A stretch of DNA of 64,000 nt. Origin: Desulfovibrio sp. JC010 (GTDB lineage Bacteria; Desulfobacterota; Desulfovibrionia; Desulfovibrionales; Desulfovibrionaceae). Where the stretch lies: positions 248,001 through 312,000 of the forward strand of contig NZ_VOIQ01000001.1 in the NCBI RefSeq assembly GCF_010470675.1, written 5' to 3'. This document shows, in pieces, positions 1 through 64,000 of this stretch; position 1 is the first letter of the stretch, and every line of letters starts with the position of its first letter. Position numbers and translations under genes: made by a program. The notes under the pieces were generated by a model. That model was not told the origin of the DNA, did not search any database, and was given only the letters and a program-made list of their open reading frames with translations.

Positions 1-361
1 TGAAGGGCTTTGCAGCTTCTTCAAAGGTGAAATCGGGGTTCTCGTAGAAAATCCACATGGCCTTTGCTGCATCAATGGGGGAACCGCCGCCCACGCCGAT
101 GATCCAGTCCGGCTGGAAATCGTTCATGAGCTTTACACCGCGACGAACAGTGGCAACGGAGGGGTCAGCCTCAACACCTTCGAACAGCATGGTTTCGATT
201 CCTGCTTCTTTCAGGAAACCTTCAATCTTAGCGAGAGCACCGTTTCTCTTTACAGAACCGCCGCTGATAACGATAACAGCTTTGCTGCCTTTAATATTTT
301 TGAGATCTTCAATGCTTCCTGCACCAAAGTACACTTCACGGGGAATGGTAAATCTTGCCAT
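1..361 (-). CDS. Iron-containing alcohol dehydrogenase, N-terminal part
   Basis: The first 120 residues of a type III (iron-dependent) alcohol dehydrogenase; the 3' end lies outside the window. The N-terminus MARFTIPREVYFGAGS is the usual family start, and GGGSPIDAAKAMW near residues 90-102 is the dinucleotide-binding loop. The family interconverts alcohols and aldehydes with NAD(P)H in the cytoplasm; the metal-ligand half is not visible, so activity cannot be judged. A GGAG site precedes the ATG by about 8 nt. It faces the HxlR regulator at 786-1136 across 424 bp, so control by that regulator is likely but inferred. Confidence 0.88.
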   Translation of the reverse strand, partial: MARFTIPREVYFGAGSIEDLKNIKGSKAVIVISGGSVKRNGALAKIEGFLKEAGIETMLFEGVEADPSVATVRRGVKLMNDFQPDWIIGVGGGSPIDAAKAMWIFYENPDFTFEEAAKPF

Positions 362-556
362 TTGTATTTTCTCCATTAACTTTTAAAAGCAACTACAATC
401 TTATGAAGATACTTTTATTTTAAAACAAATTAAAAGTGCCAACTTTTTAATTTTGATTTTTTTTAAACTAAGGCCAAACAAAATAATTTTAAAAACCAGA
501 AACGTTTCTATGCATCGGTTGAGAAGCGTTAAACACAAAAAACTTTTTACTGTAAA

Positions 557-613
557 GTACGCACCTTTCAGTATCCTAGTTTACAACTGGTTCGTAGTTC
601 CCTTTTGGTAACC
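557..613. promoter_or_regulatory. Operator-like direct repeats in adh-hxlR gap
   Basis: Two 20-nt segments, at 557-576 and 594-613, share the frame GTAnnnnCCTTTnnGTAnCC (13 of 20 identical) and are 37 nt apart. They sit in the AT-rich gap between the alcohol dehydrogenase and the HxlR gene. Their place suggests an operator for the HxlR protein; binding is inferred only. No other clear structure was seen in the rest of this 424-nt gap. Confidence 0.4.
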
Positions 614-785
614 ACCTTTTAGAATCAATCGAAAACTACACAAAAAGCTTTAAATCTGGTAAGTTGAAAACTCTGCTGAATTGAATGCAATTTTCAATAA
701 GCCGCAAAAGTGCTCAAAACTTCCCTGAAATATTTTTTATTTTTTTGATGACGGCCCAATTTCGCCGCAAGAATGGAGAAAAATC

Positions 786-1136
786 ATGCCTGAAGACAGA
801 ACTCACAAAGTGAGTTGCAGCAGCTTTACATATGAATTGGAAGTGGCCTTTGAAATCCTGTCCGGAAAATGGGTGCCGCTGATTATCTGGCACCTTGCCG
901 ACGGAGAACCCAAAAGATTCGGGGAAATGCGCAGACTGATGCCCAAGGTGACCCAGAAAATGCTGACCCAACAACTGCGGGCACTGGAAAAACACGGCAT
1001 CGTCAGCCGCAAGGTCTATCAGGAAGTACCCCCGGCAGTAGAGTATTCCCTCACCGAGATGGGACTGAAACTGATCCCCATCTTTGAGAGTGTGAACGGC
1101 TGGGCCGTGGAGTATTTGGAAAAGCGGGACGGATAA
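786..1136 (+). CDS. HxlR family winged-helix transcriptional regulator
   Basis: A 116-residue DNA-binding protein of the HxlR/MarR-like class. The family signature is visible as ILSGKWVPLIIWHLADG and KRFGEMRR, followed by the recognition helix region TQKMLTQQLRALEKHG and the wing ending in VEYSLTEMG. It has one cysteine, Cys11, placed just before the winged helix, as in the thiol-sensing members YodB and HypR; redox or electrophile sensing is therefore plausible but inferred. It is divergent from an aldehyde/alcohol dehydrogenase, a common target class. A strong hairpin follows the stop codon. Confidence 0.92.
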   Translation: MPEDRTHKVSCSSFTYELEVAFEILSGKWVPLIIWHLADGEPKRFGEMRRLMPKVTQKMLTQQLRALEKHGIVSRKVYQEVPPAVEYSLTEMGLKLIPIFESVNGWAVEYLEKRDG

Positions 1137-1144
1137 AAAATGGA

Positions 1145-1176
1145 AAAGGCTGATTTCCTTCAGGAAATCAGCCTTT
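1145..1176. terminator. Bidirectional terminator
   Basis: A perfect 14-bp stem (1145-1158 with 1163-1176) with a 4-nt loop lies between the convergent HxlR and sulfite reductase genes. A/T-rich runs lie on both sides, the better U-tract being for the minus-strand gene. Confidence 0.85.
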
Positions 1177-1200
1177 CTAAATTATTAAGTCGGACTAAAT

Positions 1201-1857
1201 TTACTTAACAGCTTCAAGCAGAGCTTCTTCACCGAGACGGTCAATCAGACCGCTGATGCGTTCACGCTTACGGCCGTTTTCTTTGTAAAAATCAAGAGCC
1301 TTTTCGATCAGTGCGAGAGCTTCATCGTCAGCGAGCTTGGTGCCGATTTTCACACCTGCACGGACATTGCGCGCTGCGCCGCCTCCGAAAAGAACATCCC
1401 AACCCTTGGGGGTTCCAACGAGGCCGATATCACGCACATTGCTGAAAGCACAGACCATCTTACAGCCGGAAACACCGCTTTTAATTTTGAAGGGGTAAGG
1501 ACCGTTGGCCTTGATAACTGCAAGCAGCTTTTTACCCATGCCACGGCTGTCCTGAACGCCGTATTTACAAACGCCAACTCCGGTACAGACACCAACGGTA
1601 GGCGGAACTTTATCAATCTTGGTTCCGAGGCTGGCAATAACTTCATCCAGCTTCTCTTTGGGGATACCTTCAAGATTCAAACGCTGTCCGGTAGTCACGC
1701 GCACGGAGGTCAGATCAAATTTGGCCATGGTTTCCATGACGGTTTTCATCATACCGGGAGTACACTTACCCTGATCCAGAGGGATACGCAGGGCGTAAGT
1801 TCCGTCCTTACGTTCAACAGGCATGGCTGTGAGAGATTCAGCAACAATATTATCCAT
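1201..1857 (-). CDS. Assimilatory-type siroheme sulfite reductase (small form)
   Basis: A 218-residue protein with one ferredoxin-like half and one siroheme/4Fe-4S domain. The cluster motif is C91-x5-C97 and C132-x3-C136, the pattern of nitrite and sulfite reductases, where the last cysteine bridges cluster and siroheme. Its size equals that of the low-spin assimilatory-type enzyme of Desulfovibrio, much smaller than DsrAB or CysI. It should reduce sulfite to sulfide in the cytoplasm. The ATG at 1857 is preferred to an upstream start because AAGGAG lies about 8 nt ahead of it. It is a single-gene unit ending at the terminator at 1145-1176. Confidence 0.85.
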   Translation of the reverse strand: MDNIVAESLTAMPVERKDGTYALRIPLDQGKCTPGMMKTVMETMAKFDLTSVRVTTGQRLNLEGIPKEKLDEVIASLGTKIDKVPPTVGVCTGVGVCKYGVQDSRGMGKKLLAVIKANGPYPFKIKSGVSGCKMVCAFSNVRDIGLVGTPKGWDVLFGGGAARNVRAGVKIGTKLADDEALALIEKALDFYKENGRKRERISGLIDRLGEEALLEAVK

Positions 1858-2065
1858 AAAAAAGACTCCTTGCTTATTTAGATGCCTATCCATTTACATC
1901 AGAGCGTGCTCCAGTGCAATAACGGGATGCAAGCCGCAATTCCCCTATGAATGCGACAGTTTTTAATAGGCCGACAGACATTAATGTGCTACAGAATCTT
2001 AAAGCAAAATTTCATGTAAAGCAGTTAATTACTTACATGCATATTCATTGGGCAAGGAGAACTTT

Positions 2066-2386
2066 ATGATCATGACGGATTCCCGCATACTGGACTACTT
2101 TGGTGCCGGGATGCTTATTTTTGTATTTCTGGTGCTGGTCTACGGCATCATTTATATTCACGACATTCCCTACAACATCGCCAAAAAACGGAACCACCCC
2201 CATCAGGATGCCATCCATGCCGCGGGCTGGGTCAGTCTTTTTACCCTGCACGCCATCTGGCCCTTCCTATGGATATGGGCCATGATCCATAAGCCGGACA
2301 TGGAAAGTGATGATGAATTTGTCGAACATGAAGCAGAAACCGCTATCGCAGAAGAAAGCGTTGAACCGGAAGCTAAAGAGGTGTAG
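2066..2386 (+). CDS. DUF3302 family inner membrane protein (YiaW-like)
   Basis: A 106-residue membrane protein with two hydrophobic spans (about residues 9-28 and 50-68) and an acidic C-terminal tail. It matches the YiaW/DUF3302 pattern and, like it, is followed at once by an HlyD-like protein. AAGGAG precedes the ATG at 2066, so the longer reading from 2048 is not used. The role is probably as a small partner of the efflux pair that follows; this is inferred from the gene order (spacing of 2 nt to the next gene). Confidence 0.75.
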   Translation: MIMTDSRILDYFGAGMLIFVFLVLVYGIIYIHDIPYNIAKKRNHPHQDAIHAAGWVSLFTLHAIWPFLWIWAMIHKPDMESDDEFVEHEAETAIAEESVEPEAKEV

Positions 2387-2388
2387 CC

Positions 2389-3342
2389 GTGGATATACTT
2401 ATTGAATTAACTTACGCGGCTATTGTTTTTGTTGCCTTCAAAGTCCTTAAGATTCCCGTAACCAAGTGGACCGTAACCACTGCGGTGGTGGGCGGGATAT
2501 TTGTGGTCGGCGGTATTTTTCTGTGCATGGCTTATTACCATCCTTATACCCCCAATGCGCGCATCTATTTCCAAACCACCCCCATTGTGCCGCAGGTCCG
2601 GGGTAAAACAATTGATGTTTATGTTAAGCCGAATACCCCGCTCAAAGCCGGGGACAAACTTTTCGCTATAGACCCGACCCCTTATCAGGCCCGTGTGGAC
2701 GAAATTGAAGCCCAGCTGAGATTCTCCCAAAAACGGCTCAAAGAATCGCAGGAACTGGCAGCACATTCCGCCGGAAGCCGTTACGATGTTGAGCAGTATC
2801 AGGAAGAAGTGAACCAGCTGCAGGGCGAACTGGACAAAGCCGTATTCAACCTGAACAGCACTGTAGTTGTCGCGCCCACCGATGGCTGGGTAACCCAGCT
2901 GCGGCTGCGTCCGGGCATGATGGCTGTCCCCCTGCCCCTGCGACCGGTGATGACCTTTGTTCATTCGGAAGACCCCATGCTGGTGGCGGCTTTCAAGCAG
3001 AACCCGCTGCAGAACATCAAGCCCGATTTCAATGCCGAAATAATCTTTCCGGCCATTCCGGGCCGGGCTTTCAAAGGCAAGGTGATCAAAATTCAGGAAG
3101 CACTGGCTGAAGGACAACTGCAGCCTTCCGGCGATCTGCTGAGCGTATCAACCCATATTCCCGAAGGAAGGGTCCCGGTTTTCATTAATATCACTGATGA
3201 CATGTCCCGGTACAACCTGCCTCTGGGCAGCGCGGCAGCGGTCAGCGTCTACAGTGAAAGCATGGAACCGCTGGCCCTGATCAGGCAGGTCCTGTTGCGC
3301 ATGGTCAGCTGGCGGAATATCATCTGCTTTGAAGGACTCTAA
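2389..3342 (+). CDS. HlyD family membrane fusion protein (YiaV-like)
   Basis: A 317-residue periplasmic adaptor. It has one or two N-terminal membrane spans (residues 7-20 and 25-47), a first lipoyl half (about 60-100), a coiled-coil hairpin rich in Gln, Glu and Lys (105-150), the second lipoyl half with VVVAPTDGWV, and a beta-barrel domain. It starts at GTG, 2 nt after the DUF3302 gene, with GAGG ahead. Such adaptors link an inner membrane exporter to an outer membrane channel; no separate pump gene is present here, only the DUF3302 protein and the outer membrane factor. Confidence 0.85.
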   Translation: MDILIELTYAAIVFVAFKVLKIPVTKWTVTTAVVGGIFVVGGIFLCMAYYHPYTPNARIYFQTTPIVPQVRGKTIDVYVKPNTPLKAGDKLFAIDPTPYQARVDEIEAQLRFSQKRLKESQELAAHSAGSRYDVEQYQEEVNQLQGELDKAVFNLNSTVVVAPTDGWVTQLRLRPGMMAVPLPLRPVMTFVHSEDPMLVAAFKQNPLQNIKPDFNAEIIFPAIPGRAFKGKVIKIQEALAEGQLQPSGDLLSVSTHIPEGRVPVFINITDDMSRYNLPLGSAAAVSVYSESMEPLALIRQVLLRMVSWRNIICFEGL

Positions 3343-3355
3343 ACCGGAGGTCATT

Positions 3356-4711
3356 ATGCGTACCAATATTAAAATACTGCTGCTGAGCCTCGCGGCCCTG
3401 CTGGTCCTTTGCGGATGTAAACGGAACTATTCCCACACCGAAGCCACAGTAGGGACTGAGGGAATGAAAAACGAAACCCCGTCCAAATGGGCCGGAAACA
3501 CTGTGGACAGCGGCGCAGTCAAGGACGGCTGGATCCATAATTTCAAGGACTCCCGGCTGGATGCGCTGGTGGCTGAAGCCATGAAAAACAATCCCGACCT
3601 GCAGGCTTCCGCCGCCAGGGTTGATCAGGCCAACGCTCTGGCCAAACAGGCCGGGGCAGCCCTGATGCCGTCCGTAGGTCTGGGCGGACAGCTGGCCGGA
3701 ACCACCGCCGGCGGCACCGCAAGGCCGCAGGGCGCGGGACTTGGTATTTCATGGGAAGCGGATGTCTGGGGCAGACTCGGACTCGGCGAACGTTCTGCTG
3801 AAGAATCTGCCAAAGCAGTGCAGGCGGATTATGAGTTCGGACGCCAGTCACTTGCCGCAGCCACGGCCCGCAACTGGTTTCTGCTCAATGAGGTCGAAGT
3901 ACAGCAGGATTTCCTGAAATCCGTGGTTGATATTCTTAAAAAAATGGAAGCCATTGAAAAACGCAAGCAGGAAATAGGCAAAGTATCCATGATGGAAGTG
4001 AATCAGGTCCGTGCCCAGCTGTCTTCAGCAAAAGATGCGGTAACACAGGCCGAGCTTGCCAAGCAGGAAGCGGCACGCAGCCTTGAGACCCTCATCGGAC
4101 GCTACCCTTCCAATACGCTTAAAGGTGAAGATAAACTGGGAGCAACTCCCCCGCCCATTCCGGTGGGCCAGCCTTCTTCCATCCTTGAAAGAAGGCCGGA
4201 CATCATTGCTGCCGAAGACCGGGTGGCCGCAGCATTTTATGCTGAGAAAGGAGCCGATCTGCTGCACCTGCCCCGCTTCACCTTCGGTGCCGGAGCCGGG
4301 CTTGGTGCTCTTGGCGATGCCATTGCCGGGCTGACCGCAGGTCTCTTTGCCCCGCTCTACACAGGCGGTGCAATTGAAGCCGAGATTGAGCAGGCCACGG
4401 CAAAGCAGAAAGAAGCCATAGCCAACTACGCATCCGCTGCACTGAATGCATTTAAGGAAGTGGAAAACGGACTGGCCGGGGAAGCACTGCTTAAAGAGCG
4501 CGAAAATTATCTGGCTCAGGCCGCAGCAGAGAACAAAAAGACCTTTGAGCTGGCCCAGATCCAGTACAAGGTCGGTAAGATTGATCTCTTTGAACTGCTC
4601 AGCCACCAGACCCGCTGGATAGGTTCTGAAATGTCCCTGCTGAATATACGCCGAGAACGGCTGGATAACAGGGTAAACCTGCATCTGGCCCTCGGTGGAA
4701 GCTTCGAATAA
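3356..4711 (+). CDS. Outer membrane efflux lipoprotein, NodT/TolC family
   Basis: A 451-residue outer membrane factor. The signal peptide ends in a lipobox leading to Cys21 (LVLCGC), so the mature protein is a lipoprotein, as in OprM/NodT. Two repeated blocks of long helices, with the usual ALAKQAGAALMPSVG segment near residue 90 and PDIIAAEDRVAAA near 275, form the TolC-type tunnel. The ATG at 3356 has GGAGG 6 nt upstream. With the adaptor and DUF3302 protein ahead it forms an export operon ended by the terminator at 4727-4763. The substrate is unknown. Confidence 0.9.
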   Translation: MRTNIKILLLSLAALLVLCGCKRNYSHTEATVGTEGMKNETPSKWAGNTVDSGAVKDGWIHNFKDSRLDALVAEAMKNNPDLQASAARVDQANALAKQAGAALMPSVGLGGQLAGTTAGGTARPQGAGLGISWEADVWGRLGLGERSAEESAKAVQADYEFGRQSLAAATARNWFLLNEVEVQQDFLKSVVDILKKMEAIEKRKQEIGKVSMMEVNQVRAQLSSAKDAVTQAELAKQEAARSLETLIGRYPSNTLKGEDKLGATPPPIPVGQPSSILERRPDIIAAEDRVAAAFYAEKGADLLHLPRFTFGAGAGLGALGDAIAGLTAGLFAPLYTGGAIEAEIEQATAKQKEAIANYASAALNAFKEVENGLAGEALLKERENYLAQAAAENKKTFELAQIQYKVGKIDLFELLSHQTRWIGSEMSLLNIRRERLDNRVNLHLALGGSFE

Positions 4712-4726
4712 AATAAAGATTTATTA

Positions 4727-4763
4727 AGCAGGACCTTGAACAATCAAGGTCCTGCTTTCTTTT
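4727..4763 (+). terminator. Rho-independent terminator of efflux operon
   Basis: A perfect 12-bp stem (4727-4738 with 4745-4756), a 6-nt loop and a T-rich tract follow the outer membrane factor gene. Confidence 0.9.
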
Positions 4764-4790
4764 TTCCCGTAATTTTACTACTGTTCCATA

Positions 4791-5561
4791 ATGAAGAAAA
4801 TCCTCACTCTCATCTCAGCAATATTTCTTCTGACCGCTTCGGTGTCGATAGGCCTCGCGCAGGAAGTCATAGTTCCTGTCAACCACTACCCGCCATGGCG
4901 GATTGTAAAAGACAGCGAAAATATCAGCGGAATCAATATCGAACTGATGGATGCCCTGCTGCGAAAACTGGACTTAAAAGCGCAATACGTAGTCCGCCCA
5001 TGGAAGAGAGCGCAATTGATGATGAAAAGAGGCACTGCCGACATTATGAACGGCTTGCTGAAACATCATGACCGCGAACTCTACATGACCTACCTTGAAC
5101 CGCCTTACAAAACCAAGAGTTCAAAGGCTTTTTTCATTCTGAAAAACAGTTCAACTAAAATTGATGTTTATGAAGACCTGTACAAGTACAGAATCGGTGT
5201 AACGCTCGGTTCAAAATTCTTTCCCAAATTCGATCATGACGAAATGCTGCAAAAAGACATGGGACTGGATGCTACCGGAAACTTCAAAAAGCTGAATGCC
5301 GGACACATAGACGCACTTATCACCACCGAGACTGTCGGAGACTACCTGCTGCACAAACTCGGCTTTCAGGACCGGATTGCAAAAGCGGATTATGTATACA
5401 GTGAACCGCTGAACGTTTATTTTGCAGTGTCTCAAAAATCCCCACTGGCTGCGCGTATACCGGAACTTAACGCGGCCCTGAAAGAAATGGTCGAGTCAGG
5501 CGAGGCGCAGGGGATAATCGACCATTTTCAGTTCAGGTCAGACGAAACAAAGCTGGACTAG
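4791..5561 (+). CDS. Periplasmic solute-binding protein, SBP_bac_3 type (copy 1)
   Basis: A 256-residue protein with a signal peptide (cleavage probably after LA at 22-23) and the fold of the polar amino acid binding proteins: a YPPWR segment near residue 32, the core PWKRAQLMMKRGTADIMNG near 65-85, and the second lobe with RIGVTLGSKFFPKF. It is a close neighbour and evident paralogue of the next gene (same YPPWR, RGTADIM and LPLSVYFAVS-type segments). No permease or ATPase is adjacent, so it could serve a distant ABC transporter or a sensor. The ligand cannot be told from sequence. Confidence 0.82.
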   Translation: MKKILTLISAIFLLTASVSIGLAQEVIVPVNHYPPWRIVKDSENISGINIELMDALLRKLDLKAQYVVRPWKRAQLMMKRGTADIMNGLLKHHDRELYMTYLEPPYKTKSSKAFFILKNSSTKIDVYEDLYKYRIGVTLGSKFFPKFDHDEMLQKDMGLDATGNFKKLNAGHIDALITTETVGDYLLHKLGFQDRIAKADYVYSEPLNVYFAVSQKSPLAARIPELNAALKEMVESGEAQGIIDHFQFRSDETKLD

Positions 5562-5563
5562 GC

Positions 5564-6319
5564 ATGAAACAAAAATACTTTTTACTTATACTTTTAATCC
5601 TATCATTAGCAGTACCTGCCGCCTCTCAAGCACAGAGAGTGATTGTCCCCACCGACCACTACCCGCCATGGCGGCTGGCTGAAAATGACACCGATATATC
5701 AGGCATACACATAGAACTGACCGACCATCTGCTGAAACAATTAGGGCTCAAAGCGGAATACGTTCTGCGACCCTGGAGCAGGTGCCTGCTCATGCTGGAA
5801 AGGGGAACTGCCGACATCATGGCAGGCCTATTAAAAACCAAGGAACGCTCGGAATACCTGATCTACCTTGACCCTCCATACAGCAATAAAGACATAAAGG
5901 CTTTTTATGTAAGACATGGCAATTCCGGCACAATCAAATCCTACTCCGACCTCGTTGGAATGAAGATCGGGACCACGCTTGGAAACAGCTATTTTCCAAA
6001 ATTTGACAACGACACACAGCTGCAAAAAGACCCTGCACAAAATGAAGAAACCTGCTTCAAAAAACTGCTTTATAACCGGATTGATACTGTTATCATAAGC
6101 GAAGATACAGGTGATTATCTGGTGAACAAACACGGATATCAGGGGAGAATCGAAAAGGCTGAATATAAGTATTCCCTGCCGCTTTCGGTTTACTTTGCGG
6201 TTTCCAAAAAATCTCCGCTGGCTGACCGGATTCCTGAACTTGAAGCTGCCATGAAAAAGATGGTTGAGTCCGGCGAAGTACGAAAAATGGTCAATAATTT
6301 CCTAAAAAAGCAGAACTGA
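5564..6319 (+). CDS. Periplasmic solute-binding protein, SBP_bac_3 type (copy 2)
   Basis: A 251-residue paralogue of the preceding gene, 2 nt downstream of it and so co-transcribed. It has a signal peptide (residues 1-23), YPPWRL, the RGTADIMAGLLKT core and the LPLSVYFAVSKKSPLADR segment. The tandem pair most likely came from a local duplication and then diverged, since the ligand-lobe residues differ. It is followed within 5 nt by the convergent methyltransferase gene. The ligand is unknown. Confidence 0.82.
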   Translation: MKQKYFLLILLILSLAVPAASQAQRVIVPTDHYPPWRLAENDTDISGIHIELTDHLLKQLGLKAEYVLRPWSRCLLMLERGTADIMAGLLKTKERSEYLIYLDPPYSNKDIKAFYVRHGNSGTIKSYSDLVGMKIGTTLGNSYFPKFDNDTQLQKDPAQNEETCFKKLLYNRIDTVIISEDTGDYLVNKHGYQGRIEKAEYKYSLPLSVYFAVSKKSPLADRIPELEAAMKKMVESGEVRKMVNNFLKKQN

Positions 6320-6323
6320 TTTT

Positions 6324-7040
6324 TCAACCGCGATACGCTATCAATTCCTTGGGAAACCCCAGCACCCTGTTACTGACCACCTCATCTGCATGAGGAAACA
6401 ATTCCCGCATCTGTTTTTCATTCAACAGATTAAAATCCGGTGACGTCGACTTGATCCAATATCTTGATATTTTCTCCAGCCGGGCCACATGCATTGCCCT
6501 TGATTTCGGGTAGGCATAAAACGCAGGCAGCCAGGAATGGGATTCCAGCGGAAAATGAACGCACGGGGTCTGCACGAAATACTTCCGGGCCACCCGTTCT
6601 ATATCGGCCGCAAAAACTCTCTGCACCGCAAATGCCTTGGCATAAAAATCATCAGCCCTGTAATCCCAGACCTGATCCTTGGGCAGGTTCACATGTTCAA
6701 TAACACTGTTGCAGAAGACGGTCTCAAACTGCCCGTCCTCCAGAGCTCCAAGACCGCCGTCATTCAGAGTAAAAGTTTCAAATCCCCTGCTCTTTGCTAC
6801 CAGCAAATCCTGCGCGGAAATATCTGCAACAACCACCCGCAAATTGCGTTTCTGCACCAGATCAAGATTATCGTAAAAGAATGAACCGCGTCCTCCGCCA
6901 AGGTCCAGCACAGTCCCGCCCGGTCGGGGATTCACCAATTCAAGAAAACGTATGAATCGTTTTCTTTTCCAACCTCTGGAAATGGCATGATAAAGCTTCG
7001 AAACATTCCGGCGTAAAATTATTTTTAACTTGTCCATCAT
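6324..7040 (-). CDS. Class I SAM-dependent methyltransferase
   Basis: A 238-residue cytoplasmic enzyme with the Rossmann motif I as VLDLGGGRGSFFYD near residue 43 and the acidic motif II VVVADIS near 70. A basic N-terminal stretch precedes it. It belongs to the Methyltransf_11/23 type; the acceptor is unknown. GTG at 7049 and ATGs at 7040 and 7037 are possible starts; none has a strong Shine-Dalgarno site, and 7040 is taken as the first ATG. It is convergent with the second binding-protein gene. Confidence 0.72.
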   Translation of the reverse strand: MMDKLKIILRRNVSKLYHAISRGWKRKRFIRFLELVNPRPGGTVLDLGGGRGSFFYDNLDLVQKRNLRVVVADISAQDLLVAKSRGFETFTLNDGGLGALEDGQFETVFCNSVIEHVNLPKDQVWDYRADDFYAKAFAVQRVFAADIERVARKYFVQTPCVHFPLESHSWLPAFYAYPKSRAMHVARLEKISRYWIKSTSPDFNLLNEKQMRELFPHADEVVSNRVLGFPKELIAYRG

Positions 7041-7217
7041 CGAACCCACTGCAGAAACATGGTTGCATCCAGAAGATATTGCTTAAATCCTGCCCCATTT
7101 GCAGACAAAAATCCAGAACGGTCAGGCTTTGTGCCGTTTCAGCAGCAGAGCCGGAGTTGTTGACTTATAGAGGTGTATTATGTGAGGTGTGGCTTCCACT
7201 CAAGAAGGAGAAGCGGA

Positions 7218-7994
7218 ATGCGCATTTATATGGGATTTGACGATACTGACGACAAGAACGCCACCATGGGTACCGGACGGCTGGTCCGTGAATTTGTATA
7301 CGGGCTGGACAACGACTGCCATGTGATCGGCGTGGTCCGCCACCAGCTGCCCCGGCTGGATAACATTCCGTACACCTCCAACAACAGCTCGGCCTGCGCC
7401 ATTATTGAAATTTCCCCGGACAGCAATCTGGATTACCTGCGCGAACAGGCCACCGCACATCTGCATAAACACAGTGCTCCCGGCAGCGATCCGGGCTTGT
7501 GCATTGCCCGCGAATCCAAAGTAAACAACGAAATCCTCGAATTCTCCAAAACCGTAACCGGACTAAGGCAGACCCAGAAAGACGCCATGCACGCGGCCCG
7601 GTCTATCGAGCTGTACGGGCTGGGCGGCACCAATGACGGTATCATCGGGGCCACCGCAGCCGTGGGGCTTACCAAGTACGGCTGGTGCGGGCGGTTCATT
7701 GAATACGGACGACTGCGCGAACTGGGCCGGGAACTGCACGTTCAAGATCTGCATGAAGCCGGAATCGACGTCATCTCCACAGACCGTGACCCGCTGGTCC
7801 CCCTGCCCGGCGATGAAATCCGCAATGCCATATGGATCAGACCCTCGCTCTGGGGAGGACGTCCGGTGCTGCAGGTAAAACGCGTGGATTACGGTATCTG
7901 GGAACCGGCCCACGGCAAGCGCAAAAAAGGCCTGCCTTCGGCGACTCTCCGAGGGTCCTGCGGAGCTGATTTTGATGCGCTATCGCGCCATTGA
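7218..7994 (+). CDS. FDDTD-motif protein, TiaS-like N-terminal region
   Basis: A 258-residue protein whose start MRIYMGFDDTDDKN recalls the FDDTD nucleotide-handling segment of archaeal TiaS (tRNA-Ile agmatidine synthetase) and related bacterial proteins of unknown role. It has no zinc ribbon or OB domain, so it is not a full TiaS. A nucleotide-dependent or RNA-related role is only inferred. The ATG at 7218 has AAGGAG ahead and is preferred to 7173. The last residues are encoded by the intergenic repeat at 7972-8050, so the natural C-terminus may have been replaced or extended. Confidence 0.55.
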   Translation: MRIYMGFDDTDDKNATMGTGRLVREFVYGLDNDCHVIGVVRHQLPRLDNIPYTSNNSSACAIIEISPDSNLDYLREQATAHLHKHSAPGSDPGLCIARESKVNNEILEFSKTVTGLRQTQKDAMHAARSIELYGLGGTNDGIIGATAAVGLTKYGWCGRFIEYGRLRELGRELHVQDLHEAGIDVISTDRDPLVPLPGDEIRNAIWIRPSLWGGRPVLQVKRVDYGIWEPAHGKRKKGLPSATLRGSCGADFDALSRH

Positions 7995-8050
7995 TAACCG
8001 GATTTCGCCTCCGGCGGCCAAAGGGGATAATCCCCTTTGGAATCCCTATT
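7972..8050. repeat. Structured intergenic repeat, copy A
   Basis: The element begins TTGATGCGCTA, continues with TTTCGCCTCCGGCGGC and a perfect inverted repeat (arms 8018-8027 and 8031-8040, CCAAAGGGGA type), and ends in GAATCCCTA. It lies between two convergent genes and overlaps the 3' end of the one at 7218-7994. Copies B, C and D are at 41109-41205, 49031-49232 and 50484-50531. It may work as a bidirectional terminator. Confidence 0.7.
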
Positions 8051-8396
8051 AGTTTTCTCCCCTATAACGGTTGATAAAACTCTCCAGCGCATCCCGCTGA
8101 CGCTCCATGTGGATTATCCACGCTTCAAGAATCTCCTGACCTTCCGGGGTGATGGAATAAACCCGCTTTGCCGGGCCGTCACCCTCGGCATCCCATTTGG
8201 ATTCCACCAGCCCTTCCTCATCCATCTGACGCAGATGGCGGTAGATCATTCCCGGAGGGGCCTCACCGCGCAGAAAACCATACCCGCTGATGGTTTGAAT
8301 CAGTTCATAACCATACGAAGATCCTGACATTAAGGCCATCAGCAGCGATGGCTGAACATACCGCTGGGGCTTGCCCCCGCCTGCTTTTTTCGACAT
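8049..8396 (-). CDS. PadR family transcriptional regulator
   Basis: A 115-residue winged-helix repressor of the short PadR class: LLMALMSGSSYGYELIQTI, then the recognition helix region GMIYRHLRQMDEEGLVES and the wing KRVYSITPEGQEIL, with a short C-terminal dimer helix. It is divergent from the small gene at 8493, and the 96-nt gap holds a TTGACT/TATATA promoter for that gene together with an imperfect CTATA...TATAG dyad, so auto- and cross-regulation is likely but inferred. The inducer is unknown. Confidence 0.9.
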   Translation of the reverse strand: MSKKAGGGKPQRYVQPSLLMALMSGSSYGYELIQTISGYGFLRGEAPPGMIYRHLRQMDEEGLVESKWDAEGDGPAKRVYSITPEGQEILEAWIIHMERQRDALESFINRYRGEN

Positions 8397-8412
8397 TTTT
8401 CACCTGTTCTTC

Positions 8413-8440
8413 TTGACTATATGTTCTTAGAGGATATATA
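8413..8440 (+). promoter_or_regulatory. Sigma-70 type promoter for the 8493 gene
   Basis: TTGACT at 8413-8418 and TATATA at 8435-8440 are 16 nt apart, about 50 nt upstream of the start codon. The -10 lies inside an AT dyad that could be the PadR operator. Confidence 0.5.
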
Positions 8441-8492
8441 TCTAGTATAGACGAATATCCATAAAGGCACAACAAAACCAAGAGGAGGCTTT

Positions 8493-8699
8493 ATGAAAAT
8501 TTTCGTAAGGGAAAGAGTAAGGGCAAATGAAGGGGCCAAGAAGCCTCGCTACCGCGTAGTTGCAGTGCAGGGCGAAGGCCTGACCATGAAGGTGAAGCGC
8601 ATTCGTAAGTGCGAACTCAATCAGCTCGCCAAAATCACCGGAGCAGAGATTGTTTATCTGGAACGGGACGGCAAGAATGCTGAAGGAAAGCAGGGCTAA
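8493..8699 (+). CDS. Small conserved-looking protein of unknown function
   Basis: A 68-residue basic cytoplasmic protein (MKIFVRERVRANEG...). It has no cysteine, signal peptide or known motif that I recognise. The support for a real gene is strong: GAGGAGG 6 nt before the ATG, a good promoter at 8413-8440 and a strong terminator right after it. It is divergent from the PadR regulator and may be its target. Its function is unknown. Confidence 0.75.
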   Translation: MKIFVRERVRANEGAKKPRYRVVAVQGEGLTMKVKRIRKCELNQLAKITGAEIVYLERDGKNAEGKQG

Positions 8700-8702
8700 G
8701 AG

Positions 8703-8740
8703 AACGGGGAGCAGTAACTAAAACTGCTCCCCGTTTTTTA
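8703..8740 (+). terminator. Rho-independent terminator
   Basis: A perfect 13-bp stem (8703-8715 with 8723-8735) is followed by a T tract, just after the small gene at 8493-8699. Confidence 0.9.
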
Positions 8741-8741
8741 T

Positions 8742-9593
8742 TTAATCCTTATAAACAATAGTCCCGACATGTTCTCCGCGCAATGCGGCATGTACGCATT
8801 CCGGATCACGCAGCACATCGATAATCTGGAACTGCTTGAGGGTCTTGGCATTCTTGAGGAAGGTCAGCACGGCCCGTTCTACGATGAGATCGTCAAGATC
8901 CATATCGATCAACTCGTCCACGTGGATGCGATCATAGAACTTGAGAGTCTCACGATCCTTGGCTTTCTTGGGATCATCTTCATAAAGCCCCTTTTCATCT
9001 TTCAGATAAATTACGGACTTGGCACCGATGTTCTCCGCCAGCAGGAAAGCACCGGAATCAGTACGGTGCGGCGGGATGGACCCCACTTCCGCCGGATGTT
9101 CGAAAAATCCGTAAGGCGGAATACCGGTGGTGATGGGCAGGTAACCGAGCTGGCAATACATATTAAGCTGCTCCAGATGGTCACCGTGACCGATTTTTAC
9201 TCCGCCGCGCTTGGCCAGCAGCACGGAAAGCATTTCCGCATTCTGCCATGAAACCTTATCGCCGAGCTTGGAAAGCACACCGGTGGGCATGCCGAGATCA
9301 ACACCGATATTGTAGACGTGGCGCGCACGGGTTCCGCCTCCGGTCATGAGCAGGATTTTATGCTCTTCCTTGGCCTTGACCAGTTCATCAAGAATAGGCA
9401 GCAGAGCATTGGCACCACGGTCCATGATGGACTGTCCACCGATCTTGAGCACGTTAACATCCGGCTGCATATGGAAATACTTATCTGCCTCGGTGTTACG
9501 CAGGCAGTCCTTGCCCACAAGGGATTCTCCCAGCAGCTTGGTTTCTATATGCAAACGGCCCTTTTCACCTTCTTCTTTGATCAACTTACCCAT
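8742..9593 (-). CDS. Molybdenum storage protein-like amino acid kinase family protein
   Basis: A 283-residue protein of the amino acid kinase fold, most like the MosA/MosB subunits of the molybdenum storage protein: MDRGANALLPIL, GTRARHVYNIGVDLGMPTG, GSIPPHRTDSGAFLLAE, VIYLKDEKGLYEDDPKK and ALRGEHVGTIVY all fit that family. MoSto binds ATP and packs polyoxomolybdate or tungstate clusters in a cage. Only one subunit gene is present here, so a homo-oligomer or a distant partner is needed. The gene is followed upstream by a MOT1-type molybdate carrier, which supports the role. UMP kinase is the main alternative. GGAGG precedes the ATG. Confidence 0.78.
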   Translation of the reverse strand: MGKLIKEEGEKGRLHIETKLLGESLVGKDCLRNTEADKYFHMQPDVNVLKIGGQSIMDRGANALLPILDELVKAKEEHKILLMTGGGTRARHVYNIGVDLGMPTGVLSKLGDKVSWQNAEMLSVLLAKRGGVKIGHGDHLEQLNMYCQLGYLPITTGIPPYGFFEHPAEVGSIPPHRTDSGAFLLAENIGAKSVIYLKDEKGLYEDDPKKAKDRETLKFYDRIHVDELIDMDLDDLIVERAVLTFLKNAKTLKQFQIIDVLRDPECVHAALRGEHVGTIVYKD

Positions 9594-9671
9594 AAAACCC
9601 TCCGTTTTATTATCAGTATTGGCAACCCCGAATTTAAATGGAGTTGTGTTATCATAAACTATTCACAGCTA

Positions 9672-10862
9672 TTATGACACCTTAAATTTTGCTAAAACCA
9701 TGCTCAGCAAAATCCCGGCCCCGAAAGCCCAGGCGAGATTGGTCGCAAGCGTGAGCACCAGCATAAGCCCGATGACCGCCTGCTCAGGCCTTGCGGTCAT
9801 ATCACGGGCAGCCAGAACAAGTTGCAGCCCGGCAAAAACAAGCAGGACTCCGAGCACGCCCATGGGAATAAGCTGCAGGACTTTAACTGACTGTGCTCCG
9901 AACCCGATTGCCAGCAACACGAATAAGGCCCCGATAATCAGGTTGGAACCATTCGTCCGTGCCCCGAAACGGTAATGGGCAGCCAGCCCCCCCGCCCCGT
10001 GGCAGACAGGCATACCGCCCACCAGCGCGGCAAAACCGTTGGCAATGCCCATGCTCATACACAAGGCCCGGTCAGTTACCCTGCGCCCTTCATTACCGAA
10101 ATATTCATAACTCAAATCACGGTTGGCGATGACCGCATTACCCAGTGTCATGGGAATCTGAGGCAGCACAAGGGCCAGCAGGGCAAAAGAAAATTCATCC
10201 GCAGTGGGAAATCCGAAAGGCATGAACTGCGGCAAATGGAAACCGAAACTGAGATCAGCCAACCCCTGCCATGCCCCGAGCAATCCCCCCAGCACAGCAC
10301 CGCAGCCCACGACCACCAGCCCGGCAGGCACGCGCTTGTTATTGATCAGCTTCAGGGTAACAACACCGAAGATGACGCCGAAAACAGCACTGAGCGGCAG
10401 CGGGCCCAGTGATTGAAAGCTCAAGAACGGCTCAACCTTGCCCAAAACTTCCTGCAAACCGCTGATTCCGGCGGCCAGAAACACGCCCTTAAGCAGCAGG
10501 AGCATCCCGGTGGAAACCTGTACTCCGCGAATCACCGGCAGGGGAATCAGCCGGGCAGCCTGTTTTACCAGACCGCTTGCACCGAGAAAAAACATGAATG
10601 CGGCAATAATATATCCGGCCCCGGTGATAACCGCAGGGCTGAGCGACTGGGCAATGGCATAGGCGGAGACCACCTTCATGGGCTGCACCGCAATAGGCAC
10701 CCGGTAGTACATGCCCCCTATGATGTAGAACAAGCCCACGGTTAGGAACAATCCGGTTGCGGAAAGCCCGTTGACCATGATCATGGCAAAGGCAAGGGGC
10801 AGCAAGGCTCCCAGATCCCCCACCGCTCCGGCCCACTCCATCCTGTTGAAACTGATTCGCAC
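9672..10862 (-). CDS. MOT1/SulP-like molybdate or sulfate transporter
   Basis: A 396-residue membrane protein with about ten to eleven spans. The start EWAGAVGDLGALLPLAF and PIAVQPMKVVSAYAIAQ fit the MOT1 branch of the SulP-related family (Pfam MFS_MOT1), whose members import molybdate. It lacks a C-terminal STAS domain, as expected for MOT1. GTG at 10862 has GAGGAG 7 nt ahead. The gene lies just upstream of the molybdenum-storage homologue (79 nt), so the pair probably imports and stores molybdate; sulfate cannot be excluded. Confidence 0.8.
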   Translation of the reverse strand: MRISFNRMEWAGAVGDLGALLPLAFAMIMVNGLSATGLFLTVGLFYIIGGMYYRVPIAVQPMKVVSAYAIAQSLSPAVITGAGYIIAAFMFFLGASGLVKQAARLIPLPVIRGVQVSTGMLLLLKGVFLAAGISGLQEVLGKVEPFLSFQSLGPLPLSAVFGVIFGVVTLKLINNKRVPAGLVVVGCGAVLGGLLGAWQGLADLSFGFHLPQFMPFGFPTADEFSFALLALVLPQIPMTLGNAVIANRDLSYEYFGNEGRRVTDRALCMSMGIANGFAALVGGMPVCHGAGGLAAHYRFGARTNGSNLIIGALFVLLAIGFGAQSVKVLQLIPMGVLGVLLVFAGLQLVLAARDMTARPEQAVIGLMLVLTLATNLAWAFGAGILLSMVLAKFKVS

Positions 10863-10992
10863 TGCAACTCCTCTTTATGTCGGCTGATTAACTATTACTG
10901 CATTATGCAATTAATTCACATCTTTTTTTAAAGCTGACAGAGCGGATATAATATTGTTTTTACACCATCGGAAACATCAGACTGCTCAATAT

Positions 10993-11027
10993 AAAAAACT
11001 CCCGGCCGACATTACGCCGACCGGGAG
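10993..11027 (-). terminator. Terminator of selenoprotein peroxiredoxin gene
   Basis: A 7-bp CTCCCGG/CCGGGAG stem (10999-11005 with 11021-11027) is followed on the minus strand by six T residues. Confidence 0.75.
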
Positions 11028-11052
11028 CAGTACAATCAAATAAACTGTATCG

Positions 11053-11775
11053 CTAATCATCAAAGGCCATGGAAACTTTCCATGCTTCCCAAACCTTACC
11101 CACAAGGTCCGGGCCGGGGCTCAGAATGGCCTTGCCGGGCTTCCAGCCGGAGGGGCAGACCTCGGCAGCACCGGTTTCCCTGACGTGCTGGTATGCCTGA
11201 ATCTGGCGCAGGGTTTCAGAAACATTACGCCCCACAGGCGGAGTCAGCACTTCGTAACCGACAATCACTCCGTCCGGATCAATGAGAAAGCGGCCACGGA
11301 TGTCAACGCCCGCGTTTTCATCGTAAACGCCATACATTTCACCGACTTTACCACCGCCATCGGAAAGCATTGGGAAGGGCACCTTACCCGCGGTGATCAT
11401 CTTGGAAAGTTCGGTCTGTTCCCACATTTTGTGGACAAAGACACTGTCAGTACTCATGGAAAGAACCTGAACACCGAGAGCTTCGAATTCAGCATGTTTT
11501 TCGGCGACCGCCGAAATTTCGGTTGCTCAGACAAAGGTGAAATCACCGGGATAGAAACAAAGCACTACCCACTTGCCTGCGTAATCTGAGAGTTTAACTT
11601 CCTTAAATCCGCCATCCTGATATGCCATGGCAGTAAAATCAGGGGCTTTTTGTCCAGCTTTAATCATGGTTCCTGCTCCCTTAGAAGTTTCGGAGGCGAC
11701 ACTTCCTACTTCCGGCTGCGTTTCCTCGGGCTGAACGCCCACAGGTTTTGAGCAGCCTGCTTGTGAATTACTCAT
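11053..11775 (-). CDS. Selenocysteine peroxiredoxin (AhpC/Prx type), UGA read as Sec83
   Basis: One 240-residue reading frame interrupted only by TGA at 11527-11529. Before it comes the Prx core FYPGDFTFV and after it ATEIS; in ordinary 2-Cys peroxiredoxins this is FTFVCPTEI, so UGA sits exactly at the peroxidatic Cys. The resolving Cys is Cys207 in EVCPSGW. A hairpin with a GGUC loop starts 17 nt from the UGA. The protein should reduce peroxides with thiol donors. A strong GGAGG before the ATG at 11775 supports an unusual 36-residue leader containing Cys8; MIKAG at 11667 is an alternative start. A pseudogene is unlikely because both halves keep all family residues. Confidence 0.92.
11499..11516 (-). 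promoter_or_regulatory. Bacterial SECIS hairpin in peroxiredoxin mRNA
   Basis: In the mRNA, a perfect 7-bp stem UUUCGGC/GCCGAAA carries the tetraloop GGUC. The loop starts 17 nt after the UGA, within the range of known bacterial SECIS elements such as fdhF, where a GGU loop is bound by SelB. Confidence 0.85.
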
Positions 11776-11979
11776 AATTGTTTTCCTCCATTCTTAATAT
11801 CAACCCTTATATCAGCCCTTTCTATTGCCAGAAAGTGTTTTCATTAAAAAACCTGATACAAAAGAACATAGAAATATTCAGAACAGATAAATTAATTGTG
11901 CTGACTTGGGATAAATCATAATAGTAATCTTTATTATTTTATGTCAAGTTTTTTCTCTTACCTCCCCAAAAAAATCAAC

Positions 11980-12852
11980 CTAGTCAGCGGAATTTACGTT
12001 CAAAATATATTTCAGGTAGTTATCATCAATCTTTTTTATAAAAGGATTTTCAATATGAAAAAATTTAACATTTTTAAAGTCCGCAAACTTGAGGCTGGAT
12101 TTGTACTTTTCTTTCCATAAACGCAAAAGTGAACCATCCTCATAAGCCAGCACCAATCCCTCATAGACCCTGCGGGCTGCCAGCTTGCTTCTTTTATTCG
12201 TAAAGAAAAAACGCGGAAGCGGATAATATATCCCCACCTCTCGATTCAAACGAAGCCCTCTCAAATCCTGATGGGATTTATATTCTTCCTCCACTTCATT
12301 CACACCACGCGGAAAAAGATCAAACCTTCCCTTAACGACCATTGAAAAAAGACTCTCATATTTCGGAACCACTAATACATTGAATTCAGCAGCCTCCAGA
12401 ATTTCACTATCCAGCCAACCGAATCCCTGCCCGATGCTGTACTTCTTCAATTGCTTGAGTGAGTCCACTTTACTGAGTTCCGCATTCAACCTTTCAGAAA
12501 CAAAAAACTGTCTGTAGCCGACTATACCGAGATCAATGGGAAATGCTGCGTATGCCAACTGGTTGCAATGCTTTTCAGAAGCGGAAAGCTTGAACATGGG
12601 ATTTTTCAACTTTCCTTCTTTCAATACAGTGATGCTGCGGGAAAAATTCATCACCGGACTTGGTACCAGTCTATAGCCGCCCCATGTCTCTTTGGTTTTT
12701 TCAAGGGCCAGCTTCAATACAGCGTTATCATAATCATAACGCTTGTCGGTCGGGCTTTCCGGCACGCGGTAGGTAAATACGGTTACTTTTGCATGGGAAA
12801 ACCCGGCCCCAAAAACCAGTAGCAGAACGGTACAGACGATCACTTTCTTCAT
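11980..12852 (-). CDS. Periplasmic solute-binding-like protein
   Basis: A 290-residue exported protein: signal peptide MKKVIVCTVLLLVFGAGFSHA, then a mostly alpha/beta body of the SBP_bac_3-like kind (SIGQGFGWLDSEILEAA, then a segment ending LFPRGVNEVEEEY). It is only distantly like the pair at 4791-6319. The C-terminal tail is rich in Lys and Phe. The ATG at 12852 with AAGGTGG ahead is preferred to a GTG at 12864. It is a stand-alone gene without transporter parts, so a sensory or scavenging role is possible. The ligand is unknown. Confidence 0.65.
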   Translation of the reverse strand: MKKVIVCTVLLLVFGAGFSHAKVTVFTYRVPESPTDKRYDYDNAVLKLALEKTKETWGGYRLVPSPVMNFSRSITVLKEGKLKNPMFKLSASEKHCNQLAYAAFPIDLGIVGYRQFFVSERLNAELSKVDSLKQLKKYSIGQGFGWLDSEILEAAEFNVLVVPKYESLFSMVVKGRFDLFPRGVNEVEEEYKSHQDLRGLRLNREVGIYYPLPRFFFTNKRSKLAARRVYEGLVLAYEDGSLLRLWKEKYKSSLKFADFKNVKFFHIENPFIKKIDDNYLKYILNVNSAD

Positions 12853-12928
12853 GAAAGTACCCACCTTAAAATTTAATTACTTATCTTATAGTAGATACCT
12901 TTTATGGAAGTATTGCAATACAAAGCAC

Positions 12929-12958
12929 AAAAAAAGCTGCTCAAAACAGAGCAGCTTT
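12929..12958 (-). terminator. Terminator of the 12984-13259 gene
   Basis: A 10-bp stem (12933-12942 with 12949-12958) is followed on the minus strand by a T tract. Confidence 0.85.
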
Positions 12959-12983
12959 ACAAATCTAAATATTAAATTTTCTT

Positions 12984-13259
12984 CTACCAAGGCATGGGGT
13001 CAGGCAAAATCACATCATCTGAGTAGTCATACTGATCAAACTGCTCCGAAAACCAGTCAAAAAACTCAAAGTAAGGGAAAATCTTACGTCCTGCCTCGAC
13101 CTTATCCAGAGCCTTCTCGCCGCTGATATCAATTTTCTTGGAATCAAGGGCCATGACCGGCACCAGATCTTCCGGGCAGACATAGGCAACATTGCCAACC
13201 ACATAGTAGCGGATGTCATGCTTCTTATAAGTAACCTTCTTCACAACAGTCTTGCTCAT
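12984..13259 (-). CDS. Small acidic protein of unknown function
   Basis: A 91-residue cytoplasmic protein. It is rich in Tyr, Asp and Lys, starts MSKTVVKKVTYKKHD and ends DPMPW, with one Cys in VAYVCPEDLVP. I do not recognise a family. GAGGTG lies 3-4 nt before the ATG at 13259 and a good terminator follows, which supports a real gene. It is downstream of methylglyoxal synthase by 71 nt on the same strand and may be co-transcribed with it. Confidence 0.65.
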   Translation of the reverse strand: MSKTVVKKVTYKKHDIRYYVVGNVAYVCPEDLVPVMALDSKKIDISGEKALDKVEAGRKIFPYFEFFDWFSEQFDQYDYSDDVILPDPMPW

Positions 13260-13330
13260 ATACACCTCACACTTGATCTCATTTAAATTTTCAGGTGGTC
13301 ATAAATCAAATGAGGACAGCGCACAACCGC

Positions 13331-13804
13331 CTACAGCTTGCGCTGGGTGTAATCTGTAAAATCAGTTTCCTTGCGCTGGAATTCACCTTCGAAAAACGGC
13401 GAGGAAATCAGGAACTCAGCGGTGGAACGGTTACTGGCAGTAGGGATATTGTACAGCACAGCCAGACGAAGCAATGCTTTGACGTCAACATCATGAGGCT
13501 GCGGCTGCATGGGGTCCCAGAAAAAGATCAATACATCGATTTTGCCTTCAGAAATCATGGCCCCAAGCTGCTGGTCACCGCCCAGAGGACCGGACTTCAT
13601 CCTGTTAACCGGCTTGAAATCATAACCCTCGTCTTTCTTCTGGGCCGCACGTTCCCTGATCATTTTCTCCACCAGCCCCCCGGTGGTCCCGGTGGCTACC
13701 AGATTATGCCGGGAAAGGATATTATGGTTGCAATCCACAAAATCAAGCAGTTCATTTTTGCAGTTATCATGGGCAACTACGGCTATATTTTTCACTAAGC
13801 TCAT
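13331..13804 (-). CDS. mgsA: Methylglyoxal synthase
   Basis: A 157-residue enzyme that converts dihydroxyacetone phosphate to methylglyoxal and phosphate in the cytoplasm, a relief path when phosphate is short. The family segments NIAVVAHDNCKNELL, LVATGTTGG, SGPLGGDQQLGAMI and the active-site region DPMQPQPHDVDVKALLRLA are all present. The ATG at 13804 has GAGGA ahead; the longer frame to 13984 would run across a terminator and is rejected. The length is normal for the family. Confidence 0.95.
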   Translation of the reverse strand: MSLVKNIAVVAHDNCKNELLDFVDCNHNILSRHNLVATGTTGGLVEKMIRERAAQKKDEGYDFKPVNRMKSGPLGGDQQLGAMISEGKIDVLIFFWDPMQPQPHDVDVKALLRLAVLYNIPTASNRSTAEFLISSPFFEGEFQRKETDFTDYTQRKL

Positions 13805-13907
13805 GGCTATCGTCCTCATAGGTTTTGGGGAGTTTCTCGGGGCACTATGCCATGCAGGATTATGAATGTCACTTACGCTGTGTTGAGAGGAAGAAAAGAA
13901 CGATGTC

Positions 13908-13937
13908 AAAATAAAAGCTGCTGAAAACATCAGCAGC
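13908..13937 (-). terminator. Terminator of the ArsC-like selenoprotein gene
   Basis: An 8-bp GCTGCTGA/TCAGCAGC stem (13917-13924 with 13930-13937) is followed on the minus strand by TTTTATTTT. Confidence 0.8.
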
Positions 13938-13965
13938 CCCGAAAAAACGCAACTGTAAAAACAAG

Positions 13966-14313
13966 CTAAAACCGCTCTTCCCATTCCTTGAGTTTGAACC
14001 CGATAAGCACAAAATCATCGGTAACAAGAACAGGCCGCTTACAAAGCATACCGTCAGCGGAAATCAATTCGAACAGTTCAGCATCGGACATGGAATCAAT
14101 TGTATCCTTAAGTCCCATTTCCTTATATTTCTTGCCGTTGGTGTTCACGAATTTCTTTTTGTCCACCCCTGCAATTTTCTGCCAGCTGAGAAATTCATCC
14201 TTGGTCGGGGTTTCTTTGACAATATGGCGTATGGTGAAATCAAAGCCCTTTTCTTCAAGCCAAGCCTTGGCTTTACGGGAAGTTGTTCAACTGGGATAAT
14301 GCACTAAAATCAT
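13966..14313 (-). CDS. ArsC/Spx-family selenoprotein, UGA read as Sec9
   Basis: A 115-residue frame broken only by TGA at 14287-14289. It begins MILVHYPS-[Sec]-TTSRKAKAWLEEKGF, where homologues have Cys in the thioredoxin-like ArsC/Spx/YffB active site, and it continues with FVNTNGKKYKEMGL and GMLCKRPVLV, which are typical ArsC-family segments including the Arg-Pro (RPV) site. The full length is that of the family. A hairpin with a GGC loop lies 20 nt after the UGA. It may be an arsenate reductase or another thiol-dependent reductase; the second active-site position is Ser12. GGAG lies 11 nt before the ATG. Confidence 0.88.
14257..14273 (-). promoter_or_regulatory. Bacterial SECIS hairpin in ArsC-like mRNA
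   Basis: In the mRNA, a 7-bp AAGCCAA/UUGGCUU stem holds a GGC loop beginning 20 nt after the UGA (19 nt if the closing A-U pair opens to give AGGCU). GG at the loop start is the main feature shared with known bacterial SECIS elements. Confidence 0.72.
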
Positions 14314-14402
14314 GGTTATTTCATCTCCGTCTGATGTTTACAGTCAACTCTTACCACCAAACCCATCAGTAACACAGATAGAAAACAGCCACAATTATAG
14401 AC

Positions 14403-14438
14403 AAAAAACAGGTCTCCATGGACAATCATGGAGACCTG
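14403..14438 (-). terminator. Terminator of chemoreceptor gene
   Basis: A 12-bp stem (14409-14420 with 14427-14438) is followed on the minus strand by TTTTTT. Confidence 0.85.
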
Positions 14439-14464
14439 CACAATATTACTACGGAATTACAGTT

Positions 14465-16483
14465 TTAGAACTTTTCAAAATCGCTGTCGTCGGCTTCCAT
14501 ATCCAGCGAAAGTCCGCCAAAATCGGAAGGTTCAGACTTGGCCGGAGCAGGCTGCGGAGCCGATTTAGGAGTTGGTTGCGGGGCAATTGCAGGAGCTGCG
14601 CTAACCGGGGCTTCCTGCCTTGGGGCACTCACGGGCAGGGCTTTGGGCCGGGAATAAGACCCACCGCCGTAACCGCTGACCTTGAAGAAGGCCATGGTAT
14701 TCTCAAGCATGGCACTCTGGGAGGAAAGCTCCTCACTGGTAGAGGCCATTTCCTCGGAAGCGGAGGCATTCTGCTGAATCACCGAATCAAGCTGAGCAAT
14801 AGCCTTGCTGATCTGTTCCGCACCGGAATTCTGCTCTGCACTTGCCGAGGAGATTTCCTGCACCAGCTCCGCAGTTTTCTGGATATTGGGAACGAGGTTA
14901 TCAAGCATATCTCCGGCCTTTTCAGCCACAGTTACCGTGGAGGAAGAAAGTTCGCTGATTTCCCCGGCGGCATTACCGCTACGCTCGGCCAGCTTGCGGA
15001 CCTCAGCGGCAACAACGGCAAACCCTTTGCCGTGTTCCCCGGCACGGGCAGCTTCAATTGCCGCATTCAGGGCCAACAGGTTGGTCTGGCGGGCAATTTC
15101 CTCAATAATGGAAATCTTTTCCGCTATATTCTTCATGGCTGTCACTGCTTCAGATACAGCCGAACCGCTCTCCTGAGCATCGGATGAAGATTTAAGGGCA
15201 ATTTCCTCGGTGGTCTGGGCGTTAAGGGTGTTTTGCTTAATGTTGCTGGCCATTTCCTCAATGGATGCGGAGACTTCTTCAATGGAGGCGGCCTGTTCTG
15301 TTGCACCTTGCGAAAGACCCTCAGCAGAAGCGGAAAGCTCGGTACTGCCGGAAGCCACATTACCTGCTCCGGAACGCACATCCGAAACAACCTGAGTCAG
15401 CTGCGCAGCCATATCACGCATGTTGCCGTAGACACCGATTGCCGGTTCCACGAACTTCAGATCAAGGTCGCCGCCTGCTATACGCTGAGCGACATTCGCA
15501 ATTTCAGCAGGATCACTGCCGAGCTGCCTGTTAACAGTCCTGATAATGAATCCTGCGGTTGCAACGCCTACGCCAAGAGCAATCAAACTGATAATTACCG
15601 CCATCATGATGGCCTGATTGTTGGCTGCCTGAAGCTTCGGTCCCAGTACATCCTGATCTGCCATGACTGAAAGTTTGACGTCCTCAACATCCTTGGCGAT
15701 TTCAGGACCGATCTTATCCAGATGGTTGGAGATGATATCGTTACGGGTAAAAATGACCTTTGCCACACCGTCGAATGCGGCCACATATTTTTCTTTCAAA
15801 TCAACAATTTCAGTCAGCAGACGACGTCTTTCAGGATTTTGCAGACTACGGTCCAACTCATTGAGCAACTCATCAAATGCTGCCATTTCAGCTCCAACCC
15901 TGTCCACGGAGGATTGAGCGTTATCATCAAGAAATTTAACCACATAAAGACGGGCCAGCAGCAGATTGCGCATGGCGTGTCCGCTCTTGACCGCCGCATC
16001 CATATCATTGTCCCGCTCTGCGGTTTCCAGAATGCGGGTCAGTTTCTTTTCCATCTGCGGACCGGCTATATTGAGGATATCATTTACATAATGATTCCGC
16101 TCTACCCGAAACTTTTTAACCTTTTCAAAATATTCCCCGTAATCTCTGACTTCCTTATCAACTTCCGCGATCAGGCTGGCCCGTTCCGGTTTTTGAATTT
16201 CAGAAATAGCTTCATCCAGAAATTCACGCATTTTTGTATAATAATCGTCATATTGCTTAAGATCGAGATCACTGCCAGTTATGATGAAATCCTTAACATT
16301 CATACGTACCATGAGCATATTGGCCTGCAATCGCCCACTCAAGTTTGTATCTCGTGCCAACCCGCGATACTGGGTGAAACCCTCACTGGAATTCTCCAGA
16401 GCCCAGAAAGAAATTACTGCCAGAACCAGCAGCAGCCCAAGAACAGAACCAAAACCGAGCATCAATTTAGCCGATAATTTCAT
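14465..16483 (-). CDS. Methyl-accepting chemotaxis protein with HBM-like sensor
   Basis: A 672-residue inner membrane receptor. It has TM1 at about 10-28, a long helical periplasmic domain (30-290) that looks like the HBM/four-helix class, TM2 at about 293-315, a HAMP domain (316-370), and a cytoplasmic signalling hairpin with the conserved tip [20 protein letters not shown] near 460. The C-terminus is an Ala/Pro-rich linker ending in DDSDFEKF without a CheR pentapeptide. The ATG at 16483 follows GGGGGA. The ligand is unknown. A terminator follows at 14403-14438. Confidence 0.93.
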
Positions 16484-16694
16484 TTCATCCCCCAAAAGAC
16501 TATTTTGTCGAACCAGCTTCCACTTACAGCTGAATGTGACTTTGGAATTTCTACACTACATTAAGTTGAACTATTTTTGGAAGGAAAAACATACTTTTTT
16601 TGGACAATAATTGTAATAAAGGCTGGAAACGTACTGTTCACAAGGGTTACATACTTACACTTAAACTTTTAACTCATTTAAAATAACACTGCAT

Positions 16695-16727
16695 AAGAAA
16701 AGGGCCGATTGATTTCCCAATCGGCCC
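16695..16727 (-). terminator. Terminator of flavodoxin-family gene
   Basis: A 10-bp GGGCCGATTG/CAATCGGCCC stem (16702-16711 with 16718-16727) is followed on the minus strand by TTTTC. Confidence 0.8.
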
Positions 16728-16757
16728 CGTACAATTCATATACAACAAACAGAAAGA

Positions 16758-17378
16758 CTAACCTTCCCCGTACTGGTCTCCCACCTTGGGGAAGCTGTCC
16801 ATGTGCGGCTTAATGGCCTTGCCGAGCCAGTCAATGGACTGCCCGAGGTTGAGCATATTGGCCATACCTTCGGCATCCTCGGCAACCTCACCTTTATTCA
16901 GGCCGTAGCCCATGTTCCAATAAGTGGCTCCGGGTATAATCATACCGTTGATCTGGAACAGGTGGTTGATGGTATCGAAAACATGGGTTGCACCGCCACG
17001 ACGGACCGCCACAACAGCCCCGCCGATCTTGCCCGCGAACTGGCGGTCATTGGCAAGGGCCACAAAACCGGAACGGTCAATCAGGGCCTTGATCTCGGCA
17101 GTCACATCAGTGAAATAGGTGGGCGACCCGATGACGATGGCATCAGCTTCGACCATCTTTTCATAGACTTCATTGAACTTGTCGTTATCCACGACACATT
17201 TGTTATCCTTGTTCTCCCAACACTTCATACAGGCCATGCAGCCGCGGATTTTCTTGCCGCCAAGCTGGTAAAGTTCAGTTTCCCAGCCAGCCGCTTCAAG
17301 CGGTTCCAGAACCTTTTTCAACATGGTTTCGGTATTGCCGCCCTTGCGCGGACTGCCGTTGATTGCGATTACTTTCAT
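16758..17378 (-). CDS. Flavodoxin-family NAD(P)H-dependent FMN reductase
   Basis: A 206-residue flavoprotein. The FMN phosphate loop is INGSPRKGGNTETML at the N-terminus; CMACMKCWENKDNKC near residue 47 is the cysteine cluster of iron-sulfur flavoproteins, and GSPTYFTDVTAEIKALIDR is the second FMN segment. It probably transfers electrons from reduced ferredoxin or NAD(P)H to an unknown acceptor in the cytoplasm. It is a single-gene unit with its own terminator. Homologues with C-x2-C-x2-C-x6-C bind a 4Fe-4S cluster. Confidence 0.88.
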   Translation of the reverse strand: MKVIAINGSPRKGGNTETMLKKVLEPLEAAGWETELYQLGGKKIRGCMACMKCWENKDNKCVVDNDKFNEVYEKMVEADAIVIGSPTYFTDVTAEIKALIDRSGFVALANDRQFAGKIGGAVVAVRRGGATHVFDTINHLFQINGMIIPGATYWNMGYGLNKGEVAEDAEGMANMLNLGQSIDWLGKAIKPHMDSFPKVGDQYGEG

Positions 17379-17540
17379 CTGTCTCTCCCTTAAATATAAT
17401 CTCGAATTATTGAACCGGACCGCCCGACGGCCCCAGCTCTTTTATGCAAAGCAACAAATTATGTGCAGCGATAATTCAACACAATACCGAATTACACATC
17501 ATACTTTTGGCTGATATTCAGGAGCCAGAAAAAACACCTT

Positions 17541-19016
17541 TTAAAGACTGGGATTTACAATCCTCTGCATAAGACAGCGCACAGAAACCAGTCCGGCAAA
17601 TTCACCGTTTCTGGTTACAGCGATGGGATCAAAAGTATAGCTTCCCTCACGGGAAAGAGCACTATTTGCCACCTCATCCAGATCGGATTCCGCCGGGAGC
17701 ACAAGCAATTCCTTATCCATAATTACTGCCACAGGACGATCCATAAAAAGAGCCTTGTCCGTTTCATGGCGCACAATCTCATCCATGCGGCCCTTTGTAA
17801 CCATGCCCACCGGAGAGAGTCCGTCCAGCACCACAAGACAGGCCCATTCCCCGCTTTCGCGTAACCGTATCAGGGCATCCGAGACCGTGCTGTCAATAGA
17901 AATAGACTGCGCGGGCCAGACCATTTCCCCAAGTGACCCCGGTAAATCCAGTTCCGTCTTGTTCCCTTTACCTATGACCTGATAAGTGCGGATGGAATGC
18001 TGAATGCCCTTGACCAGAATAGGTGCCCGCCCAAGACAGCGGAACTCATCTTTCACCAGTGCCCATGTTTCGTGGGAGATCAGAATCTGATCCGGGGGCG
18101 CATTCTGCTCCAGCCGGGCGGCAACATTCACCTGTCCGCCGATGATGGTATAATCCATCAACTGTTTTGAGCCGAAATTACCCACTGTGCAGAATCCGGT
18201 ATTAATACCCATGCGGACCTTGAACGGTGACGCTATCCCAAGCTCAAACCACTGCTGCTGCATTTCCTTCAGGGCTTCGCGCATCTCGATTGCCATATTC
18301 ACGCAGGCCACGGCATCTTCTTTGTATCCCTGCGAGACAGGGTCGCCGAAAAAAATAAGCACTGCATCGCCGATGAATTTATCAATGGTCCCCCCGTGCT
18401 TGATGGCAATGGAAGACATGCGGTCGAGATAATTATTCAGGAGGACAGTCATATCCTCCGGTTCCATACGCTCGGTAGTGGAGGTAAAGCCGATGATATC
18501 GGAAAAGAAAATGGTCAGCTTTTTACGTTTGGCCCCGATCAGGGAATCCTGCTTGCCGTAAAAAATAGATTCGTAAACCTGCGGGGAAAGATAACGGCCC
18601 AGCTTATCGGAAAGCCCGGCCAGTCTTTCGGTCTGCTCCTTCTGAATCAATGAAGAAGCAATGCGGCGCAGCACCATGGGAGGGCTTAAGGGACGGCGTA
18701 TAAAATCCATGGCCCCGGACTCGAACCAGCGCAACTCATCTTCAGGGTCCCTGCTGGCGGTGAGAAGAACCACCGGGATATGAGCGGTGGATTCGTTATC
18801 CTTAAGTTTTTTGCAGATATCACAACTTTTCATCTCCTTCTGATCGGCATCAAGAAGGATTAAATCCGGCTGTTCACGGGCGGCCACATCAAAGACATGG
18901 GAAATATTCATGGCCATCAGCAAGGTATAATCTTCACGCAGAATCTGCGCGAAAAAATCCATTTCGGGCTTTACATTGTTTACGATAAAAACAACCGGGC
19001 GGTTATGTTTTTGCAC
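17541..19016 (-). CDS. Response regulator with class III nucleotide cyclase and CBS domains
   Basis: A 491-residue signalling protein. Domains in order: a receiver (about 8-125) with the phospho-acceptor in LILLDAD, a class III adenylate/guanylate cyclase (about 165-345) with the metal residues in FFSDIIGFT and GDAVLIFFGDP, and two CBS repeats (about 370-485) that often bind adenosine nucleotides. It should make a cyclic nucleotide in response to phosphorylation by an unlinked kinase, with nucleotide feedback through CBS; this is inferred. GTG at 19016 has GGAG ahead. No histidine kinase is adjacent. Confidence 0.9.
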   Translation of the reverse strand: MQKHNRPVVFIVNNVKPEMDFFAQILREDYTLLMAMNISHVFDVAAREQPDLILLDADQKEMKSCDICKKLKDNESTAHIPVVLLTASRDPEDELRWFESGAMDFIRRPLSPPMVLRRIASSLIQKEQTERLAGLSDKLGRYLSPQVYESIFYGKQDSLIGAKRKKLTIFFSDIIGFTSTTERMEPEDMTVLLNNYLDRMSSIAIKHGGTIDKFIGDAVLIFFGDPVSQGYKEDAVACVNMAIEMREALKEMQQQWFELGIASPFKVRMGINTGFCTVGNFGSKQLMDYTIIGGQVNVAARLEQNAPPDQILISHETWALVKDEFRCLGRAPILVKGIQHSIRTYQVIGKGNKTELDLPGSLGEMVWPAQSISIDSTVSDALIRLRESGEWACLVVLDGLSPVGMVTKGRMDEIVRHETDKALFMDRPVAVIMDKELLVLPAESDLDEVANSALSREGSYTFDPIAVTRNGEFAGLVSVRCLMQRIVNPSL

Positions 19017-19156
19017 GCCGCATCTCCTTTTTCAACAGCTCTTTAAACCATTATTAACCAACTGCAGAAGAGATTAAAACAAAAATATTACAGTCTGCCA
19101 TGCAGCATACCCAGCCGGGCCAATAATACCCCTGTAAAAATTCAAACCGCCCTCCC

Positions 19157-19921
19157 CTAATATTCAAAAGGCGGCTCTGTCTTCACGTCAAAAATAAAGG
19201 GCATCCCTTCCACGGGGTGCTCTTCTACTTCAACGGCCTTCAATACGAATGTATCACTGCGGACCGCATTGAGTGCGCCTTTAATAGTCAGGCTCTTCTC
19301 AAGCGCAGGAACACCCTTTTCCAGCGTTCCCAGCACCCTCACCCATGCTCCTTCCTTAAATTGATCAGGGGTGTCCACTTTCACCAGACAGACAACGGCT
19401 GTGGAATCCGCAAAACAGCAGGTTATAAAAAGCCGCCCCACTCCGATGAATCCGGCCCGGTCCAGTTCCGGAGTACGCAGAACCAGCCCCTGTACGGCAT
19501 AAGCATCCCCGGCAGAAACGAACTCCTCAACAGCAAGCATCTCTGCCAAATTGATCTTCGTATACTCCACTCCGCCGTAATCTACAGCGGGCTTAATTTC
19601 GGCATGAAATTCCCCGGTCAGTCCCCCGGATTCCGCCAGCCCGTAATCATCTTCACCCATATATTCGAAGGATACTACAGCAGTGTAAGCAAGCCCTAAA
19701 AACACAACGATCCCCAACAATTCACTTATCTTACGCTGTCTTTCCCAATTGAACAGACAGACACCGCCGACAACCGAGAGCACAACCCCGGTCACAAAAG
19801 TGAGCCAGGAATATTTGGGGTTAAGAAACTGCCAGTAATAAGAGGAACAGGACAGGACGACCATGAAGGTACCTGTACCCACTAACAATAATGATTCCAG
19901 AAAACGCAATAAACCGGCCAT
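19157..19921 (-). CDS. TIGR03943-type membrane protein, permease partner
   Basis: A 254-residue protein with two to three N-terminal membrane spans, then an extracytoplasmic OB-like domain ending in VEEHPVEGMPFIFD. It fits the TIGR03943/YcgQ family, which is nearly always encoded next to a PF03773 permease, as here (the upstream permease gene ends 1 nt before it). Together they probably form an envelope transport complex; the substrate is not known, though metals are likely given the loop of the permease. Confidence 0.8.
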   Translation of the reverse strand: MAGLLRFLESLLLVGTGTFMVVLSCSSYYWQFLNPKYSWLTFVTGVVLSVVGGVCLFNWERQRKISELLGIVVFLGLAYTAVVSFEYMGEDDYGLAESGGLTGEFHAEIKPAVDYGGVEYTKINLAEMLAVEEFVSAGDAYAVQGLVLRTPELDRAGFIGVGRLFITCCFADSTAVVCLVKVDTPDQFKEGAWVRVLGTLEKGVPALEKSLTIKGALNAVRSDTFVLKAVEVEEHPVEGMPFIFDVKTEPPFEY

Positions 19922-19922
19922 A

Positions 19923-20855
19923 TTACTGCCCTCCCAGATTCATTATGAGTGCCATGGCGTAGACAATGACAGTGGGTACCACCACAAGGGCCCCGGCGAC
20001 CCGCTTACTGAATACAGCAAAAAACATGGGAATAAGCTTTAAATCCACCATGGGACCGATGGCCATGAAAGCCACTTTAGCGGTGACCGGAAAGGAGACA
20101 AAAGACGCAGCCACAAAAGCATCTGCCTCGGAACAGATGGAAAGCAGAATGGCGAGGACCATCAGTCCGGTAATGGCCAGCCAGCCATGGGCCGTGAACA
20201 TATCCAGAATTTCAGGGGGCAGAAAAGTCTTGAAGCCCGCAGCAACAATGGCCCCGAAAATCAGAAAGCGGCCCATGGACATAAATTCGGCTCCGGTGTG
20301 GTAAATCACCGCCTTGAATTTATTGTCATCCGTGGCACCGCAACCGCAGCCGCAGCCGTGCCCGTGATCATGCGAATGCTTTTCCTCCAATTCGCCGAGC
20401 CGCTGGAGATTGATGGGCTGGGGTTTGAGTACATCCCGCGGTGAGGCGTCCCCAAGCACAAAGCCCAGTATCGTGGCCGGAACAATGACCATGAGCACCC
20501 GCAAAGCCACAACAGTGTAATCGCCCTGAAAAGCAAAAAGCGTAGAACCGAGAACAACAGGATTCACCACCGGAGCAGCCATCATGTACGGAATCGCCGA
20601 CCTTGGCGGAACGTTTTTCAGCAGCAGCCGTTTGGCAACCGGAACAATGCCGCACTCACAGGTGGGCAGCAGCATACCGGCAAAAAGCCCCGCCGCAACC
20701 TGCCCGGCACGGTTGGAAGGAACAAAACGCAAAAGCGTTTCCTCGGAAACCAGAACCTCGATAACGGCTCCGATAAATGATCCCAGAAGTAAAAAAGGCG
20801 CGGCCTCAATAAAAATGGAGGTGGCGGCCATGGCGAAAATTGAAATATCCTGCAT
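19923..20855 (-). CDS. PF03773 family permease with His/Cys metal-binding loop
   Basis: A 310-residue membrane protein of the ArsP/YraQ type, with eight or so spans. Family marks are PTCECGIVPVAKRLL (Cys66 and Cys68), PYMMAAPVVNPVVLGST, and CSEADAFVAASF. A cytoplasmic or periplasmic loop at residues 160-172 reads HSHDHGHGCGCGC, a strong candidate for binding soft or transition metals. ArsP members export methylated trivalent arsenicals; the substrate here is not known. It is the first gene of a two-gene operon with the TIGR03943 protein. Confidence 0.85.
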   Translation of the reverse strand: MQDISIFAMAATSIFIEAAPFLLLGSFIGAVIEVLVSEETLLRFVPSNRAGQVAAGLFAGMLLPTCECGIVPVAKRLLLKNVPPRSAIPYMMAAPVVNPVVLGSTLFAFQGDYTVVALRVLMVIVPATILGFVLGDASPRDVLKPQPINLQRLGELEEKHSHDHGHGCGCGCGATDDNKFKAVIYHTGAEFMSMGRFLIFGAIVAAGFKTFLPPEILDMFTAHGWLAITGLMVLAILLSICSEADAFVAASFVSFPVTAKVAFMAIGPMVDLKLIPMFFAVFSKRVAGALVVVPTVIVYAMALIMNLGGQ

Positions 20856-20988
20856 GACAGATGTGGTACTAAAAAAAAAGATAGATAGAAAGGAGCTATC
20901 CCCTGTTTAACTGGACAGCCTCGACAATGGAGCGTAGATTTAGCCTACTTTTTCGCTCTGAATTCAAAACAACTATGGATATCCAGAC

Positions 20989-22251
20989 ATGACTCCCTCT
21001 TCCCAGCCACAGAATGAAGCAACATCATACCTGCCGATATTTGTTGCCCGCCAGCCCATATTCAACCGCCAAGGCGACATCTGGGGTTACGAGCTGCTTT
21101 ACCGGGCCAGTGCCAACGTCTGCATGGACGGCAGCTCTCCGAGCACCGCTACCTCGCGGGTTATCTCGGACGGTCTTTCACTTGCGCTCAACTCAATTTC
21201 CGACTCAAAAAAAATACTTATAAACTTTTCACGGCACATGCTTCTTGTAGAATCAGCCACTGTACTGCCGCCTGAAATATGCATCCCAGAAATACTTGAA
21301 GATGTAGGCATCACCCCTGAGATAATTTCAGCAGTAAAGGAGCTAAAAAAAGCCGGATACTCAATCGCCGTGGATGATTATATCGGCCAGCCCGGAATGG
21401 AGCCGCTGCTGAAACTTGCTGACATTGTAAAAGTAGACATGCTGGGCATGAGTCTCAGTGCAGTCGAAAAATTAAGCCGCAGCCTGACCAAATATGACTG
21501 CGAACTGCTGGCTGAAAAAGTCGAGAACAGGGGGATGTACGATCTGGCGGTGTCGTTGGATTATTCCTACTTTCAAGGATATTACTTTGCAAAACCGGAA
21601 CTGATTAAAGGACGCAAGATCAGCAGCAGCATGCTGACCCAGTTCCAACTCATGGAGAAACTGGCTTCCCCGGATTATGAAGTGAACGAAGTAGCCGAGA
21701 CCCTTTCCCGCGATGTGGGACTCAGTCACAGGCTGCTTCGCTATGCATCAGCTGTTGCGCGCCTCTCAGAAATACGCTCACTGGGCCATGCGGTCTCGCT
21801 TCTTGGGCTGAAGCCGCTTAAGCAATGGCTGATGATCACCATGCTTTCCGACACCAGTCGGGAAGACCGCAGTATGGAACTGGTCTATCAATCGGCCCGG
21901 CGGGGAAAATTCATGGAGCTGATAACCGACTCCATAGCCGACGATAAATTTGAGGGGGAATCCCTTTTTCTGCTGGGACTTTTTTCCAATCTGGACGGGC
22001 TGCTGGGATCGCCCATGGATGAGGTGGCCGGACACCTTCCGCTGGAAAAGTCACTGACCGAGACCCTTTGCGGGGAGAAAACCCCTTTCAGCAGCCTGTT
22101 ATCCTTGGTGAAATCCGTAGAAGCAGGCCAATGGGACTCAGTTGCAGTATTTTTACAGCAATACTCCATCTCCGAGACTGACGCAGCAAAAGCCTATGCC
22201 GAAGCAGGCAAATGGGCGCATGAAATCCTCTCCGACAATAAAACAAAATAA
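20989..22251 (+). CDS. EAL-like plus HDOD domain signalling protein
   Basis: A 420-residue cytoplasmic protein of the YuxH class. The N-terminal part (about 17-205) keeps the EAL fold (FVARQPIFNRQGDIWGYEL, VDDYIGQ, ADIVKVDM) but has ELLYR where active c-di-GMP phosphodiesterases have EALxR, so it is probably a binding or adaptor domain. The C-terminal HDOD domain (about 205-400) begins near LMEKLASPDY. Such proteins act in motility and stress signalling. No clear Shine-Dalgarno site is present before the ATG. Confidence 0.88.
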   Translation: MTPSSQPQNEATSYLPIFVARQPIFNRQGDIWGYELLYRASANVCMDGSSPSTATSRVISDGLSLALNSISDSKKILINFSRHMLLVESATVLPPEICIPEILEDVGITPEIISAVKELKKAGYSIAVDDYIGQPGMEPLLKLADIVKVDMLGMSLSAVEKLSRSLTKYDCELLAEKVENRGMYDLAVSLDYSYFQGYYFAKPELIKGRKISSSMLTQFQLMEKLASPDYEVNEVAETLSRDVGLSHRLLRYASAVARLSEIRSLGHAVSLLGLKPLKQWLMITMLSDTSREDRSMELVYQSARRGKFMELITDSIADDKFEGESLFLLGLFSNLDGLLGSPMDEVAGHLPLEKSLTETLCGEKTPFSSLLSLVKSVEAGQWDSVAVFLQQYSISETDAAKAYAEAGKWAHEILSDNKTK

Positions 22252-22282
22252 AACAATTACATATCCAGAACTGGAAATAAGA

Positions 22283-22519
22283 CTAGAGATATTGCCAGAC
22301 TCTGTTCCTTGCTGTTTCTACAACGGCAACAGCGTAAAGATCCGTGAAAGCGATTTCAACAACTTCGGCCCTATAATCAGCCGCATCCTGCTTTTTGTTG
22401 TATGCTTCCATCAGCGGAATGGATTCATCCAGTGTGCGTGATTCCGGGGAACTGCCATCATTCGAACGGGGATGATAACCGATGTAGATGCTTTCGAGTT
22501 GTTCCTGTTCTTTGCTCAT
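22283..22519 (-). CDS. Small protein of unknown function
   Basis: A 78-residue acidic protein (MSKEQEQLESIYIGYHPRS...). No family is recognised. AGGACA lies about 5 nt before the ATG and the frame fills the space between the HDOD gene and the island repeat. Its C-terminal half (AVAVVETARNRVWQYL) is mildly hydrophobic. It could be real, but the support is only the start site and position. Confidence 0.45.
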   Translation of the reverse strand: MSKEQEQLESIYIGYHPRSNDGSSPESRTLDESIPLMEAYNKKQDAADYRAEVVEIAFTDLYAVAVVETARNRVWQYL

Positions 22520-22676
22520 TTGCTGTCCTGATTAGTTTGCGGTTACGTGAACTATCGCCTCAATATGTACTTCAGGCAAAATATCATGTCTTTTCAGGCA
22601 TACTAGCAGGAAAAATCAGGAATTGAAATCATATGATTTTATTCACTTTCTTACACTAAAAACTTAGCGATTTGAG

Positions 22677-22722
22677 TTTGATCAATCGGGCTTGCGGGCC
22701 TTTGTTTGGAGTAGACCCGGTA
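22677..22722. repeat. Direct repeat, left copy
   Basis: A 46-nt segment beginning TTTGATCAATCGGGCTTGCG; it matches 39 of 46 positions, with no gap and in the same orientation, with 25842-25887. The two copies bound the pair of genes at 22775-25525. The gap 22520-22774 holds nothing else recognisable. Confidence 0.75.
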
Positions 22723-22774
22723 ATGTTGGAGCTATGTTAAAGGCACTTGGTTGACCAATTTTTTTTACACCAAA

Positions 22775-23260
22775 TCAATACTTGGAGCGGCAAAATTCAA
22801 TACACCGTTCCCGACTCGACAAACTGAGAAACCCGCCGTTGTCATCTCGAAGCACAGAACAATTTGCCATGCACCTCCGGTTTTCAGCTTTCGTGTATTT
22901 CCCCTCACAGCAGGCCGCCTCTGCCTCATAGACATAATCCATGCAGCGCTCTCGGTCAGATCGGGTCAAAAGCCCACCATTGTCGCTGTCGGTTGCCTCA
23001 CAAAAACCTCTGGTTTTCTTAAAACGCTGCGCACATTTACTTGCCACCTGATGTTCATTACTCACTTTACGAACATTGTCTGAATAGTTGTCATATGCTT
23101 CTTCGATTTGGCCTCGAGTTTTCGTGGACACCCCGGACTTATTCTCACCAGAAGTGAGTTTGTCAAAGTCAAACGCATAAGCGTCTGACGCTATCAACAA
23201 TAAACAAAAAACTATCTTTAACAAGTGGTTCACTGGCAGAAGCCGAACGGGTATCGACAT
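22775..23260 (-). CDS. Cysteine-rich exported protein of unknown function
   Basis: A 161-residue protein with a signal peptide ending in SDAYA (about residue 28). The mature part holds nine cysteines and two copies of a short repeat, DNGGLLTRSDRERCMDYV and DDNGGFLSLSSRERCIEFC, suggesting a small disulfide-bonded secreted or periplasmic domain. Its ATG directly follows the stop codon of the ankyrin/FGE lipoprotein gene, with AAGGAG inside that gene, so the two are translated together and likely work together. I do not recognise the family. It lies in the repeat-bounded island. Confidence 0.7.
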   Translation of the reverse strand: MSIPVRLLPVNHLLKIVFCLLLIASDAYAFDFDKLTSGENKSGVSTKTRGQIEEAYDNYSDNVRKVSNEHQVASKCAQRFKKTRGFCEATDSDNGGLLTRSDRERCMDYVYEAEAACCEGKYTKAENRRCMANCSVLRDDNGGFLSLSSRERCIEFCRSKY

Positions 23261-25525
23261 TTACTGAAGCTCCTTTGGGCTGATCCGCACAAGACGAAAG
23301 CCGGTGTATTCGCCACCATCCTTGCCTAAAGCCCGAGAAGTGGTTCTTAAATCCCAGGCTCCATAGTACGAACTACCGCCGCGCAAGGCATGATAATCGC
23401 CAGTCAAATCGCCTTTACCTAAGTAGATAGGATTATTGAGTTCATGCTTACCATAGGCCCATTCAGCATAAATATCCTCACAATATTCCCCGACATTGCC
23501 GGACATGTCATAAATGCCAAGCCCATTAGGCTCTTTGATTCCAACTGTGTAAACTTGTCCTTCGGAATTGCCGCCATACCATGCCAGTCGCTCACAATCA
23601 GAACCACCTGCGTATCGCTCCTGTTTTCCTCCGCTGCGGGCAGCATATTCCCACTCTGCTTCGGTGGGCAATCGATACTGCGTCTTTCCTTTTGCATTGA
23701 GCTTTCTGATGTATGACTTAATGTCTTCCCAGCTAACATTATTAACTGGCTTCGTTGTTCCTCGGCTTATGGATGGATTATTACCCATAACCTTTTCCCA
23801 TTCCGCCTGTGTAACTTCATATTTACCTATCCAAAACTCATCAAGGCAGACCTTGTGTACCGGCTGTTTTTCTTTTTTTCCATCCCCCATCATGTAGCAT
23901 CCGCCAGGAACTCTTACGAACTGCATGCCGGTCGTTTTATCTTTTACCACAGAAGTATCTTCGGACGTCCTAAGATATTTCATGGAATTGTAGCGACGTA
24001 CCAAATCCGGGGAAATAGCTTCAATCTTGGTGACCACAGCCCGGCCCACAGGGTTTGTGGACATCACGCACTGTGTCGAACCACCTAAAGCTCCCACAGA
24101 AACAGATGACTGTTGCACCGAAAACGACGCTTTTCCAGACTGCAAGCTGTTAAGTCCCTTCATATCCACGGCAACAGTTTTTGAAGAACGTTGCTTCTTG
24201 ATGACGCCATCATTGTCTCCCAGAACCTCACTTCTTCTTCCGCAAGTTTCTTCCCATTCTATTGCGAGATCAAGCGTCACTCTGTATGGGCCGTATTTCA
24301 GCCCCAGCTTTTTATTCTCTCGAACCTTATATTCAAGACTGTAGTCCTTGACGATCCTATCTTTTTTACTAAAAAAACCTTGTTCTTCTCTATTGGATGT
24401 CTCTCCGGATTTTACGGACAAGCTTATGCTGCAGGCCTTGCTTTTGTCCTTAAGAATATCCAACGCATACATTTCAAGAATCTCTTTTTGCTTTTTTGTA
24501 CGTGCATGCTTTTGCATCCCGACAAAGTCCTGCTTATCGCCGGTTATCTTAAATGCCAATTCATACCCCTCAAAATCGTTCACAGCTCTTGCCAGAGGCA
24601 AATAATATTTGGCCGCACTTTCAGGAACCAGTTCAATCGGATACTGCTGTTGTTGATTCTTCACTCTGGGGTTTGCCCCAGCTTTCAGCAGATTTTCAAT
24701 TGTTGGATAGTCGCCACGCTTCACTAACTGGTGAAGTTGAAGACGCCTGTCAGTCATCACTGCATTAATATCAACACCTCTTTGGACAAACACATCATAA
24801 TAAGCAGAACCATAGCCACCTTTGAGTTCCCGCCGATACAACGCAGCCAAGTCTTCTTTGGAAACCATTAAATCCGTGTTGGCTATAATCGAATGAGCAC
24901 TCCGGTCACTCTTGAGCCGAATAGCTTCGTCCAAGACTGCCTGGCTTGGCACTATCTCTTGGCGAATAATTCTATCAAGGGTATAATCCTCCTGCACGTA
25001 TTCATACATAAGCCTGTCAATTTCAGCCTGAGGATAGGGAAAAGTGGAATCAGCGAGAAACTTCAAAGGCGAGTTGTCATGCGCACTATAAAAAGCTTCA
25101 GTAAGAGGGGATCTTCCCTTGTTGTTTTTTATGGTTAAATCAGCACCGTTATCCAAGCAAATCTTAATCAAACTTCTTATCCTGTCACTATCGGTTTTAC
25201 GGGCAAGAAGATGAAGCACAGTGTCGCCGTTTTCATTACCGGCATTGATATCGTTGCCGTGCTCAATAAGCTTTGGGATGATCACAGCAGGCTGAATGCT
25301 CTCGTCAAATAAAACAGCTTCAATTTTACTATAGCCATCTTTGGATACTTTGTAGCTATAGTCGCCACGCTTTACTTCTTGGCATAAGTCTCTTCTGGTA
25401 ACATCGCTTCTGACCACACTGCTTTTACGTGTTTTGTCTCCGGTTTGAGTAAAGGATAAATTAGAAAGGCTACACCCGCTTAAAACAAGACACCCCACCA
25501 GAACCAAAAGAATAGTTTTATTCAT
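23261..25525 (-). CDS. Lipoprotein with ankyrin repeats and C-terminal FGE/SUMF1 domain
   Basis: A 753-residue envelope protein. The signal peptide ends at a lipobox with Cys18 (LSGC). Ankyrin repeats follow (GNENGDTVLHLLAR near 90, NNKGRSPLTEAF near 130, LHQLVKRGDYPTIENLLKAG near 280). The middle is unknown. The C-terminal 200 residues are a formylglycine-generating-enzyme-like domain: FVRVPGGCYMMGD, EFWIGKYEVTQAEWEKVMG, YRLPTEAEWEYAAR, GNVGEYCEDIY, RGGSSYY, GFRLVR. Such domains often act as binding modules rather than enzymes. The ATG at 25525 is preferred to 25681 because it gives the lipobox. It is co-transcribed with the Cys-rich protein. Confidence 0.82.
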   Translation of the reverse strand: MNKTILLVLVGCLVLSGCSLSNLSFTQTGDKTRKSSVVRSDVTRRDLCQEVKRGDYSYKVSKDGYSKIEAVLFDESIQPAVIIPKLIEHGNDINAGNENGDTVLHLLARKTDSDRIRSLIKICLDNGADLTIKNNKGRSPLTEAFYSAHDNSPLKFLADSTFPYPQAEIDRLMYEYVQEDYTLDRIIRQEIVPSQAVLDEAIRLKSDRSAHSIIANTDLMVSKEDLAALYRRELKGGYGSAYYDVFVQRGVDINAVMTDRRLQLHQLVKRGDYPTIENLLKAGANPRVKNQQQQYPIELVPESAAKYYLPLARAVNDFEGYELAFKITGDKQDFVGMQKHARTKKQKEILEMYALDILKDKSKACSISLSVKSGETSNREEQGFFSKKDRIVKDYSLEYKVRENKKLGLKYGPYRVTLDLAIEWEETCGRRSEVLGDNDGVIKKQRSSKTVAVDMKGLNSLQSGKASFSVQQSSVSVGALGGSTQCVMSTNPVGRAVVTKIEAISPDLVRRYNSMKYLRTSEDTSVVKDKTTGMQFVRVPGGCYMMGDGKKEKQPVHKVCLDEFWIGKYEVTQAEWEKVMGNNPSISRGTTKPVNNVSWEDIKSYIRKLNAKGKTQYRLPTEAEWEYAARSGGKQERYAGGSDCERLAWYGGNSEGQVYTVGIKEPNGLGIYDMSGNVGEYCEDIYAEWAYGKHELNNPIYLGKGDLTGDYHALRGGSSYYGAWDLRTTSRALGKDGGEYTGFRLVRISPKELQ

Positions 25526-25841
25526 AACGTTACCCTTGGATAGCAATATTCTCGCACGCTTCATACGAACTTCAGATGTAAACACACCATGAACAAGCGT
25601 AGACAATTTAAAATAAACACCTCTACATGCCACCAGTTCACCCTGAACCCTATAGCCTAGACCTATTAAACTATCACGCACCCAACCTTCAATTACTTTA
25701 TTAACTTTTTTCTAAAAAATTAGACATTGCTACTTTGGGACTGTCGACAATTAGCCTTCAATTTACTGCATCTTCTGTCAGGAAGTTTGCAATGCAAAGA
25801 AGATATGCTTTACGTGAAGACCTGTAGGATAAAATCAAAAA

Positions 25842-25887
25842 TTTGATCAATCGAGCTTGCGCCCCTTTCTTTGGTGTAGAACCTGTA
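25842..25887. repeat. Direct repeat, right copy
   Basis: A 46-nt partner of the repeat at 22677-22722 (39 of 46 identical, same orientation). It lies 79 nt from the 3' end of tRNA-Ala, the kind of place where islands integrate, but it is not a copy of the tRNA end. Confidence 0.75.
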
Positions 25888-25923
25888 GACCCCCATTTGT
25901 ACGTAAAAATTGCCGTAAAAACG

Positions 25924-25956
25924 AAAAAAGGACCTACAATTTTCATTGTAAGTCCT
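25924..25956 (-). terminator. Terminator of tRNA-Ala
   Basis: A 12-bp stem (25929-25940 with 25945-25956, one G-U pair) is followed on the minus strand by TTTTTT, 10 nt after the tRNA. Confidence 0.85.
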
Positions 25957-25965
25957 TGAAATATC

Positions 25966-26041
<76 letters not shown>

Positions 26042-26289
26042 ACTCGTGTTGGGTGAGGAAGTGTTTATGAAAATATGGCCCAGCTGTCAACACTCTTTTT
26101 CAATTATTTTAGCATAAATCGATTTCCCAACCCGCACGCTTCGGTTAAACTGACCCTCATGCTACAGCAGTAAACAAAGCACAACAAAGTTTACTTTTTA
26201 TAAACACAAACTATTGCTTCATACGCCGACTTGCAGTATCCTGCCTGCAAATCGATGCTGTCTAACCTGCTATTTTTAAATGAGGTACC

Positions 26290-27282
26290 ATGCTGGACAT
26301 TGCCTTTAAAATTCTTTCCAAATTCGCATGGGTTTCTGTGATTTTCATCGGTATCACGGTGATCAGCTTCTGGGTTATCCACCTTGCGCCCGGCTCACCT
26401 ACAGATATGGAAACCACCCTGAACCCCACAGCCACAATCGAAACCCGCCAGAAGCTGGAAAAACTGTACGGGCTGGATAAACCCATACACGAGCAATACA
26501 TCAACTGGGTTACCCGGCTGGTAAAATTCGACTTCGGCATGTCCATGTCCGGGGACCGCCGCCCGGTCTGGGACCGCATTAAGGAACGGCTGCCGCTCAC
26601 CTTCGGCATGAATATGGCTTCCCTTTTCCTCACCTTGTTGATCGCCGTACCCATCGGCATGTATTCGGCGTGGAAGCAGGACGGCTGGTTTGACCGCTCC
26701 ATGACCGTACTGGTCTTCATCGGCTTTGCAGTGCCGGGTTTCTGGCTGGCCCTGCTGCTCATGCTCTGGCTGGGCATTTACTATCCGGTCTTTCCAATTT
26801 CGGGGCTGACCTCCCTTGATTACGAACTGCTTTCCCCGTGGGGAAAATTTGTTGATCTGGCCCGCCATCTGGCCCTGCCCATATTTATATATACATTCGG
26901 AAGCCTTGCGGGCATGTCCCGATTCATGCGCTCCTCCATGCTGGAAGTGCTGCGGCAGGACTACATCACTACCGCCAAGGCCAAGGGACTGCCCATGCGC
27001 AAGGTGCTTTTCAAACACGCGCTGCGCAACGGTTTACTCCCGGTGATCACCATCCTCGGCCTGTCCATTCCCGGACTAATCGGCGGCAGTGTGATCATTG
27101 AATCCATCTTCGCCCTGCCCGGCCTGGGGCAGCTTTTCTACGGGGCGGTCATGGCCCGCGACTATTCGCTGATCATGGGCTCGCTGGTGCTCGGTGCCAT
27201 GCTGACCCTTGCGGGCAACCTGCTGGCCGATATGGCCTACGGACTGGCCGATCCACGCATCCGCGCAGGAGGTCAGGACTGA
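26290..27282 (+). CDS. Peptide/nickel-type ABC transporter permease, DppB-like
   Basis: A 330-residue inner membrane permease with six spans. The N-terminus (ITVISFWVIHLAPGSP) and the EAA loop region (RQDYITTAKAKGLPMRKVLFKHALRNG) are typical of DppB/OppB/NikB proteins. It pairs with the DppC-like gene that overlaps its stop codon by 1 nt. No binding protein or ATPase genes are nearby, so the transporter must be completed from elsewhere. The substrate (oligopeptide, dipeptide or metal chelate) is not clear. Confidence 0.88.
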   Translation: MLDIAFKILSKFAWVSVIFIGITVISFWVIHLAPGSPTDMETTLNPTATIETRQKLEKLYGLDKPIHEQYINWVTRLVKFDFGMSMSGDRRPVWDRIKERLPLTFGMNMASLFLTLLIAVPIGMYSAWKQDGWFDRSMTVLVFIGFAVPGFWLALLLMLWLGIYYPVFPISGLTSLDYELLSPWGKFVDLARHLALPIFIYTFGSLAGMSRFMRSSMLEVLRQDYITTAKAKGLPMRKVLFKHALRNGLLPVITILGLSIPGLIGGSVIIESIFALPGLGQLFYGAVMARDYSLIMGSLVLGAMLTLAGNLLADMAYGLADPRIRAGGQD

Positions 27283-28127
27283 TGGGTAATAAAAAACCGC
27301 TCACCCCGCCCTCTAAATTTCAGAAATACGGGCTGCTCTACCTTGGTCTTTTCCTCGTGGGAACAGTCTCGCTGGCAGCCGTCTTCGCTCCCCTGCTGAC
27401 ACCTTATGACCCCAACGCGCTCAACGTGGACCATCTGCTGCAGGGACCGAGCGCGACCCATCTCTTCGGCACCGACGCATTGGGGCGGGATGTGTTTGCA
27501 CGCATGCTTTACGGAGGCCGGGTCTCGCTCTGGGTCGGCTTTGTGGCGGTGGGAATATCCACGGCTATCGGGCTGGCACTGGGACTGGCGGCCGGATATT
27601 TCGGCGGACTGGTGGATGAAATCATCATGCGCGGGGTGGACGTAATGCTCTGCTTCCCCTCATTTTTCCTGATCCTTGCGGTCATCGCCTTTCTTGAGCC
27701 GGGACTGACCAACATCATGATCGTCATCGGATTTACTTCATGGATGGGCGTGGCAAGGCTGGTCCGCGCGGAAACCCTGTCCCTGCGCAAGCGGGACTTT
27801 GTACAGGCCTCCCGGCTGGCCGGGGCCGGACCGATCCGCATCATGCTGACCCACATCCTGCCCAACGCCATCACCCCGGTGCTGGTTTCGGCAACACTGG
27901 GCGTGGCCGGGGCAATCCTTGTGGAATCCTCGCTCAGCTTCCTCGGTTTAGGTGTGCAGCCTCCCGACCCTTCATGGGGCAACCTGCTCATGGACGGCAA
28001 GGAAGTACTGGAAATCGCCCCGTGGCTGTCAATTTTCCCCGGCATGGCCATCCTGCTGACCGTGCTCGGCTACAACCTGCTCGGCGAAGCCCTGCGTGAC
28101 ATCCTCGACCCCAGACTCAAACAATAA
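27282..28127 (+). CDS. Peptide/nickel-type ABC transporter permease, DppC-like
   Basis: A 281-residue permease with the DppC/OppC features: N-terminal span, the segment HLFGTDALGRDVFARMLYGGR, and the EAA loop SLRKRDFVQASRLAGAGPIR. The start codon overlaps the stop of the DppB-like gene (TGATG). It is followed after 12 nt by recN, so the three genes may be one transcript, an unusual grouping. Confidence 0.88.
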   Translation: MGNKKPLTPPSKFQKYGLLYLGLFLVGTVSLAAVFAPLLTPYDPNALNVDHLLQGPSATHLFGTDALGRDVFARMLYGGRVSLWVGFVAVGISTAIGLALGLAAGYFGGLVDEIIMRGVDVMLCFPSFFLILAVIAFLEPGLTNIMIVIGFTSWMGVARLVRAETLSLRKRDFVQASRLAGAGPIRIMLTHILPNAITPVLVSATLGVAGAILVESSLSFLGLGVQPPDPSWGNLLMDGKEVLEIAPWLSIFPGMAILLTVLGYNLLGEALRDILDPRLKQ

Positions 28128-28139
28128 ATGGTAATATAA

Positions 28140-29699
28140 ATGCTGGAACTGCTCAGAATACGCGACCTCGCGCTCATTGAAGATGCTGAAATTGAATTCT
28201 CCGCAGGCATGAACGTGCTCACCGGGGAAACCGGAGCCGGTAAATCATTCATCCTGCGGGCCATAGACTTCCTGACCGGGCAGAAAATGCGCCCGGACAT
28301 GGTTCGCCCCGGCAAGGAGCAGGCTTTTGTGGAAGCCCTGTTCATCCATCCCGACGGCACGGAATCCATTGTCCGCCGGGTGCTCTCAGCTGAAACGGGC
28401 CGCAGCCGGGTTTATGTCAACGACAAGCTCAGTTCGCAGACCACCATCCGCGACATGGGCGCGTCCATGATTCTGCACACCAGCCAGCACGCCCAGCAGA
28501 AACTGCTCCAGCCCGCTTACCAATGCCGCATGCTGGACACTTTTCTTGCCGATACCTCTCTGCCCGAAAAGAAAGACGCTATCCTGACCGCACTGCGCAA
28601 TTTGTTAACCCAGAAGGAAGAGCTGAAAGAACGTTCCGCCTCCCTGCTGGAGAAAAAAGATTTTCTGGAATTTCAACACACTGAAATTGAAAAAGTTGCC
28701 CCCTACCCCGGTGAAGAAGACGAATTGCTGGAAAAGAAAAACACCCTGCGCGCTCAGGAGGATGCGGGAAAATGCATCCAGAACGCCATGGACATCATGC
28801 GCGGTCCGCTGGATGTGGCAGGCGGGGTATCAGCCCTCGGCGCGGAAATGGAACGCATCTGTGAGCTTTTCCCGGAATACGGACAGGACCGGGAAACGGT
28901 CATTGAGTTCAAACATTTCTTGGACGAACTGGCCGGAAAACTTCGCGCCCAGCCGCTCGATTTTGATTCCGGGGAATCCATAGATGACATTGAATCGCGG
29001 CTCTACGATCTTTCCAAACTAAAACGCAAACTGGGCCGCACCCTTGACCAAATTGTGGACCTGCAACAGGAAATTCAGGAAAACCTCGACTTCCTCGATT
29101 CATGCGCCCTTGAGCTTGCCCAGATTGAAAAAAAAGAAAAAGAACTGGTGGAGCAGCTTTCCACGGCCCTCGACAAACTGGGTTCGGCCCGTGAAGTCGC
29201 TGCCAAAAAGCTCACTGACCGCGTGGTTGCAGAGCTTAAGGGTCTGGGCTTTTCCGAGCATGTGCAGGTCCAGTTTGAATTCCAGCCCCATGAGCTTTAT
29301 CCGGGCTTAAACGAAATGCGCGGCCGCTTGATGTGGATTCCCAACCCCGGTCAGGCCGCCCAGCCGCTGGACAAAATCGCATCCGGCGGTGAACTTTCCC
29401 GCTTCCTGCTGGCAATCACCGGACTGCAGGGCGAATCCGAAAAACCGACCCTGATCTTCGATGAAGTGGATTCCGGCATCGGCGGCCACACCCTGAACCG
29501 GGTCGGTGAAAAAATGCAGGAACTCGCCGACCGCCAACAGCTCATCGTAATCACCCACTGGCCGCAGCTTGCCAAGCTTGCCGAACGTCATTTCCTGATC
29601 CACAAAGGAGTGGTCAACAAGGAAACTTTTACTACCTGCCGCCAGTTGGGTAGCATTGAGGTTGAGACTGAATTGGCGCGGATGGCCGGGGAGGAGTAG
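28140..29699 (+). CDS. recN: DNA repair protein RecN
   Basis: A 519-residue SMC-like ATPase for double-strand break repair. Walker A is GETGAGKS at 29-36 in the family start ELLRIRDLALIEDAEIEF; two coiled coils flank the central region; the signature ASGGELSRFLLAI is near 418 and Walker B is LIFDEVDSGIGG near 438. It is slightly shorter than E. coli RecN but complete. Its position after two ABC permease genes suggests shared transcription only. Confidence 0.93.
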   Translation: MLELLRIRDLALIEDAEIEFSAGMNVLTGETGAGKSFILRAIDFLTGQKMRPDMVRPGKEQAFVEALFIHPDGTESIVRRVLSAETGRSRVYVNDKLSSQTTIRDMGASMILHTSQHAQQKLLQPAYQCRMLDTFLADTSLPEKKDAILTALRNLLTQKEELKERSASLLEKKDFLEFQHTEIEKVAPYPGEEDELLEKKNTLRAQEDAGKCIQNAMDIMRGPLDVAGGVSALGAEMERICELFPEYGQDRETVIEFKHFLDELAGKLRAQPLDFDSGESIDDIESRLYDLSKLKRKLGRTLDQIVDLQQEIQENLDFLDSCALELAQIEKKEKELVEQLSTALDKLGSAREVAAKKLTDRVVAELKGLGFSEHVQVQFEFQPHELYPGLNEMRGRLMWIPNPGQAAQPLDKIASGGELSRFLLAITGLQGESEKPTLIFDEVDSGIGGHTLNRVGEKMQELADRQQLIVITHWPQLAKLAERHFLIHKGVVNKETFTTCRQLGSIEVETELARMAGEE

Positions 29700-29704
29700 G
29701 CCCC

Positions 29705-30313
29705 CTAAAAATCCAAAATAAAAAACTCCAGCTCCTCACGTTCCACAAGTCCGTCCATATCAAGGTTCATGAAAACAACCATGTACATCGGGCCGTCCTG
29801 CTTGGAGATATGATACCGCTTCCCTTTGTCCTGCGGGTATGAAAACATGGAAACAGGGATTCTGGTGTAGAACCGGGAATATCTGGTCAGCCGCCAGTTT
29901 GAATACAGATTATGCTTGCTGTTTGTAATAAAAAGCTCCGGCGGGGAAAATACCGGCCCCGGCAGGGCCTGCCCGTGGCCGAATACAGAACCTCCGTCCA
30001 CGGGTGTTTTAATCGCTATTTCATTAAAAATTTCATCACTATTCCAGACACAAATCCGCACCCTGTCATTATTCGACCTTATGGGCACCTGAATTTCAAA
30101 AGGCTTTGCGTCAAGTTTGACCCTGATCCGGTCATATTCTTTTCTCTGGGGATCAACAGAAACCATGTCCACTTTTTGCCCGTCCTGAAAAAAAGAAAGC
30201 CCCAGCCACGGGGAATGAAAATATTCCTCAGCCTGAAATTTGTCCGCCGCCGAAGCAGGATGTGTCATGAGTATGAACGAAAGGCCTAATAACAGAGCTG
30301 TTTTTTTCAACAT
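29705..30313 (-). CDS. Exported protein of unknown function
   Basis: A 202-residue protein with a signal peptide (MLKKTALLLGLSFILMTHPASA). The mature part looks beta-rich, with the segment PWLGLSFFQDGQKVDMVSV near the start and DLDMDGLVEREELEFF near the end, which could be an EF-hand-like calcium loop. I do not recognise a family. The ATG at 30313 has GAGGTGG ahead and is preferred to 30382. It is convergent with recN (5 nt apart). Confidence 0.7.
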   Translation of the reverse strand: MLKKTALLLGLSFILMTHPASAADKFQAEEYFHSPWLGLSFFQDGQKVDMVSVDPQRKEYDRIRVKLDAKPFEIQVPIRSNNDRVRICVWNSDEIFNEIAIKTPVDGGSVFGHGQALPGPVFSPPELFITNSKHNLYSNWRLTRYSRFYTRIPVSMFSYPQDKGKRYHISKQDGPMYMVVFMNLDMDGLVEREELEFFILDF

Positions 30314-30510
30314 ATCCCACCTCTTTTTTTTGATCATCGCACTTAGATTCAACCTTCTCCACTGTTTCCAGTATGAATACATTCAATATATCTTTGTTGC
30401 AAACAATGATCTTTTTTGGGCTGCTTTTACTTCATCCGAAAAAAAGTAGTTGACGCGCCACCACCATCTGAATATTCTGCATCTACGTTCTTTGAAGCGA
30501 AAATATTTAC

Positions 30511-30606
30511 TCATGAAGAGGATGCGAGGGGAATCGGCCCGTTGACCATCCGGCAACCTGCTTGTCAGCAAGGTGCCAATGCCTTCCCGTTCGGGGACCC
30601 ATGAGA
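30511..30606 (+). promoter_or_regulatory. SAM-I-like riboswitch
   Basis: The segment holds the SAM-I core: a P1 helix CUCAUG/CAUGAG (30511-30516 with 30601-30606), the GGCCC strand, UCCGGCAACC (30550-30559) and AAGGUGCCAAU (30571-30581). It is followed 24 nt later by a strong terminator, as in an OFF switch where bound S-adenosylmethionine leads to termination. The next gene is the small protein at 30785; no methionine gene is near. The rest of the 470-nt gap is described with the terminator. Confidence 0.78.
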
Positions 30607-30630
30607 GGGATTAAGACATTGAATTTCTTA

Positions 30631-30661
30631 AAGGCATTTCCGATTGGGAATGCCTTTTTTC
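30631..30661 (+). terminator. Terminator of SAM riboswitch expression platform
   Basis: A 12-bp stem (30631-30642 with 30647-30658) is followed by TTTTTT. Between it and the next start codon lie 123 nt containing a GGTGGGAG/CTCCCACC hairpin (30713-30745) but no other gene. Confidence 0.88.
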
Positions 30662-30784
30662 GTTTCTGGAAAACCGGCCGAACGGCGTCAGCAGTTTCGA
30701 CCGGGAAATCCGGTGGGAGGATTTATCGATACTTGCGCTCCCACCTTAAAAATTAATTCCGCTAAAATGCACGGAGACCAACCA

Positions 30785-31057
30785 ATGACCGACATCGTAA
30801 AAAGAGCTACAGGAAACTTCCATTCCGGAACAATCTGCTTCTTCTGCAGAGACAGTGAAAACGAACCTTTTCCCGCTGACTACAGCGACCCGCTGTCCCT
30901 GCTGGGAGACATCAGCGAACTACATCTGGGCAACACCCAGAAAGAAGAACTGCGCAGAATTCTGAGCCGTGAGATTGACGAAGACGGCGCAGAAGCAGTC
31001 TGGAAAAACCGTACCTACCGCAAGAACATCATCCTGTCCTTCGGTAAACTGGTTTAA
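30785..31057 (+). CDS. Small protein of unknown function behind SAM riboswitch
   Basis: A 90-residue protein, MTDIVKRATGNFHSG..., with an early FFCRD segment (single CxxC-like pair ICFFC) and a charged helical C-terminal half. No signal peptide or known domain is seen. GGAG lies 8 nt before the ATG; a longer frame from 30644 would start inside the terminator and is rejected. It is the only gene between the riboswitch and the next terminator, so it is the apparent regulated gene. Function unknown. Confidence 0.65.
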   Translation: MTDIVKRATGNFHSGTICFFCRDSENEPFPADYSDPLSLLGDISELHLGNTQKEELRRILSREIDEDGAEAVWKNRTYRKNIILSFGKLV

Positions 31058-31085
31058 TTTCTCAGAACATACCCAGTGTTTCGCC

Positions 31086-31118
31086 AAGCCCTCTGGAGTA
31101 AACTCCGGAGGGCTTTTC
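31086..31118 (+). terminator. Rho-independent terminator
   Basis: A 13-bp stem with one wobble pair (31086-31098 with 31103-31115) and a short T tract follow the 30785-31057 gene. Confidence 0.85.
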
Positions 31119-31196
31119 TTGTATCCTTCATATACCCTTGCAATTAACCGCTCTAACGCTTAAAAAAGGGCAACATCACAATCCGGGGGAAAACAC

Positions 31197-31787
31197 ATGA
31201 CCATCAAAGGCTTTCTGAAAAAAGCAATCCTGCCCGCCGCCCTGCTGGCAATGACTGCCACATCCGCAGCGGCGGAAGAAAAAATTTTCACCGTCATCAA
31301 CCACACCGACAGTGTAATCAGGGTCTGGGGCAAGTCCAATGACTACAAATTCGGCCGCATCAAGCCCAAAACTATTGCCGACTGCACCTGCAACTCCCTT
31401 TACAACAAGGACTGCTTTGACAAAAAAGGCGGCAAAGCCAAAGTCAAACTGGCCCTTGAAGCGTCGAACGGCAAAGACCTTTATTCCGGGGACACCTGCA
31501 CCAAGCTTTACATCGATCCCGGCACTTTCATTGATGTAACCCTTGATACGGACGGAAGGCACATCAGGTGCGCCATCGTTGATGAGTATGAAATCAGGCA
31601 GCCTATCCCTTCCTTTGAAAAAGCCGACACCAATAAAGACGGCAAGATCGATGAGAAAGAAGCTGAAGCTATCCAGCTGAAGGCCAATTTCAAGGATTTC
31701 GACCATGACCTGAACAATGAACTGAACCCAAAAGAATTTGACGGCGCAGTTAACAGGTTCAATATTTTCCGTGGTGTGCCTTTCTAA
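31197..31787 (+). CDS. Exported EF-hand protein
   Basis: A 196-residue secreted or periplasmic protein with a signal peptide ending in SAAA (about 24). A first domain of unknown type with four cysteines (CTCNSLYNKDC, DTC) is followed by a pair of calcium-binding loops: DTNKDGKIDEKE near 143 is a canonical EF-hand, and DFDHDLNNELNPKEFD near 168 is the second. Calcium binding is therefore likely. The partner or role is unknown. It is followed by the nitroreductase gene 12 nt downstream. Confidence 0.75.
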   Translation: MTIKGFLKKAILPAALLAMTATSAAAEEKIFTVINHTDSVIRVWGKSNDYKFGRIKPKTIADCTCNSLYNKDCFDKKGGKAKVKLALEASNGKDLYSGDTCTKLYIDPGTFIDVTLDTDGRHIRCAIVDEYEIRQPIPSFEKADTNKDGKIDEKEAEAIQLKANFKDFDHDLNNELNPKEFDGAVNRFNIFRGVPF

Positions 31788-31799
31788 AACAGGATTAAC

Positions 31800-32318
31800 A
31801 TGAGCAAAACAAATCCGGTTCTCGATGCTATTTATGAACGCCGTTCCATCAGAAAGTTTACCGATGATCCTGTTTCACGCAAAGACCTGACCGCCATTCT
31901 GGAGGCCGGACGCTGGACACCCAGCGGCTTGAACAACCAGCCATACCGTTTTCTGGTCATCCATGACCATGACGCACGGGTTGAGCCTCTTGCGGAATGC
32001 ACCAAGTACGGACACATCGTTAAAGCGGCCAAGCTGCTGATCTGCGTCTTTCTGGATAAGCAGGCCATGTACAGTGAAATGAAGGACCATCAGGGTGCCG
32101 GAGCCTGTACCCAGAATATGATGCTGGCCGCGCATTCCCTCGGACTGGGCACGGTCTGGCTGGGCCAGATCATTAATGATCAGGCTGCAGTGCTGGAAGT
32201 GCTGGGCTTGTCCACTGAAAAATATGAACTTCAGGCTGTCATCGCGCTTGGTCACCCGGACCAGAAAGGCAGCTCAAAACGAAACGAATTATCAGAATAT
32301 ATGCTGGAGGATTTTTAA
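31800..32318 (+). CDS. Nitroreductase family protein
   Basis: A 172-residue FMN-dependent oxidoreductase: IYERRSIRKFTDDPVSR is the family start, TPSGLNNQPYRFLV binds FMN, and LGLGTVWLGQI with ALGHPDQK closes the site. It should use NAD(P)H to reduce nitro compounds, quinones or flavins in the cytoplasm. Its stop codon overlaps the start of the metallo-hydrolase gene, so they are translationally coupled. Confidence 0.92.
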   Translation: MSKTNPVLDAIYERRSIRKFTDDPVSRKDLTAILEAGRWTPSGLNNQPYRFLVIHDHDARVEPLAECTKYGHIVKAAKLLICVFLDKQAMYSEMKDHQGAGACTQNMMLAAHSLGLGTVWLGQIINDQAAVLEVLGLSTEKYELQAVIALGHPDQKGSSKRNELSEYMLEDF

Positions 32319-32944
32319 TGGAAATCAAGATTTTTCCCCTCGGTCCCCTTGAGACCAACTGTTTTGTAATTACCAACGACAACAAGGCACTGGTAATTGA
32401 TCCGGGCGGCGATCCAACCCCGGTGCTTTCCTATCTGAAAAAAACCGGCATTGAGGTGGAACGCATCCTGAACACCCACCTGCATTTCGACCATATCCTC
32501 GGCAACCGCGCGCTGGCCGATGCCACCGGAAAACAGATTTACGCCTCCAATGACGACCTCGTGCTCATGGACACTCAGGTCGGGCGCGGCGGACTGATGG
32601 GTTTTCCGGAAGTCCCCTCTTTTGAGAGCGAACACATCGGCGAGGGCGACACTGAGCTTATCGGACTGGAATGTAAAATTTACTCCACTCCCGGTCACAC
32701 TCCGGGCAGTCTGACCTTTCACTTCCCGGCCCTGAAGGCGGCCATCGTGGGTGATCTAATTTTCCGCCGCTCCATCGGCAGGACTGATTTTCCCTACGGC
32801 GATACCGAACAGCTGCTTAATTCAGTAAAAGAAAAAATCTTCACCCTGCCTGCTGAGACAGAACTCTTTGCCGGGCACGGCCCCTCCACATCCGTAGGCG
32901 ATGAAATGAACCATAATCCGTATTTCAGCGGCGTTCATATTTAG
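32318..32944 (+). CDS. MBL-fold metallo-hydrolase (glyoxalase II-like)
   Basis: A 208-residue metallo-beta-lactamase-fold hydrolase. The metal site THLHFDHILG is complete, with later ligands in TPGHTPGS, VGDLIF and the terminal GHGPSTSVGDE. This short form matches the glyoxalase II-like thioesterase group. Substrate unknown; a role in detoxifying thioesters would fit the presence of methylglyoxal synthase elsewhere in the window, but this is an inference. A strong terminator follows at 32951-32991. Confidence 0.92.
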   Translation: MEIKIFPLGPLETNCFVITNDNKALVIDPGGDPTPVLSYLKKTGIEVERILNTHLHFDHILGNRALADATGKQIYASNDDLVLMDTQVGRGGLMGFPEVPSFESEHIGEGDTELIGLECKIYSTPGHTPGSLTFHFPALKAAIVGDLIFRRSIGRTDFPYGDTEQLLNSVKEKIFTLPAETELFAGHGPSTSVGDEMNHNPYFSGVHI

Positions 32945-32950
32945 TGCAAC

Positions 32951-32991
32951 GGGCGTCAAATTCAGCTATATGAATTTGACGCCCTTTTTTT
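32951..32991 (+). terminator. Strong terminator before CU selenoprotein gene
   Basis: A perfect 14-bp stem (32951-32964 with 32971-32984) and seven T residues. It ends only 32 nt before the start codon at 33024, too close for a free-standing promoter plus leader unless they overlap. Confidence 0.9.
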
Positions 32992-33023
32992 ATGGGAACT
33001 TAAAAGCAGTCAGGGAGAAGGTA

Positions 33024-33263
33024 ATGAGCGAGCAAAAAATCGTTGATGCCCGCAACAAGTGCTGAGGCGTGGGACTGGAGGTAGGTTGGTACCTCCGTTT
33101 TGCGCGGACCGATGTAATAACCGCCCTTGTGGATAAAGGCACGGAAGCCCAGCTGCGCCATCAGCTGGAAATCCTGCCCGAATGGGATCTTGAAATATTT
33201 GAAGAGGAAGACCACGTGCGCGCGGTCTTTCAGAGCAAAATTCCACGCCCCCCCAAAAGCTGA
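33024..33263 (+). CDS. Small CU-motif selenoprotein of unknown function, UGA read as Sec14
   Basis: A 79-residue frame with one in-frame TGA at 33063-33065: MSEQKIVDARNKC-[Sec]-GVGLEVGWYLRFARTD..., ending IPRPPKS. Cys13 and Sec14 are adjacent, a redox-type pair. The rest is short, charged and without signal peptide. A perfect hairpin with a GGUUGG loop starts 18 nt after the UGA. GGGAGAAGG lies just before the ATG. The next gene, a flavodoxin-like protein, starts 20 nt later and may be the redox partner. I recognise no family; the frame stays open after the UGA with good coding character. Confidence 0.82.
33077..33096 (+). promoter_or_regulatory. Bacterial SECIS hairpin in CU protein mRNA
   Basis: A perfect 7-bp stem GGAGGUA/UACCUCC (33077-33083 with 33090-33096) holds the loop GGUUGG, which starts 18 nt after the UGA. 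Loop start and spacing are those of bacterial SECIS elements. Confidence 0.83.
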
Positions 33264-33283
33264 TAAAAAACAGTCCGATTAAA

Positions 33284-33892
33284 ATGAAACAGCTTCCGGT
33301 TTTATTCAAATGCAGCCATCACCGTAAAGGCAACAGCGACCTTGCTGCCGATCTCTTTCTGCAGGGCATCCGCAAAGCCGGTGGTGACGCGGAAATCATC
33401 ACCCTCGGCGATATGGATTTTAAGCACTGCATCGGCTGCCTGAAATGCCGTACAGCGGAAAATAACCGCTGCATCTTTGCCGATAAAGACGGGGCGCAGG
33501 AATTGTATGATAAAATCATCGAAGCCCCTTTCACTTTTTTCTCCTCTCCCATATACTTCTACCATCTGCCCTCCCGGCTGAAGACATTTATTGACCGGGG
33601 ACAATGGGCGTTTGAAGCTGCAACAGGCAATTCCGATATCTTCTCCGGGCTGGAAATTCGCCCGGCCTACGGATGCCTTGTGGCCGGAAGACCCAAAGGC
33701 GAGAAACTGTTCGAAGGAGCAGAACTTTCGCTCAAATTCTTCCTCAGGTTCTTCAAGACGGAATTACAACCGGCGATAACCTTCCGGTCCATAGACGAAC
33801 CGCAGGATTTACAAAAAGACGGCGAAAAGTGTGCGGTCCTGCTGGACGCGGGCGAACAGGCATGGAAAAGGATGGTAGAAAATGGGAGCTGA
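33284..33892 (+). CDS. Flavodoxin-family NAD(P)H-dependent oxidoreductase
   Basis: A 202-residue flavoprotein related to iron-sulfur flavoproteins: SHHRKGNSDLAADL replaces the usual phosphate loop, CIGCLKCRTAENNRC near residue 49 is the C-x2-C-x2-C-x6-C cluster motif, and SSPIYFYHLPSRLKTFIDR is the second FMN segment. It lies between the CU selenoprotein (20 nt) and the receiver gene, which overlaps its end by 11 nt. Electron transfer to an unknown substrate is likely. Confidence 0.88.
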   Translation: MKQLPVLFKCSHHRKGNSDLAADLFLQGIRKAGGDAEIITLGDMDFKHCIGCLKCRTAENNRCIFADKDGAQELYDKIIEAPFTFFSSPIYFYHLPSRLKTFIDRGQWAFEAATGNSDIFSGLEIRPAYGCLVAGRPKGEKLFEGAELSLKFFLRFFKTELQPAITFRSIDEPQDLQKDGEKCAVLLDAGEQAWKRMVENGS

Positions 33893-34256
33893 CAATTTCT
33901 CAGGACTGAAGGTGCTGGTGGCGGAAGATTCACCGCCCATGCGACTGGTCATCAAGACCTATCTCGGCAAGCTGGGCATCAGTCCGCAATTTGCTGAAAA
34001 TGGACAGGAGGCCCTGCGGATGCTCAATGAAGAATCCTTTGATCTGGCCTTTGTGGACGTGCACATGCCAGAAAAGGATGGCCGGGAAGTGGTAAAAAAA
34101 ATACGCAAACAAGGTCTCAAGCTTCCCATAATAGCCGTGACCACCGCAGACGACCCGGACCTGCTGCAAAGCTGCATTGATTCCGGGTACAACAGCGTCC
34201 TGCCCAAGCCGATCGTGAAAGAAGATGTCTTCCGGCTGGTGGAAAAATTCAGCTGA
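33882..34256 (+). CDS. Single-domain response regulator (receiver)
   Basis: A 124-residue receiver domain: the acidic pair is AEDSPP, the phosphorylated Asp is in LAFVDVHMPEKDG, and the conserved Thr and Lys are in AVTTADD and LPKPI. It has no output domain, so it acts by protein contact, like CheY, or in a phosphorelay. It overlaps the flavodoxin-like gene and is followed by comF after 12 nt. No kinase is adjacent. Confidence 0.93.
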   Translation: MGADNFSGLKVLVAEDSPPMRLVIKTYLGKLGISPQFAENGQEALRMLNEESFDLAFVDVHMPEKDGREVVKKIRKQGLKLPIIAVTTADDPDLLQSCIDSGYNSVLPKPIVKEDVFRLVEKFS

Positions 34257-34268
34257 TCCTGAGCTATC

Positions 34269-35012
34269 ATGTTCTCACGATTTATCCATTTTTTCTCACC
34301 CTCAGGTGTACTGAAAAGTTTGAAAAACGGGCTGCGCGAAAGACGTTGTCCGGCCTGCCTGAAAATTCATTACGGCAAAGGACTGTGCGCAGAATGCTCA
34401 GCCGGCATGGCAGCAAGACCTGAAAATGTCTGCATAATCTGTGGCGAAGAACTGAACTCTCCGGATGCGGCAGAACTGCCCTGTATATCCTGCCAGACTG
34501 TGCCGCGCAATTTCAGCAGACTTTATTTCTACGGACTGCATGAAGGGCTGCTGCGTGAAATGATCCTCAGCTGGAAATTCAACAACCAGTACGGCTTCAA
34601 TGCACCGTTCCAGCAATTTATCGGCAACCTTTGCGAGACCATACCGGACACAAACCGCCCGCAACTGATTATTCCCGTTCCCCTGCATCCTTCCAGACTG
34701 CGTGAACGCGGTTTCAACCAGTCCCTGATTCTTGCGCAGGGGGCAAGTACTGCCTTCATGACAAAACTTTCTGACAAAGCCCTGCTCCGTAGACGAAAGA
34801 CCATCCCCCAGACCAGACTGAGCGGAGCGGACAGGCGCAAGAACCTTCACAGCGCGTTCATTGCCGACCCCGCCCTTGTGGCCGACAATAACATCCTGCT
34901 CGTGGATGACGTGTACACCACCGGATCAACAGTGGATGAATGCGCACGCACCCTGCTTGAAGCAGGAGCCGCGCGGGTGGAAGTCATGACCCTTTCGCGG
35001 GCCTTGATCTAA
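34269..35012 (+). CDS. ComF family phosphoribosyltransferase-like protein
   Basis: A 247-residue protein with a zinc-finger-like N-terminus (CPACLKIHYGKGLCAEC, then CIICGEE and CISC) and a type I phosphoribosyltransferase domain with RERGFNQSLILA and the PRPP loop ILLVDDVYTTGSTVDECA. ComF proteins are linked to DNA uptake and recombination in several bacteria; the exact chemistry is not settled. The whole domain set is present. Confidence 0.92.
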   Translation: MFSRFIHFFSPSGVLKSLKNGLRERRCPACLKIHYGKGLCAECSAGMAARPENVCIICGEELNSPDAAELPCISCQTVPRNFSRLYFYGLHEGLLREMILSWKFNNQYGFNAPFQQFIGNLCETIPDTNRPQLIIPVPLHPSRLRERGFNQSLILAQGASTAFMTKLSDKALLRRRKTIPQTRLSGADRRKNLHSAFIADPALVADNNILLVDDVYTTGSTVDECARTLLEAGAARVEVMTLSRALI

Positions 35013-35086
35013 ACGGCACTTATAGGTAAATCTTATTTTTTACCCAAAATTTTCCAAATACATATTTTCTTCCAAGGAGACCGGAA

Positions 35087-38000
35087 TTGTCCTTTAATAT
35101 CTCAGAGTGGACCCGCATTACCCACGACCAAACTCCTGTTTATATACGACCGGAATCCCCGGACTGGTTTGTTCCCACCCCTTCCGGCGATGCCCTGCTG
35201 GACAGTCTTCAGCAGACCCCCGGCAAAGAACTTTCAGTTGACGATAAACGTTTCCTCATGCGCTTACCCGATGCGGTTGAAACCACCTATCCCGGAAGAT
35301 ATGAACTGCTGCAAACCGACACCCTGCGCGAGCTATGGTTTCACATCACGGACAACTGTAATATGTCCTGCTCTCACTGCCTGTTCTCCTCCTCCCCGCA
35401 GGCCAAACGGGAATTGCCTACCGAGCGAGTGCTGGAACTGACCGATCAGGCGGAAAAACTGGGCTGTAAAATGTTTGCCCTTACCGGAGGAGAGCCACTG
35501 GTCCACAAGGGGCTGGGTGAAATCCTGACCCGCATGCTGGAGATTGAATCCAGTCACGTGGCCGTGCTGACCAACGGACTGTCCGTGGAAAAATTCTTTT
35601 CCAAACACAGTTATGATTTCAACCGTCTGCACTTGCAGATCAGCGTGGACGGCATCGGCAAGACCCACGACAAGCTGCGCGGCAAGGGCATGTTTGCGGC
35701 TCTTGAAAAATCCCTCAATTGGCTTTCAGATGCAGGTATTCCCTTCACCCTCTCCATGTGCGTGACCAGGGACAATGTGAAAGAAATGCAGGACGTGGTG
35801 GAATTCGCCGCCAGAACCGGAGCTTCCAACGTTCATTTCATGTGGTATTTCGTGCGCGGGCGTGGAGAACCCAAACAGTTCGTCAAACCGGAAAAGATAT
35901 ACCCGCACCTGCTGGAAGCATGGGAAGCAGGCGAACGCACCGGGGTGACCATCGATAACGTGGAAGCGGTCAAAAGTATGATTTTTGCCCCCTGCGGCAC
36001 TGTGCACGACGGGTCAACCGCCGGGTGGGAATCTCTGGCTGTCGGACCGGATGAGAATCTTTACCCTTCCGCCGCCACTGTGGGCATCGACAAGCTAGCC
36101 ACCTGTATTAATGATGATTTAGAACAGGCATGGAAAGAAAGCAGCGCACTTGACGAACTGCGCAAGAGCAGTGGGAAAGACCTCCCGACACCATTCAAAC
36201 TGCTGCTTGGCGGCGGTGACACCGACCACAGCTACATGCACAGGAAAAGCTTCATCGGCGATGATCCGTACAGCGAACTTTACGAAAAGCTGGCCCTTGA
36301 ACTGATTTCCCGCAAGGCTGCCCAGTCGCAGCCGCACGACACCCCGAAGCTGTTGCTGAAAATGGGCGACAGGCTGGACCGCTGCTCCGGACACGGCGCA
36401 GTGGCCCTGACCCACACCAACTGTCTGCTGGCCGTGGCCGGGAACAACAGCCTTGCGGTGGTCAAAGATTTCTACACTGAAGCGGCAGATACAGCCAAAG
36501 AAGATATCCTCAACCCGGCCTGCTACGACCCTGCGCTCATGGATCACATTCCTGAAAGATACCGCTTCCGGGGCTACGGATGCGGCTCCCCGATCATGGA
36601 TGCAGAAATTACCGAAGGTGAACATGTGATCGATCTCGGCAGCGGGCGCGGTATTGAATGTTTCATTGCTTCTAAAATGACCGGACCGGAGGGCAAAGTA
36701 ACCGGAATCGACATGCTCGATCCCATGCTGAACCATGCCCGCGAAGGGCAATCCGCAGTTGCCGCAAAGCTCGGCTACGACAACATGGATTTCCGCAAGG
36801 GCTACCTTGAGATCCTGCCCCTTGATGATGACGCAGCCGACCTGCTGCTCTCCAACTGCGTACTCAACCTCTCCACGGACAAGCGGCGCACCTTTGCTGA
36901 AATGTTCCGGGTGCTGGCCCCCGGAGGCAGGCTGACCATCTCCGATGTGGTCTGCGAGACTGAACCCGGCCCGGAGATCCGCAATGACGACACCCTGCAC
37001 GGAGAATGCATCGCCGGAGCCCAGACCCAGAAAAACCTCTGCGGCCTGCTGGAGGAAGCGGGATTCGAATCCCTGATCATGATCAAACGGTTCCCCTACC
37101 GCACTGTGGGCGGACACCAGTTCTTCTCGCTGACCTTCTCCGCCCGCAAGCCCATGGAGTCCGAAACAGTAAAGGCCGTTTACCGCGGACCGCTGAAGAC
37201 TGCCGTCACCCCCGGCGGCAATATCCTCATTCCCGGAACCGTGACCGAACTGCCCCAGCAGGAAGCCAACCTGCTCGGCGAACAGCTGTTCATTATAAAT
37301 AATGAGGGTGCGGTGGATAATATTTTCATCGGCGAATCCTGCTGCTGCCCCACCCCGGACTCCTTTGACAAGCCGGAACCGGAAAAGCAGCCCGCACACG
37401 GCCACGTTTCCCTGAAAAGCATGGAAGGATGCATGGTCTGCGGGGCACAGCTGGAATACCTGACCGAATACCGGGAAATGACCTGCGCTTTCTGCGGTGA
37501 AACCCATGAGGCCAACGGACATTGTGTGGACGGACATTTTGTCTGCGATAAATGCCACAGCGAAGACGGCATGGCCGTGTTGCCCCATCTGCTGAAAGCC
37601 AGCACAGAGACAGATTTAATTGAACTGATGCAGAAAGCCCGCAACCATCCGGCCATCCCCATGCACGGACCGGAGCATCATGCCCTTGTTCCGGGTGTAA
37701 TTACCGCTGCTTACAGAAATTGCGGCGGGGGTATTGACGACAGGGTCATAGATACGGCAATATCGCGCGGCGCGAAAGTCGCTGGAGGTTTCTGCGGATT
37801 CATGGGAGTCTGCGGAGCAGCCATCGGCGTAGGTGCGGCCATGAGTGCAATACTGGAAGCAACCCCGTTAACAGCGTGCGAACGCTCCATTGCCCAGAAA
37901 GGGACCCTCGCAGCCCTTAAATTAATTGCAGACATAGAAGCCGCCCGTTGCTGCCAGCGTGACTGCTGGCTGGCCCTGAAGGCCGCTGCTCAGGTATCCG

Positions 38001-38173
38001 AAGAGGTTCTGGGCTTGCGGTTAAAGGCGGATGCGCATATACTGTGTGATCAAATGAAAACTAATAAAGAGTGCATGGGACGAAATTGCCCGGTAATACG
38101 AAACAGTAAGGGTAATCAACCTCCCGTGATACAACTTCTGGGGTCGATAGCAGATTCTGAAAAAAAAGTTTAA
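35087..38173 (+). CDS. Radical SAM / methyltransferase / DUF5714 fusion protein
   Basis: A 1028-residue multidomain protein starting at TTG behind AAGGAG. Order: a PqqD-like segment (15-75); a radical SAM core with C91-x3-C95-x2-C98 and the GGEP motif near 144; an ArsM-like SAM methyltransferase (about 490-680) with VIDLGSGRGIECFIAS; a CCC motif near 747; a four-Cys zinc-ribbon region (780-830); and a C-terminal DUF5714-type domain with GGFCGFMGVCGAAIG. The family may modify or methylate a substrate such as a metalloid or peptide; function is unknown. All motifs are intact. It follows comF by 74 nt. Confidence 0.8.
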   Translation: MSFNISEWTRITHDQTPVYIRPESPDWFVPTPSGDALLDSLQQTPGKELSVDDKRFLMRLPDAVETTYPGRYELLQTDTLRELWFHITDNCNMSCSHCLFSSSPQAKRELPTERVLELTDQAEKLGCKMFALTGGEPLVHKGLGEILTRMLEIESSHVAVLTNGLSVEKFFSKHSYDFNRLHLQISVDGIGKTHDKLRGKGMFAALEKSLNWLSDAGIPFTLSMCVTRDNVKEMQDVVEFAARTGASNVHFMWYFVRGRGEPKQFVKPEKIYPHLLEAWEAGERTGVTIDNVEAVKSMIFAPCGTVHDGSTAGWESLAVGPDENLYPSAATVGIDKLATCINDDLEQAWKESSALDELRKSSGKDLPTPFKLLLGGGDTDHSYMHRKSFIGDDPYSELYEKLALELISRKAAQSQPHDTPKLLLKMGDRLDRCSGHGAVALTHTNCLLAVAGNNSLAVVKDFYTEAADTAKEDILNPACYDPALMDHIPERYRFRGYGCGSPIMDAEITEGEHVIDLGSGRGIECFIASKMTGPEGKVTGIDMLDPMLNHAREGQSAVAAKLGYDNMDFRKGYLEILPLDDDAADLLLSNCVLNLSTDKRRTFAEMFRVLAPGGRLTISDVVCETEPGPEIRNDDTLHGECIAGAQTQKNLCGLLEEAGFESLIMIKRFPYRTVGGHQFFSLTFSARKPMESETVKAVYRGPLKTAVTPGGNILIPGTVTELPQQEANLLGEQLFIINNEGAVDNIFIGESCCCPTPDSFDKPEPEKQPAHGHVSLKSMEGCMVCGAQLEYLTEYREMTCAFCGETHEANGHCVDGHFVCDKCHSEDGMAVLPHLLKASTETDLIELMQKARNHPAIPMHGPEHHALVPGVITAAYRNCGGGIDDRVIDTAISRGAKVAGGFCGFMGVCGAAIGVGAAMSAILEATPLTACERSIAQKGTLAALKLIADIEAARCCQRDCWLALKAAAQVSEEVLGLRLKADAHILCDQMKTNKECMGRNCPVIRNSKGNQPPVIQLLGSIADSEKKV

Positions 38174-38180
38174 TTCGTAC

Positions 38181-38210
38181 TTGACTTTTCCACCTAGATA
38201 CGAATATCTT
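38181..38210 (+). promoter_or_regulatory. Promoter of rplU operon
   Basis: TTGACT at 38181-38186 and TATCTT at 38205-38210 are 18 nt apart, about 33 nt ahead of the rplU start codon, a sigma-70 type arrangement right after the previous gene. Confidence 0.5.
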
Positions 38211-38242
38211 CCCCTCTCTTACGTGACGGAGGTAAGTAAAAA

Positions 38243-38554
38243 ATGTATGCAATAATTGAGACTGGCGGCAAGCAGTTCCGCGTTGAAGAAGGTCTGGAAC
38301 TCAATGTCCAGAAAATGGACGCTGAAGCAGGCACAAAAGTCGATCTGGATAAAATTCTTCTTATTGGTCAGGGCGAAGACGTTAAAATCGGTGCACCTTA
38401 TGTTGAAGGTGCAAAGGTTTCCTGCTCCATCGTAGAACACGGTCGTGATAAAAAGATCGTTGTTTTCAAGAAAAGACGCAGGAAAGACTCTCAGACCAAA
38501 CAGGGTCATCGTCAGGACTACACCAGAATCAAAGTGGAAGCCATTCAGGCTTAA
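38243..38554 (+). CDS. rplU: 50S ribosomal protein L21
   Basis: A 103-residue large-subunit protein with the standard start MYAIIETGGKQFRVEEG and the C-terminal KKRRRKDSQTKQGHRQDY block that contacts 23S rRNA. GGAGG precedes the ATG. First gene of the conserved rplU-rpmA-obgE set. Confidence 0.98.
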   Translation: MYAIIETGGKQFRVEEGLELNVQKMDAEAGTKVDLDKILLIGQGEDVKIGAPYVEGAKVSCSIVEHGRDKKIVVFKKRRRKDSQTKQGHRQDYTRIKVEAIQA

Positions 38555-38587
38555 GCTTGACGACAGAACCTACTAAGGAGGCTAATA

Positions 38588-38857
38588 ATGGCTCATAAGA
38601 AAGCGGGCGGTAGCTCGAAGAACGGTCGCGATAGTAATGCCCAAAGACGTGGTGTTAAACGTTTCGGTGGTCAGGAAGTACTGGCTGGCAACATTCTCGT
38701 TCGCCAGGTTGGTAGTAAAGTCCACGCAGGTACAAACGTAGGCACCGGTAAAGACTGGACCCTGTTTGCACTGGTTGACGGTGTTGTGAAGTACGAAAAG
38801 TACATTCGCAAAAACCGCGTAAAAACCAGAGTACACATCGTTCCTGCAGAAGCCTAG
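38588..38857 (+). CDS. rpmA: 50S ribosomal protein L27
   Basis: An 89-residue protein with the family start [17 protein letters not shown] and [16 protein letters not shown]. Its N-terminal tail reaches the peptidyl transferase centre. It has no Firmicutes-type N-terminal cleavage extension. AAGGAGG precedes the ATG; a hairpin terminator separates it from obgE. Confidence 0.98.
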
Positions 38858-38881
38858 AAATCAGGCGAAAGCACTTTTTCA

Positions 38882-38919
38882 GGCAGGGGTCGCATTAAAC
38901 TATGCGTCCCCTGCCTTTT
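38882..38919 (+). terminator. Terminator or attenuator between rpmA and obgE
   Basis: A 14-bp stem with one mismatch (38882-38895 with 38902-38915) and TTTT. It lies inside the usual operon, so partial read-through into obgE is expected. Confidence 0.75.
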
Positions 38920-38939
38920 CGTGTTTTGCCGGGGGTGGT

Positions 38940-39998
38940 ATGAAATTTATAGATGAAGCAACAATTACTGTTCGCTCCGGCAAGGGCGGCAACGGCTGCG
39001 TGGCCTTCCGCCGCGAGCGCTTCCTGCCTAAGGGCGGCCCCAGCGGCGGTGACGGCGGCAAGGGCGGCGACCTCATTCTGCGCGGCAGCTCCAAGCTGCT
39101 GACCCTTTATGACTTCAGACTCAAAAGAGTCTACGAAGCCAGAAACGGAGAGCAGGGACAGGGCCGTGACAAATACGGCAAGGGTGCCGATAACCTGATC
39201 GTCGATCTCCCGCTCGGCACACTAGTTTATGAAGTGAACACCGAAGACGGCAGCGAAAAACTCATCGCCGACCTGACTGAAGAAGGCCGTGAAATGGTCA
39301 TCTGTAAAGGCGGCGACGGCGGACGCGGCAACATCCACTTCAAGTCCTCCACCAATCAGGCCCCGCGTCAGGCTGAGGAAGGGTTCCCCGGAGAGGAAAA
39401 ACGCATCCGTCTGCAGCTAAAAATCATTGCGGACGTAGGTCTGCTCGGTCTGCCCAACGCGGGTAAATCAACTTTTATTTCCAAAATTTCCGCTGCGAAA
39501 CCGAAAATCGCAGCCTACCCTTTCACCACCCTTGTGCCCAACCTCGGCGTGGTGGATGATGACATGGGCAGCAAGCTGGTCATCGCCGATATTCCCGGCC
39601 TGATTGAAGGTGCCAGCGAAGGTCTGGGACTGGGTCACCGTTTCCTCAAGCACGTGGAACGGACCAGATTCCTCGTCCATATCCTCAGTGCCGAAGACTT
39701 GAGCCTTGAAGATCCGCTGGACGGCTTCAACATGCTCGACGAAGAACTGCGCATCTTTGATGAGGAGATGGCCGAAAAAACCCAGCTGCGGGTCATCAAC
39801 AAAATCGACCTGCTCTCCGAAGAGGACCTTGCATCCATCAAGGCCAAAGCCGAAGAAGCAGGACAGAAGATCTATTTCATATCCGCCCTGCACAGCGACG
39901 GGGTTCAGGAACTCCTGAGCGACATGTGGGACAGATTCAAAGCCATGAATCAAGAGGAAGCAGATGAGCAGGACGAACAACAGGATTCAGACTCTTAA
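38940..39998 (+). CDS. obgE: GTPase ObgE/CgtA
   Basis: A 352-residue ribosome-associated GTPase. The Gly-rich Obg fold comes first (MKFIDEATITVRSGKGG, with the RGNIHFKSSTNQAPRQAEEG segment), then the G domain with G1 LPNAGKST near 166, G3 DIPGLIEGA and G4 NKID. The C-terminal tail is short and acidic. It acts in ribosome assembly and stress control. It overlaps the start of proB by 35 nt. Confidence 0.97.
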   Translation: MKFIDEATITVRSGKGGNGCVAFRRERFLPKGGPSGGDGGKGGDLILRGSSKLLTLYDFRLKRVYEARNGEQGQGRDKYGKGADNLIVDLPLGTLVYEVNTEDGSEKLIADLTEEGREMVICKGGDGGRGNIHFKSSTNQAPRQAEEGFPGEEKRIRLQLKIIADVGLLGLPNAGKSTFISKISAAKPKIAAYPFTTLVPNLGVVDDDMGSKLVIADIPGLIEGASEGLGLGHRFLKHVERTRFLVHILSAEDLSLEDPLDGFNMLDEELRIFDEEMAEKTQLRVINKIDLLSEEDLASIKAKAEEAGQKIYFISALHSDGVQELLSDMWDRFKAMNQEEADEQDEQQDSDS

Positions 39999-41106
39999 GG
40001 AAGCCAAACGCGTTGTTGTAAAAATCGGCAGTGCGGTGCTGACCACGGACGAGGGAATCAACCTCGGCCTGATCTGCCGCCTTGCCGACCAGCTGGCCAC
40101 CCTGCATGAGCGCGGGGTGGATATCGTGCTGGTCTCCTCCGGTGCGGTCGCTGCCGGACGCAACTCCATCCCGTCCGGTGCCAAGCTGGACGACCTGCCT
40201 GCCCGTCAGGCTGCTTCGGCCATCGGCCAGTCCCGGCTCATGCACGAGTATGACGAGACTTTCCGCCGCTTCGGTCTGGTAACCTCCCAGGTACTGCTCA
40301 CCCGTGACGACCTCAAGCACCGGGACCGCTTCCTCAATGCCCGCAACACCCTTTCAAGACTGCTTGAATGGCGGGTTATCCCCATCATCAACGAGAACGA
40401 CACCGTGGCCGTTCAGGAACTGGAATTCGGTGATAACGACACCCTCGCCAGCCTGATTCTCAACGTGGTTGAAGCGGACCTGTTCATCAACCTCACTTCC
40501 GCTGACGGTGTTTTCGACAAGAACCCGGACAAGAATCCCGATGCCAAGCCGCTGGCCTGCATTGAAAACGTCCACGACCTCGACCTTGACGCCATGTGCG
40601 ACGGCAAAACCGCCGTGGGTTCCGGGGGTATGTTCTCCAAGATGCGCGCGGCCAACCGTGCGGCGCAGCTTGGCGTACCGACACTGATTCTCGCGGGCAA
40701 AGAGCGCATGATCATCGAGCGCGTCTTCAACGGCGAAGAGTGCGGCACATGGATCGTACCGGACGAAAAGTCCGTTTCCCGGCGCAAATACTGGCTGGCT
40801 TACCACTGCGATCCCGCAGGGGACCTGATCATTGATGAAGGTGCGGAAAAAGCCCTGCTTTCAGGCGGTAAGAGCCTGCTGCCCGCAGGTGTTGCCGAAG
40901 TGGACGGCAAATTCAAGGCCGGAGAACTTGTGCGCGTGGTCAACAAGGCCGGAAAATCTGTTGCTGTGGGTCTGAGCTGCTATAGCTCCAATGACATGGT
41001 CAAGATCATGGGCAGCAAGTCCTGCAATATCGAATCGATATTAGGCAAATGCCCCTACCCGGAAGCCATTCACCGCGACAATCTTTTGCTGGACGCTGCT
41101 TTATAG
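39964..41106 (+). CDS. proB: Glutamate 5-kinase
   Basis: A 380-residue enzyme for the first step of proline synthesis. The amino acid kinase domain starts RVVVKIGSAVLTTDEG, with SSGAVAAGRN, NENDTVAVQELEFGDND and GTGGM-like VGSGGMFSKM segments; a PUA domain follows at about 280-375. The ATG at 39964 lies 35 nt inside obgE with GAGGAAG ahead, giving tight coupling. The terminator at 41229 ends the unit. Confidence 0.95.
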   Translation: MSRTNNRIQTLKEAKRVVVKIGSAVLTTDEGINLGLICRLADQLATLHERGVDIVLVSSGAVAAGRNSIPSGAKLDDLPARQAASAIGQSRLMHEYDETFRRFGLVTSQVLLTRDDLKHRDRFLNARNTLSRLLEWRVIPIINENDTVAVQELEFGDNDTLASLILNVVEADLFINLTSADGVFDKNPDKNPDAKPLACIENVHDLDLDAMCDGKTAVGSGGMFSKMRAANRAAQLGVPTLILAGKERMIIERVFNGEECGTWIVPDEKSVSRRKYWLAYHCDPAGDLIIDEGAEKALLSGGKSLLPAGVAEVDGKFKAGELVRVVNKAGKSVAVGLSCYSSNDMVKIMGSKSCNIESILGKCPYPEAIHRDNLLLDAAL

Positions 41107-41108
41107 TA

Positions 41109-41205
41109 TTGATGCGCTACGCGCTTTTTGTTTAAAAGATTTCGCCTCCGGCGGCTTAAGGGACTAAGCCCCTTAAGAATCCCTAGTAGGGCTTCGCCGC
41201 TAGCT
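41109..41205. repeat. Structured intergenic repeat, copy B
   Basis: Begins TTGATGCGCTACGCGC, then TTTCGCCTCCGGCGGC, a hairpin whose arms are CTTAAGGGAC and GCCCCTTAAG, then GAATCCCTAGTAGGGCTTCG. The flanks match copy A (7972-8050) but the hairpin sequence differs in both arms. It lies after proB. The 293-nt gap to the next gene also holds a terminator and an AT-rich stretch. Confidence 0.7.
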
Positions 41206-41228
41206 TATAAAACCCACTTTCTATTTTA

Positions 41229-41261
41229 AGGACAGGTCTTCACGGCCTGTCCTATTTTTTT
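41229..41261 (+). terminator. Terminator of obgE-proB unit
   Basis: An 8-bp AGGACAGG/CCTGTCCT stem (41229-41236 with 41246-41253) followed by seven T residues. Confidence 0.85.
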
Positions 41262-41399
41262 GCCTGATAATTATGCCGTGAACGTATCAATTATTTTAAT
41301 AAATATTTTTATCATATAAACATAAAGATTTCATAAGAGCATCCGATTATTTAAGCAATACCAGAAATATTTCTATTCAATCATGAGGATTAGCGGGAA

Positions 41400-42563
41400 A
41401 TGCGTATTTCATCCTTCGGACAAAACAATATACAGCAGTCAACCGGATTCAAGTTCGCCAATTCCAAAAATGAAGCCTCAGGCGAGCTGAAAACAACGCC
41501 CATTTCTGCCGACGATCTGGAACCCCGTAAAATTTCCAAGAACAGCATTGAATACCAGCTTGAAAATACCATGCGGGAATCTTCTAAATTCCTGAAAGAT
41601 GGGCTGGATAAAATTTTCGACAATGGCGAAAAACTGCTCGCAGGGCGAAACAGTGCAGAATATGAGCAGCATATCAACGACCTGAGCAAAGCCATCCAAA
41701 GTCAGGATTTTAAAAGTGCTGAAGCACTGATCGATAGATTCTACAACGGCGACACAAGCAAGATAATTACCCGCGTTGAAAACCTTGCCAAAGCAGCAGA
41801 AGATAATTTCTGGCAGACTCTTGAAGACAATCTCGGATTCCTGAAAAATGACGGTCTGAAATGGACCATGTACGTTGACGGCAAGGAGAGGGACGACCTT
41901 TCCACCTTGGACCTTGCCATGATGGCCATTGAAAAATCCCGCACCGAAGTGGATAAGTTCTCCTCAGAGGATTTAAGCGATCTTGTCAGTGCCACCCGTG
42001 ACGGGGCCGTTGCCCATGCCAAGAGCAAGCTGGATAATGCCGGACAGAACAAATATTCCGAAGATGCCGCCAGTGTAACCCACGCAGCCACGGATTACGC
42101 CAAAGGTAAAATTTTCAGAACAGACGATTCCAACTACGCCGAGGATGAAGAAGTCCTCAAAGACATAGACGAACTTTATCACAACGAGGGTCTTTCCGAA
42201 GAACAGATGGAAAGGCTGCGTCATCAGAATACCCGCAAAGCAGATAAATTCACTGCATTTATGCGCGGCAGAACAGAATCCTTTGAAGAAGAATTCAGCA
42301 GACTAAAGCTTGAAGCCAGCCCGAGGGTGGTGGAGAAAGTGAACAACCCCGGAAAACAGAGCCAAACGGCTTTAACACCCATCGAACAACAGCTGAAAAG
42401 CGGAATTGATCCGAACCTGCTGCATCTTTCCCCGCAAAACAACGCCACCCGGCAGGCCATATACTCCCCTGTAAAAATCACCGAGTTGTATGGTAATGAG
42501 AAAGAAGCGCAGTTCAACTTCCAGCGCAACACTGATGCGAACGTCTTAAACGGATGGATTTAG
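41400..42563 (+). CDS. Large cytoplasmic protein of unknown function
   Basis: A 387-residue, charged, mostly helical protein with no signal peptide, membrane span or cysteine. The N-terminus MRISSFGQNNIQQSTGF is of low complexity; the centre has Lys/Glu/Asp-rich helices, and the end reads NTDANVLNGWI. I recognise no domain. GAGG lies before the ATG. It stands alone, convergent with the channel gene, with a 4-nt overlap at their ends. An AT-rich upstream region from 41262 to 41399 probably holds its promoter. Confidence 0.7.
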   Translation: MRISSFGQNNIQQSTGFKFANSKNEASGELKTTPISADDLEPRKISKNSIEYQLENTMRESSKFLKDGLDKIFDNGEKLLAGRNSAEYEQHINDLSKAIQSQDFKSAEALIDRFYNGDTSKIITRVENLAKAAEDNFWQTLEDNLGFLKNDGLKWTMYVDGKERDDLSTLDLAMMAIEKSRTEVDKFSSEDLSDLVSATRDGAVAHAKSKLDNAGQNKYSEDAASVTHAATDYAKGKIFRTDDSNYAEDEEVLKDIDELYHNEGLSEEQMERLRHQNTRKADKFTAFMRGRTESFEEEFSRLKLEASPRVVEKVNNPGKQSQTALTPIEQQLKSGIDPNLLHLSPQNNATRQAIYSPVKITELYGNEKEAQFNFQRNTDANVLNGWI

Positions 42564-43312
42564 CCGGAATCAGCATTCTCTTCTTTACCATTCCCGGCCC
42601 CATCCAAACTCTTCTGCGAAAGAAATGCACCCAAAATTCCAGCGATGAATACAGCCAGATACATCTGCCCGAACAGCCCCTGCAGGATAGCAAGGGAACG
42701 AGCCATGAATGACACGGGCAGGATATCCCCATAGCCCACGGTAAGCATGGTTACATAGCTGAAGTAGGTCAAAGCCCCCCGAATGGCGAAGACATTGTCA
42801 GATAGATCAATACCGGAAAAAGAGCCGTCTTTGAAAATTTCGCAAAGACTGTAGGCATCGGACCAGACCAGTCCGGCCAGCATATAGATACAGATAGCCC
42901 CGGAAATCAGATCGCGGGTCACTCTTTTCTGCCGCCACATGAACCGCTGGATTCCCCAGATAGCAATGAGCAGCATGAGCATATCCGCGCATTCACTTCC
43001 AGCCAGCCAGCCCATGGCCCTTGTCCGGAAAAACATTATCGAGCTGACCAGTGAAATCCCGTAAAGAACGAAATAGGCGTAAAGCTTGACCCGGTTGACC
43101 ATAATGGCCGAGACAGCGGAAAGCAGCACCAGATAGGTATAAAAATAAAGGACCTGCTGCAAAAACAGGGAATCCCCGGCAATGGGGCTGATAAATATCT
43201 GAACCACCAGAAATCCAAGCAGGACCGTAAATTTTGACGGACTGTACTTGAAAATATGGTAGAGCCTGAACATGAACGGGCTGTATCTGAATTCTTTATT
43301 TGATTCGGGCAT
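42560..43312 (-). CDS. Voltage-independent type potassium channel
   Basis: A 250-residue membrane protein. Five N-terminal hydrophobic spans are followed by the pore loop with the selectivity filter TVGYGD near residue 196 and a last span. There is no basic S4 voltage sensor that I can see and no C-terminal RCK domain, so gating is unknown. It is predicted to carry K+ across the inner membrane. It is convergent with the unknown gene at 41400-42563. Confidence 0.85.
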   Translation of the reverse strand: MPESNKEFRYSPFMFRLYHIFKYSPSKFTVLLGFLVVQIFISPIAGDSLFLQQVLYFYTYLVLLSAVSAIMVNRVKLYAYFVLYGISLVSSIMFFRTRAMGWLAGSECADMLMLLIAIWGIQRFMWRQKRVTRDLISGAICIYMLAGLVWSDAYSLCEIFKDGSFSGIDLSDNVFAIRGALTYFSYVTMLTVGYGDILPVSFMARSLAILQGLFGQMYLAVFIAGILGAFLSQKSLDGAGNGKEENADSG

Positions 43313-43451
43313 GGACCATTATTACCTGACAACAGCACGTAATTCCAGATTTTTATGGCTGTCCTCAGTTTTCCACCTTCCCGGCGGTTGCTAAGACAGA
43401 AGATTGGGGGTAGCTTCCGTAGTTCACACCACCCCAAAGGACTTACCGCTG

Positions 43452-44630
43452 ATGGAAGCTTTATATAAAAACAAGAACTTACAGATTGTCTTTGCTGTGA
43501 CCCTCATGGCGATCATGGGTGTTTCCAGCATTATTCCCGCCCTGCCGGACATGATCCGCCAATTCGGGATATCCGCATCGACAATCGGGCTGATCTTCAC
43601 AATTTTCACCCTGCCGGGCATTCTTTTCGCGCCTCTTGCCGGAATATTTGCCGACCGTATGGGACGAAAAAAGATACTCGTGCCCTCACTGCTGATTTTC
43701 GGAATCTTCGGCACGGCCTGTTTTTTTGCCCCGGATTTTGAGTCCCTGCTCCTGCTGCGCTTTATTCAGGGCATCGGGGCTGCGGCCATCGGGGTCATCA
43801 ACCTGACCATTATCGGTGATCTTTTCAGCGGCAAGGACCGCATCAAGGCCATGGGACTCAATGCCGGGGTCCTGAGCATGGGAACAGCCATTTTCCCGGC
43901 CATTGGAGGGATTTTAGCACAGATCAGCTGGGAAGCACCTTTCCTGCTCTCGCTCAGTGCCTTGCCTCTTGCATGGCTGGTGGCTTTCAAGCTGGACAAC
44001 CCCGAACCGTCCGGCAACGGAGACTTCAAAAAATACATGAAAGCGGCCATGGAGGGCATGCGCAGCCGGGAAGTACTCAGCCTCTTCGCCATCTCGCTTT
44101 TAACCTTCATCATCCTTTACGGGCCGATTGTAACCTACCTGCCTCTGCTGCTTAATTCACGCTTTGAAGCCTCACCGCTCATGATCGGGCTGGTCATATC
44201 CAGTGCATCATTTATCACCGCGCTGGCCGCCTCGCAGATGGGCAGACTGGCCCATATCATGTCCCAGCCGCTGATGATCTCCATTTCTGCCTTTGCATAC
44301 GGCGCGGCCATGATCATGCTCCCGGCGGCGGATTCCGCACTCTGGTGCATTCTTCCGGTCTGTATGTTCGGATTGGGGCAGGGCTTGAACATGCCCAACT
44401 CCATGTCCATGCTTACTGCAATCGCCCCAATGGAACAGCGGGCTATTTTCATGTCGGTAAACGGTATGCTGCTGCGCGCGGGCCAGACCATAGCCCCTAT
44501 ACTAATGGGGCTGGTCTACTCCGGCTTCAGCCTTGAAGCGGTATTTTATGCGGGGGCGGTTGTGGCAGTAATAATCTTCATTGTTTCCACCCTGTTTTTA
44601 AGAGGCTACGAAGCGGAAACAGTGCAATAA
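43452..44630 (+). CDS. MFS transporter
   Basis: A 392-residue carrier of the major facilitator family with twelve spans. The loop 2-3 motif is GIFADRMGRKKI near residue 66, and the first span carries FAVTLMAIMGVSSIIPALP, typical of the drug/proton antiporter group. The ATG at 43452 (AAGGA about 10 nt before) is preferred to a TTG at 43404. Substrate unknown. Its end is 8 nt from the convergent PilZ gene. Confidence 0.9.
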   Translation: MEALYKNKNLQIVFAVTLMAIMGVSSIIPALPDMIRQFGISASTIGLIFTIFTLPGILFAPLAGIFADRMGRKKILVPSLLIFGIFGTACFFAPDFESLLLLRFIQGIGAAAIGVINLTIIGDLFSGKDRIKAMGLNAGVLSMGTAIFPAIGGILAQISWEAPFLLSLSALPLAWLVAFKLDNPEPSGNGDFKKYMKAAMEGMRSREVLSLFAISLLTFIILYGPIVTYLPLLLNSRFEASPLMIGLVISSASFITALAASQMGRLAHIMSQPLMISISAFAYGAAMIMLPAADSALWCILPVCMFGLGQGLNMPNSMSMLTAIAPMEQRAIFMSVNGMLLRAGQTIAPILMGLVYSGFSLEAVFYAGAVVAVIIFIVSTLFLRGYEAETVQ

Positions 44631-44637
44631 GAACAGA

Positions 44638-44994
44638 TCAGGTATCAAAAGCGGGTGAAGTAAGCTCGCTGTCAATGGTGTCCGCATCCTCGGCATTGAA
44701 TTGAATCAGGCGGCGCAGATGGGTGAAGCTCATCTCATCCATGTGATGGAAATCTGCAGCCAGCCCGGTCTCATCAGAGCGGACAATTTTCGCGCTGACC
44801 CTGATTATGGCTTCTTCAGAAAGCGGAATGGAAATCTCACATTCATCCCCCACAAAAAAACCCTTCACCGGATCGCACAGAATGCCTTTCAGGCTGAGAT
44901 TGTGTGATTCCACAAAGGCATCAATATCTTCTTTATGCAGCGCAACCCTGAAGCCTGCATTCACACGGGTTCTGCGTCTCTTATTCTGAGCCAT
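44638..44994 (-). CDS. PilZ domain protein
   Basis: A 118-residue protein with the PilZ c-di-GMP-binding pattern: QNKRRRTRV is the basic RxxxR-type start and NLSLKGI replaces the usual D/NxSxxG motif. The rest is the beta-barrel, followed by an acidic tail. The ATG at 44994 has GGTGGAG ahead; the longer frame to 45132 would cross into the antiporter gene and is rejected. Role in c-di-GMP response is inferred. Confidence 0.85.
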   Translation of the reverse strand: MAQNKRRRTRVNAGFRVALHKEDIDAFVESHNLSLKGILCDPVKGFFVGDECEISIPLSEEAIIRVSAKIVRSDETGLAADFHHMDEMSFTHLRRLIQFNAEDADTIDSELTSPAFDT

Positions 44995-45091
44995 GGATAC
45001 TCCACCAACTTTATTAGTAAAAGGAACAGCTTTGTTACTTTTTACTTTACTAGATATCCCTAGCCACTTCAACACAAACTGGAAAGATTCA

Positions 45092-46303
45092 TTAAAATGA
45101 ACATCCCTCACGGTTGCTCTTGCGTCGCTCACCCGGAGTAATATCGCCGACCTTGTTCAAAGCGAAACGGGTGCAGATCGGTCCCATAATCTCAAAGAAC
45201 ACCGTGGTCGCCGCAATTACCGATACCACGGACTGAAATTCCTCAAACCTGTGCGCGGCAGTGAGGGCCATACCCAGTGCAATACCGGCCTGCGGCATAA
45301 GGGCCATGCTCATCCATTTACCGAAAAACAGACCTTCACCGCCCTTTTTCGCACCCAGCATGCCGCCCACAAAACGACTGCCGATGCGCAACAGAATGTA
45401 GAACATGATCAACTTCTGATTAACGTAAATATGCTCAATTTCGATGTTGATTCCGGCAAACAAAAAGAAAAGCACCACAATGGGCCATTCAATGGAACGG
45501 ATGGAATAAAATGAACAATCCAGCCGCTTGGCAAGGTTGACCACCACCATGCCCATGGTCATGGCCGCCAGCAGAAAAGAAACATCCAGCCACATGGCCA
45601 CCCCGCCGCAGATGCAGACCATGCCCAGTGCTTCCAGCAGGGTGTGTTCCCCGGATTTCAGGTACCCGGTCAGATAACTCATGGGCGCCCCCAGAACCGC
45701 GCCCACAAAAACGGCATAAACGATATCCCTGCCGCCGTGGATGAGGGTCGCCACACTGCCGCCGTCACCGCTGGCCAGCATCTGGGCCGCCGCCAGCATG
45801 AGACTGAAGATGATCAACCCCAGAGCATCATCAAGGGCGATAATCTTGAGCAGAATCTCGGTAAAACGCCCCTTGGCGTTAACCTCGTGAACCACATCCA
45901 CCGTGGCCGCAGGGGCAGTGGCCGGGGCAATACCGCCGTAAATAAGGGCCAGCGGCAGAGGAATGCCGGCCAACCAGAGCCCTCCGCCCACAATAAGGGC
46001 AGTAGCCCCCACAACGCCGAGGGTAATCCAAAGCACCAGCATTCCGGAACGGCGCAGGGAAGCGTACTGCAACGAGCTACCCAGCAGAAATCCGATCATG
46101 ACCAGAGCCATATCGGAAACAACGGGCATCCAGCTCCCGGTAGAAGCCGGAAGCAGGTCAAAGCCGTTGGGCCCGATGAGAAACCCGGCAATCATAAGAA
46201 TAGAAACCCTTGGTATGGGAGTATTCCTGCCGATGGTATCAGCCAGAAAGCCGACCATGAACAGCATTCCGAGGGTAATTAAAGTCAGGGCGGATACAGT
46301 CAT
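45092..46303 (-). CDS. Cation:proton antiporter (Na+/H+ exchanger type)
   Basis: A 403-residue inner membrane protein with about twelve to thirteen spans. The conserved region IYGGIAPATAPAATVDVV near 142 and ALDDALGLIIFSLML near 170 contain the acidic residues of CPA-type exchangers (the pair around Asp171-Asp172). There is no TrkA domain; the C-terminus is a short basic tail. Likely function: Na+ or K+ for H+ exchange and pH control, in keeping with a marine habitat. Confidence 0.87.
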   Translation of the reverse strand: MTVSALTLITLGMLFMVGFLADTIGRNTPIPRVSILMIAGFLIGPNGFDLLPASTGSWMPVVSDMALVMIGFLLGSSLQYASLRRSGMLVLWITLGVVGATALIVGGGLWLAGIPLPLALIYGGIAPATAPAATVDVVHEVNAKGRFTEILLKIIALDDALGLIIFSLMLAAAQMLASGDGGSVATLIHGGRDIVYAVFVGAVLGAPMSYLTGYLKSGEHTLLEALGMVCICGGVAMWLDVSFLLAAMTMGMVVVNLAKRLDCSFYSIRSIEWPIVVLFFLFAGINIEIEHIYVNQKLIMFYILLRIGSRFVGGMLGAKKGGEGLFFGKWMSMALMPQAGIALGMALTAAHRFEEFQSVVSVIAATTVFFEIMGPICTRFALNKVGDITPGERRKSNREGCSF

Positions 46304-46433
46304 TGCACTTCCGTTCCGGGATTTGAGTTTATTTCAAAACAAAATCCACTCTACACCGTCTTTATATTAAACCATTTCTTCTGAACAAAAAAGATAAATG
46401 GGCCGCAAAAAGCCATAACTGACTGATCGCACG

Positions 46434-46461
46434 TTCACTTTTGCATTTTTTACTAAGTGAA
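46434..46461. promoter_or_regulatory. Inverted repeat upstream of acetate carrier
   Basis: TTCACTT (46434-46440) and AAGTGAA (46455-46461) form a 7-bp dyad 14 nt apart; a further CGTTCACT lies at 46533. The 364-nt gap upstream of the acetate carrier is AT-rich and holds no gene; this dyad is its only clear structure and may be a regulator site. Confidence 0.35.
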
Positions 46462-46667
46462 ATCACTACCGCAACAACAGCTCGTTCAATTTATAGCTTG
46501 CAATTAAATACATTTTAATTTAGCTGAATGAGCGTTCACTACTTGCAAGAAACACTCAAAAATCCCGCACCCACTCACACTCACATCTCCCGCTGCAACC
46601 CACCGGCAGCGGAAATGCAGGATCAAGGTGTATTTTGCAGGATTCATTTCCTATAGGAGAGAGATAA

Positions 46668-47225
46668 ATGGAATCAAAACTCGCAAACCCCGCCCCGCTG
46701 GGCCTGATGGGATTCGGCATGACCACCATCCTGCTGAACATCCACAACGCAGGATTTTTCCCCATCAGTTCCATGATTTTGGCCATGGGCTTTTTCTACG
46801 GCGGCATAGCGCAGATCATTGCAGGAGTGATGGAATTCAAGAAGGGCAACACCTTCGGAACCACCGCCTTCACTTCCTACGGTCTGTTCTGGCTGACCCT
46901 CGTGGCCCTGATCATCATGCCCAAGATGGGCCTTGCTGATCCCACCCCGCACGCATACATGGGCTGGTACCTGCTCATGTGGGGAATCTTCACCATGTTT
47001 ATGTTCCTCGGCACCCTGAAAGGCAACAAGGTGCTGCAGTTCATCTTCTTTTCCCTGACCGTGCTCTTCTTCCTGCTGGCTGTACGTGATTTCTCCGGCA
47101 GCAAGTTCATCGGCACCATTGCCGGATGGGAAGGCATTGTCTGCGGAGCATCCGCATTCTACCTCGCCATGGCGGAAGTCATCAACGAGCAGTATGGCCG
47201 CACCGTCCTGCCCATCGGCGAATAA
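46668..47225 (+). CDS. Acetate/succinate uptake transporter, GPR1/FUN34/YaaH family
   Basis: A 185-residue membrane protein with six spans and the family signature [18 protein letters not shown] at residues 6-23. Members (SatP, AceP) carry acetate with protons. GGAGAG precedes the ATG. It is a single-gene unit with its own terminator at 47249-47285. Confidence 0.93.
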
Positions 47226-47248
47226 AACTACCCGCTCTCATGAAAGCT

Positions 47249-47285
47249 AAAGGCCGCCCTACCGAAATGGTAGGGCGGCCTTTTT
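47249..47285 (+). terminator. Terminator of acetate carrier gene
   Basis: A perfect 15-bp stem (47249-47263 with 47269-47283) followed by a T tract. Confidence 0.9.
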
Positions 47286-47418
47286 GATTGCAATCATGCC
47301 AATCCGCAACCAGATATCCCCGCCCTTCCCCTCACCCGACTTTTAAATTATAGATAGCTGACGGTACGCGGGACCATACCCGCCAAGCCTTAGAAAAAGC
47401 TTCAGGAGAACAACCGAC

Positions 47419-48303
47419 ATGGAAATGGAACAGGATATTATAAGAGCTAAATTTCTGATTGAATCACTGCCGTACATAAAGGAATTCTACGGCGAAACCG
47501 TTGTCATCAAATACGGCGGTAACGCCATGATCGATGAAAACCTGAAGCGGGCCTTTGCCCTGAACATCATCCTGCTAAAATACATCGGCATCAACCCTGT
47601 GGTGGTGCACGGCGGCGGACCGCAGATTCAGAAGATGCTCAGTGCGCTGAATATCGACAGCCAGTTCAAGAGCGGCTACCGGGTCACCGACGAAGCCACC
47701 ATGGACGTGGTCGAGATGGTCCTCGTGGGGCAGGTCAACAAGCAGATCGTCAACCTGATCAACCTGCACGGCGGCAAGGCTGTAGGGCTCTCCGGCAAAG
47801 ACGGCATGCTCATCAAGGCCGAGCAAAAGGAACTGGTCATCGAATCCGAGACCAAATCCCCGGAAATCATCGATCTCGGCAAGGTGGGTGAAGTGACCGA
47901 GGTCAACACCACGCTTATCGAATCCCTACAAAGCGAAGGATTCATCCCGGTAATCGCGCCTGTGGGCGTGGACGATGAAGGTTCCACCTACAACATCAAT
48001 GCCGACTCCGTGGCAGGCGCAGTAGCCGCAGCCATGAACGCCAAGCGTCTGCACCTGCTTACCGACGTACAAGGACTGCTGGACGCCAACAAAGAACTCA
48101 TTTCCTCTTTAACCTGTCGCGAAGCCGCCGAAGCCATTGATTCCGGCGTAGCTGTAGGCGGCATGATCCCCAAGCTGAGCTGCTGCCTTGAGGCGGTGCA
48201 CAGCGGAGTTGAAAAGGCGCACATCATTGACGGCCGCGTTGAAAACTGTGTGTTGCTGGAACTTTTCACCAAGAACGGCATCGGTACTGAGATCGTCAGC
48301 TAA
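47419..48303 (+). CDS. argB: Acetylglutamate kinase
   Basis: A 294-residue amino acid kinase for the second step of arginine synthesis. Family segments: [40 protein letters not shown] and [14 protein letters not shown]. The N-terminal extension before VIKYGG (about 28 residues) is the type seen in arginine-sensitive, hexameric enzymes, so feedback control is possible. AGGAG precedes the ATG. No other arg gene is adjacent. Confidence 0.96.
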
Positions 48304-48327
48304 TCAAATTAATACGGGGAGACACAC

Positions 48328-49032
48328 ATGAAAGCTATCGCCATTGTCGGCAAGAAGAAGACCGGAAAGACCACCATGGGCCTTGCGCTGGTCAAGAAGC
48401 TCACAGAAAAAGGATACAAGGTCGGGGTACTCAAACATTCGCACCACGGCTTTGATGGAGCCGAAGGCGCGGATACTGAAGAATACAAAAAAATCGCTTC
48501 CTGCGTGGCAGCCTATTCTCCCAGTGAATCCTTTGTTTCATGGAAGCAGGAACGCACAGTGCAGGACCTGATCCCGCTCATGGATGCCGATGTCATCGTC
48601 ATGGAAGGCGGCAACAAGGTCGGCTGGCTGCCCCGGGTGATCATGGTCCGCGAAGACAATGACGACAAGGAATTTTACCCCGAACTAGCCCTGAAGCAGC
48701 TCCCGGCCTGTTCGCCGGATAATCCGCCGTCCGAGGAACTGCTGGAAGAACTGGCTGATCTGGTCATGGAAAAGGGATTCATCCTACCGGGGCTGAACTG
48801 CAAAGCCTGCGGACATGATTACTGTATGGATTTCGTGGCTGACATCATTGCCGGGAAAGCCCGCGTATCCGGCTGCCAAGCCATGAAGACCCAGATGTCC
48901 GTAACCTGCAACGGTACCGAGCTGGGCTTCAATCCCTTTGTGGCCGACATGCTCTCCGCCGGGATTACCGCCATGCTGCAGCAATTGAAGGGCTACGTAC
49001 CCGGAGATATTGAAATTACGATTAAAAATTAA
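48328..49032 (+). CDS. mobB: MobB-type GTP-binding protein fused to Fe-S domain
   Basis: A 234-residue protein. The MobB P-loop domain (about 1-165) has VGKKKTGKTT and the KHSHHGF switch; MobB assists attachment of GMP to molybdopterin. A C-terminal extension holds GLNCKACGHDYCMDFVADI and a later Cys in VSGCQAM, the pattern of the PF04060 4Fe-4S domain, which is not part of standard MobB. It precedes two MoeA-type genes and follows argB by 24 nt. The fused cluster may couple redox state to cofactor synthesis (inferred). Confidence 0.85.
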   Translation: MKAIAIVGKKKTGKTTMGLALVKKLTEKGYKVGVLKHSHHGFDGAEGADTEEYKKIASCVAAYSPSESFVSWKQERTVQDLIPLMDADVIVMEGGNKVGWLPRVIMVREDNDDKEFYPELALKQLPACSPDNPPSEELLEELADLVMEKGFILPGLNCKACGHDYCMDFVADIIAGKARVSGCQAMKTQMSVTCNGTELGFNPFVADMLSAGITAMLQQLKGYVPGDIEITIKN

Positions 49033-49232
49033 AGAATCCCTCCGGGGTCCAAAGAAACTTTTTGAAAAAAGTTTCTCTGGACTCTTCAAAAACTTTTATT
49101 AGGGCTTCGCCGATTTATATTTGCAAAGCGTCTTTCAAAAAAAAGAATGCGAAGCAAAACTAAAACGTTTTGGGATTCTTAAACCCTTTTGGAAAAGGGT
49201 TTAAGGCCCCCGGCAGGGCCGTCGGAGACATC
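49031..49232. repeat. Structured intergenic repeat, copy C (composite)
   Basis: The gap between mobB and moeA holds GAATCCCT, a hairpin with arms at 49047-49063 and 49066-49082, and GGGCTTCGCCG; then, in inverse orientation, GGGATTC, a hairpin CTTAAACCCTTTT/AAAAGGGTTTAAG (49178-49190 with 49193-49205) and a degenerate CCGGCAGGGCCGTCGGAG. The parts match copies A, B and D in plan but differ in stem sequence. Confidence 0.6.
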
Positions 49233-49237
49233 CGTAT

Positions 49238-50479
49238 ATGAATCACGAATTTTTCGAAATTATCAGCAGGGTTGAATTTGAAGCTCTGCTGAAATCTTTT
49301 GATGCAGTTGGAACCGAGACTGTTTCCATTGCAGATGCATTCGGGCTGGTCTTGGGTGAAGACATTGTTTCAGAGGAAGACCTGCCGCCCGCCAACCGTT
49401 CCTGCATGGACGGTTACGCGGTAAACGGGCGTGACACCTTTGGCGCGACTGAGGGCAACCCGGCCTATCTGGAATGCTCCGCTACTTTACGGGTGGATGA
49501 GAATCCCTGCTTTGAGCTGCAACCCGGAGAATGTGCGGCCATCGCCACCGGAGGCACCCTGCCTGATGGTGCTGACGGGGTGGTCATGGTAGAACACACC
49601 CACCATCTCGGTTCCGGGACCATTGAAATCCGCAAATCAGCCGCGCCCGGTGACAACACCATGCTCAAAGGCGAGGATGTAGCCAAGAACGATACAATTT
49701 TTCAGACCGGACACAAGGTCCGCTTTCAGGACGTTGGATTGCTGGCCGCGCTGGGAATAAAAGAAGTTGCCATCCACCGCAAACCGCGTGTGGGCATCAT
49801 CTCCACCGGGGATGAACTGGTGGAAATCGACTCGCCGCAAAAAGTCGGTACTATCCGCGATGTGAATTCGCACACACTGCGCTGTCTGGTAAATGAAGCA
49901 GGCGCGGAAGCCGTCAATTACGGCATAGTGCGCGATGAGCTGGATAAGCTTGAATCCACACTTGCACAGGCCATTGCGGAAAATGATCTGGTACTGCTTT
50001 CCGGCGGAAGCTCGGTGGGCATGCGCGACCTGACCGTGCAGGCCATTGAATCCATGGAGGAATCTAAAATCCTTGCCCATGGTGTAGCTATCAGCCCCGG
50101 CAAACCGACCATTCTCGGTCGGGCTGGAAACAAGCCTGTGCTGGGACTGCCCGGTCAGGTAACTTCGGTACAGGTGGTTATGCTGGCACTGGTGGTGCCT
50201 TTCATCCGTCAGCTCATGGGCCAGAAAGACGCATTCTCAGGAACGGACCGCATGCTGGTTCAAGCCGAACTGGGCCGCAATACCGTTTCCAAGCCGGGCC
50301 GCGAGGATTATGTCCGCATGAAACTGACCAGCCGCGAGAGTCAATTGCCGCTGGCCGAACCCATTTACGGTAAATCCGGCCTGCTCAAGACAATGATTCA
50401 GGCTGACGGCTTGATGATCATCCCGGCGGACACCGAAGGTTTCTACGCCGGAAACACAGTCAACATCTGGAAAATTTAA
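49238..50479 (+). CDS. moeA: Molybdopterin molybdenumtransferase MoeA
   Basis: A 413-residue enzyme that inserts molybdate into adenylated molybdopterin. The domains are complete: AxRSCMDGYAVN near 45-60 (here PPANRSCMDGYAV), the MoCF-binding (MogA-like) domain with ISTGDEL and LSGGSSVGMRD, and the C-terminal beta domain. Together with mobB and the next gene it forms a molybdenum (or tungsten) cofactor block needed by formate dehydrogenases and related enzymes. Confidence 0.93.
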   Translation: MNHEFFEIISRVEFEALLKSFDAVGTETVSIADAFGLVLGEDIVSEEDLPPANRSCMDGYAVNGRDTFGATEGNPAYLECSATLRVDENPCFELQPGECAAIATGGTLPDGADGVVMVEHTHHLGSGTIEIRKSAAPGDNTMLKGEDVAKNDTIFQTGHKVRFQDVGLLAALGIKEVAIHRKPRVGIISTGDELVEIDSPQKVGTIRDVNSHTLRCLVNEAGAEAVNYGIVRDELDKLESTLAQAIAENDLVLLSGGSSVGMRDLTVQAIESMEESKILAHGVAISPGKPTILGRAGNKPVLGLPGQVTSVQVVMLALVVPFIRQLMGQKDAFSGTDRMLVQAELGRNTVSKPGREDYVRMKLTSRESQLPLAEPIYGKSGLLKTMIQADGLMIIPADTEGFYAGNTVNIWKI

Positions 50480-50483
50480 AACG

Positions 50484-50531
50484 AATAGGGTTTCCAAAGG
50501 GGATTATCCCCTTTGGCCGCCGGAGGCCTAC
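50484..50531. repeat. Structured intergenic repeat, copy D (inverse)
   Basis: In inverse orientation to copy A: AATAGGGTTTCC, a perfect hairpin of CCAAAGGGGA/TCCCCTTTGG type (50494-50503 with 50507-50516), then GCCGCCGGAGGC. It fills the gap between moeA and the second moeA-type gene. Confidence 0.7.
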
Positions 50532-50563
50532 ACAGGCACAGTTGTTAAATTAAGGACCACAAA

Positions 50564-52492
50564 ATGAGTCGCAATATTTATCTCAAAACCATCCCCGTTC
50601 CCGAAGCCGTTAAAGCTGCCATGGACAATCTCGACCGAGATAAACTGGTTGAGACCGAAACCATCCCGGTTCATGAGGCACTTGGCCGGGTTACCGCTGA
50701 AGCTGTCATCGCCCGCTGCTCCTCACCCACCTACCATTCCGCAGCCATGGACGGTTACGCTGTAAAAAGCGACACCACCTTCACCGCCCGCGAAGGCCAG
50801 CCCCTGCTGCTTAAAAAGGACGGGGACTGCATCGCGGTCAACACCGGAAATCCCCTGCCCGACGGCATGGACGCCATCATTATGATCGAACATGTGGTGG
50901 ATGAAGGTGAGAATATTTCCATCGAAGCCCCGGCCTTTCCGTGGCAGCATGTGCGCCGCATCGGTGAAGACATCGTGGCAACGGAAATGCTGCTTCCGCG
51001 CAAACACACAATTTCCGCCTTTGACATGGGCGCGCTGCTTTCCGCGGGGATTTACGAGATCAAGGTCTATGAAAAAATCCGCATGACCTTCATCCCCACC
51101 GGAGACGAAGTGCTGCCCTTTGCGAACCGCCCCACTCCTAAACCGGGTGAGGTTATCGAGTCCAACTCACAGGTTTTCAAATCCCTTGCCGCCGGACTGG
51201 ATGTGGAGTTCACTTTCACTGCTCCGGTAAAAGACCGTGAGGAGAAGCTTACTGCGGCAGTGGCAGAAGCACTGGAAACATCACACATCGTGGTGGTCGG
51301 AGCCGGGTCCTCGGCGGGCAGTAAGGATTTCACACGCATAGTTTTTGAAAAGCTGGGCAAGCTGCTGGTCCACGGCATTGCTGTCATGCCCGGTAAACCC
51401 ACAGTGCTGGGCACGGCGCAGGGCAAACTGCTGGTGGGCGCACCGGGATATCCGGTCAGCGCGGTGGTCTGCTTTGAAGATGTGCTAACCCCGATTATTT
51501 CGTGGCTGGCAGGTAAACATGAGCCGCAGAGGGATAAAGTGCAGGTCCGATTGGCACGGCGCACCCCTTCCAAGCCTGGACAGGAAGAGATCGTCCGTCT
51601 GGCTGTGGGTAAAGTGGGTGATGAATACATCGGCGTGCCCCTTTCACGCGGGGCGGGCATGATCACCACCCTGACCAGGGCACAGGGCTTCACCCGCGTT
51701 CCAGCGGAAAGCGAGGGAGTGGAACTCAACTCCAGCGTAGATGTGGAACTTTTCTCCAGCCGTGCCGAGCTTGATAAAGTGCTCATGCACGTGGGCAGCC
51801 ATGACAACACCATCGACATGCTGGCCGACATGCTCATGGGCGGCGACAGCCCCTTGCGTCTGGTTTCCACCCACGCCGGGTCCATGGGCGGACTGACTGC
51901 GCTGAAAAACGACATGGCCCTCTTTGCCGGAGCACACCTTTTTGACCCGGAAACCGATGATTTCAACTTCCCGTTCATTGAAAGATACCTTCCCGGCATG
52001 GAAGTGACTGTGGTCAACCTCGCTATCCGCCATCAGGGCTTTATCGTGCCCAAGGGCAACCCCAAGGGCATTGAGGGAATTGAATCTCTGGGCGGGCTGG
52101 CCATCAATTTCATCAACCGCCAGCGAGGGGCCGGAACCAGAATCCTTTTTGATTACCACATGAAAAAAGCCGGACTGAAGCCTGTGGACATCCTCGGCTA
52201 TGACCGCGAAGAATTCACCCACATGGCTGTGGCAGCCAACGTGCTCACCGGGGCTGCGGACTGCGGACTGGGCATCTTTGCCGCCGCCAAGGCACTGGAC
52301 CTCGATTTCGTGCCGCTGGCCCATGAAAGATACGATCTGGTAATCCCGCAAAAACACATGAATGACAGCAGGATAAAAACACTGCTCGAACTCATAAAAT
52401 CTGATAAGGTCAAGCAGGCCATCAGCGAACTGGGTGGATACGAAACCAATCTGACCGGACAGAAAATGAAGCCCGGAGTCGGATTAGGATAA
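50564..52492 (+). CDS. MoeA-type protein fused to PBP-like (LysR substrate-binding-like) domain
   Basis: A 642-residue protein. Residues 1-405 are a MoeA domain set (SSPTYHSAAMDGYAVKS, FIPTGDEVLPF, VGAGSSAGSKDF, APGYPVSAVV). The C-terminal 230 residues form a periplasmic-binding-like domain as in the MoeA/LysR fusion family (SHDNTIDMLADML, RQRGAGTRILFDYH, AANVLTGAADCGLGI). The PBP part has no signal peptide and probably binds molybdate, tungstate or cofactor in the cytoplasm; this is inferred. A second MoeA in one genome often serves tungsten or another cofactor form. Confidence 0.92.
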   Translation: MSRNIYLKTIPVPEAVKAAMDNLDRDKLVETETIPVHEALGRVTAEAVIARCSSPTYHSAAMDGYAVKSDTTFTAREGQPLLLKKDGDCIAVNTGNPLPDGMDAIIMIEHVVDEGENISIEAPAFPWQHVRRIGEDIVATEMLLPRKHTISAFDMGALLSAGIYEIKVYEKIRMTFIPTGDEVLPFANRPTPKPGEVIESNSQVFKSLAAGLDVEFTFTAPVKDREEKLTAAVAEALETSHIVVVGAGSSAGSKDFTRIVFEKLGKLLVHGIAVMPGKPTVLGTAQGKLLVGAPGYPVSAVVCFEDVLTPIISWLAGKHEPQRDKVQVRLARRTPSKPGQEEIVRLAVGKVGDEYIGVPLSRGAGMITTLTRAQGFTRVPAESEGVELNSSVDVELFSSRAELDKVLMHVGSHDNTIDMLADMLMGGDSPLRLVSTHAGSMGGLTALKNDMALFAGAHLFDPETDDFNFPFIERYLPGMEVTVVNLAIRHQGFIVPKGNPKGIEGIESLGGLAINFINRQRGAGTRILFDYHMKKAGLKPVDILGYDREEFTHMAVAANVLTGAADCGLGIFAAAKALDLDFVPLAHERYDLVIPQKHMNDSRIKTLLELIKSDKVKQAISELGGYETNLTGQKMKPGVGLG

Positions 52493-52517
52493 GCATAAAA
52501 TCTTGCCGGAGGGGATT

Positions 52518-53003
52518 ATGAACAAGGACAAAGAGCACATCATCAAGCAGAAATGCCGTGAAAACGTGATCGGCTTTGCCCCGTTCCGCTACCGCTTCGG
52601 CAAGGGCAGCTTCATTCGCGAGGGGTTGCTCAATATCGGGAAATTCGAAGACAAAGAAGGCGGCCATCTGGTGCTGACCTTCATCTTTGATTCAGACAGC
52701 ATCGAGACAGACAACGATATCCTCGACCGCATGGGACGGCTGGATTTCAGCCCGCTATCCCGCAAAGGGCTACTTACCGCACTACGCAATTCAGCTGAAT
52801 TCGAGCAGAACGAGAATTTCGCCATGCACGAATTCAACTTTTATTTTGATAAAATGCCCGTAGATATCCCCAAACTGATCGAGCACTGCTTCATCCCCTT
52901 CTTTCTGGATCACCTATACATGCGTATCGGGAAGGTTGAATGGATGACAAGCGACAATATCAAAAGTCTGTTCTGCAAGGTGAAAGACAGTTTTAAATGG
53001 TAA
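52518..53003 (+). CDS. Protein of unknown function
   Basis: A 161-residue cytoplasmic protein (MNKDKEHIIKQKCRENVIG...). It appears alpha/beta, with two Cys, no signal and no motif that I recognise. GGAGGGG lies before the ATG at 52518. It follows the MoeA-PBP gene by 25 nt and is followed by the tautomerase gene after 19 nt, so it may belong to the molybdenum operon. Confidence 0.65.
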   Translation: MNKDKEHIIKQKCRENVIGFAPFRYRFGKGSFIREGLLNIGKFEDKEGGHLVLTFIFDSDSIETDNDILDRMGRLDFSPLSRKGLLTALRNSAEFEQNENFAMHEFNFYFDKMPVDIPKLIEHCFIPFFLDHLYMRIGKVEWMTSDNIKSLFCKVKDSFKW

Positions 53004-53022
53004 CAATTTCAGGAGAAAGATA

Positions 53023-53220
53023 ATGCCCGTAATCAAAGTAGAAATGTTTGAAGGTCGCTCAATCGAACAGAAACGCGAACTTGTGGAAGTCTTCTCAAAA
53101 GAAATGGCCCGCATCACCGGATGCAGCGTGGAATCCATTTACGTTGTCATCGATGAAGTGAAGAAGGAGAACTGGGGAGCGGGTGGTGAGCTTTGTTCGG
53201 ATAAGTATCCGGACAAATAA
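53023..53220 (+). CDS. 4-oxalocrotonate tautomerase family protein
   Basis: A 65-residue protein with Pro as the first residue after Met (MPVIKVEMFEGRSIEQKRE), the catalytic base of the tautomerase superfamily, and the helix KRELVEVFSKEMARITG. It has the usual 4-OT length. The substrate is unknown. AGGAGAAAG precedes the ATG; a strong hairpin follows. Confidence 0.88.
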   Translation: MPVIKVEMFEGRSIEQKRELVEVFSKEMARITGCSVESIYVVIDEVKKENWGAGGELCSDKYPDK

Positions 53221-53247
53221 CAGTCTTTCAAAAATTTTCATAAACAA

Positions 53248-53282
53248 GGCCCCGGCGGGATTATCCCGCCGGGGCCGTTTTC
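53248..53282. terminator. Strong bidirectional terminator
   Basis: A perfect 13-bp GC-rich stem (53248-53260 with 53264-53276) and a 3-nt loop lie between the tautomerase gene and the convergent GNAT gene; TTTTC follows on the plus strand. Confidence 0.85.
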
Positions 53283-53287
53283 ATTTG

Positions 53288-53857
53288 TTATTTTAGATTT
53301 TCATCTTTAAATCTAAGCAAGTCAAAATATAGCGACACTGTTTTATCGTTTCCCGATCTATCTTTAGGTTGCAAGTAATTAAAATCATTCCTTTCATAAA
53401 AGGGAACCGCACTTCTATATGCATCTACGGTCATAAACCTGCACCCTGTTCTATTTGCAGATATAAAAATCTGCTTTAACAAGGTCACCAAATGAGTGCC
53501 AACACCTTTTCCTTGAAGCACCTCATGGGTTCCCAACCTGCATATTTTAACAGCAGGAAATTCACTATATCTCTTCTGTGGAGGAAATTTTTTCTTCTTT
53601 CGGCTGGTAGTAAAACTGCGAATGGCATCATTTGACAAGCTGACAAAAGCAACTGGAACGGAAACCCTACCATCTTTTTTAAGTCTGTATGCATATGTCA
53701 TAGTTAACAGCTTTTGCTGATGTGGCAGTGCATCATTTTTTATAAAATCATCTAAATCCTCATCGCCACATGAAAACCCGTTAAAGATTGAAAAATCCTC
53801 AACGGGTTCCAAGACACAATCGTCATCTTCAAATTTAGTTCTGGCAATTGAAATCAC
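53288..53857 (-). CDS. GNAT acetyltransferase, probable type II toxin
   Basis: A 189-residue GNAT-fold protein. The acetyl-CoA loop is LGTHEVLQGKGVGTHLV near 110, preceded by the FSCGDEDLDDFI segment typical of TacT/AtaT-type toxins that acetylate aminoacyl-tRNA. The start appears to be GTG at 53857, 23 nt inside the small upstream gene, which would be its antitoxin. Codon use is AT-rich compared with the molybdenum genes, suggesting transfer. Toxicity is inferred from the arrangement. Confidence 0.75.
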   Translation of the reverse strand: MISIARTKFEDDDCVLEPVEDFSIFNGFSCGDEDLDDFIKNDALPHQQKLLTMTYAYRLKKDGRVSVPVAFVSLSNDAIRSFTTSRKKKKFPPQKRYSEFPAVKICRLGTHEVLQGKGVGTHLVTLLKQIFISANRTGCRFMTVDAYRSAVPFYERNDFNYLQPKDRSGNDKTVSLYFDLLRFKDENLK

Positions 53858-54002
53858 AAGAAAAAACTATCTCTTTTGCTTTATCCAGACATGGAAGAGT
53901 TTTCACCTGCAATTTTTTTGTCAGATGCTTTTCCACACGTTTATCAAAATTTTTCGCATCGTTGTCTTTTAATGTGGGGGTAGCTTTAATTGGTCTAGCC
54001 AT
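53835..54002 (-). CDS. Probable antitoxin of GNAT toxin
   Basis: A 55-residue basic protein (MARPIKATPTLKDNDAKNFDKRV...). The gene precedes and overlaps the GNAT toxin gene by 23 nt, and GGAGG lies 5 nt before its ATG. MARPIKATP is a common start of small DNA-binding antitoxins of this type. The perfect 19-bp inverted repeat just upstream fits an autoregulatory operator. The family is not otherwise recognised. Confidence 0.65.
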   Translation of the reverse strand: MARPIKATPTLKDNDAKNFDKRVEKHLTKKLQVKTLPCLDKAKEIVFSCDFNCQN

Positions 54003-54026
54003 GATTACCTCCATAATTTTATTTTT

Positions 54027-54066
54027 ACTCAGCATGCTAGCGCATAAATGCGCTAGCATGCTGAGT
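54027..54066. repeat. Perfect 19-bp inverted repeat upstream of TA pair
   Basis: Arms at 54027-54045 and 54048-54066 (ACTCAGCATGCTAGCGCAT and its complement) are separated by only 2 nt. It lies 25 nt before the antitoxin start. It may be an operator for the antitoxin, or a hairpin in the 5' leader. Confidence 0.85.
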
Positions 54067-54130
54067 ATCACTCGTCAATAATTTTATATTTTATATATAA
54101 ACATAAAGCCAACAAAAGACAAGACACACC

Positions 54131-54775
54131 CTACTTATCATGAACCTCCCATTCCTCAACCTTGTAATCCTCGGGGACTTCTTCCCAGCCGGAGAACATG
54201 GCCGCGATGTGGGCGGTGATGGTGTGCCCGGTGGTGGTCATGTAGATATGAACCACAAGAAAGGCCAGCAGGGCGTAGGCGCAGGCCATGTGGATGTTGG
54301 CTACTACGCTTAAGCTCAGGAAATCCAGGCCGTACTTGGGCCAATCGTTGTAGGTCCAGTAGAGCAGCCCGGTTACCATCTGCAGGGGCAGCAGTATTGC
54401 AGACAGCTTGAGGTAAACCAGACGCTGCAAGGGGTTGTGCTTGGCATCCTTACTCTTCTGCACCGGGTGCTCCTCACCCTTGAAGATGCCGGAAGCGTAG
54501 TACTTGGCCACCTCGAAAAGCTTCCTGGTGGTGGGGATGTACTGCTTCCACTCCCCAGTGGTCAGCAGCCAGAAGATGATGAACACGAACAGAATCAGCC
54601 AGCTGATACCCAGCGTGTTGTGCAGATCCACAGCCTTTTCAAAACCGAACAGGCTGAACACGCCGTGCACTTCCAGTCCGGTGACCATAAGCAGGATGAT
54701 CAGGATGGCCTGAGTCCAGTGCCAGAAACGCTCGAACTTTGAATAGAGGTAAATCTTCTTCATATTTCCGCTCAT
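54131..54775 (-). CDS. Cytochrome b subunit of octaheme cytochrome system
   Basis: A 214-residue membrane protein with four spans, like the cytochrome b subunits of Ni-Fe hydrogenases and formate dehydrogenases. Histidines for heme b lie in FERFWHWTQAILI, HNTLGISWLI and VHIYMTTTGHTITAHI. Last gene of the octaheme operon; GGAGG before the ATG lies inside the end of the octaheme gene. Probable role: passing electrons between quinone and the periplasmic cytochrome. Confidence 0.85.
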   Translation of the reverse strand: MSGNMKKIYLYSKFERFWHWTQAILIILLMVTGLEVHGVFSLFGFEKAVDLHNTLGISWLILFVFIIFWLLTTGEWKQYIPTTRKLFEVAKYYASGIFKGEEHPVQKSKDAKHNPLQRLVYLKLSAILLPLQMVTGLLYWTYNDWPKYGLDFLSLSVVANIHMACAYALLAFLVVHIYMTTTGHTITAHIAAMFSGWEEVPEDYKVEEWEVHDK

Positions 54776-54777
54776 AG

Positions 54778-56406
54778 CTAGTCCTCCTTACGTCCTGACA
54801 TGAAGATACGGCCAAGGGCGTGCAGCAGAACACCCACTGCCGAGGCGATAACCACAAACCAGCCGCCTGCGTCCACGATGGAAGATGCATCGCGTCCGGG
54901 CATGTAGAAACAGGTCATCTTAGCCAGACGGCCCTGCTTGCTGTGGCATTCTTCGCAGGCAACGGTATTTTCCTTGGGCGCGACCATGTGGGTGGTGGGG
55001 TAAACGTACTCGGTTTCCACAAATCCCACTTCGCCGCTGAAAGGCAGCCCGGCATACTTCATGCCGTAGGCAACTGCGTTTTCCCAATTGTAGCCCTTCC
55101 AGAAGGCGTCCTTATCCTTACCGAACAGGTGCGGAATAACGATATTCTTGTTGACCTTGTCATACGGGGTCATGCCGCGGTGAACCTTAAAGGGCATAAT
55201 CCGGGAATTCTTATCATCGATGGAGCCGACAGGCTTGGAGACCTGCACCGGCTTGGTGGGATCGATGGTGGTCTGGGCGGTGATGGTATCGATGGTACCG
55301 TTGAACCAGTAATACTCAGGAACAACGTTCTTTTCCCAACGCATATCGCCCTTCTTGGTCATGTAAACGGGCTTGCCCCATTCACCCTTTTCAACGTAGG
55401 GCTTGCCGTCCTTCTTCCTGCCTGCGGTGGACCAATCCCACCACATCTTGGTGGGCAATTCACGAGCGAAAGTCGGAATATGACAACTCTGGCAGGCCAG
55501 CTTGTCGGTATGATCATTGAGCTTCATACCAAGCTCGGACTTATGCGGCCTTGCGCTATGGCAGGATTCGCACATGATCTTGGAACCAAGGTCATCTTCA
55601 AGCAACGACTTGCGCTCGGTGGCAGCCGGGGTTGAGTAGATACGGCCGGCAATATCGTGCTTCACTGTGGTATGACAGCGGGTGCAACTGAAGTTCTGAC
55701 CGTCCATACCCATGTGCACATCAAGAGTCTTGGCCGGCTTGAGCATGGATGAGTCGAGGTCCCCGTGCTTTACGCCGTCACCGCCGCCACCGTAGAAATG
55801 GCAGGTTCCGCAGTTCTTGCGGGTGGGACGGCCCACAGACTGGGCAACATTGTTCCATTCGGGAGCAGCGTAAAACTTGCCGTTACCCTTGAATTTCTTA
55901 CCCGGCGGGGGTGCGGGATTACCGGCTCCTGAGGGGAACTTCTTGTAGGTTCCAGTCTGCTCATGACAGACAAGACAATCGATCTTTTCCTGTGAACTGA
56001 AATCGAAATCCTTGTTCTTCCAGCCGTAACCGGCATGACAGGAGGTACAGCGCGGTTCATTGGACTGGATATTGATACAGAAATTGTTGACCACCAGGCC
56101 ACCTTTACCGACCTTAAGCTCCTTTTCCGCCTTGGGATCGAGCCATGTCCAGTGAATGGTCTTGTGGAACTGGTGTCCGGCTTCGGTATGACAGCTCAGA
56201 CAGGCCTTGGTCACTTCCGGGCCGCTCTTAAAAGGCTGCTTCAACGCATCGAACTTGGAATGGTCAGCCGTGATCCATAATTCCTTCCCTTTGGTAGCCT
56301 GACGGGCCATCTGACGGCCGGGAGCGGTATCCCCGGCGGCAAATGCGCTTGCGCACAGAAAGACCACCGCTGAGAGCAACAGCAGCGAGTTCCGCATTAA
56401 CTTCAT
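54778..56406 (-). CDS. Octaheme c-type cytochrome, tetrathionate reductase family
   Basis: A 542-residue periplasmic protein with a signal peptide (MKLMRNSLLLLSAVVFLCASAFA) and eight CxxCH heme sites: CLSCH, CTSCH, CLVCH, CGTCH, CTRCH, CESCH, CQSCH and CEECH. This number and order, with a C-terminal membrane segment (about 500-530), fit the octaheme tetrathionate reductase (OTR) group. OTR proteins reduce tetrathionate, nitrite or hydroxylamine in vitro; the natural substrate is not settled. The ATG at 56406 has GGAGGG ahead. Confidence 0.9.
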   Translation of the reverse strand: MKLMRNSLLLLSAVVFLCASAFAAGDTAPGRQMARQATKGKELWITADHSKFDALKQPFKSGPEVTKACLSCHTEAGHQFHKTIHWTWLDPKAEKELKVGKGGLVVNNFCINIQSNEPRCTSCHAGYGWKNKDFDFSSQEKIDCLVCHEQTGTYKKFPSGAGNPAPPPGKKFKGNGKFYAAPEWNNVAQSVGRPTRKNCGTCHFYGGGGDGVKHGDLDSSMLKPAKTLDVHMGMDGQNFSCTRCHTTVKHDIAGRIYSTPAATERKSLLEDDLGSKIMCESCHSARPHKSELGMKLNDHTDKLACQSCHIPTFARELPTKMWWDWSTAGRKKDGKPYVEKGEWGKPVYMTKKGDMRWEKNVVPEYYWFNGTIDTITAQTTIDPTKPVQVSKPVGSIDDKNSRIMPFKVHRGMTPYDKVNKNIVIPHLFGKDKDAFWKGYNWENAVAYGMKYAGLPFSGEVGFVETEYVYPTTHMVAPKENTVACEECHSKQGRLAKMTCFYMPGRDASSIVDAGGWFVVIASAVGVLLHALGRIFMSGRKED

Positions 56407-56464
56407 CTCCACCCTCCATAGTTATAAATGACCGGGACGTTGTTACCCCGGAAACTTTCCATCA

Positions 56465-56929
56465 TCAGCGGCGAAAACCGGGCAATCCCTCCAGATACGG
56501 TTTCCGTCCCCGGAAAAATGCAAACATGGCCGCCACCCCCAAAAGCATGGCAAAACCCAGATGGGTCCAATCAATGATCATAACTGTCAGCGGATCGAAA
56601 GTAACCGCAGGCAGGTTCTTAACCACCCGCAGTACTCCAGTTACGATGACAATAACATAAATACAGACCCGCTGCATACCGGAAGAAGTCAATCTAAAAC
56701 GCCGCCTCCCGTCCATGGCGAACATGGTCAGCAGATACATGGCCATAAAAATGAGCACTGCACCGAATATGTAATGAATCTTGTTGGTCAGGTAGAAATC
56801 CGCCAGCCAGCCCAAGCCCGGAACATCCGCGATGTAATAACGCTTGAATATGGGCATCTGAGCCGCTCCGGTGAGGGCCATTATAAAAATGGTCAGCTTG
56901 AAAAGACGTGCGAACAGCGGGCTAGTCAT
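56465..56929 (-). CDS. Small membrane cytochrome b-like subunit
   Basis: A 154-residue protein with four hydrophobic spans (about 9-25, 48-68, 87-103 and 116-138). Histidine 53 in TNKIHYIFGAVL and His122 in DWTHLGFAML could bind heme b. It overlaps the end of the Fe-S gene by 8 nt and precedes the octaheme gene by 58 nt. Probably the quinone-facing subunit for the HybA-like Fe-S protein; inferred. Confidence 0.7.
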   Translation of the reverse strand: MTSPLFARLFKLTIFIMALTGAAQMPIFKRYYIADVPGLGWLADFYLTNKIHYIFGAVLIFMAMYLLTMFAMDGRRRFRLTSSGMQRVCIYVIVIVTGVLRVVKNLPAVTFDPLTVMIIDWTHLGFAMLLGVAAMFAFFRGRKPYLEGLPGFRR

Positions 56930-57908
56930 TGTCCTGCCCTCCTGCTGTGGATGATAGGAACTTCCCGGCCTTTATGATACCGGCGGCAATCCCGGCAAAA
57001 GGCGCTATGCCCACTGCATAGGCCAGCTTTTCCTCGTCTGCCATGGAATCCTCTACCGGAGAAAGTCCCGGCTTTCCGGGCCCCTTTTCCACAGCCTCGT
57101 TAAGCAGATCAAACGGCACCGGGGATAAATAGATGGTATTGGTGCCGCCGTTCTCATCTTCACCGTAGATGTGCCAATTATTCTGCTCCGCCAGCTCATG
57201 GGCCTTAGCTAAAACTTCACTGCGCGGGCCGATGGTCTGCACATCTTCGGGACAGGCTTCGATGCAGGCCGGAAGCTTGCCTTCATCTATCCGGTTGTAG
57301 CAGCGGTCGCACTTGTACATGACCCCGTTCCCGGCAAACCCCGGCATAAGCCGCAGGTACAGCCCCACCCCGGTTTGACGCTGGGGGATATGCCACGGAC
57401 AGACCGTGCGGCACTTGGCCCCGCCGAGGCAGACATCTTCATTAATGCGCACGATACCGTTCTTCTGCTTTCCGGCTGCGCCCCACGGACAGAGATTGGC
57501 GCAGGGGGCATTACGGCAATGCAGGCAGCGGCGGGGAATATTAATTTCGTGGGTTTCACCTTCAAATTCAACTTCCGCACTCTGAATGTAGAGCCAGTTG
57601 TACGGGGTCAGACGGTCATCCACATCTGTGCGGTCCGACCAGTCTTCCACCTTGACCCGCGAGGTTGGGTACATTTCAGGATATGGCTTCTCCGGCTTGG
57701 GAAACTTTGGTTCATTAACTTCGCGGCAGGCCGAAACGCATTCGCCGCATGCGATACACTTGGATAAATCAAGCAGGGTACAGAGTTCTTCGCTGTCTCT
57801 ACCTGCGGCGGCCGCGACTTCACGGGCAGGCAGGAGCATGGCCGCACTTCCGGCCCCCAGCCCCTTTAAGAAATTCCTGCGTGAAATTCCATTCTTCTTG
57901 TCTGTCAT
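56922..57908 (-). CDS. Tat-exported 4Fe-4S dicluster protein, HybA/DmsB-like
   Basis: A 328-residue iron-sulfur protein. The N-terminus MTDKKNGISRRNFLKGL is a twin-arginine signal, so it is exported folded with its clusters. Sixteen or so cysteines in four groups (CIACGECVSAC, CLHCRNAPCANLC, CLGGAKCRTVC, CDRCYNRI..CIEAC) fit a four-cluster ferredoxin chain as in HybA and DmsB. A C-terminal hydrophobic segment may anchor it. First gene of the operon Fe-S, membrane subunit, octaheme cytochrome, cytochrome b. It would carry electrons between the membrane subunits and the cytochrome. Confidence 0.88.
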   Translation of the reverse strand: MTDKKNGISRRNFLKGLGAGSAAMLLPAREVAAAAGRDSEELCTLLDLSKCIACGECVSACREVNEPKFPKPEKPYPEMYPTSRVKVEDWSDRTDVDDRLTPYNWLYIQSAEVEFEGETHEINIPRRCLHCRNAPCANLCPWGAAGKQKNGIVRINEDVCLGGAKCRTVCPWHIPQRQTGVGLYLRLMPGFAGNGVMYKCDRCYNRIDEGKLPACIEACPEDVQTIGPRSEVLAKAHELAEQNNWHIYGEDENGGTNTIYLSPVPFDLLNEAVEKGPGKPGLSPVEDSMADEEKLAYAVGIAPFAGIAAGIIKAGKFLSSTAGGQDND

Positions 57909-58025
57909 TTGTATTCCTTTATGAACTGCAATCAGCTTCATCATGAAACGGTTTTCCTAAGACAAAGCAGAATCCGTACCTACTTTCTACATTCTTCCAA
58001 TAATCACCATGAACCCTTTGTTTAT

Positions 58026-58039
58026 GCCTAGTACGGTCC
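58026..58039 (-). promoter_or_regulatory. Weak sigma-54 type promoter candidate
   Basis: On the minus strand, TGG and GC are spaced as -24 GG and -12 GC with 10 nt between (TGGACCGTACTAGGC). Flanking positions fit the consensus poorly. Its place, between the octaheme operon and the divergent activator, is the reason it is listed. Confidence 0.35.
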
Positions 58040-58080
58040 ATAAACACATCCTCAAAAACCAGAACGGCAGCAAAAACAAC

Positions 58081-58148
58081 TTGAACAAGTGTGCAAACAT
58101 ATGTTCAAATTAAGACACACACTTGAACAATTGAACACTTTTTGAACA
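58081..58148. promoter_or_regulatory. Cluster of TTGAACA sites (possible activator sites)
   Basis: Five copies of TTGAACA or its complement TGTTCAA occur in 68 bp: 58081-58087, 58102-58108 (inverted), 58123-58129, 58131-58137 and 58142-58148. The first two form a 7-bp dyad 14 nt apart. They lie upstream of the octaheme operon and next to the start of the regulator, so both may be controlled from here. Confidence 0.6.
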
Positions 58149-58160
58149 CAAGGTAGACCT

Positions 58161-59540
58161 ATGACCGAGCAGGACATCAATCTTTATCTGCGGGAAGTAA
58201 TCGACACCATGAATGACGGGCTGATCATCATCCGACCCAACGGAACTATTATGATGGTCAATGACGCCCTGCTGCGCATGACCGGATTTACCAAAAATAA
58301 TTTGCTCAACAAGCCCTGCTCTGTACTGGGCTGCGATGCCTGCCGCAGGGTGCGTGAGCAGGCTGAGGGGCATTGGTGCGGACTATTTGAAAAACGCAAA
58401 GAAAGCCGCAAGAGCTGCCGTATCATCGACAAAAACGGAAACTACCTGCACGTGCTTAAAAACGCCTCTTTGCTTCGTGGCGAAGAAGGTCAGATTCTCG
58501 GGGCGGTAGAAACACTGACAGACATCAGCGAACTGGACCGCAAGGAACTAAAAATCCGTGAACTTTCCCGGAAGTTACAACACGAAGAAACAGGCTTCTG
58601 CGGGTTTGTGGGGCACTCTCCCGCCATGCAGAAGGTGTATACCCTGCTACAGAAAGCGGCCCGCTCCGACGGACCGGTAATAATTTTCGGCGAATCAGGT
58701 ACTGGTAAGGAACTGGCCGCACAAGCTATTCATGAGATGAGCCCGCGCAAAGACAAACCTTTTGTGCAGCTGAACTGCGCCGCGCTCAATGAATCCCTGC
58801 TGGAGAGTGAACTTTTCGGACATGTAAAAGGAGCCTTCACCGGGGCCTACCGCCACAGGCAGGGCCGCTTTGAAGAAGCTGCGGACGGTTCCATATTTCT
58901 TGATGAAATCGGCGATGTTCCGCTGCCTATTCAGGTGAAACTGCTGCGGGTACTGGAAACACGCTCTTTTGAACGGGTGGGTGAAAACATCAACCTGAAC
59001 ATGGACGCAAGACTGATCACAGCCACCAATCAGGATTTACGCCAGCTGGTGCAGGAAAAACAGTTCCGCGAAGATTTCTTTTTCCGCATCAATGTCATTC
59101 CGGTGCATCTGCCGCCCCTGCGAGAACGCAAGGAAGATCTGCCCCTGCTGGTAGATCACTTTATCCAGATGAATGAGCAACTCCGCAACAACGACAGTCC
59201 GACCCCGGAAACCATGCGCAAACTTATGGCTTACGACTGGCCCGGCAACGTGCGCGAGCTGAAAAGTGCACTGGAATACGCCGCAGTGGTAAAGGACAAC
59301 GGCCCGATCCTGCCGGAACACCTACCCCCGCAGATCAGCGATGCGCCGGTTGATAACTGCCATTGCCCGGCCCGGTCCGCCGCAGCGGTCACTGAGCCGG
59401 ATGAAAAACAAGAACTCATCAATGGACTCAAGCAGGCCGGGGGCAACAAAAGCAAGGCCGCAAAAATCATCGGAGTCAGCCGGGGAACCATCCATAACCG
59501 CATGCGTAAATATTCGGTTCAATACAAGCTGGATGAGTAA
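58161..59540 (+). CDS. PAS-sensor sigma-54-dependent transcriptional activator
   Basis: A 459-residue activator. An N-terminal PAS domain (8-125) holds a cysteine group C53-x4-C58-x2-C61-x11-C73-x12-C86 that may bind an Fe-S cluster or metal. The AAA+ domain (about 150-375) has Walker A GESGTGKE, the sigma-54 contact loop GAFTGA and Walker B IFLDEIGD. A Fis-type HTH (GGNKSKAAKIIGVSRGTIHNRM) is at the C-terminus. It is divergent from the octaheme cytochrome operon and probably activates it; the signal is likely redox or sulfur-related (inferred). Confidence 0.93.
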   Translation: MTEQDINLYLREVIDTMNDGLIIIRPNGTIMMVNDALLRMTGFTKNNLLNKPCSVLGCDACRRVREQAEGHWCGLFEKRKESRKSCRIIDKNGNYLHVLKNASLLRGEEGQILGAVETLTDISELDRKELKIRELSRKLQHEETGFCGFVGHSPAMQKVYTLLQKAARSDGPVIIFGESGTGKELAAQAIHEMSPRKDKPFVQLNCAALNESLLESELFGHVKGAFTGAYRHRQGRFEEAADGSIFLDEIGDVPLPIQVKLLRVLETRSFERVGENINLNMDARLITATNQDLRQLVQEKQFREDFFFRINVIPVHLPPLRERKEDLPLLVDHFIQMNEQLRNNDSPTPETMRKLMAYDWPGNVRELKSALEYAAVVKDNGPILPEHLPPQISDAPVDNCHCPARSAAAVTEPDEKQELINGLKQAGGNKSKAAKIIGVSRGTIHNRMRKYSVQYKLDE

Positions 59541-59952
59541 TCACCTATCAGAGAATCCGCACCATTACTGAATTTTATACGGCCTACGCGCTTATTCTAG
59601 AAAGATTATACAGGCGTCGCCACTGGACTTTTCGGCTGTTTTTGAGTAAATACTTTCTCAACATCGGGAAAAAGCATCCGCTGTTTCCCCACAAGTCGCC
59701 ATAAAACCATTTACGCTGGTGCAGCAGTTTCCACAGCCCTGCCCAGTCCGAAAGAAATCACATTTCTGCCCGCTACATATCCGGAACTCCGCAAGGCTCC
59801 AGACCTTGCACCCGGACCGCAAGCCCCGGCATCAGGCAGGTCTGCGCTGAACTGGAAAACCAGTGCGCATACTTTGCTTTTGATTGTTGTGGAGAATTGC
59901 CACCTAACAGAAACACAATACAGCGCGCACAGACAATTAACCGGAGGAAGAC

Positions 59953-61242
59953 ATGAGCGATAAAGACATTGCGATCCTGAAGTATGACGGTAAAGAGTAC
60001 GAACTGCCCGTAATCCACGGCAGTGAAGGCGAAACAGGCGTAGACATCACTAAACTCCGGGCCCAGAGCGGCCTGATTACCTATGATCCGGGCTACGGCA
60101 ACACAGGATCATGCACCAGCAACATCACCTTTGTGGACGGCGAAAGAGGTATCCTGCGCTACCGCGGATATCCCATTGAAGATCTTGCCAAACATGGTAA
60201 ATTCATTGAAACCGCATGGCTGCTCATCTTCGGAGAACTTCCGCTCAAGGAAGATCTGGCCCGTTTTTCCGCCCTGCTCACCGCCGAAGAACTCATCCAC
60301 GAAGACCTGCGTCACCACTTTGAAGGCTTCCCCGCTCATCGCAACCAGCCCATGGCTATTCTCTCCGCAGTAATCAACGCGCTGGGCAGCCACAACCCGG
60401 ACCTCAACGACATCACCGACAAGTCCGAATTTTTCCTCGCTGTGGGCAAGATCATCTCCAAGGTGCGGACCATCGCGGCTTTTTCATACCGCAAATCCAT
60501 CGGCCGCCCCTTTGTATACCCGGACCCGGAACTAAGCTACTGCCACAACTTCCTGCACATGATGTTCTCCATCCCCTACAAGCAGTATGATCCGCCCATT
60601 GAAGCGGTTAAGGCCCTTTCGCTCATCTTCCAGCTGCACGCGGACCACGAGCAGAACTGCTCCACCTCCACAGTGCGCATGGTCGGTTCCACACAGGCCA
60701 ACATCTTTGCTTCCGTATCTTCCGGCATCTGCGCCCTCTGGGGCCCCCTGCACGGCGGAGCAAACGCAGCGGTTATCGACATGCTCGAAACCATCAACAA
60801 CGGCGACTACACCATCGATGAGTACATCGAGAAGGTGAAGAAGAAAGAATGCCGCCTCATGGGCTTCGGGCACCGCATCTACAAAAGCTTTGACCCGCGT
60901 GCAAAAATCCTCAAAAAAGCGACCCACGACCTCCTGCAGCACGGCTTCAGCGATGAACTGCTGGATATCGCCATGCAGCTTGAAGAGCGCGCCCTTTCCG
61001 ATGATTACTTCATCGAACGCAAGCTCTACCCCAACGTGGACTTCTACTCCGGTATCATCCTGCGTGCGCTGGGCATCCCGGTGGCCATGTTCCCGGTTAT
61101 GTTCGCCATTGGCCGCATGCCCGGCTGGATTGCCCACTGGTACGAGGATTACACCAACCCCACATCAAGAATTAACCGTCCGCGCCAGATTTACACTGGC
61201 GAAACTCCCAGAAATTACGTACCTATAGATTTCAGGAAGTAA
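59953..61242 (+). CDS. gltA: Citrate synthase
   Basis: A 429-residue type II citrate synthase that condenses acetyl-CoA with oxaloacetate. Catalytic segments: LILHAD-like LIFQLHADHEQNCST, GPLHGGANAAVI, MGFGHRIYKSFDPRA and the C-terminal RPRQIYTG. The N-terminal beta domain of the Gram-negative, NADH-sensitive type is present (about 1-50). GGAGG lies before the ATG. The 412-nt upstream gap holds no gene; a long inverted pair GGTGCA/TGCACC (59718 and 59808) is its only visible feature. Confidence 0.96.
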   Translation: MSDKDIAILKYDGKEYELPVIHGSEGETGVDITKLRAQSGLITYDPGYGNTGSCTSNITFVDGERGILRYRGYPIEDLAKHGKFIETAWLLIFGELPLKEDLARFSALLTAEELIHEDLRHHFEGFPAHRNQPMAILSAVINALGSHNPDLNDITDKSEFFLAVGKIISKVRTIAAFSYRKSIGRPFVYPDPELSYCHNFLHMMFSIPYKQYDPPIEAVKALSLIFQLHADHEQNCSTSTVRMVGSTQANIFASVSSGICALWGPLHGGANAAVIDMLETINNGDYTIDEYIEKVKKKECRLMGFGHRIYKSFDPRAKILKKATHDLLQHGFSDELLDIAMQLEERALSDDYFIERKLYPNVDFYSGIILRALGIPVAMFPVMFAIGRMPGWIAHWYEDYTNPTSRINRPRQIYTGETPRNYVPIDFRK

Positions 61243-61306
61243 TTTCAGTCAATATCGGTTCGGGGCTTATCCGGTCCCGGAACGATGGATATACCTACCC
61301 GGATAT

Positions 61307-61346
61307 GCCCGTAATCCCGCTCCCCACAAGGGGTGAGATTACGGGC
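61307..61346 (+). terminator. Hairpin after gltA
   Basis: A long stem GCCCGTAATC.../...GATTACGGGC (61307-61325 with 61330-61346) follows gltA by 65 nt. The T tract is weak, so termination is probable but not certain. Confidence 0.6.
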
Positions 61347-61454
61347 AATACTTTTCCAACGGACCGGAATTTAAATTATTCTCAAAAAAATTAAAGTTTT
61401 TTCAAAAAAAAGCTTGCAATTCGCAACCGATATTTATAAACAGTTCTTCGCCGT

Positions 61455-61541
61455 GCCGAAGTGGTGGAATTGGTAGACACGCTAGGTTCAGGGTCTAGTG
61501 GAGGTTTCTCCGTGGAAGTTCGAGTCTTCTCTTCGGCACCA
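61455..61541 (+). tRNA. tRNA-Leu (anticodon CAG)
   Basis: An 87-nt class II tRNA: acceptor GCCGAAG/CTTCGGC, D-arm with GGTAGACAC, anticodon stem CTAGG/TCTAG with loop TTCAGGG (CAG), a long variable arm, T-arm GTTCGAGTC and encoded CCA. Confidence 0.97.
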
Positions 61542-61550
61542 TCTTTCTAA

Positions 61551-61588
61551 AAAGAGCCGCAACAAAAGTTGCGGCTCTTTTGTTTTTT
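61551..61588 (+). terminator. Terminator of tRNA-Leu
   Basis: A perfect 13-bp stem (61551-61563 with 61568-61580) followed by TTTTGTTTTTT. Confidence 0.92.
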
Positions 61589-61705
61589 GACCAAAAAGCC
61601 CTTCAGTCCTACTGTTCATTGGGCTGGGGGACTTTTTAACCTCGACGGGCAAAAAATTATTGACCGAAGTTTAGAGTTTGTTAAGATTTTTTCTGTTGGT
61701 TTCAA

Positions 61706-61817
61706 CTTCAGGTTTTGCAAATCAAAAAGGGAACCCGTTTAAAGTACGGGGCGGTTCTGCCGCTGTGATTCCTGTCCCTGTTCAAGGGACGGGAAAAGCC
61801 AGCAACCCGACCTGAAG
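61706..61817 (+). promoter_or_regulatory. Adenosylcobalamin riboswitch
   Basis: The core has the cobalamin-riboswitch plan: an outer helix CUUCAGGU/ACCUGAAG (61706-61713 with 61810-61817), AAAAAGGGAAC, GCCGCUGUGAUU (61754-61765) and AAGCCAGCAACCCGACCU, close to the usual GCCAGxAGACC box. It precedes B12-dependent ribonucleotide reductase, a common target. About 200 nt remain before the start codon and hold long-range pairs (ACCACAAA 61882-61889 with TTTGTGGT 61963-61970, and TGTATTC/GGAATACA inside it), a possible expression platform acting on translation. Confidence 0.9.
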
Positions 61818-62018
61818 CATATCTACTCAGATAATCTACACTTCTCTTCAAAATTCAGGTTACGCCTTCTGGGCAGCCTGCACCACAAATCAAAAAATCA
61901 AGCTCCGTAAGGGAGTCTCTTGGCGACAGATGTATTCTATCCGGAATACAGCATGTCCGCTGTTTGTGGTTTATTGATCTCAGGGCAGAAGAAAGCCCTT
62001 CAAAGGAAATTCATCACC

Positions 62019-64000
62019 ATGACTGAACAAACTGTTATCACCCGCGAATCAGCTAAAATGGCTCTGGAAGAACATAACCGCTTTCAGGAAACCGTCAGTT
62101 CCAAAAAATATCAGATCCGCGATCCCAAAGGGCGGTTGCAGGAGCATTCATTTACCGACGTCAAACACAGACTCTGCCGGGAATTTCTAAAGCAGTCCCA
62201 ATTCGATAAGAACGAAAATGAACAGGTCTGCGAGCTGCTTCAGTCCGGTCGTTTCATCCCCGCAGGCTCCATACTTTCCGGGCTGGGAAATGATTATGCA
62301 AAATGCTCGCTCAGCAACTGCTATCTGGCCAAGATTGAATCCGATTCCCTTGAAGGCATCTTCGAAGCCCAGAAAAAACTGGCCCGCACATACTCCTACC
62401 GGGGCGGCAGCGGCATCGACATCACCATCCTGCGTCCTTCCGGGGACCCGGTGAACAATGCTGCGGTGACCTCCTCCGGGGCAGTAAGCTTCATGCCCCT
62501 TTTCAGCGAACTGACCAACACCATCGGCCAGAACGGACGACGCGGCGCACTGATGATTTCTCTGGACATCCGCCACCCGGAAACCCGCCGTTTCATCTGG
62601 TGCAAGAGCAAGCCCGAAGAAATTTTCGGCGTGGATTCCCTGACCGGAAAGGTTCAGGATGTATTCGGTGCCAACATCAGCCTTAAAGTCACTGATGAAT
62701 TCATGCAGGCAGTGGAAGAAGACAGGGACTGGACCTTCACTTTCCCCGACAGATTCAAAATCAGCGGTAAAATCTGTGATGAATCCACCCTGCAACTGCT
62801 GCCGGAAATATACGAAGCACTGAATCCGCAGGTAAATGACCGGATCGAAGCCGAGATTCTCTATAAAGTCACCGCCGTTGATCCGAAAAAGCACCAGATC
62901 AAGGTTCAGCCCGACCTTCCGGTTCATGACGGCAGTGAAACTCCTGCCGAAGGAATTCTGACCTTCTCCGTCTCCAGACGCCGCAACGAAACTTCCGACA
63001 TCTTTGATCCGGTGAAGTCCGTATACAACACCCTCTGGGACGGCGACTACAGCCGCTGGCAGGAGCTTAAACTTCCCTTCAGAAAATATGACACCGTCAA
63101 AGCCCGCGACCTACTGGAAGAGATCAGTGAATCCGCATGGAAATCAGGCGATCCGGGTATTCTTTATCAGGACACCACCCAGCGCAATACCCCCGGCACA
63201 TTCATTGATCCACTGCGGTTAAAACCCATGTCCACCAACCCCTGTGGGGAACAGGCTCTCGGCTACTGGAGCAACTGCCTGCTGGGTGCCATGGTTCTCT
63301 ACCGCTACGTGGTCAATCCCTTCACCAAAGAAGCGCGTTTCGACAGCGATCTTTTCCACCATGACCTGACCCGGACCATGGCCTTCATGGACACCATGTC
63401 CGACCTGAACCAGAACAAGCACCCCCTGCAGAAGCACCGCGACGCCGACAAATACGGCAAACGCATCGGTATCGAATTCACCGGACTGGGTGATATGCTG
63501 GCCATGCTTGGCATGCGCTACGGCAGCGATGAGTCCATTGCTTTCATCAAAGAAATCATGCGCGACAAGGCCGTCACCGAAATCTCGGTCAGCGCGGATA
63601 TTGCCGAGCGTTTCGGTGAAGTTGAAGCTTTGAAGGATAAGGATGCCCGCAAGCGTTTTCTGGACTGCCCGTACATCACCAATCTCGGACTGCCCAAAAA
63701 GCTGCAGCAGAAAATCCTGAAAACCGGACTGCGCCATACCGCCTTCAATACTGTCGGTCCCTCCGGTTCCATTTCCATAATGTCCGATAACTGCACTTCG
63801 GGCATCGAACCTGTTTTCATGTTCAGCTATGCCCGTGAAACAAGGCTCGAAGCAGGCAAGGTCTTCGAATTCATCCACATGCCTCCGCTGAAATGGATGC
63901 TTGAAACCAATCAGGAGCATCTCTTCGGCAAATACACCGCCCAGCAGCTCAAGGAAAAACTGAATTACGTACAGGCTGATGAACTGGACTACATGGACCG
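62019..64000 (+). CDS. nrdJ: Adenosylcobalamin-dependent ribonucleotide reductase (class II), partial
   Basis: The first 660 residues of a class II ribonucleotide reductase; the 3' end lies beyond the window. The barrel shows SLSNCYLAKIESDSLEGI (first redox Cys), SYRGGSGIDIT, the active-site NPCGEQ, and GPSGSISIMSDNCTSGIEP near the end. It makes deoxynucleotides with adenosylcobalamin as radical source, usable with or without oxygen. The start at 62019 has AAAGGA ahead. An upstream cobalamin riboswitch matches the cofactor. No frameshift is visible. Confidence 0.95.
   Translation, partial: MTEQTVITRESAKMALEEHNRFQETVSSKKYQIRDPKGRLQEHSFTDVKHRLCREFLKQSQFDKNENEQVCELLQSGRFIPAGSILSGLGNDYAKCSLSNCYLAKIESDSLEGIFEAQKKLARTYSYRGGSGIDITILRPSGDPVNNAAVTSSGAVSFMPLFSELTNTIGQNGRRGALMISLDIRHPETRRFIWCKSKPEEIFGVDSLTGKVQDVFGANISLKVTDEFMQAVEEDRDWTFTFPDRFKISGKICDESTLQLLPEIYEALNPQVNDRIEAEILYKVTAVDPKKHQIKVQPDLPVHDGSETPAEGILTFSVSRRRNETSDIFDPVKSVYNTLWDGDYSRWQELKLPFRKYDTVKARDLLEEISESAWKSGDPGILYQDTTQRNTPGTFIDPLRLKPMSTNPCGEQALGYWSNCLLGAMVLYRYVVNPFTKEARFDSDLFHHDLTRTMAFMDTMSDLNQNKHPLQKHRDADKYGKRIGIEFTGLGDMLAMLGMRYGSDESIAFIKEIMRDKAVTEISVSADIAERFGEVEALKDKDARKRFLDCPYITNLGLPKKLQQKILKTGLRHTAFNTVGPSGSISIMSDNCTSGIEPVFMFSYARETRLEAGKVFEFIHMPPLKWMLETNQEHLFGKYTAQQLKEKLNYVQADELDYMD

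Follow-up and report, generated by a model that had tools for sequence, protein, structure and literature searches.

The window, a 64,000-nt stretch of contig NZ_VOIQ01000001.1 of Desulfovibrio sp. JC010, carries a short gene (33024..33263, + strand; 79 codons plus stop) with an in-frame UGA at codon 14 (33063..33065, +), which we read as selenocysteine (Sec). Translation of 33024-33260 with TGA read as U gave a product of 79 residues including Sec (MSEQKIVDARNKCUGVGLEVGWYLRF...), in which Cys13 immediately precedes UGA-14 (motif KCUGVG), and tandem TGA-TAA ends the frame. This confirmed the frame proposed in a first-pass annotation of the DNA, which had also described a good ribosome site; a Shine-Dalgarno-like sequence, AGGGAGAAGG, is indeed present at 33012..33021 (+), with GGAG at 33014-33017, 6 nt 5′ of the ATG. 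No sigma-70-type site was listed 5′ of the gene (region 2, shuffles 1.7), and an Rfam scan of 32900-33400 returned matches only far under gathering scores.

A bSECIS-like stem-loop follows the UGA (33067..33105, +) and consists of an exact 7-bp upper stem (GGAGGUA/UACCUCC, 33077-33096), a GGUUGG loop (33084-33089) and a 9-bp lower stem. The first-pass annotation had placed a perfect 7-bp hairpin with a GGUUGG loop 18 nt after the UGA; stem and loop proved to be as described, but 18 nt is the distance to the loop, and the 7-bp stem begins 11 nt after the UGA. The 46 nt from the UGA folded at -23 kcal/mol into 9 + 7 bp with a single bulged U; 0/200 shuffles were as good (z = -4.67). With the U of the UGA numbered as 1, G23 and U24 fall inside the loop, presumably the same numbers as in the E. 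coli fdhF SECIS.

Upstream lies a conserved neighbour, a gene for a metallo-beta-lactamase-fold hydrolase (32318..32944, +), and the interval between the two genes holds a terminator-like hairpin of 14 pairs followed by T7 (32951..32984, +). The flavodoxin-like gene that had been reported 20 nt downstream begins at 33284, 20 nt past the selenoprotein stop, and extends to 33892 (+); it encodes a flavoprotein (FMN_red / Flavodoxin_2) with a Cx2Cx2Cx7C motif. In counts that enter twice any genome present in both of our collections, the flavoprotein gene was directly 3′, frequently overlapping, in 73 of the 86 loci with at least 600 downstream bases, and the hydrolase gene was upstream in 58 of the 82 loci with sufficient upstream DNA. 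The 13 loci lacking a flavoprotein neighbour include five from Solidesulfovibrio and one from Fundidesulfovibrio. A Cx2Cx2Cx4-8C motif was found in 64 of the 73 neighbouring flavoproteins, a pattern that we take to recall iron-sulfur flavoproteins. The first-pass annotation had tentatively suggested that the small protein serves the flavodoxin-like one; judged by gene order, the flavoprotein is a putative partner of the selenoprotein.

Conservation of the UGA and the selenocysteine machinery

Homologues were detected in 36 of 58 related genomes, and TGA stood at the codon-14 position in 36/36. A species-wide pattern scan (one genome per species, 84,980 species) that admitted TGA, TGC or TGT returned 55 loci, with TGA in 55/55 and a weakest profile match of 1.3e-18. 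Because known members partly shaped this pattern, it would miss distant forms, and some of the scan genomes are the same as among the 58 relatives. The 91 loci pooled comprise 83 distinct sequences. Asp8 and Cys13 are invariant, and the motif of the Sec family is CUGhG. Sec or Cys at codon 14 in relatives had been named beforehand as the feature to look for, and we found Sec at all of these loci and Cys in a sister family described below. A frameshift after the UGA in relatives had been named as grounds for dismissal, and at every one of the 36 + 55 loci read the frame stays open beyond the UGA. A search with Cys codons in place of the UGA returned no relative, because of that replacement.

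Two departures from this pattern were noted. One family copy, L212 (G667), has an additional in-frame TAA and is either a decayed gene or a sequence error. When 12 TGA-bearing rows were checked, Cys was found ahead of the UGA in 11 and Gly in one, L210 (G612), which retains the UGA while its preceding Cys is replaced.

As to distribution, the genome name was Desulfovibrionales-type for 48 of the 55 scan loci, and the other 7 were named only Proteobacteria, Deltaproteobacteria or delta proteobacterium. A search at the level of the order matched 170 of 348 genomes at E <= 0.01, a count that includes weak and Cys-type matches; among the matches listed, every one carries a TGA. In a sample of the phylum, 6 of 395 genomes matched the Sec family, all within the family of Desulfovibrio sp. 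JC010, and a plasmid search for the gene gave nothing at E <= 0.01.

The genome of Desulfovibrio sp. JC010 encodes selA and selB on one contig, with selB 1.6 kb beyond selA, as well as a tRNA-Sec (82.5 bits) and a selD with one in-frame TGA; the first-pass annotation would have been contradicted by a genome devoid of Sec genes, and all four are there. Among the 58 relatives, selA was present in 36/36 gene holders, and the gene occurred in 0/6 genomes with no selA match; of the 52 selA-positive relatives, 16 do not have the selenoprotein gene. A strong tRNA-Sec is nevertheless present in three of the six relatives with no selA match, whose selA may have fallen into assembly gaps. In the 348-genome set, 280 had a selA match, and some gene holders did not (G502, G503, G705, G707, G716), mostly fragmented assemblies.

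RNA-level selection on the hairpin

We compared the hairpins with the bSECIS rules printed in the Fig. 2 legend of PMC13188914. These rules were satisfied by the window gene and by 73 of 91 members, in line with the bSECIS check of the mRNA that had been suggested, and by 68 of the 83 distinct members versus 11% of 1,660 synonymous recodings; the printed energy rule was failed by 18/91 members, 9 of these by far. The 46-nt fold beat synonymous recodings in 78 of the 83 members, with a mean z of -1.6. The codons used within the hairpin were also compared with those used for the same residues elsewhere in the family (percentages in brackets): GTA 33/55 (8%), GGT 43/67 (11%), CTC 74/83 (11%), CGT 60/82 (9%) and GAG 73/73 (53%). 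The hairpin codons thus depart strongly from those used elsewhere in the gene, and we conclude that RNA-level selection acts on this hairpin.

Covariation was modest. Paired cells amounted to 75.6% versus 73.5%, and the score was 0.141 versus 0.119, each value being reached by 2/500 shuffles; pairs changed on both sides numbered 5 versus 3.8 (109/500 shuffles), and further pair types fell below the shuffles. Thus two of the five measures were reached by 2/500 shuffles, and the remaining ones were unremarkable. One lineage (L028, L044, L074, L079 and others) seems to use a shifted stem with the loop AGUU, and five of its members (L030, L041, L085, L108 and L113) had poor hairpin scores.

Predicted fold and a cysteine-bearing sister family

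An AlphaFold2 model was built from an alignment of 54 sequences, namely the window protein and those of 53 of the 55 scan loci (L089 and L109, which have no start in range, were left out), and gave a pLDDT of 90.6, a pTM of 0.80 and the order E-H-E-H-E-E. Foldseek against the PDB returned nothing at E <= 1e-3, and by E-value TDP2 and SpoVS entries led, not TusA. Among the best 50 matches the highest TM score, 0.73 by query length with an rmsd of 1.8, belonged to the YeeE-YeeD chain 8k1r_A, of which the aligned part is presumably YeeD. Next came 8j4c_A (0.69) and TusA 3lvj_C (0.67/0.68); the SirA-like 3hz7 had 0.62/0.65. TusA proteins of the same order show D-x-x-G-L-x-C-P-x-P in most rows; by this pattern Sec14 lies at D+6 like the TusA Cys, just ahead of helix 1.

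The window protein would thus resemble TusA/SirA (PF01206), together with YeeD/TsuB, in predicted fold order, in length and in TM score (0.62-0.73), and it shares an Asp-x-Arg/x strand end, a reactive residue at D+6 and then a helix. It differs in that the Sec family has CUGhG and lacks the CPxP motif, has an additional Cys before the reactive residue, and uses Sec for Cys. PF01206 matched none of the 54 Sec-family members, hhalign to TusA gave 8.5% for the Sec family and 42% for the Cys branch, and a sequence search of solved structures gave two matches at E 0.84-0.86, which we regard as chance. The sequence evidence for kinship with TusA is weak; on the strength of the model, the selenoprotein probably has a TusA-like fold.

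In 36 genomes selected because their matches were weak or double, the Sec profile picked up stop-free frames as well, 18 of which were read (L184, L191-L207). These form a sister family (D-h-R-x-x-x-C-G-L/M-h-P) that invariably carries Cys at the Sec position (18/18 members) and lacks the UGA; in 8/18 another Cys stands ahead of this one. Its homology with the Sec family is clear (profile comparison 99.0%, E 3.3e-18), and both families occur in Desulfovibrio sp. JC010, where the Cys profile matched the Cys copy at 5e-28 and the window selenoprotein gene at 2.8e-6. That Cys copy (L222; G000:C1:76149-76409, outside the window) lies directly downstream of mnmE, as do the sister genes at 4 of the 18 loci; no other recurrent neighbour was seen in the 4 of 6 longer stretches that were read. 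In a sample of the phylum, 4 of 297 genomes matched the Cys profile, all in one family, and a Pfam and NCBIfam scan of 3 of the 18 members gave no match.

A separate case is L182 (G467), a syntenic orthologue flanked, as are its Sec relatives, by the hydrolase gene on the upstream side and the flavoprotein gene on the downstream side, in which CPC replaces CU, the UGA is absent and there is no matching hairpin. Its genome (85% complete) is outside the 280 with a selA match, and L182 looks like a natural Sec loss.

Novelty, decoding and candidate functions

The first-pass annotation had proposed a new small selenoprotein family, and our library searches agree with this. At E <= 1 the selenoprotein matched no family in Pfam or NCBIfam 20.0, and 54 members gave scattered matches only, the best at 0.019 and 0.027. 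No TusA or SirA entry occurs in the 119-family selenoprotein table of a 2026 review (PMC13188914, as far as its accessible text goes), and the family is not named in the accessible parts of PMC1914089, PMC1794560 and PMC9312934; this literature is open-licence and without supplements, and mention elsewhere is possible. The tabled selenoproteins with a CU motif, namely HgcA, SaoL, SaoC, CopZ-like form 2, MbdU and KCU-star, share the adjacent Cys-Sec with the window protein, but none of those with NCBIfam models matches it (PMC13188914, same text). A SirA/TusA-type domain has been tied to selenium before, in the SirA-like protein of the third selenium trait. The portion of PMC2432076 available describes that protein as encoded next to selD, unclear in function and DsrE-like in its C-terminal part, but, unlike the window protein, not as Sec-containing. 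According to the accessible portion of PMC12013277, deep-Sep reported 0 new selenoproteins in Desulfomicrobium orale and Salidesulfovibrio onnuriiensis; the genomes that we presume to be D. orale and S. onnuriiensis would carry the gene, intact in the former and with an extra TAA in the latter. The conclusion that this is a genuine selenoprotein family, unlisted in the libraries and literature examined, is supported. It adds such a family in a large part of an order to which model sulfate reducers belong, and shows that a short selenoprotein can go unnoticed by current methods when close Cys homologues are few.

That the window gene encodes a selenoprotein is, in our judgement, nearly certain, because the UGA is conserved, the hairpin is under RNA-level selection, the full set of Sec genes is present and a Cys sister family exists. 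Were the UGA an ordinary stop, a 13-codon leader would be followed by a separate 64-aa gene from GTG 33069; an open frame does exist from that codon, and in 55 of the 83 distinct members an ATG, GTG or TTG occurs in frame within 12 codons past the UGA, but the other 28 have no such restart codon, and a Shine-Dalgarno-like 4-mer precedes the restart in 10/55 versus 59/80 for the upstream start. Moreover, the codons before the UGA, among them those for the invariant Asp8 and Cys13, change as in a protein (28, 32 and 70 mismatches at positions 1, 2 and 3), the stop is always TGA, and the Cys sister family reads straight through. On the restart-codon, Shine-Dalgarno and pre-UGA codon evidence we rejected a restart at GTG 33069, which appears extremely unlikely.

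For the selenoprotein, we propose that SelB and tRNA-Sec, directed by the adjoining downstream hairpin, would insert Sec at UGA-14 to give a predicted beta-alpha-beta-alpha-beta-beta protein in which Sec immediately precedes helix 1, at the site of the TusA CPxP Cys, with Cys13 alongside. The Cys-Sec pair may cycle between selenol/thiol and selenenylsulfide, or it may bear sulfur or selenium as a per-selenide. Taken as a whole, a selenoprotein decoded via the hairpin, with a TusA-order fold and Cys-Sec redox or chalcogen chemistry, is very likely, leaving aside any exchange with the flavoprotein. As a further step, which we advance tentatively, the protein could be a small redox or chalcogen relay, passing electrons or cargo to and from the flavoprotein next door. 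Similarly tentative is the wider proposal that this may be the first selenoprotein family with a TusA-like fold, with Sec for the chalcogen-carrying Cys plus a second Cys, forming a new selenium-based sulfur or electron relay with the flavoprotein in sulfate reducers. Since a single genome holds the fold in both a Sec and a Cys version, what selenium buys becomes testable.

Other functions for the Cys-Sec pair must be weighed against this relay. The pair might itself reduce a small substrate (peroxide, disulfide or polysulfide) with the flavoprotein donating electrons, which would make the protein an enzyme and not a carrier; the adjoining flavoprotein in 73/86 loci fits this, as does the view, in the accessible text of PMC13188914, that a redox role is likely for most selenoproteins still uncharacterised, but 13/86 loci have no flavoprotein neighbour and the predicted fold resembles carrier proteins, and we think an enzyme rather unlikely. 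A role of the pair in binding or detoxifying a soft metal or metalloid (mercury, arsenic) is improbable: several CU-motif selenoproteins bear metal-linked names (HgcA, SaoL and MbdU, in the same text), and 1.8 kb downstream there is a gene with ArsM- and MbdU-like parts, yet that gene was matched close to the selenoprotein at only 2 of 90 loci (L070, L115), many loci being too short to show it. Delivery of selenium to tRNA or to SelD, like that proposed for SirA-like proteins in selenium metabolism, seems similarly improbable, although elsewhere SirA-like genes occur linked to selD (PMC2432076, in the portion available) and the Cys sister gene follows mnmE in Desulfovibrio sp. JC010 and at some other loci; selD sits on a different contig, SelU scored above cut-off in only 1 of 58 relatives (G026), itself without the selenoprotein gene, and Desulfovibrio sp. 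JC010 has no SelU match. Delivery to SelU in particular was judged unlikely on the same distribution.

The downstream gene with ArsM- and MbdU-like parts is a 1028-aa frame free of internal stops (35087-38173, +; TTG start as called) that also has a radical SAM part; the MbdU model describes a double selenoprotein.
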